From Anaerostipes butyraticus (GTDB taxonomy: Bacteria; Bacillota; Clostridia; Lachnospirales; Lachnospiraceae), in assembly GCF_016586355.1 (NCBI RefSeq), contig NZ_BLYI01000002.1, positions 1-52,697 of the forward strand: a stretch of 52,697 nt of DNA, in the 5' to 3' direction. The translations under genes were made by a program, and so were the position numbers. The notes beneath the pieces are model-generated. The model was not told where the DNA came from. It did no database searches and saw nothing but the letters and a program-made list of their open reading frames with translations. Below, piece after piece: positions 1-52,697 of the stretch; position 1 is the stretch's first letter; every line of letters begins with the position of its first letter.

Positions 1-1
1 T

Positions 2-211
2 ATTCTATCATCTCGAAGTTTGTTTGTCAAGAACTTTTTTCAAGATTTTTTCTATCGTTCTGATCAATCTCTGTCAGCAACTTTTATAGAATATCATGTC
101 TCAGTGACTTTGTCAAGCACTTTTTTGTTCTTTTTTATCTTTTCGATGATTTGTTTCCGTCTCTCTCAGAGACAGCTTAGTTATAATAGCACGCCAGATT
201 CTTTGTGTCAA
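2..211 (-). promoter_or_regulatory. Three tandem rrn-type sigma-A promoters (leftward)
   Basis: Read on the minus strand, three near-consensus promoters follow one another, each with a spacer of exactly 17 bp. P1 is TTGACA (206-211) and TATTAT (183-188); P2 is TTGACA (111-116) and TATTCT (88-93); P3 is TTGACA (25-30) and TAGAAT (2-7). A short hairpin, GTCTCT-GAG-AGAGAC (159-173), lies between P1 and P2. Multiple perfect -35 boxes, roughly 90-bp spacing and absence of an adjacent reading frame are typical of rRNA operon leaders, and the same leader recurs inverted at the other end of the window. The 16S gene itself is not in the window, so the rRNA assignment is inference. Confidence 0.8.
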
Positions 212-282
212 CTACTTTTTTCAATTTTTTCATCTTTTTCTCAATTTTATTTCTTTCCTGTTACATATTGTATTATCCATAC

Positions 283-319
283 AAAAAACCGCACGTTTCA
301 AAAACAAAACGTGCGGTTT
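283..319 (-). terminator. Intrinsic terminator after cvpA
   Basis: A 13-bp perfect stem (286-298 with 307-319, 8-nt loop) is followed on the minus strand by a T-run. It starts ten bases after the cvpA stop and insulates that gene from the rrn promoters. Confidence 0.85.
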
Positions 320-328
320 GCCTGACTA

Positions 329-850
329 TTATGAAATATTGATTCCTGTACTGTTTTCAAGCATCTGTGTAAATGGATTGTTCTCTACAAAAATCTCCAT
401 AATGCTTCCCGGTCTTACTATCTGGGAATACTGCGTATTCAATCCAACCACCGGCATTAAGGAAATAAAGAAACATACAAACATAATAACCAGAGATCCT
501 TTTGCAAATCCCAGGATGCCTCCTGCTGCCTTGTTGATGAATCCGATCCCCGGCAGATTGTTGATCTTATTGATAAATCGAATTATAAAAGAAAAAATAA
601 TCCGAACCACAATCGTTACCAGCACGAACGCAATAACATAGGCAATCTGATTCGTCAGAAAATTCTGAGGCTGTCTTACAATGTATTGAGAAACCGGATC
701 CCTGAAATAATCCGCCAGGTAATATGCTATTGCGAAGGTTAAAATCCATGCAGCTAATCCAAGCGCCGCATTCAGAAATCCTTTTCGATATCCACTGACC
801 ACCTGAATCAATAAGTACAACAATAAAATAATTAAAATAATTTCTCCCAT
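329..850 (-). CDS. CvpA family membrane protein
   Basis: The 173-residue protein has four predicted membrane segments: residues about 1-20, 28-50, 65-92 and 105-135. The early motif VSGYRKGFLNA and the later GFINKAAGGILGFAKG match the CvpA family, named for an E. coli protein needed for colicin V production. In Firmicutes these proteins are general envelope proteins of unclear biochemical role. It starts at ATG after a GGAGAG site and lies 16 bp behind the upstream membrane protein gene, so the two are probably cotranscribed. A strong terminator follows. The family call is firm; the cellular function is not known. Confidence 0.85.
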   Translation of the reverse strand: MGEIILIILLLYLLIQVVSGYRKGFLNAALGLAAWILTFAIAYYLADYFRDPVSQYIVRQPQNFLTNQIAYVIAFVLVTIVVRIIFSFIIRFINKINNLPGIGFINKAAGGILGFAKGSLVIMFVCFFISLMPVVGLNTQYSQIVRPGSIMEIFVENNPFTQMLENSTGINIS

Positions 851-866
851 ATGTAACTCTCCATTT

Positions 867-2054
867 CTACCGCAGACTGATCAGTTCCATTCCGCTTTCA
901 TAAGAAACCAAATACCTGCGGGCTTTTCCTGTTGGTGATATATCTAAAACTCTCTTATCAAAATCATGGCGAAACATCTCGTGACCGGCGAAATTCAGAA
1001 TGGAACAATGATAACTTCCTATTAGAAGCAATTCTCCATCTCCCAGTGACGCTTTGTTAAATTCATAAGAGAAACCATGTGACATAATCTGCCGTCCGGC
1101 CCTGTTATATACTCTTGCCTCATACTGTTCTTCTGATTCCTTTGCCTCCACGATCAACGCTGCATAATCTTCATTAACCGCAATGCTTTTAATCGATTCA
1201 TTGATCTCTATCTCTTTTTTCATTGACGGTTTACTTCCCGCCTTAAAAATCACCAGTTCATTATCTCCTATGGCACTGACTCTGGAATTTCCCATATAGC
1301 TTACTTTCGGTATCACAGTGTCTTTAAAATCAAATCCGGCAACCAGACGGTCTTCTTTTTCTTTTCCCTCATTTCCAAAATTGTAAAAAGCAATCCTGCT
1401 CTTCGTCTCAATTCCATCAACAACAAGATAGCTGACCACCAGATTCTGTCCATCCGATGATACATCAATATCCATCGGATAACCATTCTGCGTTGGAGTC
1501 GTTTTAATGCTGACCAGCTTTTCCTGTGCTGCATCATAAAGCTCAATATAGTTTCCGTCATCTCCCTGAAGCATCAGCGCGATCACTCCCTGTTCAGCAA
1601 CCTCTGCATCAATAATAGGATAAGATACCGTCAGACTCTTCATATTTCCTGTATCATCCAGAAGTTTTACTTCATTTCCGCTTTTCGATGCAACCACAAT
1701 ATAATCTCCACAGTAAGAGCTAATTGGATTTCTGACCGAAAAAGTCTTATTCCATTCTGTCTCCCCTTTGCTGTTAAGAAAAGAAATGCCATCCTCATTA
1801 TAACAAATCGTGCCATTCTCATAAGCAAATGACTGTGTTGAATCTGACATCTCTTTTGAAATTTCTTTTGTGCTGCTCATCGTATGATAAGTACGGTAAC
1901 GATATATTAAAAACGTCATAATGCAGAGAATTGCCAGCCCGATAAGAAGAATTTTTCGATATTTTTTCTTTTTCTCCCGAAGCACGATTGCATTCTGGAC
2001 GCTTTCACTGCTGTTAACATAAAGAGAAAAACCTGATTTCGTCTTTTGTTCCAT
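867..2054 (-). CDS. Membrane-anchored WD40-like protein (DUF5711-type)
   Basis: I chose the ATG at 2054 (395 residues) because a clear GGAAGGAG site precedes it; an in-frame ATG 33 bp upstream has none. A short basic cytoplasmic N-terminus (EKKKKYRK) leads into one membrane helix at about residues 34-52. The large outer part, about 330 residues, has repeated short beta-strand blocks with recurring Gly/Asp turns, such as FAYENGTICYNEDGISFLNSKG, as in WD40/PQQ-like propellers. This resembles proteins annotated DUF5711 in Lachnospiraceae. It has its own promoter and is followed by cvpA, so it may work with CvpA at the envelope. The substrate or partner is unknown. Confidence 0.65.
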   Translation of the reverse strand: MEQKTKSGFSLYVNSSESVQNAIVLREKKKKYRKILLIGLAILCIMTFLIYRYRTYHTMSSTKEISKEMSDSTQSFAYENGTICYNEDGISFLNSKGETEWNKTFSVRNPISSYCGDYIVVASKSGNEVKLLDDTGNMKSLTVSYPIIDAEVAEQGVIALMLQGDDGNYIELYDAAQEKLVSIKTTPTQNGYPMDIDVSSDGQNLVVSYLVVDGIETKSRIAFYNFGNEGKEKEDRLVAGFDFKDTVIPKVSYMGNSRVSAIGDNELVIFKAGSKPSMKKEIEINESIKSIAVNEDYAALIVEAKESEEQYEARVYNRAGRQIMSHGFSYEFNKASLGDGELLLIGSYHCSILNFAGHEMFRHDFDKRVLDISPTGKARRYLVSYESGMELISLR

Positions 2055-2100
2055 AAAGCTCCTTCCATTCTCTGTCCATCTTTTCATTTGATAGTAATTT

Positions 2101-2129
2101 ATTATACAATATCAGACATCTTCCGTCCA
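2101..2129 (-). promoter_or_regulatory. Sigma-A promoter for the DUF5711-like gene
   Basis: On the minus strand TGGACG (2124-2129) is separated by 17 bp from a perfect TATAAT (2101-2106), 46 bp upstream of the chosen ATG. Confidence 0.6.
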
Positions 2130-2181
2130 GTAGAAAGCCCGCTGACAGCCTGTCCGCCGTCCGCCGTCCTTTCACAGTTCT

Positions 2182-3327
2182 TCAGCTGTTCGGAATGAGC
2201 AGCTTCTGTCCCGGGTAAATATGATCCCCGTCTTCGATGCCGTTTGCATTTTTGATCTGCTCCACTTTTTTCTGTGTTCCATACATTCTCTTGCTGATTG
2301 ATACCAGAGTATCCCCACGCCTTACCGTATATGTCTGAGAAGAATTGGTATTTCTTGCAGAGGCTGCTGTTGTAGCAGCTGTTTCCGATGTTTCTTTCCG
2401 GGTGCTTGTCTCTTTTTGTGTGGAAGTTTCCTCCGTATCCTGAGTGGTTTCCTCTGTTTCTTCTTCCGTTTCTAACGTTGATGGAATCTCATCATCCTCT
2501 TCTTCTTTTGAAATCTGATTTTTCACTCCATCTCCCATTGTCTGAACCGCTCCGCGCACCATATCTTTTAAATCCACCGATGTATCATTTTTTGCATAAT
2601 AATACATGGTTCCTCCTACGACCAGCACCATTGCGGCGGCTGCGGCAGATGTAACTTTTCGAAGCATTCCTCTCCGATTGCTGGCTTTTGCTGTCTTGGA
2701 AATCTTTTCTCTGAACTGACGGATCACTTTTTCATCCCGTTTTGCTTCCAGCATATTTTCATAAGACTGTGCTTCCCGGATTTTCTGGTTCCGTTCTACC
2801 AGATAATCCTGCATCATAGGATTTCTTTCATAATATATATAGTATCCGTTCTGCCTAACCAGATCCTGACCTCTGTATACATAAAAAGCATCTTCCTGCT
2901 CCAGATGATCTACCATATAAAGTACTTTTCCCTCACCTGGAAAATTTTCAAAGTGGGTCTTCTTAATTTTATCATTAAGCCGGACAGAAAACCCCATTCG
3001 TGACAAAGCCCATCCTATCACTTCCAGATCAGGGAAAAATCTGTCTTTCTGCTGATAGATCTCCCTCCATACCGCATCGTCAAAAACAGCTTCATCCAAA
3101 TCCAGCTCCAGATTCTGTCCCTCGATGGCTCCACGTACAAAAATCACAGTATCATTACTGATATTTTTCTTTTCACCAAATAAAATTGCTCCACGCACAA
3201 AAGTATTTCGATCCATCGCAAGAGCATTTAAAAAGGTAATCACGTAATCTTCAATATAAACTTTTGTATGACCTACCGGACTCCCAATCTGCCGGATATT
3301 TTTTGGCAACTGCTGTTCTGTCTTCAC
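2182..3327 (-). CDS. LysM protein with TM helix and degenerate MPN/JAMM-like N-terminal domain
   Basis: The start is GTG at 3327 (381 residues): AAAGGGAGG lies 7 bases before it, while the upstream ATG at 3369 has no ribosome site. Residues about 20-175 read like an MPN (JAB/JAMM) fold: a glutamate in ILFGE (Glu52), then LEVIGWALSRMG (101-112), which aligns with the metal-binding GWYHSHPG of active members but has lost both histidines, then a strand VLYMVD. A membrane helix follows (about 224-244), then an acidic Thr/Glu-rich linker (270-330) and a C-terminal LysM domain (332-379, TYTVRRGDTLVSISKRMYG...). The topology suggests a cytoplasmic MPN-like domain and an outer peptidoglycan-binding LysM. 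LysM is certain; the MPN reading is inference. Confidence 0.8.
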   Translation of the reverse strand: MKTEQQLPKNIRQIGSPVGHTKVYIEDYVITFLNALAMDRNTFVRGAILFGEKKNISNDTVIFVRGAIEGQNLELDLDEAVFDDAVWREIYQQKDRFFPDLEVIGWALSRMGFSVRLNDKIKKTHFENFPGEGKVLYMVDHLEQEDAFYVYRGQDLVRQNGYYIYYERNPMMQDYLVERNQKIREAQSYENMLEAKRDEKVIRQFREKISKTAKASNRRGMLRKVTSAAAAAMVLVVGGTMYYYAKNDTSVDLKDMVRGAVQTMGDGVKNQISKEEEDDEIPSTLETEEETEETTQDTEETSTQKETSTRKETSETAATTAASARNTNSSQTYTVRRGDTLVSISKRMYGTQKKVEQIKNANGIEDGDHIYPGQKLLIPNS

Positions 3328-3498
3328 AAAAAAGCCTCCCTTTCTTCTATAATAAGGAGACTTTAGCATATTGTTTTTATTTTTTTTATCAAACCTCGTC
3401 GAAAGAATCCAACTTTTTTTCTACATACTTTCTTTCCTTTTGTATAAACTAGGAAGACAAAACAATCACAAATACAGACTGAAATCCGGAGGACTTTT

Positions 3499-4065
3499 AT
3501 GCTATTTTCCAACAAAATCTCTTATTATCAGCCTGCGGATGCTCATGCATTCCAGGATTTTCAGGAAGATCTTCAAATCCTGATCAAAAAATATCACAAA
3601 AAGAAACAGCCTCTGGTCATCGTCTGCATTGGTACAGACCGGGCAACCGGAGACTGTCTGGGTCCGCTTGTGGGACAATATCTTCAAAATCATTCTTCTC
3701 TCTGCTCCGTATACGGCAGTCTCTCACGGCCTGTCCACGCTCAGAATCTGGAACAGACCATTCACAAAATCCACAGTCTTTACGCAGATCCTTTTATCAT
3801 TGCGGTAGACGCATGTCTTGGCTGCAAAGAACATGTCGGATGCATTACGCTTTCTGCCATGCCTCTGTTCCCTGGGCAGGGAGTTTCCAAGGTTCTGCCT
3901 CCCATCGGCAATATCTCCATCACAGGCATCGTAAACCGTACTTCTGACCATAATGAAAAAATGATCCAAAATACACGTTTACAGATTGTAATAAAACTGG
4001 CTTCTTTTATTTCATCCGGATTAGAAAATATCTTTATATATCCAGCTTCATATCACCGTTTTTAA
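3499..4065 (+). CDS. yyaC: YyaC family putative spore protease-like protein (DUF1256)
   Basis: The 188-residue protein matches the YyaC/DUF1256 family, present in spore-forming Firmicutes and related in fold to the germination protease GPR. The recognisable block VIVCIGTDRATGDCLGPLVG (about residues 40-60) and the later IIAVDACLG and GNISITGIVNRT segments are typical. In Bacillus subtilis yyaC also lies near oriC. GGAGG stands 6-7 bases before the ATG. It is isolated on the plus strand; its last 32 bp overlap the tail of the convergent PTS-like gene. Expression during sporulation is expected but I see no convincing forespore promoter. Its presence supports a sporulating host. Confidence 0.85.
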   Translation: MLFSNKISYYQPADAHAFQDFQEDLQILIKKYHKKKQPLVIVCIGTDRATGDCLGPLVGQYLQNHSSLCSVYGSLSRPVHAQNLEQTIHKIHSLYADPFIIAVDACLGCKEHVGCITLSAMPLFPGQGVSKVLPPIGNISITGIVNRTSDHNEKMIQNTRLQIVIKLASFISSGLENIFIYPASYHRF

Positions 4066-5077
4066 TGATTCCTGCTCTTCTCATCGCTTCGGCAATAAAA
4101 TATGTTAAAACAGCCGGCGCAGCCGCATACATGATAAAAATCAAAACGGCAGATCCCATGCCTTCTTCCATCATATGATAACCGGAAACTGCTCCTGACA
4201 GTCCCATTGTTCCCATAACCGCGCCAAGAGAACTATTGGGCATTTTCAGCAAAACTGTAGAAACCGCTCCTAAAATTCCACTGGATACAATCGATGGAAT
4301 CCATATCCAGGGTCTTCGAAGAATATTCGGGAGCTGAAGCATGGATGTTCCGATTCCCTGGGCCAGAAACCCTCCAATTCCATTTTCTCTCAGTCCTGCT
4401 GCTGCGAATCCCACCATCTGAGCGCTGCATCCGATTGCTGCTGCTCCTGCCGCAATACCTGAAAGGTTCAGCATAGAAGCAACCGCAGCCGGATTGACCG
4501 GAAGTGTACATACAATTCCCATAAGAACAGCAACAACAATTCCCATAAGCCACGGTTCCTGCTGTGTTCCCCACTGGATCATTTTTCCTATTTCTCCAAT
4601 CAGTCCTTCTATATAAGGACTGATCAGAATTCCTGCTCCTCCGCCAATTATAATCGTCAAAAACGGAGCCAAAAGCCTTGCCGGTCTGATCTGTCCCGCA
4701 ATGATCCTGCCAATCTCAATTCCTATATATGCAGCTGCAAAAGCTGTCAAAGGCTGTCCCGGTCCATCCAGCACTATCTTTCCATCTGTCAGAATCGATC
4801 CATCTAGTATCTGTGTACTGTACGCACCAATCATCCCCGCTGCTGCAGCCGCTGAAGCTGTCAACGCTGATTCCCCAAGCTTATATGCCATTCCTGCGCC
4901 GATCGCCGCTCCGGCAAACACCTTAAGAGCAGCTGCACCGGTCTGCAGCATTCCACCGGCGTCTCCCCCAATCCAGTTCCCAATCTGCTGTAAAATCGTC
5001 CCTATGACAAAGGTACAAAACCATCCGGTTGTCATTCCGGACAGACCGTCTGCAAAAATTCTTCTTACTATTTTCAT
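4034..5077 (-). CDS. PTS IIC-like membrane protein (PTS_EIIC_2 / PfoR type)
   Basis: The ATG at 5077 follows GGAGG by 8 bases; the longer frame up to 5179 runs through promoter sequence. The 347-residue product is almost wholly hydrophobic with about nine to ten membrane segments rich in Gly and Ala (GAAIGAGMAYKLGE, IIIGGGAGILISPYIEGLIG). This is the stand-alone PTS_EIIC_2 family that includes PfoR-like proteins. No IIA or IIB gene is adjacent, and such proteins may not be true sugar permeases. It is monocistronic with its own promoter, and its end overlaps yyaC tail to tail. The family is well supported; the substrate is unknown. Confidence 0.75.
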   Translation of the reverse strand: MKIVRRIFADGLSGMTTGWFCTFVIGTILQQIGNWIGGDAGGMLQTGAAALKVFAGAAIGAGMAYKLGESALTASAAAAAGMIGAYSTQILDGSILTDGKIVLDGPGQPLTAFAAAYIGIEIGRIIAGQIRPARLLAPFLTIIIGGGAGILISPYIEGLIGEIGKMIQWGTQQEPWLMGIVVAVLMGIVCTLPVNPAAVASMLNLSGIAAGAAAIGCSAQMVGFAAAGLRENGIGGFLAQGIGTSMLQLPNILRRPWIWIPSIVSSGILGAVSTVLLKMPNSSLGAVMGTMGLSGAVSGYHMMEEGMGSAVLIFIMYAAAPAVLTYFIAEAMRRAGIIKNGDMKLDI

Positions 5078-5102
5078 TCGTAATTCCTCCGCCTTTTTTT
5101 CA

Positions 5103-5130
5103 AGTATAACACACCATTTGCGCTTTACAA
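5103..5130 (-). promoter_or_regulatory. Promoter for the PTS IIC-like gene
   Basis: On the minus strand TTGTAA (5125-5130), 16-bp spacer and an extended -10, TGTTATACT (TATACT 5103-5108). Its -35 shares bases with the divergent promoter for the 87-residue gene. Confidence 0.6.
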
Positions 5131-5152
5131 GGAAGAAAAATACTTCTATACT
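5124..5152 (+). promoter_or_regulatory. Promoter for the 87-residue conserved gene
   Basis: TTTACA (5124-5129), 17 bp, TATACT (5147-5152). The hexamers and spacing are identical to those of the sigma-factor promoter 350 bp downstream. It overlaps the divergent PTS IIC promoter at the -35 boxes. Confidence 0.65.
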
Positions 5153-5197
5153 AAAGCCAAAGTAACTATTTATTATCATCTAGAAAGCAGGAACCTT

Positions 5198-5461
5198 ATG
5201 TTTCGTATGTGGGGAAAAATCTTTAAAAAGAACCGCATGATTACCGATACGGTAATCTGTGTTGACAATGATTTAAATCGTACCAGGAAAGTCTACCAGG
5301 CACTGGAAGAAATGTGCTATGAATTTGACCTTCCTAAACCTCTCTGGCTGGAATCCAATAAACAGGATTTTATCCGCAGCAGCAAAACCCGATTTACGAG
5401 AGACAGTTTTATAGAAGAAATCGACTTTGATTACCTTGAAATCCAGGTAATTGAAGAGTAA
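5198..5461 (+). CDS. Small conserved hypothetical protein (87 aa)
   Basis: No named family is recognised. The product is a small soluble mixed alpha/beta protein: a basic N-terminus (WGKIFKKNR), a strand (TDTVICVDND), a helix (RKVYQALEEMCYEF), and a C-terminal acidic strand segment (FIEEIDFDYLEIQVIEE). It has its own promoter and a GCAGGAA ribosome site, and it precedes the sigma-factor promoter by only 15 bp, so weak read-through into that operon is possible. Amino-acid use looks like a real protein. The function is unknown. Confidence 0.65.
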   Translation: MFRMWGKIFKKNRMITDTVICVDNDLNRTRKVYQALEEMCYEFDLPKPLWLESNKQDFIRSSKTRFTRDSFIEEIDFDYLEIQVIEE

Positions 5462-5476
5462 TTTTTTCAAAGATTA

Positions 5477-5505
5477 TTTACAGTTCTCGCCTATTTGAGT
5501 ATACT
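5477..5505 (+). promoter_or_regulatory. Promoter for the sigma factor operon
   Basis: TTTACA (5477-5482), 17 bp, TATACT (5500-5505), followed by a leader of about 50 bp before the sigma gene ATG. Confidence 0.65.
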
Positions 5506-5560
5506 TACTGTATAAGGAAAATAAATTTCTTATAAATATGTTTTGAGAAAGAGTGGATAT

Positions 5561-6115
5561 ATGAAGCGACAAACGCTGCGCCCGGTCGGCAGTCAGGTAA
5601 CAGAATATATTGCCCATCTTTATAAAGAATACGCCGGTAAATTATTCTATGCCGCATTTAAATATACTTCAGACAAGCATACAGCTGAGGAGGCGGTTCA
5701 GCGAGTTTTTGAGAAAGCTCTTATGTACCCGCAAAGTATTTTGAATGTTCCCGAAGAAGAAATTCTCTACTTTCTTTCAGCAATGCTTCGCAATGTCATG
5801 TATACCATGGCTGATGAGGAGAAAAAGAATTCCCATCTTTCTCTGGACTACGAAGATGGAAATGAATCTTACCACTTGGAAGACCCGGAAAATGCTTATT
5901 TACGATTCATTAATCTAGAATCCGTCAAAGAAAAGCTTGCAAAACTGAAGCCGCCATTGTGTGATACGATGTTATTCCATTATGTATATGGGTTTAAATA
6001 CAGAGAGATTGCCAATATGTTTCATATTTCTGAACGTGCCGTGGCCAAACGAATTGCTTTAGCGAAGAAAGAATTAAGAAAGATGTTTCGAAAAGAGGAT
6101 TTCTATGAAAGATAA
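5561..6115 (+). CDS. Sigma-70 family (ECF-like) RNA polymerase sigma factor
   Basis: The ATG at 5561 (184 residues) is preferred over an in-frame TTG at 5543, which has no ribosome site; the site before the ATG is itself weak. Region 2 is visible at about residues 18-90 (LYKEYAGKLFYAAFKYTSDKHTAEEAVQRVF) and region 4 at about 130-180, with the helix-turn-helix YREIANMFHISERAVAKRI. No regulatory extension is present. The next gene overlaps by 11 bp and encodes a single-pass membrane protein of the size and layout of an anti-sigma factor, so the pair is likely a sigma/anti-sigma unit directing a small regulon. The target genes cannot be read from this window. Confidence 0.85.
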   Translation: MKRQTLRPVGSQVTEYIAHLYKEYAGKLFYAAFKYTSDKHTAEEAVQRVFEKALMYPQSILNVPEEEILYFLSAMLRNVMYTMADEEKKNSHLSLDYEDGNESYHLEDPENAYLRFINLESVKEKLAKLKPPLCDTMLFHYVYGFKYREIANMFHISERAVAKRIALAKKELRKMFRKEDFYER

Positions 6116-6812
6116 CAAGAAGAAAATTGAAGAACAGGAACAACTCCTGGATCATTTGATTGAATATGGTGGGAAACAATATATAGATGACGAAATTCAG
6201 AAATTTGACGAACTTCCGGAAATGGACATTCCTAAGGACTTCGATGACCGTATGGACAAGATGTTCAAAGATGCTTATCGGAAAGAAGTCCGCAAGGAAC
6301 GACTTCATCTGGGCAAAAAAGTTGCCGCTGCCGCAGTGATCGTCATTGGAGCTGCATCTGTGACGGCTATGAATGTAAAAGCATTCCGAGAGCCTATATT
6401 AAATTTTATCTTTCGTCAAAACAGTACTCTAAAGAACAAAACTAAAGTTGATGTTAATGAGAAAGATAATAATATAGAAGATCAAATCCAGTTTGATTAT
6501 ATTCCCAACGGATATGAATGTACAAAAATTCAAACTTCAAATAATAATGATCATATTATATACAATTATCAAAAGGAAAACTCTTTTTTATATATTACAA
6601 TTCAATTAGATCAAAAATATGACAATTATATTAACCAATCCGAATCTGGGAATTACAGCAAAATTTCTATTAACGATCAAACATTTTATTTTCTAAAAGA
6701 TACGCAAAATACTCTTCTTTTTTATAATCATAACGCTATCTTTACTATTACCTCTAATGAATCACAATCGGAAATGATCAAAATAGCACAAAATGTTAAT
6801 TTTAAAAAATAA
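6105..6812 (+). CDS. Probable anti-sigma / DUF4367-type membrane protein
   Basis: The 235-residue protein has a charged cytoplasmic N-terminal half (1-65), one membrane helix (about 71-90, VAAAAVIVIGAASVTAM) and an outer domain of about 130 residues. The outer domain carries the IQFDYIPNGYE block seen in DUF4367 proteins, which often accompany clostridial ECF sigma factors. The start overlaps the sigma stop by 11 bp, implying translational coupling. The region encoding the outer domain, from about 6400 on, is visibly more AT-rich and Asn-rich than the first half, hinting at a variable sensor region or recombination. The anti-sigma role is inferred from position and topology. Confidence 0.7.
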   Translation: MKDNKKKIEEQEQLLDHLIEYGGKQYIDDEIQKFDELPEMDIPKDFDDRMDKMFKDAYRKEVRKERLHLGKKVAAAAVIVIGAASVTAMNVKAFREPILNFIFRQNSTLKNKTKVDVNEKDNNIEDQIQFDYIPNGYECTKIQTSNNNDHIIYNYQKENSFLYITIQLDQKYDNYINQSESGNYSKISINDQTFYFLKDTQNTLLFYNHNAIFTITSNESQSEMIKIAQNVNFKK

Positions 6813-6834
6813 GGCCAGAAGGTCTTATTTTTTT
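6807..6834 (+). terminator. Terminator of the sigma operon
   Basis: ATAAGGCC (809-816 of 6000s) pairs with GGTCTTAT across an AGAA loop and is followed by a T7 run. The stem begins inside the stop codon of the DUF4367-type gene. Confidence 0.8.
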
Positions 6835-6887
6835 ACCCTTTCTATTCAAATCAGTTTTTATGACAGTAAGGATAGAAAGGATTTTTT

Positions 6888-7298
6888 ATGAAAAAATTTC
6901 GAAAAGCAATTGCTCTCTGTTCTCTTTGCTCCCTTGTCCTTCTGTCATCCTCCATTACTCCCGTCTCCGCAGCCAATGACTGGGATGGCTTTCAAAATGT
7001 TACCATTGGCTTATCATTCGGTACTTTAGGACGAGCTGATTTTTATACCTCTGTGATTCCCAGTGTTGGAACTTATTATTCAACCATTACAATGAAACTG
7101 CAGCGATATTCTGGCGGATCCTGGCATACTTTAGCCAGTGGTACTCATGGTGAAACTGGAAGCAATTTATTTAGCAGTTCCTACTATGTAACAAAAGGCT
7201 ACACTTACCGTGTTCACAGCACTGTTACAATTTACAAATCCAAAGGCGGCGCTAAAATCAACAGCGACACCTTCACCTATAAAAACAGCTATAAATAA
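6888..7298 (+). CDS. Small secreted protein, unknown function
   Basis: The 136-residue product has a classic Sec signal peptide (basic MKKFRK, hydrophobic core to about residue 22, cleavage near VSA/AND at 28). The mature part of about 107 residues is rich in Ser, Thr, Tyr and Gly and in alternating beta-strand pattern (YYSTITMKLQRYSGGSWHTLASG), suggesting a small beta-sandwich. No cysteine is left in the mature chain and there is no sortase signal. GAAAGGA precedes the ATG. It lies just downstream of the sigma/anti-sigma unit but behind its terminator, so it may be a target of that sigma factor; this is inference. I do not recognise a named family. Confidence 0.75.
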   Translation: MKKFRKAIALCSLCSLVLLSSSITPVSAANDWDGFQNVTIGLSFGTLGRADFYTSVIPSVGTYYSTITMKLQRYSGGSWHTLASGTHGETGSNLFSSSYYVTKGYTYRVHSTVTIYKSKGGAKINSDTFTYKNSYK

Positions 7299-7353
7299 AT
7301 CTTAATTCCACTATTAACTCTGTTTTTTTAATCCTTACTCGTCGTTCTCTTAT

Positions 7354-7378
7354 CTAAGGCAGACTTCGTCTGTCTTTT
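7354..7378 (+). terminator. Terminator after the secreted-protein gene
   Basis: A 9-bp stem (7356-7364 with 7368-7376) closes a TTC loop and runs into TTTT. CGTCG/CGACG flanks (7340-7383) can extend the structure. Confidence 0.7.
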
Positions 7379-7481
7379 CGACGTTTTATGGAAAATATGG
7401 ATATTATTTGAATAAAAAACCTATGTTTTTTATTTTTTTTCGATTTTAGTTCCCTTTTTTCTTCTTTTTAAGGTTTATTAA

Positions 7482-7634
7482 ATGAGAGGGATTTAAAAGA
7501 GACCCAATGAAACTATTAACCTAGCAACACACATGCCTACAATCATTACCTAGCCACTCAAATTTTTTACAGATTGGAGGCGAGAACCTAACAATTCTTT
7601 TTCTAAATATCTCTGGGTCTCCAATCCCTCTCAT
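7482..7634. repeat. 153-nt element bounded by a 19-bp imperfect inverted repeat
   Basis: ATGAGAGGGATT (7482-7493) and AGACCCA (7500-7506) pair with TGGGTCT (7614-7620) and AATCCCTCTCAT (7623-7634), leaving a small internal loop (6 by 2). The 107-nt centre contains a twice-repeated CCTAGC motif (7520 and 7549 areas). It lies in the 422-bp non-coding gap between two convergent genes. It could be a structured RNA, a MITE-like insertion or a long-range hairpin; there is no clear target-site duplication and no transposase. No other gene was seen in this gap. Confidence 0.6.
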
Positions 7635-7673
7635 CATTATCATATAAAGAATTGATCCTTTCTTCAACCTGTC

Positions 7674-7708
7674 AAAAAAAGCATCAGCGCTTTTACAACA
7701 GCTGATGC
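7674..7708 (-). terminator. Terminator of the ATPase/nuclease operon
   Basis: GCATCAGC (7681-7688) pairs with GCTGATGC (7701-7708); on the minus strand the stem is followed by seven T. It begins 12 bases after the nuclease stop. Confidence 0.85.
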
Positions 7709-7720
7709 CTTTATTGAGAA

Positions 7721-8446
7721 TTACAAAATTTTAGGCTGATGAATAGTTATATGTATATTCTTTTCTTTTACCATTTTCTCATATGTTTTTTTAAAGATTT
7801 GAGGTTCTTTTATTATCTTTTCTTTATCATATATAAAAAAATATATATTTTTTTCACTATAATGTATCATATCTGCTGCTATCTCTTCTTTCAATTTTCC
7901 TAACTGCATCGAAGGCCTGGTACATTTAACCTCTATCACCGTCTCAGAATCAAGAGAAATATCTGTTCTAACAGTTGCATATCCCATATCCTGATTTACT
8001 TCTGTTCTTGCCATCGGATATAAAGGCTTGAGATACGCAAATAACAAATGCTGTACATCATATTCATTTTCTATCTTTAATGCAGACAATTGTTCTTTTC
8101 TAATTCCGGCCCTTTTATTGGGATCTCTTTCTATTAAATTTTCTAGAAATAAGTCATAATGCTCTAATACTTGAAGCAGAATATTACTTTCTTCGTTATC
8201 AAGAAATTGCTCTATATAAGAAATAACCCTCTCTCTTGCCACCATCATTCTTTCTTGTGTATCTTTTTTGGAATACTCATTTGGAAGATAGTATGCTCTT
8301 CTTTCAAATTCTTTTATGCCTTCCGCACTCATCCCATCTTGTTTCAAATATTGTTTAAACAAAGTTACATTCATTTCAAATGTCTGCTCATTATCAGCTT
8401 TTTTAAAAGATGCCAAAGCTTCCTCTATACTATGAAACTCATTCAC
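7721..8446 (-). CDS. PD-(D/E)XK nuclease, DpnII/MboI-type (candidate defence nuclease)
   Basis: The 241-residue protein has a helical N-terminal part (1-125) and a C-terminal restriction-endonuclease-like core. The core shows ENEYDVQHLL (126-135), the catalytic aspartate in RTDI (Asp162) and the paired E-x-K in VIEVKCT (Glu172, Lys174), then a helix (EEIAADMIHY) and a strand IYFFIYDKEKII. This order is that of the REase_DpnII-MboI branch of the PD-(D/E)XK superfamily, here without any methylase. The start codon overlaps the upstream ATPase gene by 8 bp, so translation is probably coupled. The gene is AT-rich compared with the housekeeping neighbours. The nuclease fold is well supported; an anti-phage role is inference. 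Confidence 0.75.
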   Translation of the reverse strand: MNEFHSIEEALASFKKADNEQTFEMNVTLFKQYLKQDGMSAEGIKEFERRAYYLPNEYSKKDTQERMMVARERVISYIEQFLDNEESNILLQVLEHYDLFLENLIERDPNKRAGIRKEQLSALKIENEYDVQHLLFAYLKPLYPMARTEVNQDMGYATVRTDISLDSETVIEVKCTRPSMQLGKLKEEIAADMIHYSEKNIYFFIYDKEKIIKEPQIFKKTYEKMVKEKNIHITIHQPKIL

Positions 8447-9623
8447 CGTTTCTATTTCCTCCCCAACGCAGATAAAACAAAAATAATGGATCCAAAATAT
8501 ACAAAGTTCCTTCTTTCCAATCTAATACTCTGAATATATCTTCCCGTCCATTTAATAATTCCTGCAGCTTTGACAGACTCGATTTAATCGTCTGAGGAGT
8601 CGGCCCTTTACAGTCCTCTTTTAACAAATGATATATTCTTTCTTTCACATCCTCAAATTTTAATTTCATAATTGGTGGATTTTCCGCAATTGATTTTACA
8701 ATTAATTCGTAAATGTCACAGCTCTCTCCCTTTTTGGTTAGAAAATGATTTCTTCGTTTTCCTCTTGTACTAGGTCCTCTTTGTATTAATGTAATGACAT
8801 CTCCGTACTCAAAATTGGCTGTTGTATAGCGATATGCCTTTTCCAGAATTTCCTCTTTCACTTCTAATGAAGTATCATCAGATATCTCTAAAATAGTACA
8901 GATGTTCAAACATATATATTGCATCAACTGAGGAGAAGACAGACTTTCCACCGCAATTTTTTCAGCTATACTATCTTCAATTTTAATATTCAATATCGCA
9001 AATCCAACTTTCGCAATTTCCTTTAAATCCTGTACTTCCCATACCTCCATATTTATCAGACTAAGCCGGCCAGATAGATCCGCATTCTGACGTATTGCTT
9101 CGTCTGCTCTATGAGGTAAAGAAACGACAATGGCTTTAAATCCCCTCCGGATTGCATCTTTCAATTGTTGTGCAATTTGAAGTCGTTTTTTTACAGGTGC
9201 ATAATGAAAATCATCAATGACCAAAACCAGATTTTCTTTTTTGTAATATTCGATAATCTTATCTTTTGTCAGCGAAAAAGTTTCTTTTTTTGTATCTTTC
9301 GTATCCTCATTTTTTCTTTCCGAAAAAAATTGTCCTTCATAAGATAATCCGGCTTTTGCGGCAACTAATTTCCAAAAATCTGTATCGTCATTGAAATCTG
9401 CACCTGAAATCTCTACAATCTTTTCAAATCCAATTACTTTTTCACACAGGATTGTTTTTCCCATTTTAGATGGTCCCACCAAGGATGTCAAAAACCCGGA
9501 AACTCGTATTGCCTGCTTTAATCGAAACTCATATGATAAATCTGATGTTTTAGATTTTCTTGATATATAAGTATATTCAGGAAACGCTCCCGGCCTAAAT
9601 ACATCTTCTGCACGTAATTCCAT
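8439..9623 (-). CDS. STAND/AAA-type ATPase with C-terminal winged-helix region (candidate defence ATPase)
   Basis: The ATG at 9623 (394 residues) stands 7 bases after AAAAGGAGG; the TTG six bases upstream would be too close to it. Walker A is GPSKMGKT (50-57) and Walker B is LVLVIDD (132-138). A sensor-like strand VVSLPHRADEA (167-177) and an LSGR arginine follow, then a helical lid with SPQLMQYICLNIC, as in ORC/STAND-type P-loop ATPases. The last 130 residues look like one or more winged helices (LKFEDVKERIYHLL, PQTIKSSLSKLQELL, LYILDPLFLFYLRWG). It overlaps the nuclease gene and shares one promoter and one terminator with it. It is probably the sensor or regulator of that nuclease. No exact family name is claimed. 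Confidence 0.75.
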   Translation of the reverse strand: MELRAEDVFRPGAFPEYTYISRKSKTSDLSYEFRLKQAIRVSGFLTSLVGPSKMGKTILCEKVIGFEKIVEISGADFNDDTDFWKLVAAKAGLSYEGQFFSERKNEDTKDTKKETFSLTKDKIIEYYKKENLVLVIDDFHYAPVKKRLQIAQQLKDAIRRGFKAIVVSLPHRADEAIRQNADLSGRLSLINMEVWEVQDLKEIAKVGFAILNIKIEDSIAEKIAVESLSSPQLMQYICLNICTILEISDDTSLEVKEEILEKAYRYTTANFEYGDVITLIQRGPSTRGKRRNHFLTKKGESCDIYELIVKSIAENPPIMKLKFEDVKERIYHLLKEDCKGPTPQTIKSSLSKLQELLNGREDIFRVLDWKEGTLYILDPLFLFYLRWGGNRNGE

Positions 9624-9644
9624 ACTCAAACCTCCTTTTCTAAA

Positions 9645-9653
9645 ATTATATCA
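9645..9653 (-). promoter_or_regulatory. Extended -10 promoter of the ATPase/nuclease operon
   Basis: On the minus strand TGATATAAT provides an extended -10 (TATAAT 9645-9650). No good -35 is present. The leader would be only about 15 bases with an AAAGGAGG site. Confidence 0.6.
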
Positions 9654-9663
9654 CATTCTAACG

Positions 9664-9741
9664 CATTTTTATTGGTTTTTAATGATTTTTAAAGTATTTT
9701 AACCATTTTTACATAATTTAATCATTTTTAATTGGTTTTAT
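9664..9741. repeat. AT-rich direct repeats upstream of the ATPase promoter
   Basis: CATTTTTA-TTGGTTTT occurs at 9664-9679 and again as CATTTTTAATTGGTTTT at 9723-9739, with further CATTTTTA-like copies at 9704-9711 and GATTTTTAA at about 9684. They occupy the place of the missing -35 box, as expected for operator iterons. Their low complexity means chance similarity is possible. Confidence 0.45.
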
Positions 9742-9777
9742 CTTTTTTATAATATTTTTAATTCTTCTAATAAACAG

Positions 9778-9813
9778 TGAAAGGCCAGGGCTTCCAACTG
9801 CCCTGGCCTTTCA
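9778..9813 (-). terminator. Terminator-like hairpin after dut
   Basis: A perfect 14-bp stem (9778-9791 with 9800-9813), GC-rich with an 8-nt loop, begins 11 bases after the dut stop. The following T-run is weak. It separates dut from the ATPase operon promoter. Confidence 0.7.
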
Positions 9814-9823
9814 TCATCTGACA

Positions 9824-10342
9824 CTATTGATTCTTTGTTGTACTACCAAATCCACCATTGCGCACCTCATTTGCGTGATCGTCTTCCGTAATCCCATACT
9901 GGAAGAAAATCCCCTGAACCATACCGCTTCCCTGTACTATCGATATGGTTCTTTCTTCGTTGGTGTCATTGGTTAATTTCACAAAAATATGTCCTTCATT
10001 ATCTGAGAAATAATAATCACTGTCAATGATTCCCACTGTATTGTTCATCTGAAGGCGGTACTTAAACCCCAGTCCGCTTCTTGGAAAAATGCACAATACC
10101 CAGTCTTCTCTCATAGAAACCCTGATTCCTGTCGGAATCTTAACAGTCTCTCCCGGCTTCAGTTCAAAATCCACCGGGCTGAAGAAATCATATCCCGCTG
10201 ATCCCTTCGTTGCTCTGCGCGGCAGTTCAATTCCGTCATAAATCTCCTGAATCTCTTCCGGCAGAGTATCTGGAAATTCTTCTTTCCAGCTTTCCTCAAA
10301 CTGATGAAAACTTACTTTGTGAAACTTAGCAATTCTGTTCAT
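9824..10342 (-). CDS. dut: dUTP diphosphatase
   Basis: The enzyme hydrolyses dUTP to dUMP and pyrophosphate, keeping uracil out of DNA and feeding thymidylate synthesis. The 172-residue protein shows the trimeric dUTPase motifs in order: motif 1 KGSAGYDFF (about 46-54), motif 2 PRSGLG (87-92), motif 3 NNTVGIIDSDYY (about 99-110) and the glycine-rich C-terminal arm GGFGSTTK (163-170). It has a longer N-terminus (about 40 residues) than the compact E. coli enzyme, as in several clostridial forms. The gene stands alone between hairpins, with a structured leader upstream. Confidence 0.92.
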   Translation of the reverse strand: MNRIAKFHKVSFHQFEESWKEEFPDTLPEEIQEIYDGIELPRRATKGSAGYDFFSPVDFELKPGETVKIPTGIRVSMREDWVLCIFPRSGLGFKYRLQMNNTVGIIDSDYYFSDNEGHIFVKLTNDTNEERTISIVQGSGMVQGIFFQYGITEDDHANEVRNGGFGSTTKNQ

Positions 10343-10374
10343 GTCTTCTCCTAAAGTCTCTTTGAAAGTCTTTC

Positions 10375-10417
10375 ATTCTCAAACTCTGATTTATCCTGAT
10401 CCTCAGAGAATGAGAAT
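10375..10417 (-). promoter_or_regulatory. Hairpin in the dut leader
   Basis: ATTCTCA and CTCTGA (10375-10389) pair with TCAGAG and TGAGAAT (10403-10417) around a symmetrical AA/AA internal loop. A second 7-bp hairpin (TATCCGT/ACGGATA) lies at 10432-10455. They fill the 143-bp gap before dut. The first could be a leader structure of dut or the second the end of the pdaA transcript. Confidence 0.4.
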
Positions 10418-10485
10418 CCCCATTTCTTTGATATCCGTATCATAGATAACGGATACATATATTTTATCAAACAAACTTTCCTCTT

Positions 10486-11313
10486 TCAATAGTCTGGCAG
10501 TTTTTTCAGGGAAAGAAATTCAAATCCCTTTTTCTTCAAATGCTCTATAACGGTCTCCAGAGCCTCTGCATTGGACTGGGAGACATTATGGATCAGCGGA
10601 ATTGCCCCATTATGAGCATATCGATCAAAATGCTCAATGACATATTCTTTTCCTGGCTGATTGTTCACATCAAAATCTACATAGGCCATACTCCAGAATA
10701 TCGTTTTATACCCCAGTTTTTTTGTAAGCTTCAGACTCTGCTCGCTGTATTCTCCCATTGGCGGCCGGATAAACGGATCCATCTCATATCCTGTCGCCTC
10801 TTTACAATATTCTGCACAGTCATAAATTTCCTGTTTGTTATCCCGGTCGGAAAGACTTGGCATACTCTTATGATGCACCGTGTGATTTCCTACCACATGT
10901 CCTTCTTTCTTCATACGCTTCACAAGATCTGGATTTTCCCGGATAAAAGGTTTGGTTACAAAAAAAGCTGCAGGCACCTTTTTTTTCTTCAATACATCCA
11001 GAATTTTAGGTGTAAAACCGTTTTCATATCCGCAGTCAAAGGTCAGATAAATCCGCTTTTTTTTCGAATCGGAAGCTTTCGGATCCATATAATACGCATC
11101 ATACTTTGACAGATCAATTTTATCCGATACCTCTGGAGGCTGATTTCCTTCTCTCCGCTTCAGCCACCAGCCTTCTTTCTCCTGAGATAATGTCATCAGC
11201 GCCTCTTCCGTCGTTTTCACTTCTTCCTTTTTGCGGTCCGAAGTTTTGTCTCCGCATCCACACAAACACAGGAAAATGCCTGCAGCCGCAGCAATTCGAA
11301 TCCAATGCTTCAT
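10486..11313 (-). CDS. pdaA: PdaA-type polysaccharide deacetylase (lipoprotein)
   Basis: This peptidoglycan N-acetylmuramic acid deacetylase acts in making muramic-delta-lactam, the modification of spore cortex. The 275-residue protein starts with a lipoprotein signal (hydrophobic run to LCGC, Cys about residue 19-21). Its NodB domain shows YLTFDCGYENG (motif 1), GNHTVHH (motif 2, H-x3-H), RPPMGEYS (motif 3) and, near the end, IPLIHNVSQSNAEAL. These match PdaA closely; the metal-site position after TFD is Cys here, where most NodB enzymes have Asp and B. subtilis PdaA has Asn. Its ribosome site is weak. It fits the sporulating host indicated by yyaC. Confidence 0.85.
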   Translation of the reverse strand: MKHWIRIAAAAGIFLCLCGCGDKTSDRKKEEVKTTEEALMTLSQEKEGWWLKRREGNQPPEVSDKIDLSKYDAYYMDPKASDSKKKRIYLTFDCGYENGFTPKILDVLKKKKVPAAFFVTKPFIRENPDLVKRMKKEGHVVGNHTVHHKSMPSLSDRDNKQEIYDCAEYCKEATGYEMDPFIRPPMGEYSEQSLKLTKKLGYKTIFWSMAYVDFDVNNQPGKEYVIEHFDRYAHNGAIPLIHNVSQSNAEALETVIEHLKKKGFEFLSLKKLPDY

Positions 11314-11359
11314 TTTCTTGTTCCATTCTTTTTTACTATTCTATGAAGCATTTTCCTTT

Positions 11360-12049
11360 TTATAATTCATTGATAAAATCTTTCAGTGTCTGAATATCTT
11401 CCGGAGTCAGCTCCAGTTCCCTGGCGCTTGCAATCTGCTCCCAATGTCCTGCAATTTTCCCAGCTTCCTCTTCTTCTTTTTCCAGATTCTCCTGATTCTT
11501 CTTTTGTCTCCGGACATCTTTTTCTTTTTTCTTCATGGATTTATTCACACGATTCGGCAGTACATTTTCCAGATAATTGATCAGATTCGTCCGAATCATC
11601 CGTTTCATGTGTTCCATCTGAAACAGAGAATCTATCATAAAAATAAGAAAGCCCGCGACAGCACTGAGCATAAGACTCCTCAGCCAGAGGAAAATATCCG
11701 TCCCCTGGGCAATTCCTCTCGCGGCGCCGGCACATCCCAGCATCATACACAAAATCGCACAAAGGCCGGGGATTTGTTCCCAGACTGTGATCGATATCCC
11801 CAGAAGTCTGTGATTTTCAAAATATTGATCCACAATACAGCCTGTGTTATGCACATCCGCGTCCAGCTGATAATAATTTTCAAATTTTTTCTTCAACACC
11901 CCGATCCATCGTCTCTGAGGCCTGTCCATCTCCTCCGATGCAATCAACAGGTTATGGTAGCTTTTCCAGACCATAATTTTGGATACAATCCCTATGATCA
12001 GTGCAGCTGCCAGTCCTTGTACAAAAAAAGTTTCTCTTAAGATCTCCAT
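11360..12049 (-). CDS. Conserved hypothetical membrane protein
   Basis: No family is recognised. The second ATG (12049, 229 residues) is preferred, since the first directly abuts GGAGAG. The protein has an N-terminal membrane helix (about 8-28), a soluble stretch with Trp and His (WKSYHNLLIASEEMDRPQRRW), two further helices (about 90-110 and 122-142), and then a strongly basic/acidic helical tail (MKKKEKDVRRQKKNQENLEKEEEE) that looks like a coiled coil. It lies 46 bp upstream of pdaA on the same strand and may be cotranscribed with it, suggesting an envelope or sporulation role, but that is only context. Confidence 0.6.
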   Translation of the reverse strand: MEILRETFFVQGLAAALIIGIVSKIMVWKSYHNLLIASEEMDRPQRRWIGVLKKKFENYYQLDADVHNTGCIVDQYFENHRLLGISITVWEQIPGLCAILCMMLGCAGAARGIAQGTDIFLWLRSLMLSAVAGFLIFMIDSLFQMEHMKRMIRTNLINYLENVLPNRVNKSMKKKEKDVRRQKKNQENLEKEEEEAGKIAGHWEQIASARELELTPEDIQTLKDFINEL

Positions 12050-12134
12050 ACTCATCTCTCCTTTTATTTTCTTTATCTATCATTATAAAAGGAGAGGAAC
12101 GGAAACTTAAGAGAAACCATCCTACAAAGTTAGA

Positions 12135-12830
12135 CTATTCCTTGTCTAATATTCCAAGAACAAGCCGAACAATATGCAAAATTGCCATCTTTTCAAATTC
12201 TTCATAACTTCCTGCTGCTTCCTGATCTGCTTTGTCAGAAATTGCCCGCAGAATCAAAAATGGAACATGATTCAGATACGCAGCCTGTGCCATGGCTGCT
12301 CCTTCCATTTCCGCACAGTAGCCTTTAAAATTTTCGATCAGCTGATGTTTTTTCTCATTATCAGAAATAAACTGATCTCCACTTACAACTCTGCCTACAA
12401 AACACTGGATGTCCGGATTGACTTCATGACATACTTCTTTTGCAGTCTCCACCATCTCCTGATCTGCCTGAAAAACTGAAGTTTCCATCCGCGGAATCAC
12501 GCCTGGTTCATAACCGAATCCAGTGGCATCCATGTCATGCTGCAGGGCGTCGCTGGAAATCACAATATCTCCTACTTCGATATCTTTGTACAGGCCTCCG
12601 GCAACACCGGTATTGATCAAATGGGTTACATGGAACCGGTCAATCAGTATCTGCGTGCACACTGCCATATTTACTTTTCCAATTCCACTCTGTACGACTA
12701 CAACATCTTTTTTTCTCAGCTTTCCTTCATAAAAAGTCATGCCTGCCAGAGTATCTTCTCTTTTTTCTTCCATCTGTTCGATCAGCTGGCTGACTTCTTC
12801 TTCCATTGCTCCTATAATTCCAATTTTCAT
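12135..12830 (-). CDS. mtnN: 5'-methylthioadenosine/S-adenosylhomocysteine nucleosidase
   Basis: The enzyme cleaves adenine from MTA and SAH, recycling by-products of methylation, polyamine synthesis and quorum-signal pathways. The 231-residue protein has the family length and motifs: MKIGIIGAMEEEV at the start, SGIGKVNMA (about 48-56), the nucleoside-binding NTGVAGG (about 73-79), AEMEGAA (170-176, with the substrate-binding Glu) and SDKAD (194-198, with the catalytic Asp). GGGAGG precedes the ATG. The gene is monocistronic. Confidence 0.95.
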   Translation of the reverse strand: MKIGIIGAMEEEVSQLIEQMEEKREDTLAGMTFYEGKLRKKDVVVVQSGIGKVNMAVCTQILIDRFHVTHLINTGVAGGLYKDIEVGDIVISSDALQHDMDATGFGYEPGVIPRMETSVFQADQEMVETAKEVCHEVNPDIQCFVGRVVSGDQFISDNEKKHQLIENFKGYCAEMEGAAMAQAAYLNHVPFLILRAISDKADQEAAGSYEEFEKMAILHIVRLVLGILDKE

Positions 12831-12926
12831 AAATTTTCCTCCCGATATGTCTTCTTATCTGTCAGCATATCATAATTCTGCTGTTTTCGTCCATTTTTTC
12901 TAAAGATTTGCACTGGAAGAATTTTC

Positions 12927-12954
12927 TTGACATAGAAAATTTGTGTAGTATAAT
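12927..12954 (+). promoter_or_regulatory. Promoter of the surface protein gene, with nearby palindrome
   Basis: TTGACA (12927-12932), 16 bp, TATAAT (12949-12954). A small inverted repeat, GTTAG...CTAAC (12970-12985), lies just after the expected start point and could be an operator or a leader hairpin. Confidence 0.7.
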
Positions 12955-13026
12955 GTAATTGAAATTTTAGTTAGTTGCAGCTAACCTCTATATTTCATTA
13001 TCTAAGGAGGAAAGAAAAAGTAAGAA

Positions 13027-14052
13027 ATGAAAGTTCAAAATTTAAAATTTACAAAATTAGCTGTTTCCATTATGGCTTTGTTTCTGATGCTCTCATTTGC
13101 TGCATCTACCTGTTTTGCACAAGATTCTGATGGAGGGAAAACACCCCCTTCTGTTACAATACAGCGCAATGATCCGACTGGTGATTTTGCCGTAATCCCG
13201 TCTTCCAATGCAGAAGAATGGGTAAAAAGTGTGTCCGGTGTCACAGTAAACGGCATTTCCTATTCAAAAGGATACGTAACCTGGAATCAGAGATGGAATG
13301 AATATGGCATTTACGGAGCTTATGGATGGGAATTAAAAGGCATCACGATTGGAGAAGGATGGGGAAATGATGATACCGGCGTATGCATCATCCATGCTTC
13401 CGGCTATGAAGATCTGATCTTAATTCTCAATAAGGATTCTTATACCGGTTTTGTTCACACAACACATACTGGCGGAACTGCCACCTGTCAGGAACAGGCA
13501 GTGTGCGAAATCTGCGGTCAGTCATATGGCAGTCTGGCGGCTCACACCTTTACTAAATATGTCTCTGACAACAATGCCGCATGCACAGAAGACGGAACTA
13601 AGACTGCCGTGTGCGATGTATGCCATACAGCGAAAGATACGATCACAGACGAAGGATCTGCCAAAGGTCATACGTATGATGAAGGCAAGGTGACAAAGGA
13701 GCCGACAACAGCCCAGGCCGGAGAAAAAACTTACACCTGCACCGTATGCGGAGCAGTCAAAACAGAGGAAATCCCGGTGATCGAAACACAGGATCCTGAA
13801 GATCCTTCCAGCCCGGATGACACAAAAAATCCATCTGTTCCTGAGCCTCCTAAGACGGAGACTTCCGATGATCAATTAAAACCAGTCCAGGGATCTGATC
13901 ACAGTAAAAATCCTGCTGCCACTCAGGAAGAAACCAGCAAAACATCCCCAAAAACCGGCGACGAGGCTCCATATGATGTATGGCTTATGCTATTTATCGT
14001 ATCTGCTGCCGGAATTGCAGGTACTCTGATCTATAAAAAGAAATTAAGATAA
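13027..14052 (+). CDS. Sortase-type cell-surface protein with CxxC repeats
   Basis: The 341-residue protein has a Sec signal peptide (cleavage near residue 31, CFA/QD). Residues about 60-140 form a beta-rich domain ending in HASGYEDLILILNKDSYTGF, like small adhesion/heme-type modules of gut Firmicutes. Residues about 150-245 hold three related repeats with paired cysteines (CEICG, CDVCH, CTVCG) separated by HTF/HTY blocks. A Pro/Glu/Asp/Thr-rich spacer follows, then the sorting signal SPKTG (307-311), a membrane helix and KKKLR. GGAGG precedes the start by a long 12-base gap. No sortase gene is in the window. The ligand is unknown. Confidence 0.8.
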   Translation: MKVQNLKFTKLAVSIMALFLMLSFAASTCFAQDSDGGKTPPSVTIQRNDPTGDFAVIPSSNAEEWVKSVSGVTVNGISYSKGYVTWNQRWNEYGIYGAYGWELKGITIGEGWGNDDTGVCIIHASGYEDLILILNKDSYTGFVHTTHTGGTATCQEQAVCEICGQSYGSLAAHTFTKYVSDNNAACTEDGTKTAVCDVCHTAKDTITDEGSAKGHTYDEGKVTKEPTTAQAGEKTYTCTVCGAVKTEEIPVIETQDPEDPSSPDDTKNPSVPEPPKTETSDDQLKPVQGSDHSKNPAATQEETSKTSPKTGDEAPYDVWLMLFIVSAAGIAGTLIYKKKLR

Positions 14053-14083
14053 CAAAATCATCAAAGTTCCCTGTAAATATGGA

Positions 14084-14126
14084 AAAATCCGTTTCAGATT
14101 TTCTCGAAAAAACTGAAACGGATTTT
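14084..14126. terminator. Bidirectional terminator between surface protein and PTS IIA genes
   Basis: A perfect 14-bp stem (14084-14097 with 14113-14126) has A-runs on one side and T-runs on the other, serving both convergent genes. Confidence 0.85.
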
Positions 14127-14146
14127 GCTGTTTTCAATTCTTTTCT

Positions 14147-14578
14147 TTATACATCCGACAATATACTGATAACCTCTTGCTTGCTTCTGGCTGTTCTAAG
14201 CTTTTCCACATTTTCCATATCCGAACATGTAACTGCCAGTTTGGCAAGAATATCCAGATGTTCATCATTGACGCCGGCAATTCCAATGATAATGTAAGCT
14301 TTCCTGTCTTCTCCAAAGTCAACGCCATCCGGCACCTGGATCAATGACACTCCGGAAGCCTTGATATATTGTTCTGAACCGGCAACCCCATGAGGAATCG
14401 CTACTCCATTTCCGATATATACTGATACTTTTTCATCTCTCTCAATCATTGCGTCAATATATTCCGTTTCTACACATCCTCTGTCATACAGCATCTTTCC
14501 GGCCTTCCGAATTGCCGCAGTCTTATCGTTAAAGGATTCATTTAATAAAATACTGTCTTCATCAAACACTTTACTCAT
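14147..14578 (-). CDS. PTS fructose/mannitol-type EIIA protein (orphan)
   Basis: The ATG at 14578 (143 residues) sits 8 bases after GAGG; a TTG six bases earlier is less well placed. It is a single EIIA_2 (Man/Fru/Mtl) domain. The phosphoacceptor histidine is in GVAIPHG (about residues 62-68), and the helix-strand order DKTAAIRKAG... YIDAMIERDE is typical. EIIA passes phosphate from HPr to a IIB domain. No IIB or IIC for this family is adjacent, so it either serves a transporter elsewhere or has a regulatory role. Length fits stand-alone MtlF-like proteins. The domain is certain; the sugar is not. Confidence 0.85.
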   Translation of the reverse strand: MSKVFDEDSILLNESFNDKTAAIRKAGKMLYDRGCVETEYIDAMIERDEKVSVYIGNGVAIPHGVAGSEQYIKASGVSLIQVPDGVDFGEDRKAYIIIGIAGVNDEHLDILAKLAVTCSDMENVEKLRTARSKQEVISILSDV

Positions 14579-14648
14579 AGGCAATACCTCATTTCTGTTC
14601 TATTCATTTCTTTTTCTGTTTTCATTTTATCATGGTGCTTTCATGCAA

Positions 14649-14677
14649 ACTATCAAAAGCAATGCTAGATTTGTCAA
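14649..14677 (-). promoter_or_regulatory. Promoter for the PTS IIA gene; inverted repeat at its -35
   Basis: On the minus strand TTGACA (14672-14677), 17 bp, GATAGT (14649-14654). An inverted repeat TTGTCA-N10-TGACAA (14671-14692) covers the -35 and may be a regulator site shared with the divergent gene. Confidence 0.45.
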
Positions 14678-14720
14678 ATTTCCTGATGACAATTCTTTCT
14701 TTATGGAGTATGCTCATTTG

Positions 14721-14729
14721 TGCTATAAT
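14721..14729 (+). promoter_or_regulatory. Extended -10 promoter for the TSCPD gene
   Basis: TGCTATAAT forms an extended -10 with a perfect TATAAT (14724-14729). No clear -35 is visible. Confidence 0.5.
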
Positions 14730-14786
14730 AGTGTGATGATTGAACTTTTATCATTCATCTATGATTACGATTAGGAGGAGAAACTT

Positions 14787-15032
14787 ATGGTATATAAGAC
14801 AAAAGGTACTTGTTCCAGTGCCATTGAATTTGAAATAGAAGACGGAATTCTTACAGATATTAAATTTATCGGCGGATGCCAGGGGAACACAACCGGTGTT
14901 GCAGCCCTTGCCAAAGGTCTTCCGGTTCAGGAAGTGATTGACAAGCTTTCCGGCATTCAGTGCGGATTCCGCGGAACTTCATGTCCGGATCAGCTGTCCC
15001 GGGCATTAAAACAGTATGAAGAAAATCATTAA
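14787..15032 (+). CDS. TSCPD domain protein (TIGR03905 type)
   Basis: The 81-residue protein is a single TSCPD domain, related to the C-terminal domain of some ribonucleotide reductases. The conserved pattern [16 protein letters not shown] (about 31-46) and the cysteines in [25 protein letters not shown] fit the TIGR03905 group. The cysteine set suggests metal binding. It begins after AGGAGG and sits 17 bp upstream of murG, so the two are likely cotranscribed. The function of stand-alone TSCPD proteins is not established. Confidence 0.85.
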
Positions 15033-15049
15033 TCAGGGGAGGAGATAAC

Positions 15050-16120
15050 ATGAAACGCATTGTTTTAACCGGAGGCGGCACTGCCGGCCATGTAACACCG
15101 AACATGGCTCTTGTTCCAAAATTGATCGATGAGGGATATGATATTGCCTATATTGGTTCTTATGAAGGCATGGAACGTAAACTGATTGATGATATCGGAG
15201 TTCCTTACTATGGTATTTCATCCGGGAAACTCCGCCGGTATTTTGACCTGAAAAATTTCACTGATCCGTTCCGTGTCATCAAAGGCTACTTTGAAGCGAA
15301 AAAAATCCTTAAAAAGCTGCATCCAAATGTAGTATTTTCAAAAGGCGGATTTGTCACAGTTCCTGTCGTTATTGCCGCTAAAAAACTTCATATTCCGGTC
15401 ATCATCCATGAATCTGACATGACCCCGGGTCTTGCCAATAAACTCAGCATTCCAAGCGCAAGCAAAGTATGCTGCAACTTTCCTGAGACCATAGAACATC
15501 TTCCAAAAGGCAAGGCTGTGCTTACCGGATCTCCAATCCGTCAGGAATTATTCCAGGGCAGGAAAGAAACCGGCCTTAAACTCTGCGGATTCCAGGCAGA
15601 CAAACCGGTTCTTCTGATCATCGGCGGAAGTTTAGGTTCTGTGGCAATCAACAATGCGATTCGACACAACCTGGATGAACTGCTGAAAACCTATCAGATC
15701 ATCCATTTGTGCGGGCGCGGCAATCTGGATCAGTCTCTGGACACAAGAAAAGGCTATCGCCAGTTCGAATATGTCAAAGATGATCTGAAACATTATTTCG
15801 CATGTGCCGATGTTGTCGTATCCCGCGCAGGTGCCAATGCCATTTGTGAACTGCTTGCTCTCCGCAAGCCAAATGTACTGATTCCGCTCGGACTCAATGC
15901 CAGCCGCGGAGATCAGATCCTCAATGCAAAATCCTTTGAAAAACAGGGATACAGCTATGTCCTTCAGGAAGAGGATGTCACAAGCGAAACGCTTCTGAAT
16001 GCCGTCAACACAGTATACAGTCAGCGTCAGACATATATCAATGCCATGAACCAGAGCAAACTGGCAAATCCGATCGAAACGATCGTAAATCTTGCCAACG
16101 AACTGGCCTCCGGCAGATAA
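15050..16120 (+). CDS. murG: MurG-type UDP-GlcNAc:lipid I N-acetylglucosaminyltransferase
   Basis: MurG transfers GlcNAc from UDP-GlcNAc to lipid I to make lipid II on the inner face of the membrane. The 356-residue protein is a GT28/GT-B enzyme: [11 protein letters not shown] (8-18) in the first domain, [14 protein letters not shown] (about 98-111), [11 protein letters not shown] (about 120-130), then in the second domain [13 protein letters not shown] and [23 protein letters not shown] for donor binding. Full length. It is not in a division/cell-wall cluster, as other mur and fts genes are absent here, so it may be a second copy. It ends in a strong terminator. Confidence 0.88.
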
Positions 16121-16127
16121 CGCATCA

Positions 16128-16170
16128 AAAAAATCCAGTGTTCTCTTACTTTGAGTCCACTGGATTTTTT
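16128..16170. terminator. Bidirectional terminator between murG and the diguanylate cyclase gene
   Basis: A perfect 13-bp stem (16128-16140 with 16158-16170) with A6 and T6 flanks lies one base from the GGDEF gene stop and seven bases from the murG stop. Confidence 0.88.
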
Positions 16171-16171
16171 A

Positions 16172-17557
16172 CTATGAAATTTGATGCCAGTAACAAAAGG
16201 TATCCTTTCCTTTTTTCTTACTCTCATACAGCGCCTGATCAGCTCTTTCCAGGCACTGATCATACCCCAGTTTTTCTGCTGTCAGACTGCAGATTCCAAT
16301 ACTGCATGTAATGGACGCCGCTTTGATCTCTTTTATTTTCTCTTTTATAAATCCGAGTCTCTGATCGATCGCTTTTTCCGGCATTCCTTTCACAAATACA
16401 ACAAACTCATCTCCGCCAAATCTGCCTATTGCATCGCTTTTACGAAACGCTTCTGTTAAAATTTTTGAAAATTCTTTCAGGACCTGGTCTCCAGCCTGAT
16501 GTCCTCTGGCATCATTGATTTTCTTAAAATTATCAATATCAAACACCAGAAGCGCGCATTTTTCTGTCCTTTTTCTGCGCTGGATTGCTTCTCGTACTAA
16601 CATTTCAAAATTTCTCCGGTTCATTACATTGGTCAGCGGATCTGTCGCTGCTGCCCGTTCCTGCTCAAGATATTTTCTTTTTGTCTCGTCAATATCTTTA
16701 ATATAGAAAAGTCCGTATATTTTCCCGGATTCCCCTTCTTCAAACACATGGATCACCAGTTCCATCCAGTGATAAATGGAATCTCCCACCAGACGGCGAA
16801 ACTGACATGTGATTGTATTTTTTCCTTCCCGGTACATTTTTTTAATCTTTTTAAGATCCATACTTTTTGTATAGAGGTTAAAATCCTGTTCTATAACCAC
16901 TTCTTTGATATATTTTTTACCCAACGACTGAAAGTTCAGATGCTTTTCCTGACCTTCCTGTGCATATCTCTTCCAGATTCCGCCGCTGTTGTGGATAATC
17001 CCCGAATCCAGATCCACTTCCATATATCCTGTCATCTCAGAAAGCAGTGTCTGATAGAAATCGCTTTTGATCAGATATTTCTTTTCCACGACCATCGTAT
17101 CTTCCGTATCTTTTGATGATATACGAATGATATCTTCCATTATCCTGCCGTATCCCTCCAGCACCACTGTATTCCCTTCTCTTGCCGTAAAAATTCCGGT
17201 CCAGCATAATCTGATTTCTCCTCTTCTTGGATGATTCCATCCAAACTCAGCCTCCATCGGCTTCTGAACCGCAATCATGATCTGAATCACCCAGTTTACA
17301 TAGTCCCGGTCTTTCTCCGCAACTCTTTCAAGCCAGTAAAGCCATCGCTCTTCTCCTCCCATATCCACAGGAATTCCCAGAAGAGAGAACATTTCCTCTT
17401 CTGCTTCCAGAACATGCCGGCCGGTAGTCTGATCAATTTCAATTTTCCATAATCCCGGCCGGATCGTTTCAGGCATATTCCATGATCCGGTCGATCGTTT
17501 TGGCCTGATCTCATGTTTTGCTGACACATTTCTCACCCTTTCTCCCTCAACAGGCAT
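16172..17557 (-). CDS. PAS-GGDEF diguanylate cyclase
   Basis: The protein (461 residues from ATG 17557) makes the second messenger c-di-GMP from GTP. The C-terminal GGDEF domain is intact: TDPLTNVMNRRNFE (about 305-318), LLVFDIDNFKKIND, and the active-site loop GGDEF at 381-385. The inhibitory RxxD site (RKSD, 372-375) lies five residues before it, so product feedback is expected. The first 290 residues look like two PAS-like sensor modules. No membrane segment is seen, so it is cytoplasmic. The true start is uncertain: GTG codons at residues 8 and 11 are also near purine-rich sites. A terminator follows the stop directly. Confidence 0.88.
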   Translation of the reverse strand: MPVEGERVRNVSAKHEIRPKRSTGSWNMPETIRPGLWKIEIDQTTGRHVLEAEEEMFSLLGIPVDMGGEERWLYWLERVAEKDRDYVNWVIQIMIAVQKPMEAEFGWNHPRRGEIRLCWTGIFTAREGNTVVLEGYGRIMEDIIRISSKDTEDTMVVEKKYLIKSDFYQTLLSEMTGYMEVDLDSGIIHNSGGIWKRYAQEGQEKHLNFQSLGKKYIKEVVIEQDFNLYTKSMDLKKIKKMYREGKNTITCQFRRLVGDSIYHWMELVIHVFEEGESGKIYGLFYIKDIDETKRKYLEQERAAATDPLTNVMNRRNFEMLVREAIQRRKRTEKCALLVFDIDNFKKINDARGHQAGDQVLKEFSKILTEAFRKSDAIGRFGGDEFVVFVKGMPEKAIDQRLGFIKEKIKEIKAASITCSIGICSLTAEKLGYDQCLERADQALYESKKKGKDTFCYWHQIS

Positions 17558-17615
17558 TATCTTATCTTACTCCATCCTCAGTTTCAAGACAGTTTCCCAT
17601 GTAATATCTGCCTTT

Positions 17616-18167
17616 CTATTCACAATCTTCCTTTTCTGAAATAACGCGGTCCATTCTGATATCCAGTTCATCCACCGGTATCCGGTCCATCATCAGTTCT
17701 CCCCAGCATAACGCTGCCTTCACAAACCGGGTATCCGCCAGATATCTGTCATAATATCCCGCTCCATGTCCAAGTCTCCGGCCCGTTTGATCTGCGGATA
17801 CACATGGGATCAATGCCAGCTGGATTTCCTCTTTTTCTATCTTTCTGCAGGATGAATCCGGCTCCATAATGCCATAGGCTCCCTTTTTCAGCTGAGAAAA
17901 TGATGTAATTTCCCTGACTTCCATGATACCGTCTCCAATGCACACCGGTACTCCTACTTTCTTTCCATGCTCAAGAGCATGCCCTATGACAGGCCATGTG
18001 TTTACCTCATCCTCTGTGCTGACATAGCAGAAAATAACCTCTGCATTCTGATATTCTTCCATCTGCTGCACTTTCTCTAAAATCACCTGACTGGCTTTTT
18101 CCCGATAAAAATCGGAAAGTCTGTTCCTGATCGTGCCTGCCAGATATCTTGCTTCCTGTTTTGTCAT
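17616..18167 (-). CDS. 5-formyltetrahydrofolate cyclo-ligase
   Basis: The enzyme converts 5-formyl-THF to 5,10-methenyl-THF with ATP, salvaging stored folate. The 183-residue protein has the family length and its signature GRRLGHGAGYYDRYL (about 129-143), the ATP/folate-binding loop, plus IPCVSAD just before it. The N-terminal KQEAR...R block matches YgfA/FAU1 homologs. GGGGATCAGAG lies before the ATG. It is 58 bp upstream of the diguanylate cyclase gene on the same strand and could be cotranscribed. Confidence 0.93.
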   Translation of the reverse strand: MTKQEARYLAGTIRNRLSDFYREKASQVILEKVQQMEEYQNAEVIFCYVSTEDEVNTWPVIGHALEHGKKVGVPVCIGDGIMEVREITSFSQLKKGAYGIMEPDSSCRKIEKEEIQLALIPCVSADQTGRRLGHGAGYYDRYLADTRFVKAALCWGELMMDRIPVDELDIRMDRVISEKEDCE

Positions 18168-18199
18168 CTCTGATCCCCTTCTTTTTCTATTTTAAGATA

Positions 18200-18242
18200 C
18201 AAAAATGAGCCTGGCATTTTTCCAAATGCTCAGACTCATTTT
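18200..18242 (-). terminator. Terminator after fruK
   Basis: AAAATGAG (18202-18209) pairs with CTCATTTT (18235-18242), with an inner GCATTT/AAATGC stem; the minus strand ends in a T-run. Confidence 0.8.
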
Positions 18243-18262
18243 AACATATTCTGATACCGTTT

Positions 18263-19168
18263 TTATAATTGTTTATATAATTCCATGATCTTTTCGCCGG
18301 TTGCCAGATCCTCTGAAAAGGCGCTGGCGCTTCCTGCCGCTGTTCCCATTTTCAGTGCTTCTTCATAATTACCATTGCTCTTTAAATATCCGGTAATAAA
18401 TCCTGCCACCATAGAATCTCCTGCCCCTACAGAATTCTTTACTTCACCTTTCGGACAAGGACCCATGTGCACATCTCCATCTTCTGTTACCAGGATCGCA
18501 CCATCACCTGCCATGGAAACCAGAACATTCCTTGCTCCCTTTTCCTGAAGCTTCTTCGCATGTTCGATGATCTCATCATTATCTTTTAATTCAATCCCAA
18601 ACATCTCACCTAATTCATGATTGTTCGGTTTGATCATAAATGGATGATATTTCAGTACATTCAGTAAAAGATCTTTCGTTGCGTCTACTACAATCTGAAT
18701 ATCTCTGCCCTGGAGCCGTTCCATGATTCTTTCATAAATGTCTTCCGGAAGACTTGCCGGAATGCTTCCTGCCAGCACCAGCATATCTCCATCTTTCAGC
18801 TGATCGATCTTCTGAAACATCTGTTCCAGTTCATCATCATGAATGACTGGTCCCTGTCCGTTAATCTCGCTTTCCTCATTTGACTTGATCTTGACATTGA
18901 TCCTTGTCATCCCTTCTCTCAGGCGGATAAAATCTGGCTGAAATCCCAGTTTTTTCGCTCCCGCTTCGATGGCATCTCCGGTAAATCCTGCAATAAATCC
19001 AAGACCTACACTGTCAATTCCAAGATTAGACAATACATTGGATACATTGATTCCTTTGCCTCCGCAGTACACATCCTCTCTCTTGGTACGGTTTACCTTT
19101 CCCAGTGTCAGATCGTCTACTTTGATTACATAATCAATTGCAGGATTAAATGTTACTGTGTATATCAT
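18263..19168 (-). CDS. fruK: 1-phosphofructokinase (PfkB family)
   Basis: The enzyme phosphorylates fructose 1-phosphate to fructose 1,6-bisphosphate, the second step of PTS fructose use. The 301-residue protein has the PfkB layout: N-terminal TFNPAIDY, the GGKGINVS motif (about 37-44), LVLAGSIP (about 130), and the C-terminal VGAGDSMVAGF (about 249-259) with the catalytic aspartate. The start overlaps the regulator stop in ATGA (19165-19168), so the two are one operon. The usual third gene, the fructose IIBC permease, is missing: a terminator follows at once. Tagatose-6-phosphate kinase is an alternative, but the regulator favours fructose. Confidence 0.88.
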   Translation of the reverse strand: MIYTVTFNPAIDYVIKVDDLTLGKVNRTKREDVYCGGKGINVSNVLSNLGIDSVGLGFIAGFTGDAIEAGAKKLGFQPDFIRLREGMTRINVKIKSNEESEINGQGPVIHDDELEQMFQKIDQLKDGDMLVLAGSIPASLPEDIYERIMERLQGRDIQIVVDATKDLLLNVLKYHPFMIKPNNHELGEMFGIELKDNDEIIEHAKKLQEKGARNVLVSMAGDGAILVTEDGDVHMGPCPKGEVKNSVGAGDSMVAGFITGYLKSNGNYEEALKMGTAAGSASAFSEDLATGEKIMELYKQL

Positions 19169-19911
19169 GAAAATACCTCCTTGATCGTTGTCAGTGTCTC
19201 ATATCTTTTATCATCCAGCTGTTCTGTAATGATTTCCGCATCCTGAATCTCCGCAAATCTTACAGAAGATATCTGATTGAATTTACTTTTGTCCGCCAGT
19301 ACAAATGCCCTGCTGCAGTGATGCAGTGCTTTTTTCTTTACCGCCGCTTCCTTAGGATCCGGAGTGGTAAATCCCTTCTCCAGATCAACTCCGTTGGTTC
19401 CAAAAAATCCTTTGGTAAAATTGTACTTTTCCAGATTTTCCAGGGCATCCTCACCGATGATTGCCTCTGTTACCGCTTTCATCTCGCCTCCCAGCAGAAA
19501 TACCCGGTATCCGGCATTCATAAGCTTTCTCGCATGACTGATTCCATTGGTAATATAAACTGCTCCTTTTTCCGTCAGAAAATCGATCATAAGCTCCGTT
19601 GTCGTCCCCGCGTCAATATACACAAAGTCTTCCGGTCCGATACATCCGGCGGCATATTTGGCTATTGCTCTTTTTTCTTTCAGATGTTTCCCTGATTTCT
19701 GGGCAACCGCTTCTTCTCTCGACAGCACAGATTTTACTGCTGTTGCTCCTCCATGAACTTTGATCAGCAGCCCCTGATCATTCAGCGCCGTCAGATCCCT
19801 TCGAATCGTCGATTCTGATATATTCAGCTTCTTGGTAAGTTCTGTCACGGTCACCGACTGTTCTGTCCGCAGTATTTCCAAAATCTTCTCAAATCTTTCC
19901 TGAGCCAGCAT
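19165..19911 (-). CDS. DeoR family transcriptional regulator (FruR-like)
   Basis: The 248-residue protein has an N-terminal DeoR helix-turn-helix (QSVTVTELTKKLNISESTIRRDLTAL, about 18-43) followed by the DeoRC sugar-phosphate-binding domain (YIDAGTTTELMIDFL, GFFGTNGVD, LADKSKF). Regulators of this kind repress fructose operons and are relieved by fructose 1-phosphate. The position directly upstream of fruK, with ATGA overlap, makes that role likely here. Three TCA[AG]TCA repeats spaced by 10 and 20 bp around its own promoter suggest autoregulation. Confidence 0.88.
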   Translation of the reverse strand: MLAQERFEKILEILRTEQSVTVTELTKKLNISESTIRRDLTALNDQGLLIKVHGGATAVKSVLSREEAVAQKSGKHLKEKRAIAKYAAGCIGPEDFVYIDAGTTTELMIDFLTEKGAVYITNGISHARKLMNAGYRVFLLGGEMKAVTEAIIGEDALENLEKYNFTKGFFGTNGVDLEKGFTTPDPKEAAVKKKALHHCSRAFVLADKSKFNQISSVRFAEIQDAEIITEQLDDKRYETLTTIKEVFS

Positions 19912-19940
19912 CTTATCACCTCTGTATCATTTATATGTTT

Positions 19941-19991
19941 ATTATATCACCTCTTCAATCAAAGTCAATCATTTTCTTTCATAATCAGTCA
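19941..19991 (-). promoter_or_regulatory. fruRK promoter with helically phased operator repeats
   Basis: On the minus strand TTGACT (19963-19968), 16 bp, then an extended TGATATAAT (TATAAT 19941-19946). TCAATCA occurs at 19955-19961 and 19965-19971 and TCAGTCA at 19985-19991 (plus-strand reading); the starts are 10 and 20 bp apart, so all lie on one face of the helix. Confidence 0.65.
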
Positions 19992-20002
19992 TTTATTCAC
20001 TT

Positions 20003-22066
20003 TTACGATCTGTCCCGCAGCATATTTTTACTGCCAAAATAAGTTGCTGCCATATATCCTCCATAAATACATAAAACTGCCGCAACTGATTTAAATACTG
20101 CGCCGGCAACATCCATATGTCCCAGCTGAGAAATCACAATGGAGACAATTCTGATTGCCACATAGGAATGTACCAGGGCAAGACTCATCGGAATCAGGAA
20201 ATATGTGATAATCTGTGCCTTTATGGCGCTTCTGATCATCTGGTCTTCCGTTCCCAGCCTTGCCAGAAGCCGGTATTTTGGAAGATTGTCCGCATTCTCA
20301 CTGAGCTGCTGCAGCGCCAGAACCGCCGCACTGGTGATCAGAAATACAATTCCGATATAGATCGCAATATAGATAATAATCGTACTAAGTCCAGCCCCCT
20401 GTTCATAGACCTCTTCCCTGGAAAAGGAAGACTGAAACGGTCTCTGATTTCCGGATGGAGATATCTGGTCATCGCCGTATACATCTTCGATCTCATGGCT
20501 TAAGACTTCGGAATGACCGGAATACGAAGATTTCCAGAGGATATTAATATAACCGAAAACCGGCTTTATCTGCATTTTATCCATCACATCGTCCGGCAGG
20601 ATCAGCGTTCCCGCATCCATCTGAATGGATGTATTCACATACACATCCGTGAGCATTCTTCCCAGCGGCTTCATTTTCTGTCCATTGATTGTCAGTTCCT
20701 GCCCGTCATCTACCGCATCCTGAAACGCGTCTTTTACATTTTCAAAATTGCAGCTGACAGCATACTGATTCTTCTTCAAAGTAATGGGATCTCTTCCCTT
20801 TATTTTCAGAAAGTTATTGTAATCGGACAGCCGGATCAGAGATATATTTTCGTCCATCAGCTCCTCCACCTGTTTTTTCGGATAACTGCTCAGTGATTCC
20901 CTTCCCTTCAGAAATGGTTCCATGGTCAGATTCCGGTCTGTCCCGTCTTTCTGATAATACAATGTTATAGTGTTTACAGGTTCCGCATATTTCTCAATTT
21001 CAATTCCATCCCTCTTAAGATCGTTCAAAACTTCGTCTCCGCTCTTCAGATTCCCATCTTCATCTGAATTGACATACAGAGAATAATCAAACGGCGACAC
21101 TGCCTCCAGATTGCTGTTCAGCGTCTCTGCCATGCCGGTTCCCGTGGCGAATGCACAGATGGCAAGAAACAGCATCAGGCACAGCATGGACATGGAAATA
21201 AAGGTCGTCGTAATCTTTGAATTCAGCTGCCGGAAAATAAACAGATTCAATCCCCGGTAATAAAAACCTTTTCTTCCTTTCACCAGATTCAGGAAACATC
21301 CAGACAGAGAAAAAAAGAATAGAAAAGTTCCCGCAATTCCCAGTACAATACTGAGCTTAAACTGCCAGTCTACCTGCATCATTCCATTTTCCCAGATATT
21401 GTAATATGCCGCTCCCAGGCAGACAATGGATATGATAAACAGAACGACTGAAATCCACAGATTTTTGATTCTCATTTTCTGATTTTTCTTTCCGGAATGC
21501 AGCAGATCGATGATCTTATATCTCGATATGGATACTCCGTTAAATAACATAACAATCAGAAATATCAGCACAAAATACAGGATGGTCTGCAGAAAAGCCT
21601 CTCTGGAAAAGATAAACTGAAATTCTTTCATTTTTACCGCAAACATTTTTGCCGTCAGAATGGAAAATCCCTGTGACAGAAAAATACCTGCTGCCAGACC
21701 TGCTGCCAGGGCGAAAATTCCGATAAACAGTGTCTCCAGAATCAGAATTCTGGACACCTGTCCTTTCTCCATTCCCAGCAGAAGATAAATTCCCATTTCC
21801 TTATGACGGCGCTTCATCAGATACTGATTGGCATAGATGATCAGAAGTCCCAGGATCACCGCTACAAAAATGGAGATTCCGCTGATCATTGTCTGAATGA
21901 GTGCCAGCATAGATCTCTGACTTTCATTGATTTCCAGGATCGCCTGCTGGCTGTGAATAGAATTAAACAGATAAAACAGACAGATTCCGAACGCCAGTGT
22001 CAGAAAATAGATGGTATAGTCTTTTATACTCTTTTTTACATTATGCAGTGCGATCTTAAAATACAT
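20003..22066 (-). CDS. bceB: BceB-type ABC transporter permease
   Basis: This FtsX-like permease of a peptide-antibiotic detoxification module works with the BceA ATPase and senses cell-wall-active peptides. The ATG at 22066 (687 residues) follows GGAGG by 11 bases and the frame overlaps bceA. There are about ten membrane segments: one near the N-terminus, a set from about 55 to 310, a large outer domain of about 210 residues (roughly 310-530), and the last segments near 570, 620 and 655. That outer domain between helices 7 and 8 is characteristic of BceB. The matching BceS/BceR pair is encoded 3 kb away. The peptide recognised cannot be predicted. Confidence 0.85.
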   Translation of the reverse strand: MYFKIALHNVKKSIKDYTIYFLTLAFGICLFYLFNSIHSQQAILEINESQRSMLALIQTMISGISIFVAVILGLLIIYANQYLMKRRHKEMGIYLLLGMEKGQVSRILILETLFIGIFALAAGLAAGIFLSQGFSILTAKMFAVKMKEFQFIFSREAFLQTILYFVLIFLIVMLFNGVSISRYKIIDLLHSGKKNQKMRIKNLWISVVLFIISIVCLGAAYYNIWENGMMQVDWQFKLSIVLGIAGTFLFFFSLSGCFLNLVKGRKGFYYRGLNLFIFRQLNSKITTTFISMSMLCLMLFLAICAFATGTGMAETLNSNLEAVSPFDYSLYVNSDEDGNLKSGDEVLNDLKRDGIEIEKYAEPVNTITLYYQKDGTDRNLTMEPFLKGRESLSSYPKKQVEELMDENISLIRLSDYNNFLKIKGRDPITLKKNQYAVSCNFENVKDAFQDAVDDGQELTINGQKMKPLGRMLTDVYVNTSIQMDAGTLILPDDVMDKMQIKPVFGYINILWKSSYSGHSEVLSHEIEDVYGDDQISPSGNQRPFQSSFSREEVYEQGAGLSTIIIYIAIYIGIVFLITSAAVLALQQLSENADNLPKYRLLARLGTEDQMIRSAIKAQIITYFLIPMSLALVHSYVAIRIVSIVISQLGHMDVAGAVFKSVAAVLCIYGGYMAATYFGSKNMLRDRS

Positions 22067-22823
22067 TGGTACTGTCACCTCCCAGCAGAGTCACAACCTC
22101 AATGATCTTATCAAAAAACTGTTTTCTGGAGTCGTCTCCCCGAATCAGTTCGTTGAAAATCTTGCCGTCTTTGATAAACAGGATTCTCTTACAGTAGCTT
22201 GCGGTAAATGCATCATGAGTTACCATAAGAATGGTTGCATTCAGTTCCAGGTTCAGCGTTTCAATGCTGTCAAGAAGCATCCTCGCAGATTTGCTGTCCA
22301 AAGCTCCTGTCGGTTCATCTGCCAGGATCAGAGACGGATTGGAAACAATGGCTCTGGCACACGCGGTTCTCTGCTTCTGTCCTCCGGAAACCTGATAAGG
22401 ATATTTCTCCAGGATATCTCCGATCAAAAGACGCTCCGCAATGGATCTGACCCGGTCTTCTATCTCTTTTGCCGGCGTCTTCATGATGGTCAGAGCCAAA
22501 GCAATATTCTCATATATGGTCAGTGTATCCAGAAGATTAAACTCCTGAAAAACAAATCCCAGCTGCTCTCTTCGAAATCTGGACAGCTGCTTCCCTTTCA
22601 GTTTCGTAATATCCTTTCCATTGACCAGGATCCTTCCGGATGTCACTTTGTCAATCGTTGAAATGCAGTTGAGCAGTGTCGTCTTACCACTTCCGGAGGC
22701 TCCCATAATTCCTACATATTCTCCCGGCTCCACATCAAAGCTGATCCGGTTGATCGCTTTCGTTACATTTCCTTTATTTCCATAATATTTTTCTATATTC
22801 TTTACCTCAAGAATCGGCTTCAT
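22056..22823 (-). CDS. bceA: BceA-type ABC transporter ATP-binding protein
   Basis: The 255-residue ATPase powers BceB. It has Walker A GASGSGKTT (41-49), the Q-loop VFQEFNLLD (91-99), signature VSGGQKQR (145-152), Walker B LILADE (165-170) with PTGALDS following, and the switch histidine in MVTHD (about 200). The length is right for the MacB/BceA group. GGAGAG lies 10 bases before the ATG. A TNACA-N4-TGTAA site, as used by BceR-type regulators, lies about 110 bp upstream, so induction by the BceRS pair encoded nearby is likely. Confidence 0.9.
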   Translation of the reverse strand: MKPILEVKNIEKYYGNKGNVTKAINRISFDVEPGEYVGIMGASGSGKTTLLNCISTIDKVTSGRILVNGKDITKLKGKQLSRFRREQLGFVFQEFNLLDTLTIYENIALALTIMKTPAKEIEDRVRSIAERLLIGDILEKYPYQVSGGQKQRTACARAIVSNPSLILADEPTGALDSKSARMLLDSIETLNLELNATILMVTHDAFTASYCKRILFIKDGKIFNELIRGDDSRKQFFDKIIEVVTLLGGDSTNVF

Positions 22824-22930
22824 GTCTATGCACTCTCCTTCTTTCTTTTTTTCAGCTTTCCGGTCTCTCAGCTTAATTTTAATATATCATCAGCAAATCT
22901 CTTCTTCCATCGAATTTGCTTACGCTTATC

Positions 22931-22944
22931 TTACAGTTCTGTCA
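22931..22944. promoter_or_regulatory. Candidate BceR operator
   Basis: TTACA-GTTC-TGTCA (TGACA-GAAC-TGTAA on the minus strand) matches the TNACA-N4-TGTAA pattern described for BceR-like regulators. It is 21 bp upstream of a weak TGGAAG/TATATT promoter for bceA (22881-22909, minus) and 14 bp before the -35 of the divergent cupin gene. Confidence 0.6.
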
Positions 22945-22958
22945 CTTTTCATCCATCA

Positions 22959-22987
22959 TTGTTTTTTCATCTGAAAACCATTATACT
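22959..22987 (+). promoter_or_regulatory. Promoter of the cupin gene
   Basis: TTGTTT (22959-22964), 17 bp, TATACT (22982-22987), 35 bp before the GTG start. Confidence 0.55.
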
Positions 22988-23021
22988 TGAATTAAAGAAA
23001 AATCTATACGGAGGTGGCATC

Positions 23022-23372
23022 GTGTATCTGAAAAATGAAGATGTAAAAATGGAAGCAGTTGAAAATGCCCGCGGCGGCAAAGGAACCATTTATAAAACCA
23101 GTTTTCTTACGAAAACAGAAATGAAAAACAGCAGCCGTTTATTTGGCAAGATCGTAATTCCGCCAGGATGTTCTTTTGGATATCATGAACATCAGGATGA
23201 AGGAGAAGCCTATCATATTCTCCAGGGCACTGGTCTTTACAATGATAATGGAGAAACCTATGAAGTTCATGCCGGTGACACAACTTATACTATGAGCGGC
23301 TGTGGACATGGTATTGAAAATATCGGAGATGAAGATCTGGTTTTGATCGCTCTGATTCTTCTGGACAAATAA
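23022..23372 (+). CDS. Single-domain cupin protein
   Basis: GTG at 23022 (116 residues) follows GGAGG by 7 bases; the longer frame from 22959 covers the promoter. The cupin beta-barrel shows motif 1 with the metal ligands in YHEHQDEGEAYHILQGTG (H-x-H-x4-E pattern, about 57-74) and motif 2 with the last histidine in GCGHGIENIGDE (about 98-109). All four ligand positions are present, so it probably binds a metal ion. Small cupins of this type range from isomerases to sugar sensors, so no substrate can be given. It is divergent from bceA and shares its candidate operator region. Confidence 0.8.
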   Translation: MYLKNEDVKMEAVENARGGKGTIYKTSFLTKTEMKNSSRLFGKIVIPPGCSFGYHEHQDEGEAYHILQGTGLYNDNGETYEVHAGDTTYTMSGCGHGIENIGDEDLVLIALILLDK

Positions 23373-23386
23373 TCTGCATAGGATGA

Positions 23387-23429
23387 AAAAAATCAGCCAT
23401 ACTATCTTTACGAAAGGGGCTGATTTTTT
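23387..23429 (+). terminator. Terminator after the cupin gene, overlapping the next start
   Basis: AAAAAATCAGCC (23387-23398) pairs with GGCTGATTTTTT (23417-23428). The T-run ends at the ATG of the following 68-residue gene (23430), whose GGGG ribosome site is inside the 3' arm. Confidence 0.8.
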
Positions 23430-23636
23430 ATGGAGAAAAAGAAAAAACGCCAGTTAACCAACGAAGAAATTGACGAACATATCTTTGACTACTGCAGTGT
23501 TTGTTCCGCATCTGACTGCACCGGCCTGATCCGGGTGGAGCCAGCCACAGAAGAAGAGGATGAAGCTTATCTGGATCTGTATCCTTATAAACCTCCTTTC
23601 ATTCCTGAAGATGTGGAACCGGAAGAAGATTCTTAA
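23430..23636 (+). CDS. Small acidic Cys-containing conserved protein (68 aa)
   Basis: The 68-residue protein is soluble and acidic. After a basic start (EKKKKRQ) it has the central block YCSVCSASDCTGLI (about 21-34) with three cysteines as C-x2-C-x4-C, then an acidic Tyr/Pro-rich tail (YLDLYPYKPPFIPEDVEPEE). I recall similar small proteins in Lachnospiraceae, without a named function; the cysteines could bind a metal. Its start is embedded in the terminator hairpin of the cupin gene, so its expression would depend on read-through. It has no promoter of its own that I can see. Confidence 0.6.
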   Translation: MEKKKKRQLTNEEIDEHIFDYCSVCSASDCTGLIRVEPATEEEDEAYLDLYPYKPPFIPEDVEPEEDS

Positions 23637-23641
23637 AAACA

Positions 23642-23680
23642 AACGGGAAGTCCTCCTCTGCCGGATTATGACTTCCCGTT
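23642..23680. terminator. Terminator between the 68-aa gene and hisK
   Basis: AACGGGAAGTC (23642-23652) pairs with GACTTCCCGTT (23670-23680). On the minus strand the stem is followed by TTGTTTTT, ending the long parA-to-hisK transcription unit. Confidence 0.8.
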
Positions 23681-23686
23681 GTCTGA

Positions 23687-24478
23687 TTATGCTTCAAATG
23701 GATGAAAGACCGGCTGCATCCGGTCAAAAGTGCAGATTCCCTGAAATCCGATTTCTTTGAGCAGTTCCTGCATTTCTTTCACATCTTCCCCAATCCTCTC
23801 TTCATTATGGGCGTCCGATCCAATGGTAATGACTTCTCCTCCCATTTGATGATACAGCTCAAGAATCTCTCTGGAAGGCATCAGACTCTTTAACTTGTAA
23901 GCTCTGCTTGATGTGTTGAGCTCGATTCCCCTGCCATCCGGAATGATCACTTCAAAAATCTGTTTCACTAAATCCTGTATTTTTTCAAACGGATACTCTC
24001 CCTGAAGATCATATCGTTTGATTACATCCATGTGTGCGATCACACTGTAATTCTTATAAATTTTTACTGTTTTCAGAATCTCTTCATAATATCTTCGATT
24101 ATACTCTTCCTGCGTTTTTCCCTTCTGAAAATCCTGTCTCCAGAATTCTTTGTCATCTACCTGATGGAAAGAAAGCAGTACAAAATCAAAAGGATATTTT
24201 TTAAATGCTTCTTCATATTCCGGAACCGTATGAACCTGAACCCCAAATTCAATTCCCGCTTTCAGGCAGATCTGATCCTGATACTTTTCCTTCATTCTGA
24301 AGAATTCCTCAAAATAGCTGTCATAATCACATTGATCTACTGTCGGGATTCCATAATCGACATGCTCAGTGAAACAAAGTTCATCCAGACCTGTCTCAAT
24401 GGCTTTCTTTATTTCCTTCTCCATCGGGCAGTCAGTATCTTCACTAAAATAAGAATGTACATGATAATCTGCTAACAT
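23687..24478 (-). CDS. PHP-type histidinol-phosphatase
   Basis: This family dephosphorylates histidinol phosphate, the penultimate step of histidine synthesis. The 263-residue protein has the metal-binding PHP motifs: DYHVHSYFSED (4-14), FTEHVDY (about 36-42), KAGIEFG (about 74-80), VIAHMDVIKRY (about 149-159) and ITIGSDAHN (about 219-227). Length matches HisK/HisJ rather than DNA polymerase PHP domains. It lies 14 bp behind the BceS-type kinase gene and is the last gene of that transcription unit, with no other his genes nearby. Other PHP phosphoesterase substrates remain possible. Confidence 0.85.
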   Translation of the reverse strand: MLADYHVHSYFSEDTDCPMEKEIKKAIETGLDELCFTEHVDYGIPTVDQCDYDSYFEEFFRMKEKYQDQICLKAGIEFGVQVHTVPEYEEAFKKYPFDFVLLSFHQVDDKEFWRQDFQKGKTQEEYNRRYYEEILKTVKIYKNYSVIAHMDVIKRYDLQGEYPFEKIQDLVKQIFEVIIPDGRGIELNTSSRAYKLKSLMPSREILELYHQMGGEVITIGSDAHNEERIGEDVKEMQELLKEIGFQGICTFDRMQPVFHPFEA

Positions 24479-24492
24479 TCAAAACCTCCTGA

Positions 24493-25515
24493 TTATTCTT
24501 CCTTTTTCAGAAATGTCATGGAATTTCTCGGGAATCCGATGCGGACTTTGGTCCAGGCCCCTTCTTCCGATTCAATGGAAAAATGAAGCCCCAGCTTCCT
24601 CGAAAGACAGCTGCACAGATATAATCCCATTCCTGTTGATTTTGCATATTTTCGTCCTGTAGTTCCAGTATATCCTTTTTGTGTTACTTTTGGAAGGTCT
24701 CTCGGAGAAATTCCTATGCCATTATCCGTAATTTCCAAAATAACCTGTTCTGATAATTCTCTTTCCCGAAACTCTATCTGACAGTCTCCCTCTCTCCTGT
24801 ATTTTACTGCATTGATGATAATCTGTTTCAAAATAAACTCAATCCACTTTTCATCACTGTAAATTGTCTTTTCCAGATTTTCCATTCTGACTCTTACTTT
24901 TGATTTTATCAACAGTCTGGCATTGGTCCTTAACACTTTTTCCACAACTTCTTTTATATTCAGTTCCTTTACCATGTAGTCTTTCTCAACGCCGCTGCTT
25001 CTGGCATAATACAGCGCCTGATCCAGATAGTAATCTACCTTTTCTACTTCTTCTGCCATTTGCTTCATCCGCTCATCCGGATGATTTTCCGCTATCAGTT
25101 TCATTGCGGCAACCGGGGTCTTTACTTCATGGATCCACATCTCGATATACTCCCTGTATTCCGCGGACTGCCGTTTATAATTCAAAAGTTCATCATTTGC
25201 ATCTTTACAGATATCCTGCATATAATTCCAGAACATTTTTCCTTCCATAAATTCTGGTTTTCCCAGCATTTCCGAAATGAGATATTTATGATCCATTGTT
25301 CCAAAATATTGTTTCAGATCATGATAAAATCTTCTCTTCCTCATATAGTCATAGACAGCCGCAATGAGCATACATAAAATACCAATACATGCAATGTAGA
25401 TGACTGCAAACGTATCCAGATTCAGAGTAAGTAAAATAAATATAAGAATCACAAAAAACAGAATCTGAAGAATAAAATTCATCTTATAGTCTTTGACATA
25501 CTCTCTGACCGTCAT
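24493..25515 (-). CDS. bceS: BceS-type intramembrane-sensing histidine kinase
   Basis: The ATG at 25515 overlaps the response-regulator stop as ATGA (340 residues). Two membrane helices (about 13-30 and 37-54) are joined by only a few outer residues, the intramembrane-sensing layout of BceS. The phosphoacceptor is His129 in EMWIHEVKTPVAAMKL; the ATP-binding domain has N (IINAVKYR), DNGIGI and GTTGRKYAKSTGMGLYL. Such kinases cannot sense drugs alone and take the signal from the flux of a BceAB transporter, here encoded about 1.7 kb downstream. Confidence 0.88.
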   Translation of the reverse strand: MTVREYVKDYKMNFILQILFFVILIFILLTLNLDTFAVIYIACIGILCMLIAAVYDYMRKRRFYHDLKQYFGTMDHKYLISEMLGKPEFMEGKMFWNYMQDICKDANDELLNYKRQSAEYREYIEMWIHEVKTPVAAMKLIAENHPDERMKQMAEEVEKVDYYLDQALYYARSSGVEKDYMVKELNIKEVVEKVLRTNARLLIKSKVRVRMENLEKTIYSDEKWIEFILKQIIINAVKYRREGDCQIEFRERELSEQVILEITDNGIGISPRDLPKVTQKGYTGTTGRKYAKSTGMGLYLCSCLSRKLGLHFSIESEEGAWTKVRIGFPRNSMTFLKKEE

Positions 25516-26183
25516 ACTATATACCCCTGGCCTCTCTTTGTATGAATCTGATTTTTCCATCCAATGGATTCCATTCTTTTTCTCAGGCGATTTACATTAA
25601 CAGTCAGAGTATTATCATCTATAAATTCATTAGACTGCCATAACATTTCCATCAATTCATCTCTGGAAACAATGCTCCCCTGATGCTTTATTAATGTATA
25701 CAAAATACGTATTTCATTTTTCGTCAGTTCGATTTTTCTTCCCTCATATTCTGCGGTGCTGTCGTTCAAGCATACTCTCAGTCCTTTACACACAATTGCA
25801 TTTTGCGTCTCTGTTTTCTGACTTCTTCTTAGAATTGATTCAATCCTTGCCATCAGAATCTGGGTATTATATGGCTTTGTAACAAAATCATCTGCTCCCA
25901 GATTCATACTCATTAATTCATCCATTTCACTGTCTCTGCTCGTTACCACAATAATCGGGACATCTGACCGGCTTCTGATTTCCCTGCAAATATAATATCC
26001 ATCAAGAACAGGCAGATTGATATCTAAAAGTATCAAATCTGCCTGTTCTTTTATACAATCTTCAATTATTGTTTCATAGTTCGTCAGAGATTTTGCTTCA
26101 TATCCATATCTGGATAAGAAGCCGCACAGTTCATCACGGATCGGTTTATGGTCTTCTATTACTAAGATTTTCCCTTTTTCCAT
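25512..26183 (-). CDS. bceR: BceR-type OmpR-family response regulator
   Basis: The 223-residue protein has a receiver domain with the acidic pair at residues 10-11 (ED), the phosphorylated Asp54 in LILLDINLP and Lys in FVTKPY, followed by an OmpR winged helix (ELTKNEIRILYTLIKHQGSIVSRDELM and the C-terminal VDDNTLTVNVNRLRKR-like block). It pairs with the overlapping BceS gene and likely binds the TNACA-N4-TGTAA site in front of bceA. It sits 24 bp after serS with no separate promoter evident, so basal expression may come from the parA-serS transcript. Confidence 0.9.
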   Translation of the reverse strand: MEKGKILVIEDHKPIRDELCGFLSRYGYEAKSLTNYETIIEDCIKEQADLILLDINLPVLDGYYICREIRSRSDVPIIVVTSRDSEMDELMSMNLGADDFVTKPYNTQILMARIESILRRSQKTETQNAIVCKGLRVCLNDSTAEYEGRKIELTKNEIRILYTLIKHQGSIVSRDELMEMLWQSNEFIDDNTLTVNVNRLRKRMESIGWKNQIHTKRGQGYIV

Positions 26184-26207
26184 TATCCGCTGCCTCTGCT
26201 TTCTGTC

Positions 26208-27494
26208 TTATTTTTTTGGTATCATTGCTTCCATTCCGCCCATATACGGCCGTAATACTTCTGGAATCCGAACACTTCCATCTTCCTGGAGGTTGTTTTC
26301 CAGGAACGCGATGAGCATTCTTGGCGGAGCAACAACTGTATTATTCAGTGTATGAGCAAAGTAGTTTCCATTTTCTCCTTTGACTCTGATTCTTAATCTT
26401 CTTGCCTGAGCATCTCCAAGATTAGAGCAGCTTCCTACTTCAAAATATTTTTTCTGTCTTGGTGACCATGCTTCTACATCCACAGATTTTACTTTCAGAT
26501 CTGCAAGATCTCCGGAACAGCATTCCAGTGTTCTTACCGGAATATCCATAGAACGGAATAAATCTACTGTATTTTTCCACAATTTTTCATACCAGTCTTT
26601 GCTTTCTTCCGGCTTGCAGACAACGATCATTTCCTGTTTTTCAAACTGATGAATTCGGTAGACTCCTCTTTCTTCAATACCATGAGCTCCCTTTTCTTTT
26701 CTGAAGCATGGAGAATAACTTGTCAATGTCCTTGGAAGTGATTCTTCTTCTAATGTAGTATCAATGAATTTTCCAATCATAGAATGCTCACTGGTACCGA
26801 TCAGATACAGATCCTCTCCTTCAATTTTGTACATCATGGCATCCATTTCATCAAAACTCATAACTCCTGTTACGACATTGCTTCGAATCATAAACGGCGG
26901 AACACAATAAGTAAATCCACGGTTGATCATAAAATCTCTTGCATAAGCAATCACTGCAGAATGAAGTCTGGCAATATCTCCCATCAGATAATAAAAACCA
27001 TTTCCTGCTACTTTTCTTGCACTGTCTAAGTCAATTCCGTCAAAACTTTCCATAATGTCTGTGTGATATGGGATTTCGAAATCCGGAACAACCGGCTCGC
27101 CAAACCTTTCAACTTCCACATTTTCACTGTCATCTTTTCCGATCGGTACGGATGGATCAATGATATTTGGAATCGTCATCATGATCTTTTTGATCTTCTC
27201 TTCTACTTCTTTTTCTCTCTCAGAGAGCTCTTCAATCCGATCTGCAAAGGATGTTACCTGCTGTTTTACTTCCTCTGCTTCCTCTTTTTTTCCTTGTCCC
27301 ATCAATGCGCCAATCTGTTTGGACATCTTATTTCTTTTTGCTCTCAGACCCTGTACTTCCTGTTTAATTTCCCTGTTTTCTTTATCGAGTTCGATCACTT
27401 CGTCAACTAAAGGAAGTTTCTGATCCTGAAACTTATTTTTAATATTCTGTTTCACGATCTCCGGATTTTCTCTCAAAAATTTAATATCTAACAT
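26208..27494 (-). CDS. serS: Seryl-tRNA synthetase
   Basis: The class II synthetase charges tRNA-Ser. The ATG at 27494 (428 residues) follows GGAGGAAATT; the longer TTG start overlaps this site. The N-terminal coiled-coil arm (about 25-105, EKEVEEKIKK...) binds the long variable arm of tRNA-Ser. The catalytic domain shows the TSEHSMIGK serine/ATP region, motif 2 PCFRKEKGAHG...GVYRIHQFEKQE and motif 3 NNTVVAPPRMLIAFLENN. No T-box leader is present because the gene follows the DUF4446 gene by 25 bp. Of interest, a tRNA-Ser gene lies at the other end of the window. Confidence 0.96.
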   Translation of the reverse strand: MLDIKFLRENPEIVKQNIKNKFQDQKLPLVDEVIELDKENREIKQEVQGLRAKRNKMSKQIGALMGQGKKEEAEEVKQQVTSFADRIEELSEREKEVEEKIKKIMMTIPNIIDPSVPIGKDDSENVEVERFGEPVVPDFEIPYHTDIMESFDGIDLDSARKVAGNGFYYLMGDIARLHSAVIAYARDFMINRGFTYCVPPFMIRSNVVTGVMSFDEMDAMMYKIEGEDLYLIGTSEHSMIGKFIDTTLEEESLPRTLTSYSPCFRKEKGAHGIEERGVYRIHQFEKQEMIVVCKPEESKDWYEKLWKNTVDLFRSMDIPVRTLECCSGDLADLKVKSVDVEAWSPRQKKYFEVGSCSNLGDAQARRLRIRVKGENGNYFAHTLNNTVVAPPRMLIAFLENNLQEDGSVRIPEVLRPYMGGMEAMIPKK

Positions 27495-27519
27495 AATTTC
27501 CTCCAATAATGATTATATT

Positions 27520-28011
27520 TTACTGATTGATACAGTCTTCTAATGTTATAATTTCTTCTTTTGATAAAGCAGTTTTGGATTCTCCATTTACAATTTCTTT
27601 TGCATAAACATAGGCGCCGTTCTGACTGTTCATTCCATTTAATAAAGTTCCATTGTTATTGTCATCCAGAAGGCCGATCACAAAACTTGTCTCGCCTCCC
27701 ATATCAGGAAAGGCATTGTACTTATACACTTTCATTTTAGAAAATACATGAGAGTACTGTTTTCTCATTTTATTCATGTCCCGGTCAATTCTTCTCTGTT
27801 CTCCTACAATATCATTCATGACATCAAAGTTTTCATAAATTTTTTCTTCCATGGATTTTCCATCATGACCAGTCATAAAAATCCTGTATCTTTTTTTCAG
27901 ACGGCTGACTTTCACCAGCAAGATGATGATCAGCAGAAAAGCAAGTAAAAACGCACCCGAAAGCCCCAGAATCAAATACAGGGGATCGATGCTCCTTAAC
28001 ATGTCTAACAT
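27520..28011 (-). CDS. DUF4446 family membrane protein
   Basis: The 163-residue protein has one N-terminal membrane helix (about 12-33, LILGLSGAFLLAFLLIIILLV), a helical linker with KKRYRIFMTGHDGKSMEEKI, and a small C-terminal domain (KVYKYNAFPDMGGETSFVIGLLDDNNNGTLLNG...). That last block is the hallmark of DUF4446, whose members commonly sit beside parB in clostridia. It lies 14 bp after parB. Function is unknown; the location suggests a link to the membrane side of origin segregation or merely shared expression. Confidence 0.85.
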   Translation of the reverse strand: MLDMLRSIDPLYLILGLSGAFLLAFLLIIILLVKVSRLKKRYRIFMTGHDGKSMEEKIYENFDVMNDIVGEQRRIDRDMNKMRKQYSHVFSKMKVYKYNAFPDMGGETSFVIGLLDDNNNGTLLNGMNSQNGAYVYAKEIVNGESKTALSKEEIITLEDCINQ

Positions 28012-28025
28012 TTTATGTGTTCCTC

Positions 28026-28922
28026 CTAAATTGATCGAATCATATCTACAATTCTCTCCAGTTCATCTCTGGAATAGTATTCGATTTCAATCTTTCCTTT
28101 ATTATTTTTTCTATTTTTAATGCTGACTTTACTTCCAAGGATCTGCTTCATTGATTCTTCCAAATCTTTATACAGAAATTGATACTCTGTATCTTCCTTC
28201 GCTTTTTCTTTCTTTGGACGATTCAGATCCTTTACCATTTTTTCAATGTCCCTTACACTGAGCTTCTCGTCAAATACTTTCACTGCAATCTCATACTGCA
28301 GATCTCCGTCATGGATCGCAAGCAGCGCCCGTGCATGTCCTGTGCTGATCATCTCTTCTTCCAGCATATCCTGTACTCTCGGATCAAGTTTTAAAAGTCG
28401 AAGCGAATTCGTAATCGCAGCACGGCTTTTACTTACTTTTTCAGCAATCTGATCCTGTTTTAAATGATGCTCTTTCATAAGTCTCTGATAAGCCAGTGCC
28501 TCTTCGATTGGACTTAAATCCTCTCTCTGAATATTCTCAATCAGAGCGATCTCAACAATCTCATTTTCATCAAAGTCTCTCACAATGACTGGAACCTTGT
28601 CTACTCCTGCTATTTTGGCAGCTCTCCAGCGGCGTTCTCCTGCAATGATTTCATAATATCCATCTTTTTTCTTTACAAGAAGCGGCTGCAAAACCCCATA
28701 CTGCTGAATGGAATCTGCCAGTTCCTGCAGACTGTCTTCATCAAATTGATTTCTTGGCTGATCTGGATTTGGTTCAATTTCGTTAATTGAAAGTGTCATC
28801 TCCGGATATTCAGATTTTTGTTTTGTCATCTCTGCTATATCTTCCATCTTTGCATCTGGAATTGGAGCGCTTGGTATTAATGTATTCAGTCCTCTCCCAA
28901 GTCCTTTTCTTTTTCCTGACAC
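28026..28922 (-). CDS. parB: Chromosome-partitioning protein ParB (Spo0J)
   Basis: ParB binds parS and slides as a CTP-dependent clamp, loading SMC and stimulating ParA. The 298-residue protein starts at GTG, overlapping the parA stop by one base, after GGAGGG. The conserved N-terminal CTPase motifs are present: QPRNQFDEDSLQELADSI, GYYEIIAGERRWRAA (GERRxRA) and ENIQREDLSPIEEA. The helix-turn-helix LKQDQIAEKVSKSRAAITNSLRLL binds parS, two copies of which lie about 800 bp upstream. The C-terminal dimerisation domain is KKNNKGKIEIEYYSRDEL. Confidence 0.96.
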   Translation of the reverse strand: MSGKRKGLGRGLNTLIPSAPIPDAKMEDIAEMTKQKSEYPEMTLSINEIEPNPDQPRNQFDEDSLQELADSIQQYGVLQPLLVKKKDGYYEIIAGERRWRAAKIAGVDKVPVIVRDFDENEIVEIALIENIQREDLSPIEEALAYQRLMKEHHLKQDQIAEKVSKSRAAITNSLRLLKLDPRVQDMLEEEMISTGHARALLAIHDGDLQYEIAVKVFDEKLSVRDIEKMVKDLNRPKKEKAKEDTEYQFLYKDLEESMKQILGSKVSIKNRKNNKGKIEIEYYSRDELERIVDMIRSI

Positions 28923-29692
28923 TATTCCATCCCTCCATTTTCAATTACTTCTTCCGCAAGAAATCCATAACTCTCCGCCCCTACTGAACTTGGATCATAA
29001 AGATTAATCGGGAGTCCATGACTAGGAGCTTCAGCCAGTCTTACATTTCTTGGGATGATGGTCTTATAAATATTCTGGTTCAAATAAGATTTAACATTCT
29101 CAACAACCTGCAGCGAAAGATTCGTTCTCGCATCATACATTGTAAAAACCACACCCTCAATAGTTAATTTTGGATTCAGGCTCTTTTGGATCAGTTCAAT
29201 CGTATAGATCAGCTGAGTCAGTCCATCCAGTGCGTAAAATTCACATTGAATTGGTACGATTACCGTATCCGCTGCGGTCATTGCATTTACTGTCAGCATT
29301 CCAAGCGCCGGCGGGCAGTCAATAATGATAAAATCATAATTATCCCTGATTTTTTTCAGATTTTCCTTCACAATATACTGCATTCTATCCACAGTCATCA
29401 ATTCAATCTCTGCACCAGCCAGATTGCGGTTTGCAGGAAGAAGTGATAAATTATCGAAAAGTTCTTCTCGAATACATTCCTGGATAGAATATTCATCTGT
29501 GATTACTTCATATATGGTCTTATCCAGATTATTTTTGTCCAGGCCTAATCCTGTCGTTGTATTTCCCTGGGGATCCATATCAATAATCAAGGTTTTCTTG
29601 CCTCGGGCTGCCAAAGCTGCTGAAAGATTTACGGCTGTGGTCGTCTTTCCCACGCCTCCCTTTTGATTCGCAATAGCAATAATTCTTCCCAT
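28922..29692 (-). CDS. parA: Chromosome-partitioning ATPase ParA (Soj)
   Basis: This Walker-type ATPase works with ParB-parS in origin segregation and, in Bacillus, controls DnaA. The 256-residue protein has the deviant Walker A KGGVGKTTTAVNL (10-22), the switch region DMDPQGNTT (38-46) and Walker B IIIDCPPALG (about 122-131). The short N-terminus without a DNA-binding helix-turn-helix marks it as the chromosomal Soj type. It is the first gene of a unit parA-parB-DUF4446-serS-bceR-bceS-hisK. A parS site lies directly next to its -35 box. Confidence 0.96.
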   Translation of the reverse strand: MGRIIAIANQKGGVGKTTTAVNLSAALAARGKKTLIIDMDPQGNTTTGLGLDKNNLDKTIYEVITDEYSIQECIREELFDNLSLLPANRNLAGAEIELMTVDRMQYIVKENLKKIRDNYDFIIIDCPPALGMLTVNAMTAADTVIVPIQCEFYALDGLTQLIYTIELIQKSLNPKLTIEGVVFTMYDARTNLSLQVVENVKSYLNQNIYKTIIPRNVRLAEAPSHGLPINLYDPSSVGAESYGFLAEEVIENGGME

Positions 29693-29713
29693 ATGATTCT
29701 CCTTTTAGAACTC

Positions 29714-29742
29714 ATTATAACACTATTGTTTTTTCTTTTCTA
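29714..29742 (-). promoter_or_regulatory. parAB promoter
   Basis: On the minus strand TAGAAA (29737-29742), 17 bp, TATAAT (29714-29719), followed by AAAGGAG before the parA ATG. A parS site begins two bases upstream of the -35. Confidence 0.65.
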
Positions 29743-29744
29743 TA

Positions 29745-29760
29745 TGTTTCACGTGAAACA
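29745..29760. promoter_or_regulatory. parS site 1
   Basis: TGTTTCACGTGAAACA, a perfect match to the 16-bp consensus bound by ParB/Spo0J. It is two bases from the parAB -35 box. Confidence 0.97.
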
Positions 29761-29791
29761 TTTGTATAAAAAAAAGATATCATTCAAAAAA

Positions 29792-29807
29792 TGTTTCACG
29801 TGAAACA
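29792..29807. promoter_or_regulatory. parS site 2 inside a 34-bp perfect palindrome
   Basis: A second perfect TGTTTCACGTGAAACA. Flanking TTCAAAAAA and TTTTTTGAA extend the symmetry to 29783-29816 without mismatch. Its start is 47 bp from the start of site 1. Confidence 0.97.
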
Positions 29808-29934
29808 TTTTTTGAAATCCCATAAAGAAAGAATTCTGCTTTACAATATTTTTCGTCTGCGGCGGACTGCTGCTTCTTCATAATATGATCCTTACGGAGC
29901 ATTTTTATTTTATAAAAAACCATTTCCATGAAAT

Positions 29935-29966
29935 AGAAAAAGCAGCGCAAATGCGCTGCTTTTTCT
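29935..29966 (-). terminator. argS terminator
   Basis: AGAAAAAGCAGCGC (29935-29948) pairs with GCGCTGCTTTTTCT (29953-29966) across a 4-nt loop; on the minus strand the 3' arm supplies the T-run. It begins 10 bases after the argS stop. Confidence 0.9.
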
Positions 29967-29976
29967 ATATACATTT

Positions 29977-31662
29977 TTACATCTGCTCCGGACACTGAAT
30001 TCCTAATAATTCCAAAGCATCTGAAATAATATTTTTTGCAAGAATAACAAGTTTGACTCTGGCTTTCATAAGATTCTCATCTTCTATGTTACACTGGTTC
30101 TCATGATAAAAACGATTAAATGCCTGAGCTACTCCCATCACATATCTTGATACTACAGATGGTTCCAGACGATCCGCTGCTGTTTTAACTGCTTCAGGGA
30201 ATTTTTCAATTTCCTTTAAGAGTGCTACTGATGTCGGATCTGTAATCAGAGAAGGATCTATTTCTCCAACTTCTGTCAGTCCTGTTTTTCTTAAAACACT
30301 GGCTGCTCTTGCATACGTATACTGAACATAAGGCCCTGTTTCTCCATCAAAACTATGAATCTTATCCCATGTAAATGTTACATCTTTAATTCTCTGATTA
30401 TACAAATCATTAAAGATAATTGCACCGATTCCCACTTTATGAGCCACATCATCTTTATCTTCAAGATCCGGATTTTTCTCTTCAATAATCTCCTTGATCT
30501 TAGAAACAGATTCTTTCAAAATATCTTCAGCATAAACAATATTTCCGCTTCTTGTAGAGAGTTTTCCTCCTTCCAGACTAACAAGTCCATAAGGCACATG
30601 AATCAGCTGATCCTTTGCCCACTCATATCCCATCAGTTCTACAACTTTAAATACCTGCGCAAAATGAAGTTTCTGCTCCAATCCGGTAACATAAATACAT
30701 TTATCAAAATGATACGTATTCTTACGATAGAAGATTGCTGCCAGATCTCTTGTTGCATAAATAGAACTTCCATCCTTCTTTGTAATCAGACACGGAGCCA
30801 TATCATACTCATCGAGATCAACGATCATTGCGCCTTCGCTTTCTTTCAGAAGTCCTTTTTCTTTTAATTCTTCTACCACTGCTCCGGTTTTATCCCGATA
30901 GAAACTTTCTCCGGTATAATGATCAAAATCTACATTTAATATCCGGTAAATTCTTTTATATTCTACCAGACTGATATCTTTAAACCATTTCCAGATAGAA
31001 AGAGCTTCTTCATCTCCCTCTTCCATTTTTACAAACCATTCTCTTGCCTGGTCATTCAAAGAATCATCTTTTTCTGCTTCTTTATGGAATTTTACATACA
31101 GATCCAGAAGTTCCGGAATTCCTCTCTCTTCTACAGCTTCTTTGCTTCCCCATTTTTTATAGGCTACGATCAGCTTTCCAAACTGGGTTCCCCAGTCCCC
31201 CAGATGGTTGATGCGTTCCACATGGTATCCAAGTTTTGTAAAAATATGATACAGCGAATTGCCAATGATTGTTGTACGAAGATGTCCTACATGGAAATTT
31301 TTCGCTACATTTGGTGAAGAATAATCGATACAGATCGTCTTCCCTTTTCCTATATCCGAAGATCCATATCCCTTCTGAACCTTGCCAAGTACTTCTTTCA
31401 CAAAGACTTCCTTATTTACATAAAAGTTCACATATGGTCCTGCTGCCTCAACTTTTGAAAGATCATCAGATTCCGGGATCTTCTCAGCAATTTCCTGAGC
31501 AATCATATTCGGCGCTTTGCGGAATATTTTTGCCAGCTGAAAACATGGAAAGGCAAAATCTCCCATATCCTCTTTTGGAGGGATTTCCAGAATATCAGAA
31601 ATCTTATCCTTATCAAGTTCCTCTATCGTCTGATCTAATAGGCTGATTATTTTCTCTTTCAT
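29977..31662 (-). CDS. argS: Arginyl-tRNA synthetase
   Basis: The class I synthetase charges tRNA-Arg. The 561-residue protein shows the HIGH-equivalent in SSPNVAKNFHVGHLRTTIIGNSL (about 114-136), the N-terminal arginyl additional domain (about 1-90), the KMSKS-equivalent region GGKLSTRSGN (about 372-381) and the C-terminal DALR anticodon-binding domain (ARAASVLRKTG, ..ILAKNIISDALELLGI). It is 19 bp behind the gene for a 249-residue hypothetical protein and closes with a strong terminator just before the parS region. Confidence 0.96.
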   Translation of the reverse strand: MKEKIISLLDQTIEELDKDKISDILEIPPKEDMGDFAFPCFQLAKIFRKAPNMIAQEIAEKIPESDDLSKVEAAGPYVNFYVNKEVFVKEVLGKVQKGYGSSDIGKGKTICIDYSSPNVAKNFHVGHLRTTIIGNSLYHIFTKLGYHVERINHLGDWGTQFGKLIVAYKKWGSKEAVEERGIPELLDLYVKFHKEAEKDDSLNDQAREWFVKMEEGDEEALSIWKWFKDISLVEYKRIYRILNVDFDHYTGESFYRDKTGAVVEELKEKGLLKESEGAMIVDLDEYDMAPCLITKKDGSSIYATRDLAAIFYRKNTYHFDKCIYVTGLEQKLHFAQVFKVVELMGYEWAKDQLIHVPYGLVSLEGGKLSTRSGNIVYAEDILKESVSKIKEIIEEKNPDLEDKDDVAHKVGIGAIIFNDLYNQRIKDVTFTWDKIHSFDGETGPYVQYTYARAASVLRKTGLTEVGEIDPSLITDPTSVALLKEIEKFPEAVKTAADRLEPSVVSRYVMGVAQAFNRFYHENQCNIEDENLMKARVKLVILAKNIISDALELLGIQCPEQM

Positions 31663-31681
31663 TTTTTTCTCCTTTTTGTTT

Positions 31682-32431
31682 TTATTTCATTAAAGCCTGT
31701 ATGATAACCGAATTTGTCTTCCATCTCACAATAGAAAATTCTTTTGTCAATTCTTTATCTAAAGTATACTTTTTATTTTTAAAAATCGAGATGTCTCCTG
31801 GTATTTTCGGCTTCATCTGAAATCTTATTAATGTTTTATCCTCATCGATATACGTTTCGATATTTATGACGTAAACTCCGATTTCATATAACATAAAACG
31901 AATCACAGCATAAAATCCTTTTAAAAAGGACAGATGAAGCAGCACATCAGACAGATCGTCTGTTTTTTTGTAATTGATTCGTACGTCCGGATGAACCGCC
32001 TTGACATGTTCTATCAGCTTCCAAAACGCAGGAAGAAATGGTATGATTTCATCTTCACTCTGATTCCCGGTACTGGAAACAAAATAATTTTCTTCCAGAC
32101 CTTTCAAATATCCGGACAGCATATGAATCTTATCTTCTTCTTCCTGTATTTCTTTTTTCCTGCTCCTGATCCTGGCGTCAAGTTCCGAAGTGTCCACCAT
32201 ATTATCTTCTTTTTTGGTTTCTTCCTCAAAATCGAGGGGAGAAAAGACTTTTCGAATCTGATAGATCCGATTTTGATCTGATACATCTTTTACCTTACGA
32301 TCTTTTTCTTTCTGATCCTGATACAGTTCTCTCGATAAAAGTTCTTTTGTCTTATAGTGTTCACTGACCTCCTGTGTCAGATAATCATAAATCTGATTGA
32401 TTAAATTATCTTTATCCATTTTCTTTTCCAT
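31682..32431 (-). CDS. Conserved hypothetical protein upstream of argS
   Basis: No family is recognised. The 249-residue soluble protein has a charged helical N-terminal half with likely coiled coil (about 85-115, SELDARIRSRKKEIQEEEDKIHML), and a C-terminal alpha/beta half (about 125-249) containing FLPAFWKLIEHVKAVHP, a helix LSFLKGFYAVIRFMLYEI and paired strands VYVINIETYIDEDKTLIRFQMKP. That order faintly recalls a histidine-kinase-like ATPase fold but no N, G1 or G2 boxes are seen. AAGGTGG lies 5 bases before the ATG. It is cotranscribed with argS. Confidence 0.55.
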   Translation of the reverse strand: MEKKMDKDNLINQIYDYLTQEVSEHYKTKELLSRELYQDQKEKDRKVKDVSDQNRIYQIRKVFSPLDFEEETKKEDNMVDTSELDARIRSRKKEIQEEEDKIHMLSGYLKGLEENYFVSSTGNQSEDEIIPFLPAFWKLIEHVKAVHPDVRINYKKTDDLSDVLLHLSFLKGFYAVIRFMLYEIGVYVINIETYIDEDKTLIRFQMKPKIPGDISIFKNKKYTLDKELTKEFSIVRWKTNSVIIQALMK

Positions 32432-32484
32432 TTAAACCACCTTTATCTCTATCATAAACGAAAAAAAGAAGAAAGCAAAGTATT

Positions 32485-32513
32485 ATTGTATCAAAAGCAA
32501 GTTTATCATATAA
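32485..32513 (+). promoter_or_regulatory. Promoter of the alpha/beta hydrolase gene
   Basis: TTGTAT (32485-32490), 17 bp, TATAAT (32508-32513), 51 bp upstream of the ATG, which follows AAAGGAG. Confidence 0.7.
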
Positions 32514-32563
32514 TAGTATCATAGAGTATAAAAGCTGGTACCCGACACAGAAAGGAGTTACCT

Positions 32564-33514
32564 ATGAAAAAATATAATAAACTGAAAAATTTGGCAGTGC
32601 TTGCGGTGCTGACCACAGCAGGCATCTATCTGATCAATCGTGCCATCTTTTTTATCTGCAGTTTGAAAGATGCTCTGCCATCCACAAATGCTAATACGTA
32701 TCAATGGAGATTTGGCAATATCTTCTATACAAAGCAGGGACATGGAAGTCCGATTCTCCTGATTCATCAGCTTAACAGTGGAAGCAATGAATTAGTTTAC
32801 CGGGATATGATCCATCCTCTTGCCAAACATCATACTGTCTATACCATGGATCTGATCGGCTGCGGTCGCTCTGACAAACCTAAAATCACCTATACCAGTT
32901 ATCTCTACGTACAGCTGATCAATGATTTTATCAAAGACATTATACACGAGAAAACAGATATTATTGCCGCCGGCAATTCCTGTTCTATCGTTGTACAGGC
33001 CTGCAATATGGAAAAAGAAAACTTCAACAAACTGCTGTTTATCAATCCTGATAACATGTCAGTTTCAAAACATTTCCCTGGCCGACGCAGAATGCTTCTG
33101 AAATATATGCTGGAATGCCCGATTTTTGGTACCTTTACCTACAATATCATTCATTCCATGCCAATGGTGGAACATCGCTTCTATAAAAAATATTATCAGA
33201 ATCCATCCAATGTAAAAGCTTCATATGTAAATGCTTACTATAATGCGGCTCATCTGGGCGGATCCCGATGCAGATATTTATATGCCAGCCTGAAATCAGG
33301 ATATATTGACTGCAACCTGATGAATGCCCTTAAGAATGTAGACAACAGTATTTACCTTGCTATCGGTCAGAATATACCGGATGCTCAAAATACACTGGAA
33401 CAATATCAGGTCGTCAACCCTTCCATCGAAGGAAGCTTTGTTCATAATACAAAATATCTTCCTCAGCTGGAGGATCCTGAGAGTCTGCTGAATATATGCC
33501 GGATTTTCTTTTAA
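32564..33514 (+). CDS. Membrane-anchored alpha/beta hydrolase
   Basis: The 316-residue protein has an N-terminal signal-anchor helix (about 8-33) and an alpha/beta-hydrolase core. Visible are the first strand SPILLIHQLNSGS (62-74), YTMDLIGCGRSDKP (93-106) with the usual G-x-G-x-S-D-K-P block, and the nucleophile elbow AAGNSCSIVV with Ser139. The elbow is GNSCS instead of the usual G-x-S-x-G, a tolerated but less common form. His294 near the C-terminus (FVHNTKYLPQLEDP) is the likely catalytic histidine. It stands alone on the plus strand; its last 4 bp overlap rsmG. The substrate is unknown. Confidence 0.8.
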   Translation: MKKYNKLKNLAVLAVLTTAGIYLINRAIFFICSLKDALPSTNANTYQWRFGNIFYTKQGHGSPILLIHQLNSGSNELVYRDMIHPLAKHHTVYTMDLIGCGRSDKPKITYTSYLYVQLINDFIKDIIHEKTDIIAAGNSCSIVVQACNMEKENFNKLLFINPDNMSVSKHFPGRRRMLLKYMLECPIFGTFTYNIIHSMPMVEHRFYKKYYQNPSNVKASYVNAYYNAAHLGGSRCRYLYASLKSGYIDCNLMNALKNVDNSIYLAIGQNIPDAQNTLEQYQVVNPSIEGSFVHNTKYLPQLEDPESLLNICRIFF

Positions 33515-34221
33515 TGAATCGGCTCTTTTGATGGCAGCCCCGCTTTTCTCGGAAAGCGTTTTGGGGCTGCTTTCTTTTTTCTTATTTTCAGTATCGTACG
33601 ATGAATATCCGTTCCCGGAATCTCAAAGGATACTACATCTTCCATTTCTCCTCCAAGAATCTTCACTGCTTTTTCTGATTCTTTTATTTCCTGACTTACA
33701 TCACCGGATTTATACGGCAGGAAATATCCTCCTGCTGATACATATGGAATACAGTATTCTGACAAAACAGAAAGATTGGCAACGGCCCTGGAAACCACAT
33801 AGTCAAAGTTTTCCCTGTATTTTTTCTGTTTTGCAAAATCTTCTGCACGGCCGTGCAGGGCTTCAATTCCCTCCAGCCCAAGTGCGTCAATGACTTCCTG
33901 CAGGAATCGAACTCTCTTATTCAAAGAATCCAGCAAAAGAATTTTCATTTCCGGAAATGCGATCTTAAGAGGAATCCCTGGAAATCCTGCCCCTGTTCCA
34001 AGATCCAGGAGTTTTTTTCCAGATGTTTCCAATCCGGTTTTTACAAAAGCCAGACTATCCACAAAATGTTTATCTATAACTTCCTCTTTTTCTGTAATAG
34101 CGGTCAGGTTCATCACTTTATTCTTCTCAACCAGCATTTCATAATATTTCTGAAAACAGGCAGTCTGACTGTCATCCAGAAACAGCCCCATCTGCTCAGC
34201 TTTTTGTCTTAATCTTTCCAT
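33511..34221 (-). CDS. rsmG: 16S rRNA (guanine-527-N7)-methyltransferase RsmG
   Basis: RsmG methylates G527 of 16S rRNA using SAM. The 236-residue protein has the Rossmann motif LLDLGTGAGFPGIPLKIAFP (about 71-90), the preceding VDSLAFV segment, FVVSRAVANL-like motif (DYVVSRAVANLSVL, about 138-151) and the conserved basic Pro-rich tail KKKAAPKRFPRKAGLP. It ends the rpmH-to-rsmG cluster, 2 bp after mnmG. The DNA encoding its tail also forms a transcription terminator for the convergent hydrolase gene. Confidence 0.95.
   Translation of the reverse strand: MERLRQKAEQMGLFLDDSQTACFQKYYEMLVEKNKVMNLTAITEKEEVIDKHFVDSLAFVKTGLETSGKKLLDLGTGAGFPGIPLKIAFPEMKILLLDSLNKRVRFLQEVIDALGLEGIEALHGRAEDFAKQKKYRENFDYVVSRAVANLSVLSEYCIPYVSAGGYFLPYKSGDVSQEIKESEKAVKILGGEMEDVVSFEIPGTDIHRTILKIRKKKAAPKRFPRKAGLPSKEPIH
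33534..33580 (+). terminator. Terminator of the hydrolase gene, inside rsmG coding sequence
   Basis: GCAGCCCC (33534-33541) pairs with GGGGCTGC (33563-33570), with an inner GCTTT/AAAGC stem, and TTTCTTTTTT follows. It starts 19 bases after the hydrolase stop and lies wholly within the 3' end of rsmG on the opposite strand. Confidence 0.8.
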
Positions 34222-34223
34222 TT

Positions 34224-36107
34224 TTATCTCCTGTGATGCATCTGTTCCAGATAAATCAACAGCACCGAAATATCTGCCGGCGAAACACCTGAAATTCTTG
34301 AAGCCTGCCCGATGGACGCTGGTCTGATCTTAGATAGTTTCTGTCTTGCCTCAATCCTCAGACTTCCAACATCCTCATAATCAATATCTTCCGGAATTCT
34401 TTTCTTTTCCATTTTCTTAAACTGTTTCACCTGTGACATTTGACGCCGGATATATCCTTCATATTTTATATTGATATTTACCTGTTCCTGAACATCTTCC
34501 GGCAGCGCAGGACGCTCAGGATCAATTGGCGCAAGCGCCATATAATTAAGTTCCGGACGGCGGATCAGTTCCTTGATCGATGCTCCAGATTTCAAGGCTG
34601 TACTTCCAAGAGATTCCAGAAGACTCTGTACTTCTTTTCCCGCTCCGATATTTACATGATCAAGCCGTTTTTCTTCTTCCTCTATCTGCTTTTCCTTTTT
34701 CAAAAGATGCTCATATCTTTCATCATCAATCAAACCAGCTTCGTGACCGATTTTGGTCAGCCGCAGATCTGCATTATCCTGTCTGAGAAGCAGACGGTAT
34801 TCTGCTCTGGAAGTCATCATGCGATATGGCTCAAATGTTTCTTTCGTTACCAGATCATCAATCAGAACTCCTATATAAGCCTGAGAACGATCTAAAATGA
34901 TCGGATCTTTTTCCTGAATCATCCGTGCCGCATTGATTCCGGCCATCAGTCCCTGAGCTGCTGCTTCTTCATAACCGGAGCTTCCATTAAACTGTCCTGC
35001 GCTGAACAGGCCCTGAATCGCTTTAAATTCCAGAGATGGTTTTAACTGCGTTGCATCAATGCAGTCATATTCGATCGCATAGGCATTCCGTATGATTTTT
35101 GCATTCTCAAGCCCCGGAACACTGTGATACATGGCATACTGCACATCCTCAGGGAGAGAACTTGACATTCCTCCCACATACATCTCACTGGTATATTCCC
35201 CTTCCGGCTCAATGAATACCTGATGTCTTGGTTTGTCCGGAAATTTTACGATCTTATCCTCAATCGACGGACAATAACGTGGCCCTGTGCCTTCGATCGC
35301 TCCGGAAAACAGCGGAGAACGATCAATATTCTCTCTGATAATCTGATGTGTTTCCTCGGTCGTATACGTAAGCCAGCATGAAATCTGATCCCGTCTGATA
35401 TCCTCTTCCTTATTGGTAAAACTAAATGGAACGATCTTCTGATCTCCAAACTGCTCTTCCATCTTATCAAAATCAATCGTATTCCGGTCAATTCTCGCCG
35501 GCGTTCCTGTCTTAAATCTCCGCATGGAAATTCCATTGGCTTTTAATGACTCCGTAAGATAATTTGCTGCCTGAAGGCCATTTGGTCCTGTCTCATTTGT
35601 TACATCTCCATAGATACATCTCGCCTTCAGATAAGTACCTGTTGTGAGAATTACTGCTCTGGCATGATAAACAGCCCCGGAATAAGTTTTAACGCCTGTG
35701 ATCTTTTTGTCTTCCACAAGGATATCTGTTACTTCTCCCTGACGCACCGTCAGATGATCTGTATTCTCCATGACTTTTGTCATTTCCATGGAATACATCT
35801 TCTTATCTGCCTGAGCTCTCAAAGAATGAACCGCCGGACCTTTCGACCGATTGAGCATCTTTGACTGAAGATATGTCTTATCAATATTTTTCCCCATCTC
35901 ACCGCCAAGCGCGTCTACTTCCCGTACCAGATGTCCCTTAGAACTTCCTCCTATGTTAGGATTACACGGCATCAGTGCAATGCTGTCCATGCTGACAGTA
36001 AAACAGATAGTTTCAAGTCCAAGCCTTGCGCATGCCAGAGCCGCTTCGCATCCGGCATGCCCTGCTCCTACAACGACAACATCATATGTTTCTTCTAAAT
36101 TTCTCAT
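34224..36107 (-). CDS. mnmG: tRNA uridine-34 modification enzyme MnmG (GidA)
   Basis: MnmG with MnmE adds carboxymethylaminomethyl to U34 of certain tRNAs using FAD, NADH and methylene-THF. The 627-residue protein begins with the FAD-binding [17 protein letters not shown] (9-25), followed by [24 protein letters not shown] (about 47-70) and, further on, the GidA motifs [12 protein letters not shown] and [22 protein letters not shown]. The C-terminal helical domain ([19 protein letters not shown]) binds tRNA and MnmE. It is directly adjacent to mnmE (2 bp) and rsmG (2 bp), the usual order. Confidence 0.97.
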
Positions 36108-36109
36108 TT

Positions 36110-37483
36110 TTATTTACCCATACAAAACTCTGAAAAAATTTCGTTTACAAGATCTTCACTAACAGATTCTCCTATAATGAATCCCAGCTGCTCATAAGCA
36201 TCCAGGAGATCAATAGAGAAGAAATCCTCCGGCATGCCCTTCTCAATACTGTTCAGTACAAGATTCAGGCTGTCCAGCGCATTTGATACTGCGTTTTTAT
36301 GCCGGACATTGGTAATATATATTTCATCATTAAATGTCACTTCGCCTCGGAAAAACATTGTATTGATTTTATCATACAGTGCATCCAGTCCTTTTTTCTC
36401 TTTTGCTGATATCTCAACAATATTTTCAAAACCTTTGTCTTTCAGATCCTGAGCCTTTACAACCGGTTCCAGATCCGACTTATTCATAAGAGCAATGGTC
36501 TGCTTTCCATGGATCAGAACGGAAATCTGTGTATCCTCTGAAGTCAGCGGTACAGAAGTATCTACCACATACAGAATCAGATCTGCCCGTTTCAGAAGTT
36601 TTTTGGCTCTGTCAACTCCCATTCGTTCTACCAGATCATCCGTCTCTCTGATTCCCGCAGTATCAATGATATTTAAGGTAATGCCATTGATCTGTATTGA
36701 CTCTTCCAGGGCGTCTCTCGTTGTTCCTGCAATGTCTGTTACGATTGCCCGGTCTTCTCCAAGAAGCATATTTAGGAGAGATGATTTTCCTGCATTTGGT
36801 TTTCCGACAATCACTGTCTGAATTCCTTCCTTCAGAATTCTTCCATTGTCTGCGTGATCCAGAAAATATTTTAATTCTTTCATAATTTCCAGAATCTGCT
36901 CTTTCAGTTCATCGGCAAACCCATCAATCGAATAATGTTCGGGGTCATCCAAAGCGGACTCGATAAATGCCACGCTGTGAATGATCTTCTTTCTGATAGA
37001 TACGATTTTATCTCCCAGAACACCCTGAAGCTGTTTCAGAGATGATTTTAGGGCGAACTCATTTTTGGAATGGATCAAATCCATCACAGCTTCCGCTTCT
37101 GACAGATCAATTCTTCCATTCAGGAAAGCACGTTTTGTAAATTCCCCAGGTTCCGCCGGACGGGCTCCTGCTTTTACAACCGCTTCCAGAATTTTTTTCA
37201 TCACCATGGTTCCGCCATGACAGTTAATTTCCACAACATCTTCCGTTGTATAGGAATGAGGTCCTTTCATGACCAGAACAATACACTCGTCCAGCATCTT
37301 ATCCCCGTCATATGCATAACCATAATGCGCTGTATAAGATGGAACTTCTTTCATACTTTTCTTTTTCTTTGCCTTAAATACTTTTTCTATAATTTCCAGG
37401 GAATCATCCCCGCTGATTCTTATAATTCCGATGCTGCTGTTTGTCATCGGAGTTGCAATTGCTGCAATTGTATCTGTTTTCAT
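36110..37483 (-). CDS. mnmE: tRNA modification GTPase MnmE (TrmE)
   Basis: The ATG at 37483 (457 residues) sits 8 bases after GAGG; the GTG six bases earlier is too close. The N-terminal domain binds formyl-THF ([22 protein letters not shown]). The inserted G domain has G1 [12 protein letters not shown] (about 225-236), G2 [10 protein letters not shown]3 [10 protein letters not shown] and G4 MNKSDLE. The C-terminal FCMGK keeps the catalytic Cys of the CxGK box. It is the partner of the MnmG encoded next to it. Confidence 0.97.
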
Positions 37484-37530
37484 TTTCACATCCTCAAAAA
37501 AAGCTGCCTAAACAAGGCAGCCTTTCATTC

Positions 37531-38349
37531 TTATTTTTTAAGCATAACAACAACTTTACGGTAAGGGTCTTTTCCCTCACTCTTTGTGATAACATCCGGA
37601 TCCCTCTGAAGGGCAGAATGAATAATCCTTCTTTCGTTCGGATTCATAGGCTCAAGATAAATTGGTTTTTTATTCTTCTTTACTTTGTAAGCAATGCTTC
37701 CTGCCAGTTTCTCTAAAGTCTGCTGTCTTCTTTCCCTATAATTTTCAGTATCCAGTTTAATCTTAATGTAAGATTCACTTTTCTTATTAACGAACAGGCT
37801 GGTCAGATACTGCAGTGCATCCAACGTCTGTCCGTGTTTTCCGATCAACGCTCCCATCTTTTCTCCGGAAACATTGATATTTAAAACATTGTCCCTGCGG
37901 TTATAATACAGGTTCAATTTTGGATTCAGTCCCATTGCTCTTAGAACTTCATCCAGATATTTTTCTGTACTCCGGGTAATCTCATCAAGATTTTCCGGAA
38001 CCTTACTCTTTTTCTTTTCTTTTTGAACAGAAGCGTCTTTCTGTTTTGGAGCCGGTTTCTTATTCTGAGTATTATTCTTTTTCTCCGGCTTCTTTTCCCG
38101 CTTCTTTTCTTCTTTTTTCGTTTGCTTTTGCGGCTTTGCAGGTGCCGGCTTCTCCTGCTTCTCAGCCACAGGCTCTTTCACCTTTTCCTTTATTTCAATA
38201 ATTGCCGGTTTCCTGAATAGTCCAAAAAAACCATTACTTCCTGGATCAATGACTTCATAATCAAGGTCGGTACTTGGAATTCCTAATTCCATTGCGGCAT
38301 TCATGACTGCATCTGATTCAGTTTTTCCAGTAAATCTCCTAGATGACAT
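37531..38349 (-). CDS. khpB: RNA-binding protein KhpB (Jag)
   Basis: The 272-residue protein has the Jag_N domain (2-50, RFTGKTESDAVMNAAMELGI... GFFGLFRKPA), a low-complexity Lys/Glu/Pro linker (about 55-120), a KH-II domain with ALIGKHGQTLDALQYL (about 172-187) and a C-terminal R3H domain (LEPMNPNERRIIHSALQ). KhpB with KhpA binds many RNAs and affects cell elongation and division. It follows yidC by one base and precedes mnmE, the conserved order in Firmicutes. Confidence 0.95.
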   Translation of the reverse strand: MSSRRFTGKTESDAVMNAAMELGIPSTDLDYEVIDPGSNGFFGLFRKPAIIEIKEKVKEPVAEKQEKPAPAKPQKQTKKEEKKREKKPEKKNNTQNKKPAPKQKDASVQKEKKKSKVPENLDEITRSTEKYLDEVLRAMGLNPKLNLYYNRRDNVLNINVSGEKMGALIGKHGQTLDALQYLTSLFVNKKSESYIKIKLDTENYRERRQQTLEKLAGSIAYKVKKNKKPIYLEPMNPNERRIIHSALQRDPDVITKSEGKDPYRKVVVMLKK

Positions 38350-38350
38350 G

Positions 38351-39355
38351 TTATTTACCTCCCTTTTTCCGGTTCAGTGCATTCGCTTTGGATGCAATTC
38401 CTCCTTTAGAATTTCCGGTGTAAGCCACATTTTTTGTGGATTTCACGTTTGCGCTCTTCTTAATGTCACCGCCCTGTGTCTGCTGCTGTGCAGATGCTCC
38501 CAGCATCCTTTCATACATAGAAGGACCTTTTTTCTTTTTCTTCTTCGCTGCTTTTTCACGGCTCTTGGCAATGATCTTATCCATATCCGCATGATTATAA
38601 TATGCATGGAACATCATCTGCTGAATCCACTGGAACAATGCGCTGGCCGTCCAGTAAACACCTAATGCTACCGGCAGAGACAAACACATAAACAATGACA
38701 TAAGAGGCATTGTATACATCATACTCTTCGTCATTCCAGCACCTGGCGTATTCTCATCCATCTGTGATGTAGACATTGATGTCTTCGCACTCAGAAACTG
38801 GAAGATAAATGAAAGGATCGGAACGATCAGCAATGGACTGATTCTGAATCCAGGAGTTGCATTAATATCAATTCCGGTTCCTGGAATCAACTCATAAATA
38901 TTTGCATGTGTTTTAATATCTGCGGCAATCTGAGGAATATATAATTCCACAGCACGCACAACATAATACAGAGACATGATAATTGGAAACTGGATCAGAG
39001 TTGTAGCGCAGCCTCCGGTCGGACTGGTTCCATACTTATCATATACCTTCTGCATCTCTTCCTGCTGCTTCATCATAGAAGCCTGATCTCTTTTATTTCT
39101 GTATTTCTTCGTAATCTTGTTGATCTCCGGCTGTGCTACCTGGTTGATCTTTAAAGATCTCTGCTGCTTCATAGTAAGAGGCAGAATAATAATCTTTGAA
39201 ATCAATGTAAACAGAATAATACACAAGCCGACATTATAAATTCCTATAGAAGATAATCCGACATAGATTCCTTCCATAATCCATCCAAAAACTCTTACAA
39301 TAGGAGATAATATGCCTCCCGTGCTCACACTCTGAGCTTGCGACAACAACATCAT
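38351..39355 (-). CDS. yidC: Membrane protein insertase YidC (Oxa1 type)
   Basis: YidC inserts and folds membrane proteins, with or without the Sec channel. The 334-residue protein lacks the large periplasmic domain of Gram-negative YidC. Membrane segments lie at about 12-35, 40-60, 120-140, 180-200 and 213-240. The positively charged cytoplasmic hairpin ([30 protein letters not shown]) and [21 protein letters not shown] are typical. There is no lipoprotein signal, and the C-terminal tail is long and basic ([15 protein letters not shown]...), suited to ribosome contact. Confidence 0.95.
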
Positions 39356-39600
39356 TTTTCGTACCTTTTTCCTTTCCTTACTTCCGGAACAGGATCATAT
39401 CCACCCTTGGAAAAGGGGTTGCATCTTAAAATACGATAAACTGCCAAAAGGCTTCCTTTTATAACTCCGTGCTTTTCCAAAGCTTCAATGGCATATTCCG
39501 AACAAGTTGGAACATAAATACATGTTCCTCTTCCCTTTAATTTCGATAAATGTTTCCTATAAAACTGAATGATTGCAATTAATATCTTTTTCAACTTCAT
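39352..39600 (-). CDS. yidD: Membrane protein insertion efficiency factor YidD
   Basis: The ATG at 39600 (82 residues) is used; the preceding TTG is an alternative. The signature is [23 protein letters not shown]...[17 protein letters not shown], with the three conserved cysteines of the family (in TC, TCS and RCNP). It is an amphipathic peripheral membrane protein that helps YidC. Its stop overlaps yidC by 4 bp and its start lies 44 bp inside rnpA, so the three genes are translationally linked. Confidence 0.94.
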
Positions 39601-39937
39601 CAACTCTTTTTAAATGGTGCAGACCTGCCAGATGCATAAATGCGCTTTCCATTTTATGATAATCAATATCTTTTGCCGTATTTCTTGCAACTATTACAAT
39701 ATCGTAACCATTCTTCAATTTTTCCTGATTTAATCGGTAACTTTCTCGAATCAATCGTGTCACACGATGTCTTACTACGCTGTTTCCAACTTTCTTGCTG
39801 ACTGAAATCCCTAATCGATTGTATCCAAAAGAATTCTTTTTATAATAGAATACCAGATATTTATTAGCTTTCGATCTTCCTGTGCGGTAAACCAGCTGGA
39901 AATCCATCGTTTTCCTTAATGAATGATAATGCTTCAT
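39557..39937 (-). CDS. rnpA: Ribonuclease P protein component
   Basis: The ATG at 39937 (126 residues) follows GGAAGAG; the longer frame up to 39976 has no ribosome site. RnpA is the protein subunit of RNase P, which cuts the 5' leader of pre-tRNAs. Its hallmark is [34 protein letters not shown] (about 40-73), the RNR-type RNA-binding helix, here with RHR in place of the common RNR. It lies between rpmH and yidD, the near-universal arrangement. Confidence 0.95.
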
Positions 39938-39985
39938 AATCTCTTCCTTATTAATAGAGAAAAGAAAAGGCCACATCTCTGCGAC

Positions 39986-40120
39986 CTAAGCTGATAATCT
40001 ATTTCTTCCTTTTGCTCTTCTGCTCTTAAGAACTTTTCTTCCGTTAGCAGTACTCATTCTTTTTCTGAATCCATGCACCTTAGATCTCTGTCTTTTCTTC
40101 GGCTGAAATGTCATTTTCAT
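39986..40120 (-). CDS. rpmH: 50S ribosomal protein L34
   Basis: The 44-codon gene is read from ATG 40120 to TAG 39986. It translates to [20 protein letters not shown]... and ends in KGRNRLSA, the highly conserved basic L34 sequence, with the family's normal length. AAGGAGG stands 9 bases before the ATG. It starts the rpmH-rnpA-yidD-yidC-khpB-mnmE-mnmG-rsmG cluster, divergent from dnaA, as in most Firmicutes. Confidence 0.97.
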
Positions 40121-40218
40121 CTTCCAACACCTCCTTAACTCTCATTATTATACAAATACGTATCTCTATCCGCTTTTACGCACACAAAAAATACGTTTTT
40201 TTAAAGAACATCAAACCT

Positions 40219-40248
40219 ATTATAGACAAAGGCTCATAGGAATGTCAA
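40219..40248 (-). promoter_or_regulatory. rpmH promoter
   Basis: On the minus strand a perfect TTGACA (40243-40248), 18-bp spacer and perfect TATAAT (40219-40224), giving a leader of about 90 bases. Confidence 0.8.
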
Positions 40249-40294
40249 GCAAATAATTCGTTTTTTTCAGATAAATACGTGCACCCATAGATAT

Positions 40295-40463
40295 TGTGGA
40301 TGTTGAAAATGTTATCCACAATTTGTGGGTAACATGTGCATAACTTGATGATAAAATGTGAATATAATCTTCATTTTTTTACCAGAACTCTGATTTTTCC
40401 TTGCTTTTCGGCATGTGCAGAGTGTGGAATGAGTTATCCACACCCTGTGACCAACTATCCACA
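40295..40463. other. oriC: oriC, upstream DnaA-box cluster
   Basis: DnaA boxes lie between rpmH and dnaA: TTATCCACA at 40312-40320 and 40434-40442 (perfect, plus strand), TTACCCACA at 40324-40332 and TTATGCACA at 40335-40343 (minus strand), and CTATCCACA at 40455-40463. Three of them fall in 32 bp. The rest of this 460-bp gap holds the rpmH and dnaA promoters. It corresponds to the incA/incB half of a bipartite Firmicute origin. Confidence 0.85.
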
Positions 40464-40509
40464 TAATTTTTCAATCCTGTGGAAACAATCATTGAAAAAA
40501 AAACAATTT

Positions 40510-40518
40510 TGTTATACT
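40510..40518 (+). promoter_or_regulatory. dnaA promoter (extended -10)
   Basis: TGTTATACT forms an extended -10 about 55 bp before the dnaA ATG and just after the DnaA-box cluster, so autoregulation by DnaA is expected. Confidence 0.5.
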
Positions 40519-40580
40519 ATAAACATAGTGCACCCATATGCACTTTTATAAAAATTTGTAGAAAGGGATCTGGATTATTC

Positions 40581-41912
40581 ATGAAAAATAACATTGAAAA
40601 CATCTGGGACGATGTACTCATTAAACTGGAACAGGAACACGATGTCTCCAGCGCAGCCATCAATGCCTGGATCAAACCTCTTCATATTGAAGATGTTCAA
40701 AATAACAATATTATTCTATCTCTGGATGCAAAATATGGAGAACGAGGCATTCAGTTTATTAAAAAGAAGATGTATGACTTCTACATTTCTCTGGCGATAC
40801 AGGATTTAACGGGAAAAAAATATGATATTATATTTGAACTCGAGAAAGACGGCGCTTCCGAGAAATCTTCCACAAAAGAACCTGTACAGGATGATAATAA
40901 TCTGAATCCCCGCTATACTTTCGATACATTCGTCATCGGAGATAACAATCAAATGGCTCATGCAGCCAGCATTGCGGTTGCCGAAGCTCCGGCTGAAGCC
41001 TACAATCCTTTATTTTTATACGGCGGCGCCGGACTCGGAAAGACTCATCTGATGCACTCCATTGCTCACTACATCATAGAACATGACAGTAATCTGAATG
41101 TTTTGTATGTGACCAGTGAAGATTTTACAAACGAAGTCATTAATTCCATCCAGCACAAAAAGCAGGAAGAGCTTCGAAATAAATACCGCAGTATTGATGT
41201 GCTGCTGGTCGATGATATTCAGTTTATTATAGGAAAAGACAGCACTCAGCAGGAATTTTTCCATACATTTAACGCTCTTTATAACTCAAAAAAACAAATT
41301 ATACTTTCTTCAGATAAGCCGCCAAAAGATCTGGATGTCCTGGAAGAAAGGCTTCGCAGCCGGTTCAGCTGGGGCCTGACAGTAGATATCCAGCCGCCGG
41401 ATTATGAGACAAAGATAGCAATTCTGCGCAAACGGGCCGAATTGGATCATATTTATATTGATGATGAAATTTTTGACTACATAGCCACACACATCAAATC
41501 CAATATCCGTGATCTGGAAGGCGCTTTAAATAAGATTAAAGTATATTCCAAATTAAATAAACAGCCGATTGATCTGGAACTGTCAAAGATAGCTCTCCAG
41601 GATCTGATTGATAATAAAAGCAAACAGAAAATCACACCTGAACTGATCCTGAAAACCGTGGCAGAGCATTACAATATTCAGACAAGTGATATTATTTCCA
41701 AAAAACGAAGCCACGACATTGCCTATCCTAGACAGATCTGTATGTATCTCTGCAAAAAACTTACAGATACTTCTCTTGTGAAAATTGGGGAGGTTATCGG
41801 CAAAAGAGATCACTCTACGGTCATACACGGAGTAGAAAAAATTGAGAAAGATTTAAAGAAAGACTCAAATTTACAGAATATTATAGATGTAATTACGAAA
41901 AAGATGGAATAA
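40581..41912 (+). CDS. dnaA: Chromosomal replication initiator DnaA
   Basis: The ATG at 40581 (443 residues) begins MKNNIENIWDDVLIKLEQ, the standard DnaA domain I start; an in-frame ATG at 40479 covers the promoter. Domain III has Walker A GGAGLGKTHLM, Walker B VDDIQFI and the box VII region LRSRFSWGL. Domain IV, which binds DnaA boxes, has SHDIAYPRQICMYLCKKLT and GKRDHSTVIHG. A GAAAGGGAT site lies rather far (11 bases) upstream. DnaA boxes flank the gene on both sides. Confidence 0.98.
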   Translation: MKNNIENIWDDVLIKLEQEHDVSSAAINAWIKPLHIEDVQNNNIILSLDAKYGERGIQFIKKKMYDFYISLAIQDLTGKKYDIIFELEKDGASEKSSTKEPVQDDNNLNPRYTFDTFVIGDNNQMAHAASIAVAEAPAEAYNPLFLYGGAGLGKTHLMHSIAHYIIEHDSNLNVLYVTSEDFTNEVINSIQHKKQEELRNKYRSIDVLLVDDIQFIIGKDSTQQEFFHTFNALYNSKKQIILSSDKPPKDLDVLEERLRSRFSWGLTVDIQPPDYETKIAILRKRAELDHIYIDDEIFDYIATHIKSNIRDLEGALNKIKVYSKLNKQPIDLELSKIALQDLIDNKSKQKITPELILKTVAEHYNIQTSDIISKKRSHDIAYPRQICMYLCKKLTDTSLVKIGEVIGKRDHSTVIHGVEKIEKDLKKDSNLQNIIDVITKKME

Positions 41913-41916
41913 AGGC

Positions 41917-42097
41917 AAGTTATCCACAAATTCTGTGGATAACTTGTGGATATCCTGTGAATTGCTAATTTTCCCCATTTTTGAAATGTTGATAACTTTG
42001 GGCTTATCCCCCGGCTATTCTGCCCTTTTTCACAATTTATCAACCTGAAAAAACCTTCAAAACCTTTATATTCAGCGATTTTTTAAGGTTATCCCCA
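41917..42097. other. oriC: oriC, downstream DnaA-box cluster (probable unwinding side)
   Basis: Five bases after the dnaA stop come TTATCCACA (41920-41928, plus), TGTGGATAA (41934-41942, minus) and TGTGGATAT (41945-41953, minus). Weaker boxes follow: TGTTGATAA (41987-41995), TTATCCCCC (42004-42012), TTATCAACC (42037-42045) and TTATCCCCA (42089-42097). AT-rich DNA lies between them. In B. subtilis the duplex opens in the equivalent dnaA-dnaN gap. The remaining gap to dnaN holds its promoter and an AAAGGAG site. Confidence 0.85.
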
Positions 42098-42180
42098 TAT
42101 TCACACCTACTACGGCTAAGACTACGACTGTTAATTATTTATTTAAACCAACTTCACACCGAAAGGAGTTATTCACATTT

Positions 42181-43284
42181 ATGAAAATCATATGTAAAAA
42201 AAGTGATTTAGTTCATGGAGTCAGTATTGTTTCCAAAGCTGTTTCAAACAAAACGACTCTTCCTATTCTTGAATGTATTTTAATAGAAGCCGAGGCTGGA
42301 ACCATCACTTTTACAGCGAACGATATGGAACTTGGCATAGAAACAATCATTGAAGGAAACATCATTGAACAAGGAAAAATAGCTTTAGATGCCAAGTTAT
42401 TTTCAGAAATTGTCCGAAAACTTCCGGATAACGATGTAACAATACAGACAGATCAGGATTTTAAAGCAATCATTACTTGTGAAAAAGCCTGTTTTCATAT
42501 TATTGGCCAGGAAGGAACAGAATTTCCTTATCTTCCTGAAATTGAAAAAGAACAGAGCATTACATTATCTCAGTTTTCATTAAAAGAAATTATCAGACAG
42601 ACAATTTTTTCCATTTCAGATAATGATAATGCGAAACTTATGACAGGTGAGCTGTTTGAAGTGAAAGACAATCAGCTGAGCGTAGTTTCGTTAGACGGCC
42701 ACCGCATTTCCATTCGAAAGCTTGAATTGAAAGGGAATTATGACGATTTCAAGGTTGTCGTTCCAGGAAAGACACTTCAGGAGATTGTTAAAATAATATC
42801 AGGCGAAACAGAAGATGAAGTTTCCATTTATGTAACTGCGAAACATATCTTATTTGAATTTGATAATACAAAAGTTGTCTCAAGACTGCTGGAAGGGGAA
42901 TATTATAAGATAAGCCAGATGCTGTCCAGTGACTATGAGACTAAGGTTGTGATTAATAAAAAAGAATTTCTGAATTGTATTGATCGTGCGAGCCTTCTGA
43001 TCCGGGAATCCGATAAGAAACCAATTATCATTAATATTACGGATCATTCTCTGGAACTGAGTATTTCTTCATTTTTTGGATCTATGGAAGAAAATATCAT
43101 GATCCAGAAGGAAGGACGGGATCTTTTGATTGGTTTTAATCCAAAATTCCTGATGGATGTCCTTCGGGTTATTGATGATGAAGAAATCCATATTTACTTT
43201 GTAAATCCAAAAGCACCATGTTTTATCAGGGATGATGCCGGAACATATACGTATCTGATTCTTCCTGTTAACTTTAACCACTAG
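42181..43284 (+). CDS. dnaN: DNA polymerase III beta sliding clamp
   Basis: The 367-residue protein is the ring-shaped processivity clamp. The start MKIICKKSDLVHGVSIVSKAVSNKTTLPILECILIEA is typical, as are the three tandem clamp folds (about 1-120, 125-245, 246-367), the central SLDGHRISIRKLEL, and the ending YTYLILPVNF that forms part of the peptide-binding groove. AAAGGAG lies 11 bases before the ATG. It follows dnaA across the origin and is probably cotranscribed with rlbA and recF. Confidence 0.97.
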   Translation: MKIICKKSDLVHGVSIVSKAVSNKTTLPILECILIEAEAGTITFTANDMELGIETIIEGNIIEQGKIALDAKLFSEIVRKLPDNDVTIQTDQDFKAIITCEKACFHIIGQEGTEFPYLPEIEKEQSITLSQFSLKEIIRQTIFSISDNDNAKLMTGELFEVKDNQLSVVSLDGHRISIRKLELKGNYDDFKVVVPGKTLQEIVKIISGETEDEVSIYVTAKHILFEFDNTKVVSRLLEGEYYKISQMLSSDYETKVVINKKEFLNCIDRASLLIRESDKKPIIINITDHSLELSISSFFGSMEENIMIQKEGRDLLIGFNPKFLMDVLRVIDDEEIHIYFVNPKAPCFIRDDAGTYTYLILPVNFNH

Positions 43285-43298
43285 AGAGGCGTTATAGT

Positions 43299-43508
43299 AT
43301 GAATGAGTTTAAAATCAAAGATGATCATATTAAATTAGGACAGGTTCTGAAAGCAGCCGGACTGGTTGGGTCCGGTGTTGAGGCCAAGATTGTGATTCAG
43401 GAGGGCCAGGTTAAGGTAGACGGTGAAGTGGATACCAGACGGGGCCGGAAACTGTTCGGAGGAGAGATTGTTTCCTTCGAAGGTGAAGAGATTCGTATCG
43501 TGAAATAG
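43299..43508 (+). CDS. rlbA: S4-domain RNA-binding protein RlbA (YaaA)
   Basis: The 69-residue protein is a single S4 RNA-binding domain (LGQVLKAAGLVGSGVEAKIVIQEGQVKVDGEVDTRRGRKL, about 11-51). The B. subtilis counterpart YaaA/RlbA lies at the same place between dnaN and recF and has been linked to 50S ribosome assembly. It starts 14 bp after dnaN and is followed by recF 11 bp later. Confidence 0.92.
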   Translation: MNEFKIKDDHIKLGQVLKAAGLVGSGVEAKIVIQEGQVKVDGEVDTRRGRKLFGGEIVSFEGEEIRIVK

Positions 43509-43519
43509 TTGGGAGAATT

Positions 43520-44605
43520 ATGTTTATCAAGTCTTTAGAATTAAAGAATTATAGAAATTATGATGAACTATCTATGGATTTTTCCAGCGGGACAAATCTT
43601 CTGTATGGCGACAACGCTCAGGGAAAGACCAATATCCTGGAATCAATTTATCTGGCAGCTACAACGAAATCCCACCGGGGAAGCAAAGACCGGGAGATGA
43701 TACAGTTTCATGCTGATGAGGCGCATATCCGGCTTCAGTATCAAAAACAGGGGATTATCCATCAGCTGGATATGCATCTGAAGAAGAACCGAGCCAAAGG
43801 AGCAGCGATTGACCGGATTCCAATACGACGTTCCAGTGATCTTCTGGGACAGATTCCGGTCATCTTTTTTTCACCGGAAGATTTAAAGATCATTAAAAAC
43901 GGTCCAAGTGAACGCAGGAAGTTCATGGATCTTGAATTATCACAATTGGAGAGTTTATACTTATATTATTTATCAAAATATAATAAAATATTAATGCAGA
44001 GGAATAATCTGTTAAAACAGATCAGATTTCAGGAAAATCTGATCGACACTTTGGAAGCGTGGGATATCCAGCTGGTAAAATACGGGTCTGAGATCATTCG
44101 TTACCGGCAGGAGTTTATCCGGCATCTGAATCCTATCATATGCAGCATTCACAGACGTCTTACGGGACAGCAGGAAGAGATGAAGATTGAATATGAGAAC
44201 AGTGCGGCATATGATACATTTTTGACGGAATTAACAAAAAAGAGAAAGGTTGATCTTAAATATGCTACAACCAATATCGGACCTCACAGAGACGATATTA
44301 AGTTTTTGGTAAATGACATAGATATCCGCAGATTTGGATCACAGGGACAGCAGAGAACAGCGGCTCTGTCTTTGAAACTGGCTCAGATCCAGCTGGTGAA
44401 AGAAGTCCTGAAGGATTCACCTATCCTTCTTCTGGACGATGTACTGTCGGAATTAGACAGTCACCGTAAGGTATATCTGCTGGAAGGAATTAAAGATATC
44501 CAGACATTTATTACCTGTACTGGATTGGATGAGTTTATTGATCAGCATTTGCCAATTCAGCGTATGTTTCAGATCAAAGCAGGAAAAATTGTAAAACAGA
44601 ATTAG
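43520..44605 (+). CDS. recF: DNA repair and replication protein RecF
   Basis: RecF is an SMC-like ATPase that with RecO and RecR loads RecA on gapped DNA. The 361-residue protein has Walker A GDNAQGKTNILES (about 30-42), the signature region FGSQGQQRTAALSLKLAQ (about 273-290) and Walker B PILLLDDVLSELD (about 300-312). It starts MFIKSLELKNYRNYDEL, typical of RecF. GGGAG lies 7 bases before the ATG. It sits between rlbA and gyrB, with 9 bp to the latter. Confidence 0.96.
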   Translation: MFIKSLELKNYRNYDELSMDFSSGTNLLYGDNAQGKTNILESIYLAATTKSHRGSKDREMIQFHADEAHIRLQYQKQGIIHQLDMHLKKNRAKGAAIDRIPIRRSSDLLGQIPVIFFSPEDLKIIKNGPSERRKFMDLELSQLESLYLYYLSKYNKILMQRNNLLKQIRFQENLIDTLEAWDIQLVKYGSEIIRYRQEFIRHLNPIICSIHRRLTGQQEEMKIEYENSAAYDTFLTELTKKRKVDLKYATTNIGPHRDDIKFLVNDIDIRRFGSQGQQRTAALSLKLAQIQLVKEVLKDSPILLLDDVLSELDSHRKVYLLEGIKDIQTFITCTGLDEFIDQHLPIQRMFQIKAGKIVKQN

Positions 44606-46537
<1,932 letters not shown>

Positions 46538-46551
46538 GAAGGAAGAAGAAA

Positions 46552-49026
46552 ATGGATGAAAATACAATTTTTGATAAAGTTCATGACATAGATCTGAAAG
46601 AGACCATGGAAAATTCTTATATTGATTATGCCATGAGCGTTATTGCCTCCAGAGCTCTTCCGGATGTAAGAGACGGTCTGAAGCCGGTACAAAGAAGAAT
46701 CCTTTATGCAATGATCGAACTGAACAATGGTCCGGATAAGCCTCATCGTAAATGTGCCCGTATTGTCGGTGATACAATGGGTAAATATCATCCTCACGGT
46801 GACAGCTCTATTTACGGAGCGCTGGTTAACATGGCTCAGGACTGGTCTACAAGGTATCCTTTGGTTGACGGACATGGAAACTTCGGCTCCGTTGATGGTG
46901 ACGGCGCAGCGGCCATGCGTTACACAGAGGCAAGATTAAGCCGGATCTCCATGGAACTTCTGGCTGATATTAACAAAAATACAGTAGATTTTATTCCGAA
47001 CTTTGATGAAACAGAAAAAGAACCATCTGTACTTCCGTCAAGATTTCCGAATCTTCTTGTGAATGGAACACAGGGAATTGCAGTTGGAATGGCAACCAAT
47101 ATACCTCCTCATAACCTGAAGGAAGTCATCAATGCAGTCATTAAGATCATAGATAACCGGGTTGAGGAAGACAGGGAAACGGAAATCGAAGAGATTCTGG
47201 ATATTGTGAAAGGACCGGATTTCCCGACAGGAGCAACAATCCTTGGAAAAGGCGGAATTAATCAGGCTTACCGCACAGGAAGAGGAAAGATCAAAGTGCG
47301 TGCCGTAACGGATATTGAGCCGATGGCCAATGGAAAGCAGAGGATTATCGTAACGGAACTGCCATATATGGTAAACAAAGCAAGACTGATCGAAAAGATA
47401 GCTGCTCTGGTAAGAGAAAAGAAAATCGAGGGAATCACAGAGCTGAGAGACGAATCTGACCGCAGTGGAATGAGGATCTGCATAGAGCTGAAGAGAGACG
47501 CCAATGCCAACGTCATTTTAAATCAGCTGTTTAAGCATACACAGCTTCAGGATACGTTTGGTGTGATTATGCTTGCTCTGGTGAACAATGAGCCGAAGGT
47601 CCTGAATCTTTTGGAAATGCTCGGCTATTATCTGAAGCACCAGGAAGATGTAGTAACACGGAGAACAAAGTACGAGCTGAACAAGGCGGAAGAGCGGGCG
47701 CATATTTTGGAAGGTCTGCTGATCGCCCAGGATCATATTGATGAAGTCATTAAGATCATAAGGGAAGCCGCTAATATCCAGTCTGCAAAAGAACAGTTGA
47801 TGGAACGTTTTGGACTTACAGATGCTCAGGCTCAGGCAATTGTGGATATGCGTCTGAGAGCTCTTAATGGATTGGAACGCGCCAAGCTGGAAAAAGAATA
47901 TAATGAACTGATGGTACGCATCAATGAATTAAAAGCAATTCTTGCAGATGAAAAGGTGCTTCTGGGAGTGATTAAAGATGAACTGACACTTATACGTGAT
48001 AAATATGGAGATGAAAGAAGAACACAAATTGGATTTGACGTAGATGATATTTCCATGGAAGATTTGATTCCGAAAGAAAATGCAGTCATTACTATGACAA
48101 AATTAGGTTATATCAAGCGTATGACGGTAGATAATTTTAAGAGTCAGAATCGTGGCGGAAAAGGCATCAAAGGAATGCAGACGATCGATCAGGATTATAT
48201 CGAAGAACTGTTTATGACGACGACACATCACTATATTATGTTCTTTACCGATACCGGAAGAGTTTACAGACTGAAGGCATATGAAATACCGGAAAGCAGC
48301 CGTACAGCGCGGGGAAATGCAATTGTGAATCTGCTTCAGCTTCAGTCGGGAGAAAAGATAACGGCAGTTATTCCTGTGGAAACATATGAAGAAGGCAAAT
48401 ATATCATGATGGCAACAAAGAGCGGAGTTGTGAAGAAGTCATCTGTTATGGATTTTGCAAATATCAGAAAGACAGGGCTTGCAGCAATTACTCTGAAAGA
48501 CGATGATGAGCTGATTGAGGTGAAGATCACGGATAATACCAAAGATATTTTCCTTGTGACGAAAAACGGACAGTGTATACGTTTTCATGAGACAGATGTC
48601 AGGTGTATGGGAAGAACAGCGATGGGAGTCCGTGGAATCAATCTTGCCGGAGATGATGAGGTAGTCGGCATGCAGCTGGATTCCCAGGGAGAAGATCTGC
48701 TGATTGTTTCAGCCAAAGGACTTGGAAAACGTACGAAGATGGAAGAGTTTACACCGCAGCATCGCGGCGGAAAAGGTGTGAAATGTTACAAGATCACAGA
48801 AAAAACAGGCGATGTTGTTGGAGTCAAGGCTGTCAATGAATATAATGAGATTATGATGATCACCACGGAAGGAATTATCATCCGGACCAAAGTTGATGGA
48901 ATATCAGAGCTGGGAAGGAATACATCCGGAGTGAAAGTTATGAATGTTGATGAAAATGTTCAGGTGGCCAGCATTGCAAAGGTACGCAGTGAGGAAGTAG
49001 AAGAAGAGTCAGAAGAAAAAGAATAG
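46552..49026 (+). CDS. gyrA: DNA gyrase subunit A
   Basis: GyrA carries the DNA-breaking tyrosine. The 824-residue protein has the winged-helix start [30 protein letters not shown], the region [34 protein letters not shown], and the active-site Tyr in [11 protein letters not shown] (about 124). In the quinolone-determining stretch the residues are H-G-D-S-S-I-Y, a normal susceptible-looking pattern. The C-terminal half has the six-bladed beta-pinwheel with a GyrA box QNRGGKG (about 531-537). The acidic end ([11 protein letters not shown]) is common. Confidence 0.98.
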
Positions 49027-49037
49027 AATGAAATCAG

Positions 49038-49074
49038 AAATTGGAGCACAGGTTTATTGTCTGTGCTCCAATTT
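49038..49074 (+). terminator. Terminator-like hairpin after gyrA
   Basis: AAATTGGAGCACAG (49038-49051) pairs perfectly with CTGTGCTCCAATTT (49061-49074). The following T-run is short (TTTCGTTAT), so termination may be partial. Confidence 0.7.
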
Positions 49075-49131
49075 CGTTATATAATAAAAAAAGAAAACTA
49101 CGCCAGAGAAAATAAGGTCGGAGGAATTTGT

Positions 49132-50847
49132 ATGAAAAAAACGAGATCAAAGATTATTATCATTGTCTGCATTTTGATCGCTGCTGTCATTGGTGTTTTC
49201 TTTTTTAGAAATGCATCTCAGATTCGGGCGGCAGAAAAAGATCTGGAAGAAAGCCAGACACGTTTTGGAAAGTGCTATCTGTACGATCATGAAGATGAAT
49301 ATAATCGTCTGGTAGGGCAATGTCAGTCAGCAATTAATCAAAAAGATCTGAATGCGGCGAAGAAAGCGCAGACAGAGCTGGATGATCTGGAAAAAGAAGT
49401 TGTAGCGGAGAATAAAGAAAAGGCTGACGCTTATTTTAAGGAGTTAAAAGAGAGTGATACATCCAAAGCATATGACAGTGAATTAAAAAAGATTGACAGT
49501 TATGAGAATGAACTGGAATCCTGTATTCAGAAAAATGATTTTAAGTCAGCTGACGATGTTAAAAAGGAATGGCAGAAATTATTAGCAGAGATTCAGATTG
49601 AATATGATAATCTGGACATCCAGGTGGTGCAGGTAGACACATCAGATTATCCGAAAGTAAAGATATATTTGGATATCAGAGATAAGACTACAGATGAAGT
49701 TCCATCTGGTTTGAAAAAAGGATATTTCTGTCTGGAAGAAAAAACAGGAAGCAGTGAATTTGAGCGTAAGACCATTACAGATGCAGCGCAGCTGGATCAG
49801 AAAGAGGCATTAAATATCAATATGGTTGCGGATGTCAGTGCAAGTATGAACGGAACTCCGCTGACAAAAGCAAAGAGTATCATGAATAATTTTCTGGATA
49901 GTGTCCAGTTTAACATTGGAGATAAGGTAGAACTGACAACATTTTCTACCGGAGTGCAGCAGGCAGTGGAATTTACGGATGACAAGACTGCCATCAGCCA
50001 GAAGATTTCTGGTCTTACTACAGACAATATGACGAGCCTTTACGACGCCTTATTTGCTGCAGTTAATACAACGGCAGTTCAGGATGGTGCGAAATGTGTT
50101 GTTGCGTTTACTGACGGAAAGGACAATTACAGTCAGTGCAGCGCGAGTGATGTGATTGAAGTTGCCAAAAAATATAAAATTCCGGTTTTTATCATAGGAA
50201 TCGGAAGTACAATCAATACAAGTGAACTCCAGAGAATTGGTACTGAGACCAATGGATTCTATAGAAATATTAACAGTATTGATAATATGGCAGACATTTA
50301 TCAGGAAATTTACCGGCAGCAGAAAGAAATGTACATGGTAGAGTACAATACGGAAGGACAGAACAAATCAACGTCCCGCCAGATTATGATTGAATACCAG
50401 GATCGAAAAATCGGAGGAAAAGAGTATTCCTCTTATGATCCGGATACATTAATGTCTGCCACAGGGTCTACGACAGGACTCAGTGAGCCGGAAAAAGTAA
50501 TGCATGAATACCTGAATGGATTTGTAAAAGCAATTAATGAGCATAATTTCAGTTACATTGAAAAATATCTGGTAAAAGGCGGAGCGGTTTATAACGAAAC
50601 CAAGGATTATATTAAAAAAGATATCAAAGAAGAACTGCTTTCCTGCAGCTTCCTTGATGTCAGCTATCCGACAAGTGATTCCTGTATCGTGCATATGCAG
50701 GAAACTTATAAAATACAGAATACTAAAGAACCATTGCATATGAGAACAATTGAGAGCTATTACAAACTTTTGAAACAAAGCGACGGAAGCTGGAAGATTG
50801 ATTCTTACCCTCAGAGTATGAAAGTAGTCAAAAAAATAAAATATTAG
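49132..50847 (+). CDS. Membrane-anchored VWA protein with C-terminal NTF2-like domain
   Basis: The ATG at 49132 (571 residues) follows GGAGG by 7 bases. A basic start and one membrane helix (about 7-26) anchor the protein; residues 30-160 are a charged helical stalk. A von Willebrand A domain occupies about 225-420, with the metal-binding DVSAS (Asp234, Ser236, Ser238), the MIDAS Thr region TDNMTSLYDAL and VVAFTDGKDN. The last 115 residues (EPEKVMHEYLNGFVKAINEHNFSYIEKYL ... DGSWKIDSYP) resemble the NTF2-like domain of TcaA-type proteins. An outer-surface adhesion or cell-wall sensing role is likely but not proven. It may be cotranscribed with the fumarase genes (16 bp gap). Confidence 0.8.
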   Translation: MKKTRSKIIIIVCILIAAVIGVFFFRNASQIRAAEKDLEESQTRFGKCYLYDHEDEYNRLVGQCQSAINQKDLNAAKKAQTELDDLEKEVVAENKEKADAYFKELKESDTSKAYDSELKKIDSYENELESCIQKNDFKSADDVKKEWQKLLAEIQIEYDNLDIQVVQVDTSDYPKVKIYLDIRDKTTDEVPSGLKKGYFCLEEKTGSSEFERKTITDAAQLDQKEALNINMVADVSASMNGTPLTKAKSIMNNFLDSVQFNIGDKVELTTFSTGVQQAVEFTDDKTAISQKISGLTTDNMTSLYDALFAAVNTTAVQDGAKCVVAFTDGKDNYSQCSASDVIEVAKKYKIPVFIIGIGSTINTSELQRIGTETNGFYRNINSIDNMADIYQEIYRQQKEMYMVEYNTEGQNKSTSRQIMIEYQDRKIGGKEYSSYDPDTLMSATGSTTGLSEPEKVMHEYLNGFVKAINEHNFSYIEKYLVKGGAVYNETKDYIKKDIKEELLSCSFLDVSYPTSDSCIVHMQETYKIQNTKEPLHMRTIESYYKLLKQSDGSWKIDSYPQSMKVVKKIKY

Positions 50848-50863
50848 AAATGTGGAGGCGGTT

Positions 50864-51706
50864 ATGAGAACGATTCATACAGACGAAATTATTAAAAACA
50901 TTAAAGAAATGTGTATGGAGGCGAATCTCTATCTTACAGACGATATGAAGCAAAGGCTGAAAAAGGCCGGAGAAGAAGAGACCAGCGTTCTTGGCAGACA
51001 GATTCTTGGACAGCTTCAGGAAAATATGGAGATTGCGGACGCGGATCAGATTCCGATCTGCCAGGATACCGGAATGGCAATTGTTTTTTTAAACATTGGC
51101 CAGGATGTTCATATTGAAGGAATGGCATTAAAGGATGCAGTCAATGAAGGTGTCAGACAGGGATATGCCGAAGGATATCTCCGGAAGTCGATTGTAAAAG
51201 ATCCTTTGATAAGAGAGAATACGAAAGATAATACTCCGGCAGTCATCCATATTGATATTGTGCCGGGAGAAGACGTAGAAATTACAGTCGCTCCAAAAGG
51301 ATTTGGAAGTGAGAATATGAGCAGGATTTTTATGCTCAAGCCGGCAGATGGCGTCGAAGGAATTAAAAAGTCTGTGCTGGAAGCAGTAAGAGACGCAGGT
51401 CCCAATGCCTGTCCGCCCATGGTCATCGGAGTGGGATTAGGAGGAAGTTTTGAAAAAGCAGCCCTCTTGGCCAAAAAAGCACTTACCAGAAATCTGGATC
51501 AGGAATCAGAATATCCTCATATTGCAAAATTAGAGAAAGAATTATTGGAAGAGGTCAATGATCTGGGAATCGGGCCGGGAGGATTTGGCGGTAATACAAC
51601 AGCTTTAGGGCTGAATATAGAGACATATCCGACTCATATTGCAGGAATGCCTTTGGCAGTTAATATTTGCTGTCATGTAAACAGGCATGCTCACAGAGTG
51701 TTATAA
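50864..51706 (+). CDS. Class I fumarate hydratase, alpha subunit
   Basis: The ATG at 50864 (280 residues) follows GGAGG by 5 bases. This is the iron-sulphur subunit of the two-subunit, oxygen-sensitive fumarase, which interconverts fumarate and malate. The conserved cysteines that hold the 4Fe-4S cluster are in PICQDTGMA (about 61-69), ACPPMVIG (about 185) and NICCHVNRHA near the C-terminus (about 265-274), with GVGLGGSFEKAALLAKKAL between. L-tartrate dehydratase is an alternative for this family; fumarase is more likely in an anaerobic gut Firmicute. The beta subunit gene follows after 13 bp. Confidence 0.9.
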   Translation: MRTIHTDEIIKNIKEMCMEANLYLTDDMKQRLKKAGEEETSVLGRQILGQLQENMEIADADQIPICQDTGMAIVFLNIGQDVHIEGMALKDAVNEGVRQGYAEGYLRKSIVKDPLIRENTKDNTPAVIHIDIVPGEDVEITVAPKGFGSENMSRIFMLKPADGVEGIKKSVLEAVRDAGPNACPPMVIGVGLGGSFEKAALLAKKALTRNLDQESEYPHIAKLEKELLEEVNDLGIGPGGFGGNTTALGLNIETYPTHIAGMPLAVNICCHVNRHAHRVL

Positions 51707-51719
51707 AGGGAGGCATATT

Positions 51720-52274
51720 ATGGAAAAACATTTGAATGTTCCGGCAGATCCAAAACAGTTAACGCAGTTAGAAGCAGGAGATTATGTTTATTTGACCGGA
51801 ACTATTTACACAGCCAGGGATGCGGCGCATAAAAGAATGTATGATGGCCTGAATCAGGGAGAAGCATTGCCGGTCGATTTGAAGGATCAGTTTGTATATT
51901 ATTTGGGACCGACACCGGCCAAAGAGGGACAGGTCATTGGTTCTGCGGGACCTACAACCAGCAGCCGTATGGATAAGTATACGCCGCTTTTGTTAGATAA
52001 AGGATTAAAAGGAATGATTGGGAAAGGAAAACGGTCTCCGGAAGTAATCGACAGTATGATCAAGAATGGAGCTGTATATTTTGCTGCTGTAGGAGGAGCC
52101 GGGGCTCTGCTTTCAAAATGTATCAAAGAATCAGAGGTTATTGCGTACGATGATCTGGGAACAGAAGCAGTACGGAAACTCAGAGTAGAAAATTTTCCAG
52201 TCATCGTCGTGATTGACAGTAAAGGCCGGAATCTGTATGAGACTGCTGTGAATGATTTTAAAAATGGAAAATAA
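51720..52274 (+). CDS. Class I fumarate hydratase, beta subunit
   Basis: The ATG at 51720 (184 residues) follows GGGAGG by 6 bases; an upstream frame overlaps the alpha gene. The conserved block LTGTIYTARDAAHKRM (about 26-41), the phosphate/substrate loop GPTTSSRMDKYTPLLLDKG (about 80-98), GKGKRSPEVIDSMIKN and the helix-rich GGAGALLSKCI identify the beta domain, which supplies the catalytic base and the sugar-acid pocket. It must pair with the alpha subunit encoded next to it. A strong hairpin follows. Confidence 0.92.
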   Translation: MEKHLNVPADPKQLTQLEAGDYVYLTGTIYTARDAAHKRMYDGLNQGEALPVDLKDQFVYYLGPTPAKEGQVIGSAGPTTSSRMDKYTPLLLDKGLKGMIGKGKRSPEVIDSMIKNGAVYFAAVGGAGALLSKCIKESEVIAYDDLGTEAVRKLRVENFPVIVVIDSKGRNLYETAVNDFKNGK

Positions 52275-52277
52275 ACA

Positions 52278-52314
52278 GAAAAAGAGATTAGAAGTGAATT
52301 CTAGTCTCTTTTTC
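52278..52314 (+). terminator. Terminator after the fumarase genes
   Basis: GAAAAAGAGA (52278-52287) pairs with TCTCTTTTTC (52305-52314); the 3' arm includes the T-run. Confidence 0.8.
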
Positions 52315-52374
52315 ATATTAGAAAATCATGGATCTGAATAAGAAAAAAATATGATTATTTTTATGGAAAATCTA

Positions 52375-52403
52375 TTGACAAAATTCATGGGGTTTGATAA
52401 GAT
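52375..52403 (+). promoter_or_regulatory. tRNA-Ser promoter
   Basis: Perfect TTGACA (52375-52380), 17 bp, TAAGAT (52398-52403), 53 bp before the mature tRNA. Confidence 0.8.
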
Positions 52404-52456
52404 ATTCAAGCGTTGTAATTGACGTAATGCAATATATGAATAATATTTAGGCATTT

Positions 52457-52544
52457 GCAGAAGTACTCAAGTGGCTGAAGAGGCGCCCCTGCTAAGGGTG
52501 TAGGTCGTTCACGCGGCGCGAGGGTTCAAATCCCTCCTTCTGCG
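52457..52544 (+). tRNA. tRNA-Ser (anticodon GCU)
   Basis: The acceptor stem is GCAGAAG (52457-52463) with CTTCTGC (52537-52543) and discriminator G (52544). The anticodon stem is CGCCC/GGGTG around the loop CTGCTAA, giving anticodon GCT for AGC/AGU codons. The T arm is GAGGG-TTCAAAT-CCCTC (52520-52536) and there is a long class II variable arm. The CCA end is not encoded. It has its own promoter and terminator and lies just upstream of the rightward rrn promoters. Confidence 0.95.
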
Positions 52545-52546
52545 TT

Positions 52547-52580
52547 TTAAATCTTTCGAAATGAAAGATTTAATTTTTTT
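52547..52580 (+). terminator. Terminator after tRNA-Ser
   Basis: TTAAATCTTTC (52547-52557) pairs with GAAAGATTTAA (52563-52573) and runs into a T-tract. Confidence 0.85.
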
Positions 52581-52591
52581 TGAAAAAAGTG

Positions 52592-52697
52592 TTGACAAAC
52601 ACAAAAGGCTATGATATGTTTAAATAGTTGCGTCTCTAAGAGAGACAAAAACAGATCATCGAAAAGATAAAAAAGAACAAAAAAGTGCTTGACAAAG
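52592..52697 (+). promoter_or_regulatory. rrn-type tandem promoter region (rightward)
   Basis: P1 is TTGACA (52592-52597), 17 bp, TATGTT (52615-52620). The hairpin GTCTCT-AAG-AGAGAC (52632-52646) follows, then the -35 TTGACA of P2 (52689-52694), whose -10 is beyond the window. The 66 bp from 52632 match the leftward leader (108-173 inverted) with four differences, so a second rRNA operon is expected to start to the right. Confidence 0.8.

Follow-up and report, generated by a model that had tools for sequence, protein, structure and literature searches.

In Anaerostipes butyraticus, we find a two-gene cassette in which an ATPase, modelled as a Cdc6/RuvB-like AAA+ protein, is paired with a nuclease assigned by its sequence to the DpnII-MboI family, and in which the ATPase gene is preceded by an array of 10 short direct repeats spaced by about one DNA turn. 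The ATPase falls in a PADLOC candidate family that is already known; the literature searched gave no earlier account of its pairing with the nuclease or, most notably, of a private phased array. The locus is a patchy, horizontally mobile ATPase-nuclease cassette that occupies changing chromosomal places. On balance, we favor the reading that this cassette controls itself, the ATPase polymerizing on its private array, silencing the operon, and gating a suicidal DNase. The candidate defence role that had been proposed for this locus is plausible.

Two overlapping genes lie behind a phased array

The window, by which we mean the whole 52,697-nt stretch of A. butyraticus DNA that was analyzed, carries the 2 genes on the minus strand with an 8-nt overlap, as the original prediction had described. 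The coordinates given there for the pair (8439–9623) hold for the ATPase gene; the nuclease gene, at 7721–8446, lies outside them. The features of the locus are as follows:

8439..9623, minus strand: gene 1, AAA+ ATPase of 394 aa (ORF reading of the window; ATG at 9623, stop ending at 8439), relative of PADLOC PDC-S59, with a modelled Cdc6/RuvB-like fold and C-terminal winged helix
9453..9476, minus strand: Walker A, GPSKMGKT, ATPase residues 50–57
9210..9230, minus strand: Walker B, LVLVIDD, ATPase residues 132–138
8442..8723, minus strand: winged-helix C-terminal domain (approximately residues 301–394), the proposed array reader, from the secondary structure of the model and from a helix-turn-helix (HTH)-array covariation seen only in a wider group
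7721..8446, minus strand: gene 2, predicted PD-(D/E)XK nuclease of 241 aa (GTG at 8446, end at 7721), REase_DpnII-MboI family, N-terminus helical and variable
7925..7963, minus strand: nuclease catalytic motif D162...E172-x-K174, invariant in 30 sequences and aligned with D298/E309/K311 of EcbAgaN
9668..9760, minus strand: phased array of 10 TAAA units, spacings 11, 9, 10, 10, 9, 10, 10, 10, and 10 bp
9645..9653, minus strand: extended −10 promoter element TGATATAAT, immediately after the array
9631..9638, minus strand: putative ribosome-binding site AAAGGAGG, from sequence
approximately 7674..7709, minus strand: operon terminator, hairpin and U tract (fold z −4.4)

The single promoter and single terminator expected for the pair were both recovered, the terminator hairpin by folding; the list of the consensus terminator scan lacks it. 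On the ATPase strand, the TAAA units start at 9760, 9749, 9740, 9730, 9720, 9711, 9701, 9691, 9681, and 9671, and the −10 begins at 9650, after the last unit, so that the ATPase's own promoter carries direct repeats separated by about one DNA turn. A three-unit array pattern matched 4 times in the window, where 0.07 matches were expected, and never outside the array, and a chance origin was rejected on these figures. In the 3.17-Mb genome of the same strain, 6 of the 10 matches to a four-unit pattern fell at the array and the other 4 were each isolated (a control pattern gave 3 matches); no second multi-unit array was found in this genome with the four-unit pattern. The array had been overlooked in the original prediction.

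The cassette is the AT-rich block that had been reported, with a GC content of 31.9% for 7721–9770 versus 39.8% for the whole window. It is flanked by dut and by a small convergent gene at 6888–7298, and the flanking genes were also found on a Candidatus Anaerostipes avistercoris contig (L010). Its earlier description as lying beside oriC is loose, because the dnaA ORF starts at 40479, approximately 31 kb away.

The ATPase resembles Cdc6 and RuvB and belongs to a PADLOC candidate family

The Walker A and Walker B motifs are present as read before, and K56, D137, and D138 within them do not vary across the 37 sequences aligned. In an AlphaFold model of the ATPase (pLDDT 86, pTM 0.81), the secondary structure agrees with the proposed winged-helix C-terminus. 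Foldseek returned 761 matches to this model at E ≤ 0.001, the first being Cdc6 (1fnn, E 1.2e-8) and RuvB (4.4e-8) with TM-scores of approximately 0.4 to 0.5; matches that are many and modest are expected for an AAA+ protein. Walker A and B, an AAA+ core, and a C-terminal winged helix were thus all found, and by its model the protein is a Cdc6/RuvB-like AAA+ ATPase ending in a winged helix, probably a DNA-binding switch driven by ATP. The PADLOC profile PDC-S59 (PDLC05049) matched residues 102–387 of the window ATPase (3.6e-25) and all 37 aligned ATPases at E ≤ 1e-5 (best 2.4e-29), as well as the solo phage homologs L106 and L107.

The nuclease is a predicted DNase related to EcbAgaN

The nuclease matched Pfam REase_DpnII-MboI (PF18742) over residues 111–237 with an E-value of 3.7e-31 and 108.1 bits (cut-off 27), in agreement with the DpnII/MboI-type assignment made earlier, and the PADLOC profile Aga_Helical-REase at 1.3e-17. 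A profile built from 30 nucleases matched the solved structure of the abortive-infection effector EcbAgaN (PDB 23wq) at 1.2e-11, in an AgaN-type match that spans the catalytic half only. In this match, D162, E172, and K174, the catalytic residues that had been named and that are invariant in the 30 aligned nucleases, align with EcbAgaN D298, E309, and K311, which are essential in that enzyme according to the accessible text of PMC10620215. No PDB fold matched the nuclease model at E ≤ 0.001 in a fold search. The first 40 residues are hypervariable, with a mean pairwise identity of 31% to 32% per 20 residues in 23 close relatives, compared with 53% to 100% per bin in 25 ATPases. For loci L017 and L031, identity stays at 96% to 100% per 100 columns up to the very end of the ATPase DNA, and it drops to 45% at the 5' end of the nuclease gene. 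By sequence, the nuclease is a DpnII-MboI-family enzyme and a predicted DNase, and it may act against invading DNA.

Because its Pfam family is named after DpnII and MboI, the nuclease could be imagined as part of a restriction system without methylase, in which the ATPase would help it to cut specific DNA. We consider this very improbable: EcbAgaN, the closest characterized relative, degrades DNA non-specifically (PMC10620215, accessible part), and the cassette contains neither a methylase, as had been noted, nor a conserved third gene. Type II restriction-modification was rejected on the lack of a cognate DNA methyltransferase in the cassette.

The pair recurs in changing places and the nuclease is often damaged

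Among 60 loci with an ATPase ORF of at least 350 aa followed by at least 700 nt, nuclease sequence adjoins the ATPase in 56 (window counted), and the conserved pairing in other genomes that was to be expected of a two-gene system was in this way confirmed. The nuclease ORF is intact (at least 230 aa) in 40 of the 60 loci, damaged or shortened in 16, and absent in 4, all of the Selenomonad group. Deletions of at least 76 nt relative to the closest intact relative account for 7 of the 16 damaged nucleases; the remainder show 1-nt shifts or poorly alignable sequence, with L040 and L047 being doubtful. Loss of the ATPase is under-seen because the loci were collected via this gene; broken or partial ATPases occur in L066, L069, L071, and L120. 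For damaged-nuclease loci compared with their closest intact relatives, the ATPase dN/dS was 0.03 to 0.19, similar to intact pairs (computable for 15 of the 16 pairs, some with saturated dS); this ratio does not date the nuclease damage, because the value is common to both branches and the damage differs per locus.

The recurrent damage to the nuclease beside a full-length ATPase (16/60) would suit a toxin-antitoxin or addiction module, in which a DNA-binding ATPase would serve as antitoxin and autorepressor, the nuclease would be the toxin, and the module would be maintained by post-segregational killing, not by phage defence. The operon order with the regulator first, an array that looks autoregulatory, the copies on phage and plasmid, and solo ATPases that look like orphan antitoxins agree with this explanation. 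We nevertheless hold it to be unlikely, if a serious competitor, since the copies found are mostly chromosomal with changing neighbors, where plasmid-style addiction would be of little benefit, and since the strongly conserved AAA+ motifs would be superfluous for a simple antitoxin.

The ATPase was matched in 7 of 200 genomes of the family, including the strain's own and with G002 giving a distant match only, and a profile search matched 11 of 392 genomes of the order, 7 of them strongly (own genome included). A species-representative collection gave 62 loci. Flanking genes vary across loci, only the ATPase and the nuclease recur side by side, and no conserved third gene was found across the compared loci. 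A dut match was obtained in 10 of 11 genus genomes, and the cassette lies within 1.5 kb after dut in 2 of these 10 (G000 and G200) and is absent there in 8; among the 8, G206 has behind dut a gene recognized by eye as the small flanking gene of the window. ATPase-nuclease pairs are carried by the Clostridioides phage ES-S-0173-01 and by a Paenibacillus plasmid, and solo ATPases by other plasmids and phage contigs. Genome G135 has near-identical copies of the ATPase, which are uninformative on mobility because their common upstream sequence runs to the contig end. Enrichment near known defence genes, which had been named as a check, was not evident: a PADLOC and Pfam scan of 145 of 157 neighbor proteins from 43 loci (up to 2 genes per side, 100–900 aa, redundant loci excluded, 12 proteins left out for size) gave scattered PADLOC defence matches only, and among the 25 most frequent families listed, out of 124 and 152, no PADLOC family matched more than 4 of the 145, with no background control.

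A housekeeping or stress regulator, for example in DNA repair, with an accessory nuclease is in our view improbable. The Cdc6/Orc-like AAA+ build with its winged helix would agree with such a role, archaeal Orc1-2, of the same build, being described in the accessible literature as a DNA-damage regulator. Against it stand the patchy distribution (7/200 family genomes, and 2/10 dut-bearing genus genomes with the cassette after dut), the phage and plasmid copies, the damaged nuclease in 16/60 loci, and the own genome, in which no second multi-unit array, as expected of a regulon, was found.

The array belongs to the ATPase and not to the nuclease

Upstream of the ATPases, distances between TAAA words show maxima at 9, 10, and 11 bp (z 26, 32, and 13, respectively), with harmonics near 20, 30, and 40 bp (56 of 67 upstream regions, near-duplicates removed). 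The mean TAAA spacing is 9.74 bp in the 51 of 81 upstream regions that have at least 4 units. At least 4 units precede 44 of 60 ATPase genes versus 0 of 451 other genes in the same loci, one of which has 3, and on this count we rejected the idea that promoters in these bacteria commonly have such arrays. In a motif-blind test, which scores 5-mers recurring at both 9–11 and 19–21 bp against dinucleotide shuffles (7 near-duplicates left out), z reached at least 3 in 41 of 58 nuclease-lineage upstream regions, the other 17 falling below, versus 10 of 451 other upstream regions. Four distant relatives that bear the pair (L008, L009, L115, and L119) seemingly have a AGGTATAAA-like unit at the same pitch (by eye), and loci with damaged nucleases retain arrays, with 7 units in L014 and 8 units in L045.

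Solo ATPases on phage contigs (27% to 31% identical, no nuclease found) carry other 10-bp units directly upstream. An array at z ≥ 3 was detected for 4 of 6 of them, with L110 and L111 at the z = 3 border and switching sides between 2 test runs. L106 (z 26) and L109 (z 33) have by eye the same motif in opposite orientation, with a strand-symmetric similarity of 0.61. Conversely, none of the 3 nuclease-only loci (L076, L077, and L080) has an array, and the array as a nuclease-linked element was rejected on these loci. The arrays of the solo phage ATPases and the array-free nuclease-only loci together indicate that the array belongs to the ATPase, not to the nuclease. Several of the phage solo ATPases with arrays directly upstream are located near CI-like repressor genes (by eye). 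The surroundings of phage CI-like repressor genes are a frequent site of prophage defence genes.

The array does not extend to all relatives: it was found in 0 of 10 Selenomonad, Paenibacillus, Niallia, actinobacterial, and other PDC-S59 relatives, in none of the distant ATPases L135, L140, and L122, and, at z ≥ 3, in 0 of 3 actinobacterial PDC-S59 relatives on plasmids. When the array pattern was searched in 15 genomes, 2 of the 8 other places examined (cluster G368 C69 left out) precede AAA+ genes and 6 do not. The 2 places, L143 and L150, precede solo AAA+ genes of a wider group. At L151 (genome G176), there are approximately 6 array units with neither ATPase nor nuclease within 1.5 kb.

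In a wider group of solo AAA+ genes the array follows the helix-turn-helix

In this wider solo AAA+ group, arrays with z ≥ 4 precede 27 of 33 distinct loci, kept from 60 after duplicates, partial matches, and short upstream regions were removed. Their units are many and different, with CAGTAAA, TTATATAA, AGTTATGAAA, and GTTGTGACA as examples. Among mixed controls, 5 of 53 reached z ≥ 4; among control upstream regions, 0 of 54 independent ones did so versus 4 of 8 that share the intergenic region of the ATPase. Members L007 and L121 also have arrays, and of the plasmid-borne members in Firmicutes and Actinobacteria, 5 of 7 have z ≥ 3. A single genome can hold many such ATPase genes, up to 8 and 6.

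Array sequence in the wider group tracks the HTH more closely than the AAA core. The higher the HTH identity, the more similar the arrays (Pearson 0.335, 0 of 1000 label permutations; Spearman 0.182, 0/300), also when the AAA core is given (partial Spearman 0.212, 0/300), and for the AAA core itself the Spearman correlation is −0.02 (188/300) with a weak Pearson of 0.145 (15/1000); these values come from 32 of 34 arrays and 496 pairs, and the permutations do not wholly remove phylogeny. The whole winged-helix region gave a Spearman of 0.14 (16/500), and mean array similarity was 0.08 below 40% identity in this region versus 0.55 at 50% to 70% (17 pairs). By eye, NPYR in the recognition segment tends to accompany AGTAAA units, and LFSVYR, TATATAA. 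Within the PDC-S59 family, from which L050 was excluded (one region without aligned residues), the partial correlations were 0.075 for the winged helix and 0.340 for the AAA core, and the predictors are inseparable.

Arrays that differ among relatives and follow the HTH would also be expected of a BstA/aba-like element for self-immunity or addressing. Here, the ATPase would inhibit the replication of foreign DNA, its own array would titrate or license it, and the private sequence would prevent cross-immunity. The location of several phage solo ATPases near CI-like repressor genes, noted by eye, with arrays directly upstream, agrees with this, as does BstA itself, in which each locus has a cognate DNA element and direct repeats are needed (accessible part of PMC8585504). 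A chromosomal cassette, however, has no independent replication that would need protecting, and aba is described in the same text as a 63-bp element with 2 terminal repeats, not a phased array; we rate this explanation as quite unlikely.

A proposed self-silencing ATPase that would gate a DNase

The reading that we favor, a mobile cassette under its own control, would work in 4 steps. First, the AAA+/winged-helix ATPase would bind its private array through the HTH, with approximately 1 subunit per DNA turn, and a cooperative filament would reach the −10 and repress the operon; both the binding and the autorepression are suggested by the position and spacing of the array and by the HTH-array covariation. 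Second, the resting ATPase would keep its partner DNase low and either inactive or scaffolded. Third, the ATPase would be displaced from the array, or its nucleotide state altered, by DNA that invades or replicates or by a signal from nucleotides or DNA damage, upon which expression would rise and the ATPase would engage the nuclease. Fourth, as homology to EcbAgaN suggests, the DpnII-MboI/AgaN-type nuclease would degrade DNA with little sequence specificity, resulting in cell death or clearance of the invader in the style of abortive infection. The original model of an ATPase sensor that releases a nuclease is, in the same way, an inference. Because solo ATPases exist, the nuclease is dispensable for whatever the ATPase-array unit does.

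More tentatively, the cassette may be one member of a cross-phylum class of small AAA+/winged-helix ATPases, each marking its own locus with a private phased array of approximately 10-bp units. The HTH would read the array, which would serve as an address diversifying with the protein and thus allow several ATPases in one genome without cross-talk. Occupancy of the array would be the sensor, with foreign, multiplying, or modified DNA displacing the ATPase, and the attachments would range from nothing (solo, prophage, and plasmid members) to an AgaN-like DNase. The confidence that we place in the cassette reading and in this broader one already includes the doubt raised by the ATPase-less array at L151 and by the array-free relatives.

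For a PADLOC candidate of no known mechanism, the array offers a direct bench handle through binding, reporter, and titration assays. The covariation between HTH and array hints that sequence may suffice to read the DNA specificity of many genes that carry no annotation beyond ATP-binding protein; it might also account for the coexistence of up to 8 and 6 such genes in a single genome. If the cross-phylum address reading is true, it would amount to array-addressed immunity or element control, for which we know of no named counterpart.

Relationship to known systems

In the PADLOC entry PDC-S59, which is unnamed and has no description, PDC stands for phage defence candidate (PMC11514479, accessible part); here, its gene is paired with a nuclease and an array. 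The literature searched, without preprints and most subscription papers, contained no mention of PDC-S59 by name, no precedent for ATPase genes with repeat arrays, and no report of a Cdc6-like AAA+ switch that stands in for Argonaute beside an AgaN-type DNase and has a private phased array. The S in PDC-S59 presumably means single gene. The claim of an undescribed system does not hold in full, since PADLOC lists the ATPase as a candidate; its pairing with the nuclease was not found in that literature.

The closest tested mechanism is that of BPAN (long-B Argonaute with AgaN), whose nuclease is of the same family with a matching catalytic D-ExK. In the accessible part of PMC10620215, EcbAgaN is a partner-activated DNase that cuts DNA non-specifically and kills cells in abortive infection. 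The partner in BPAN is an Argonaute, whereas that in the cassette is an AAA+ ATPase, the sole conserved neighbor of the nuclease; no Argonaute partner gene is present. EcbAgaN has 390 aa compared with 241 aa for the cassette nuclease, and no guide nucleic acid is known for the cassette.

The ParR/parC and omega/heptad partition operators, which the cassette resembles in layout, likewise consist of short repeated sites at the promoter from which the binding protein's own operon is expressed. ParR and omega are ribbon-helix-helix proteins with separate motor ATPases and serve plasmid segregation.

BstA/aba is similar in the layout of gene and element: both combine a gene with a matching cis element in which direct repeats occur, every variant having an element of its own, and aba differs in overlapping the gene start as well as in its architecture (accessible part of PMC8585504). 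In geometry, the spacing of the array fits BldC, whose filaments place bound molecules one DNA turn from each other and which uses 9-bp direct repeats at one target (accessible part of PMC11963761). BldC, Xis, and RdfS, winged-helix proteins that polymerize on DNA, are described in the accessible sources as small wHTH proteins that often have no strict sequence requirement. Unlike them, the cassette protein has an ATPase domain, and its units are repeated and differ between ATPases.

Sequence variation and neighbourhood of the ATPase-nuclease cassette

Comparison of two loci retrieved from other genomes (L017:5700-8200 versus L031:1168-3700) showed that the 5' end of the nuclease gene is strongly diverged, whereas the DNA of the ATPase gene is near-identical. 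The comparison suggests that the variable N-terminus of the nuclease is exchanged by recombination. In 11 loci (L011, L012, L013, L026, L030, L032, L033, L043, L045, L047, and L048), the gene immediately upstream of the cassette belongs to a single cluster (C2), whose proteins, judged by eye, resemble nucleoside-recognition membrane proteins of the SpmA/SpmB type. The site beside this gene is possibly a favoured cassette insertion site. The pair is also carried by Clostridioides phage ES-S-0173-01 (L124, positions 85553-86722 of a 113-kb record).

Nuclease homologs and an array without the ATPase

Nuclease homologs of 46-47% identity without the ATPase were found at L076 and L077. Other genes beside them seem, on visual inspection, to be related to defence, with products resembling DUF1016 in one case, and a helicase together with a protein similar to AlbA in the other. 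At L151:1500-1560 (genome G176, contig C5), approximately six TAAA units form a phased array, with neither the ATPase nor the nuclease gene in the 3 kb retrieved around it; this array may be a relic or may serve a separate use.

Solo ATPases of the wider group

Related AAA+/winged-helix ATPase genes also occur alone, at L007, L121, most of L171-L209, and:

L143:1354-2586, solo ATPase gene
L150:1405-2738, solo ATPase gene

Up to 8 matches to wider-group ATPases were found per genome, and the genes usually have directly upstream a phased array of their own, with a period of approximately 10 bp, whose unit sequence tracks the helix-turn-helix. The group has actinobacterial members on Arthrobacter plasmids (L238 and L242), in which the phased repeats before the ATPase are GC-richer (GACTCACA, TTCACC-like).
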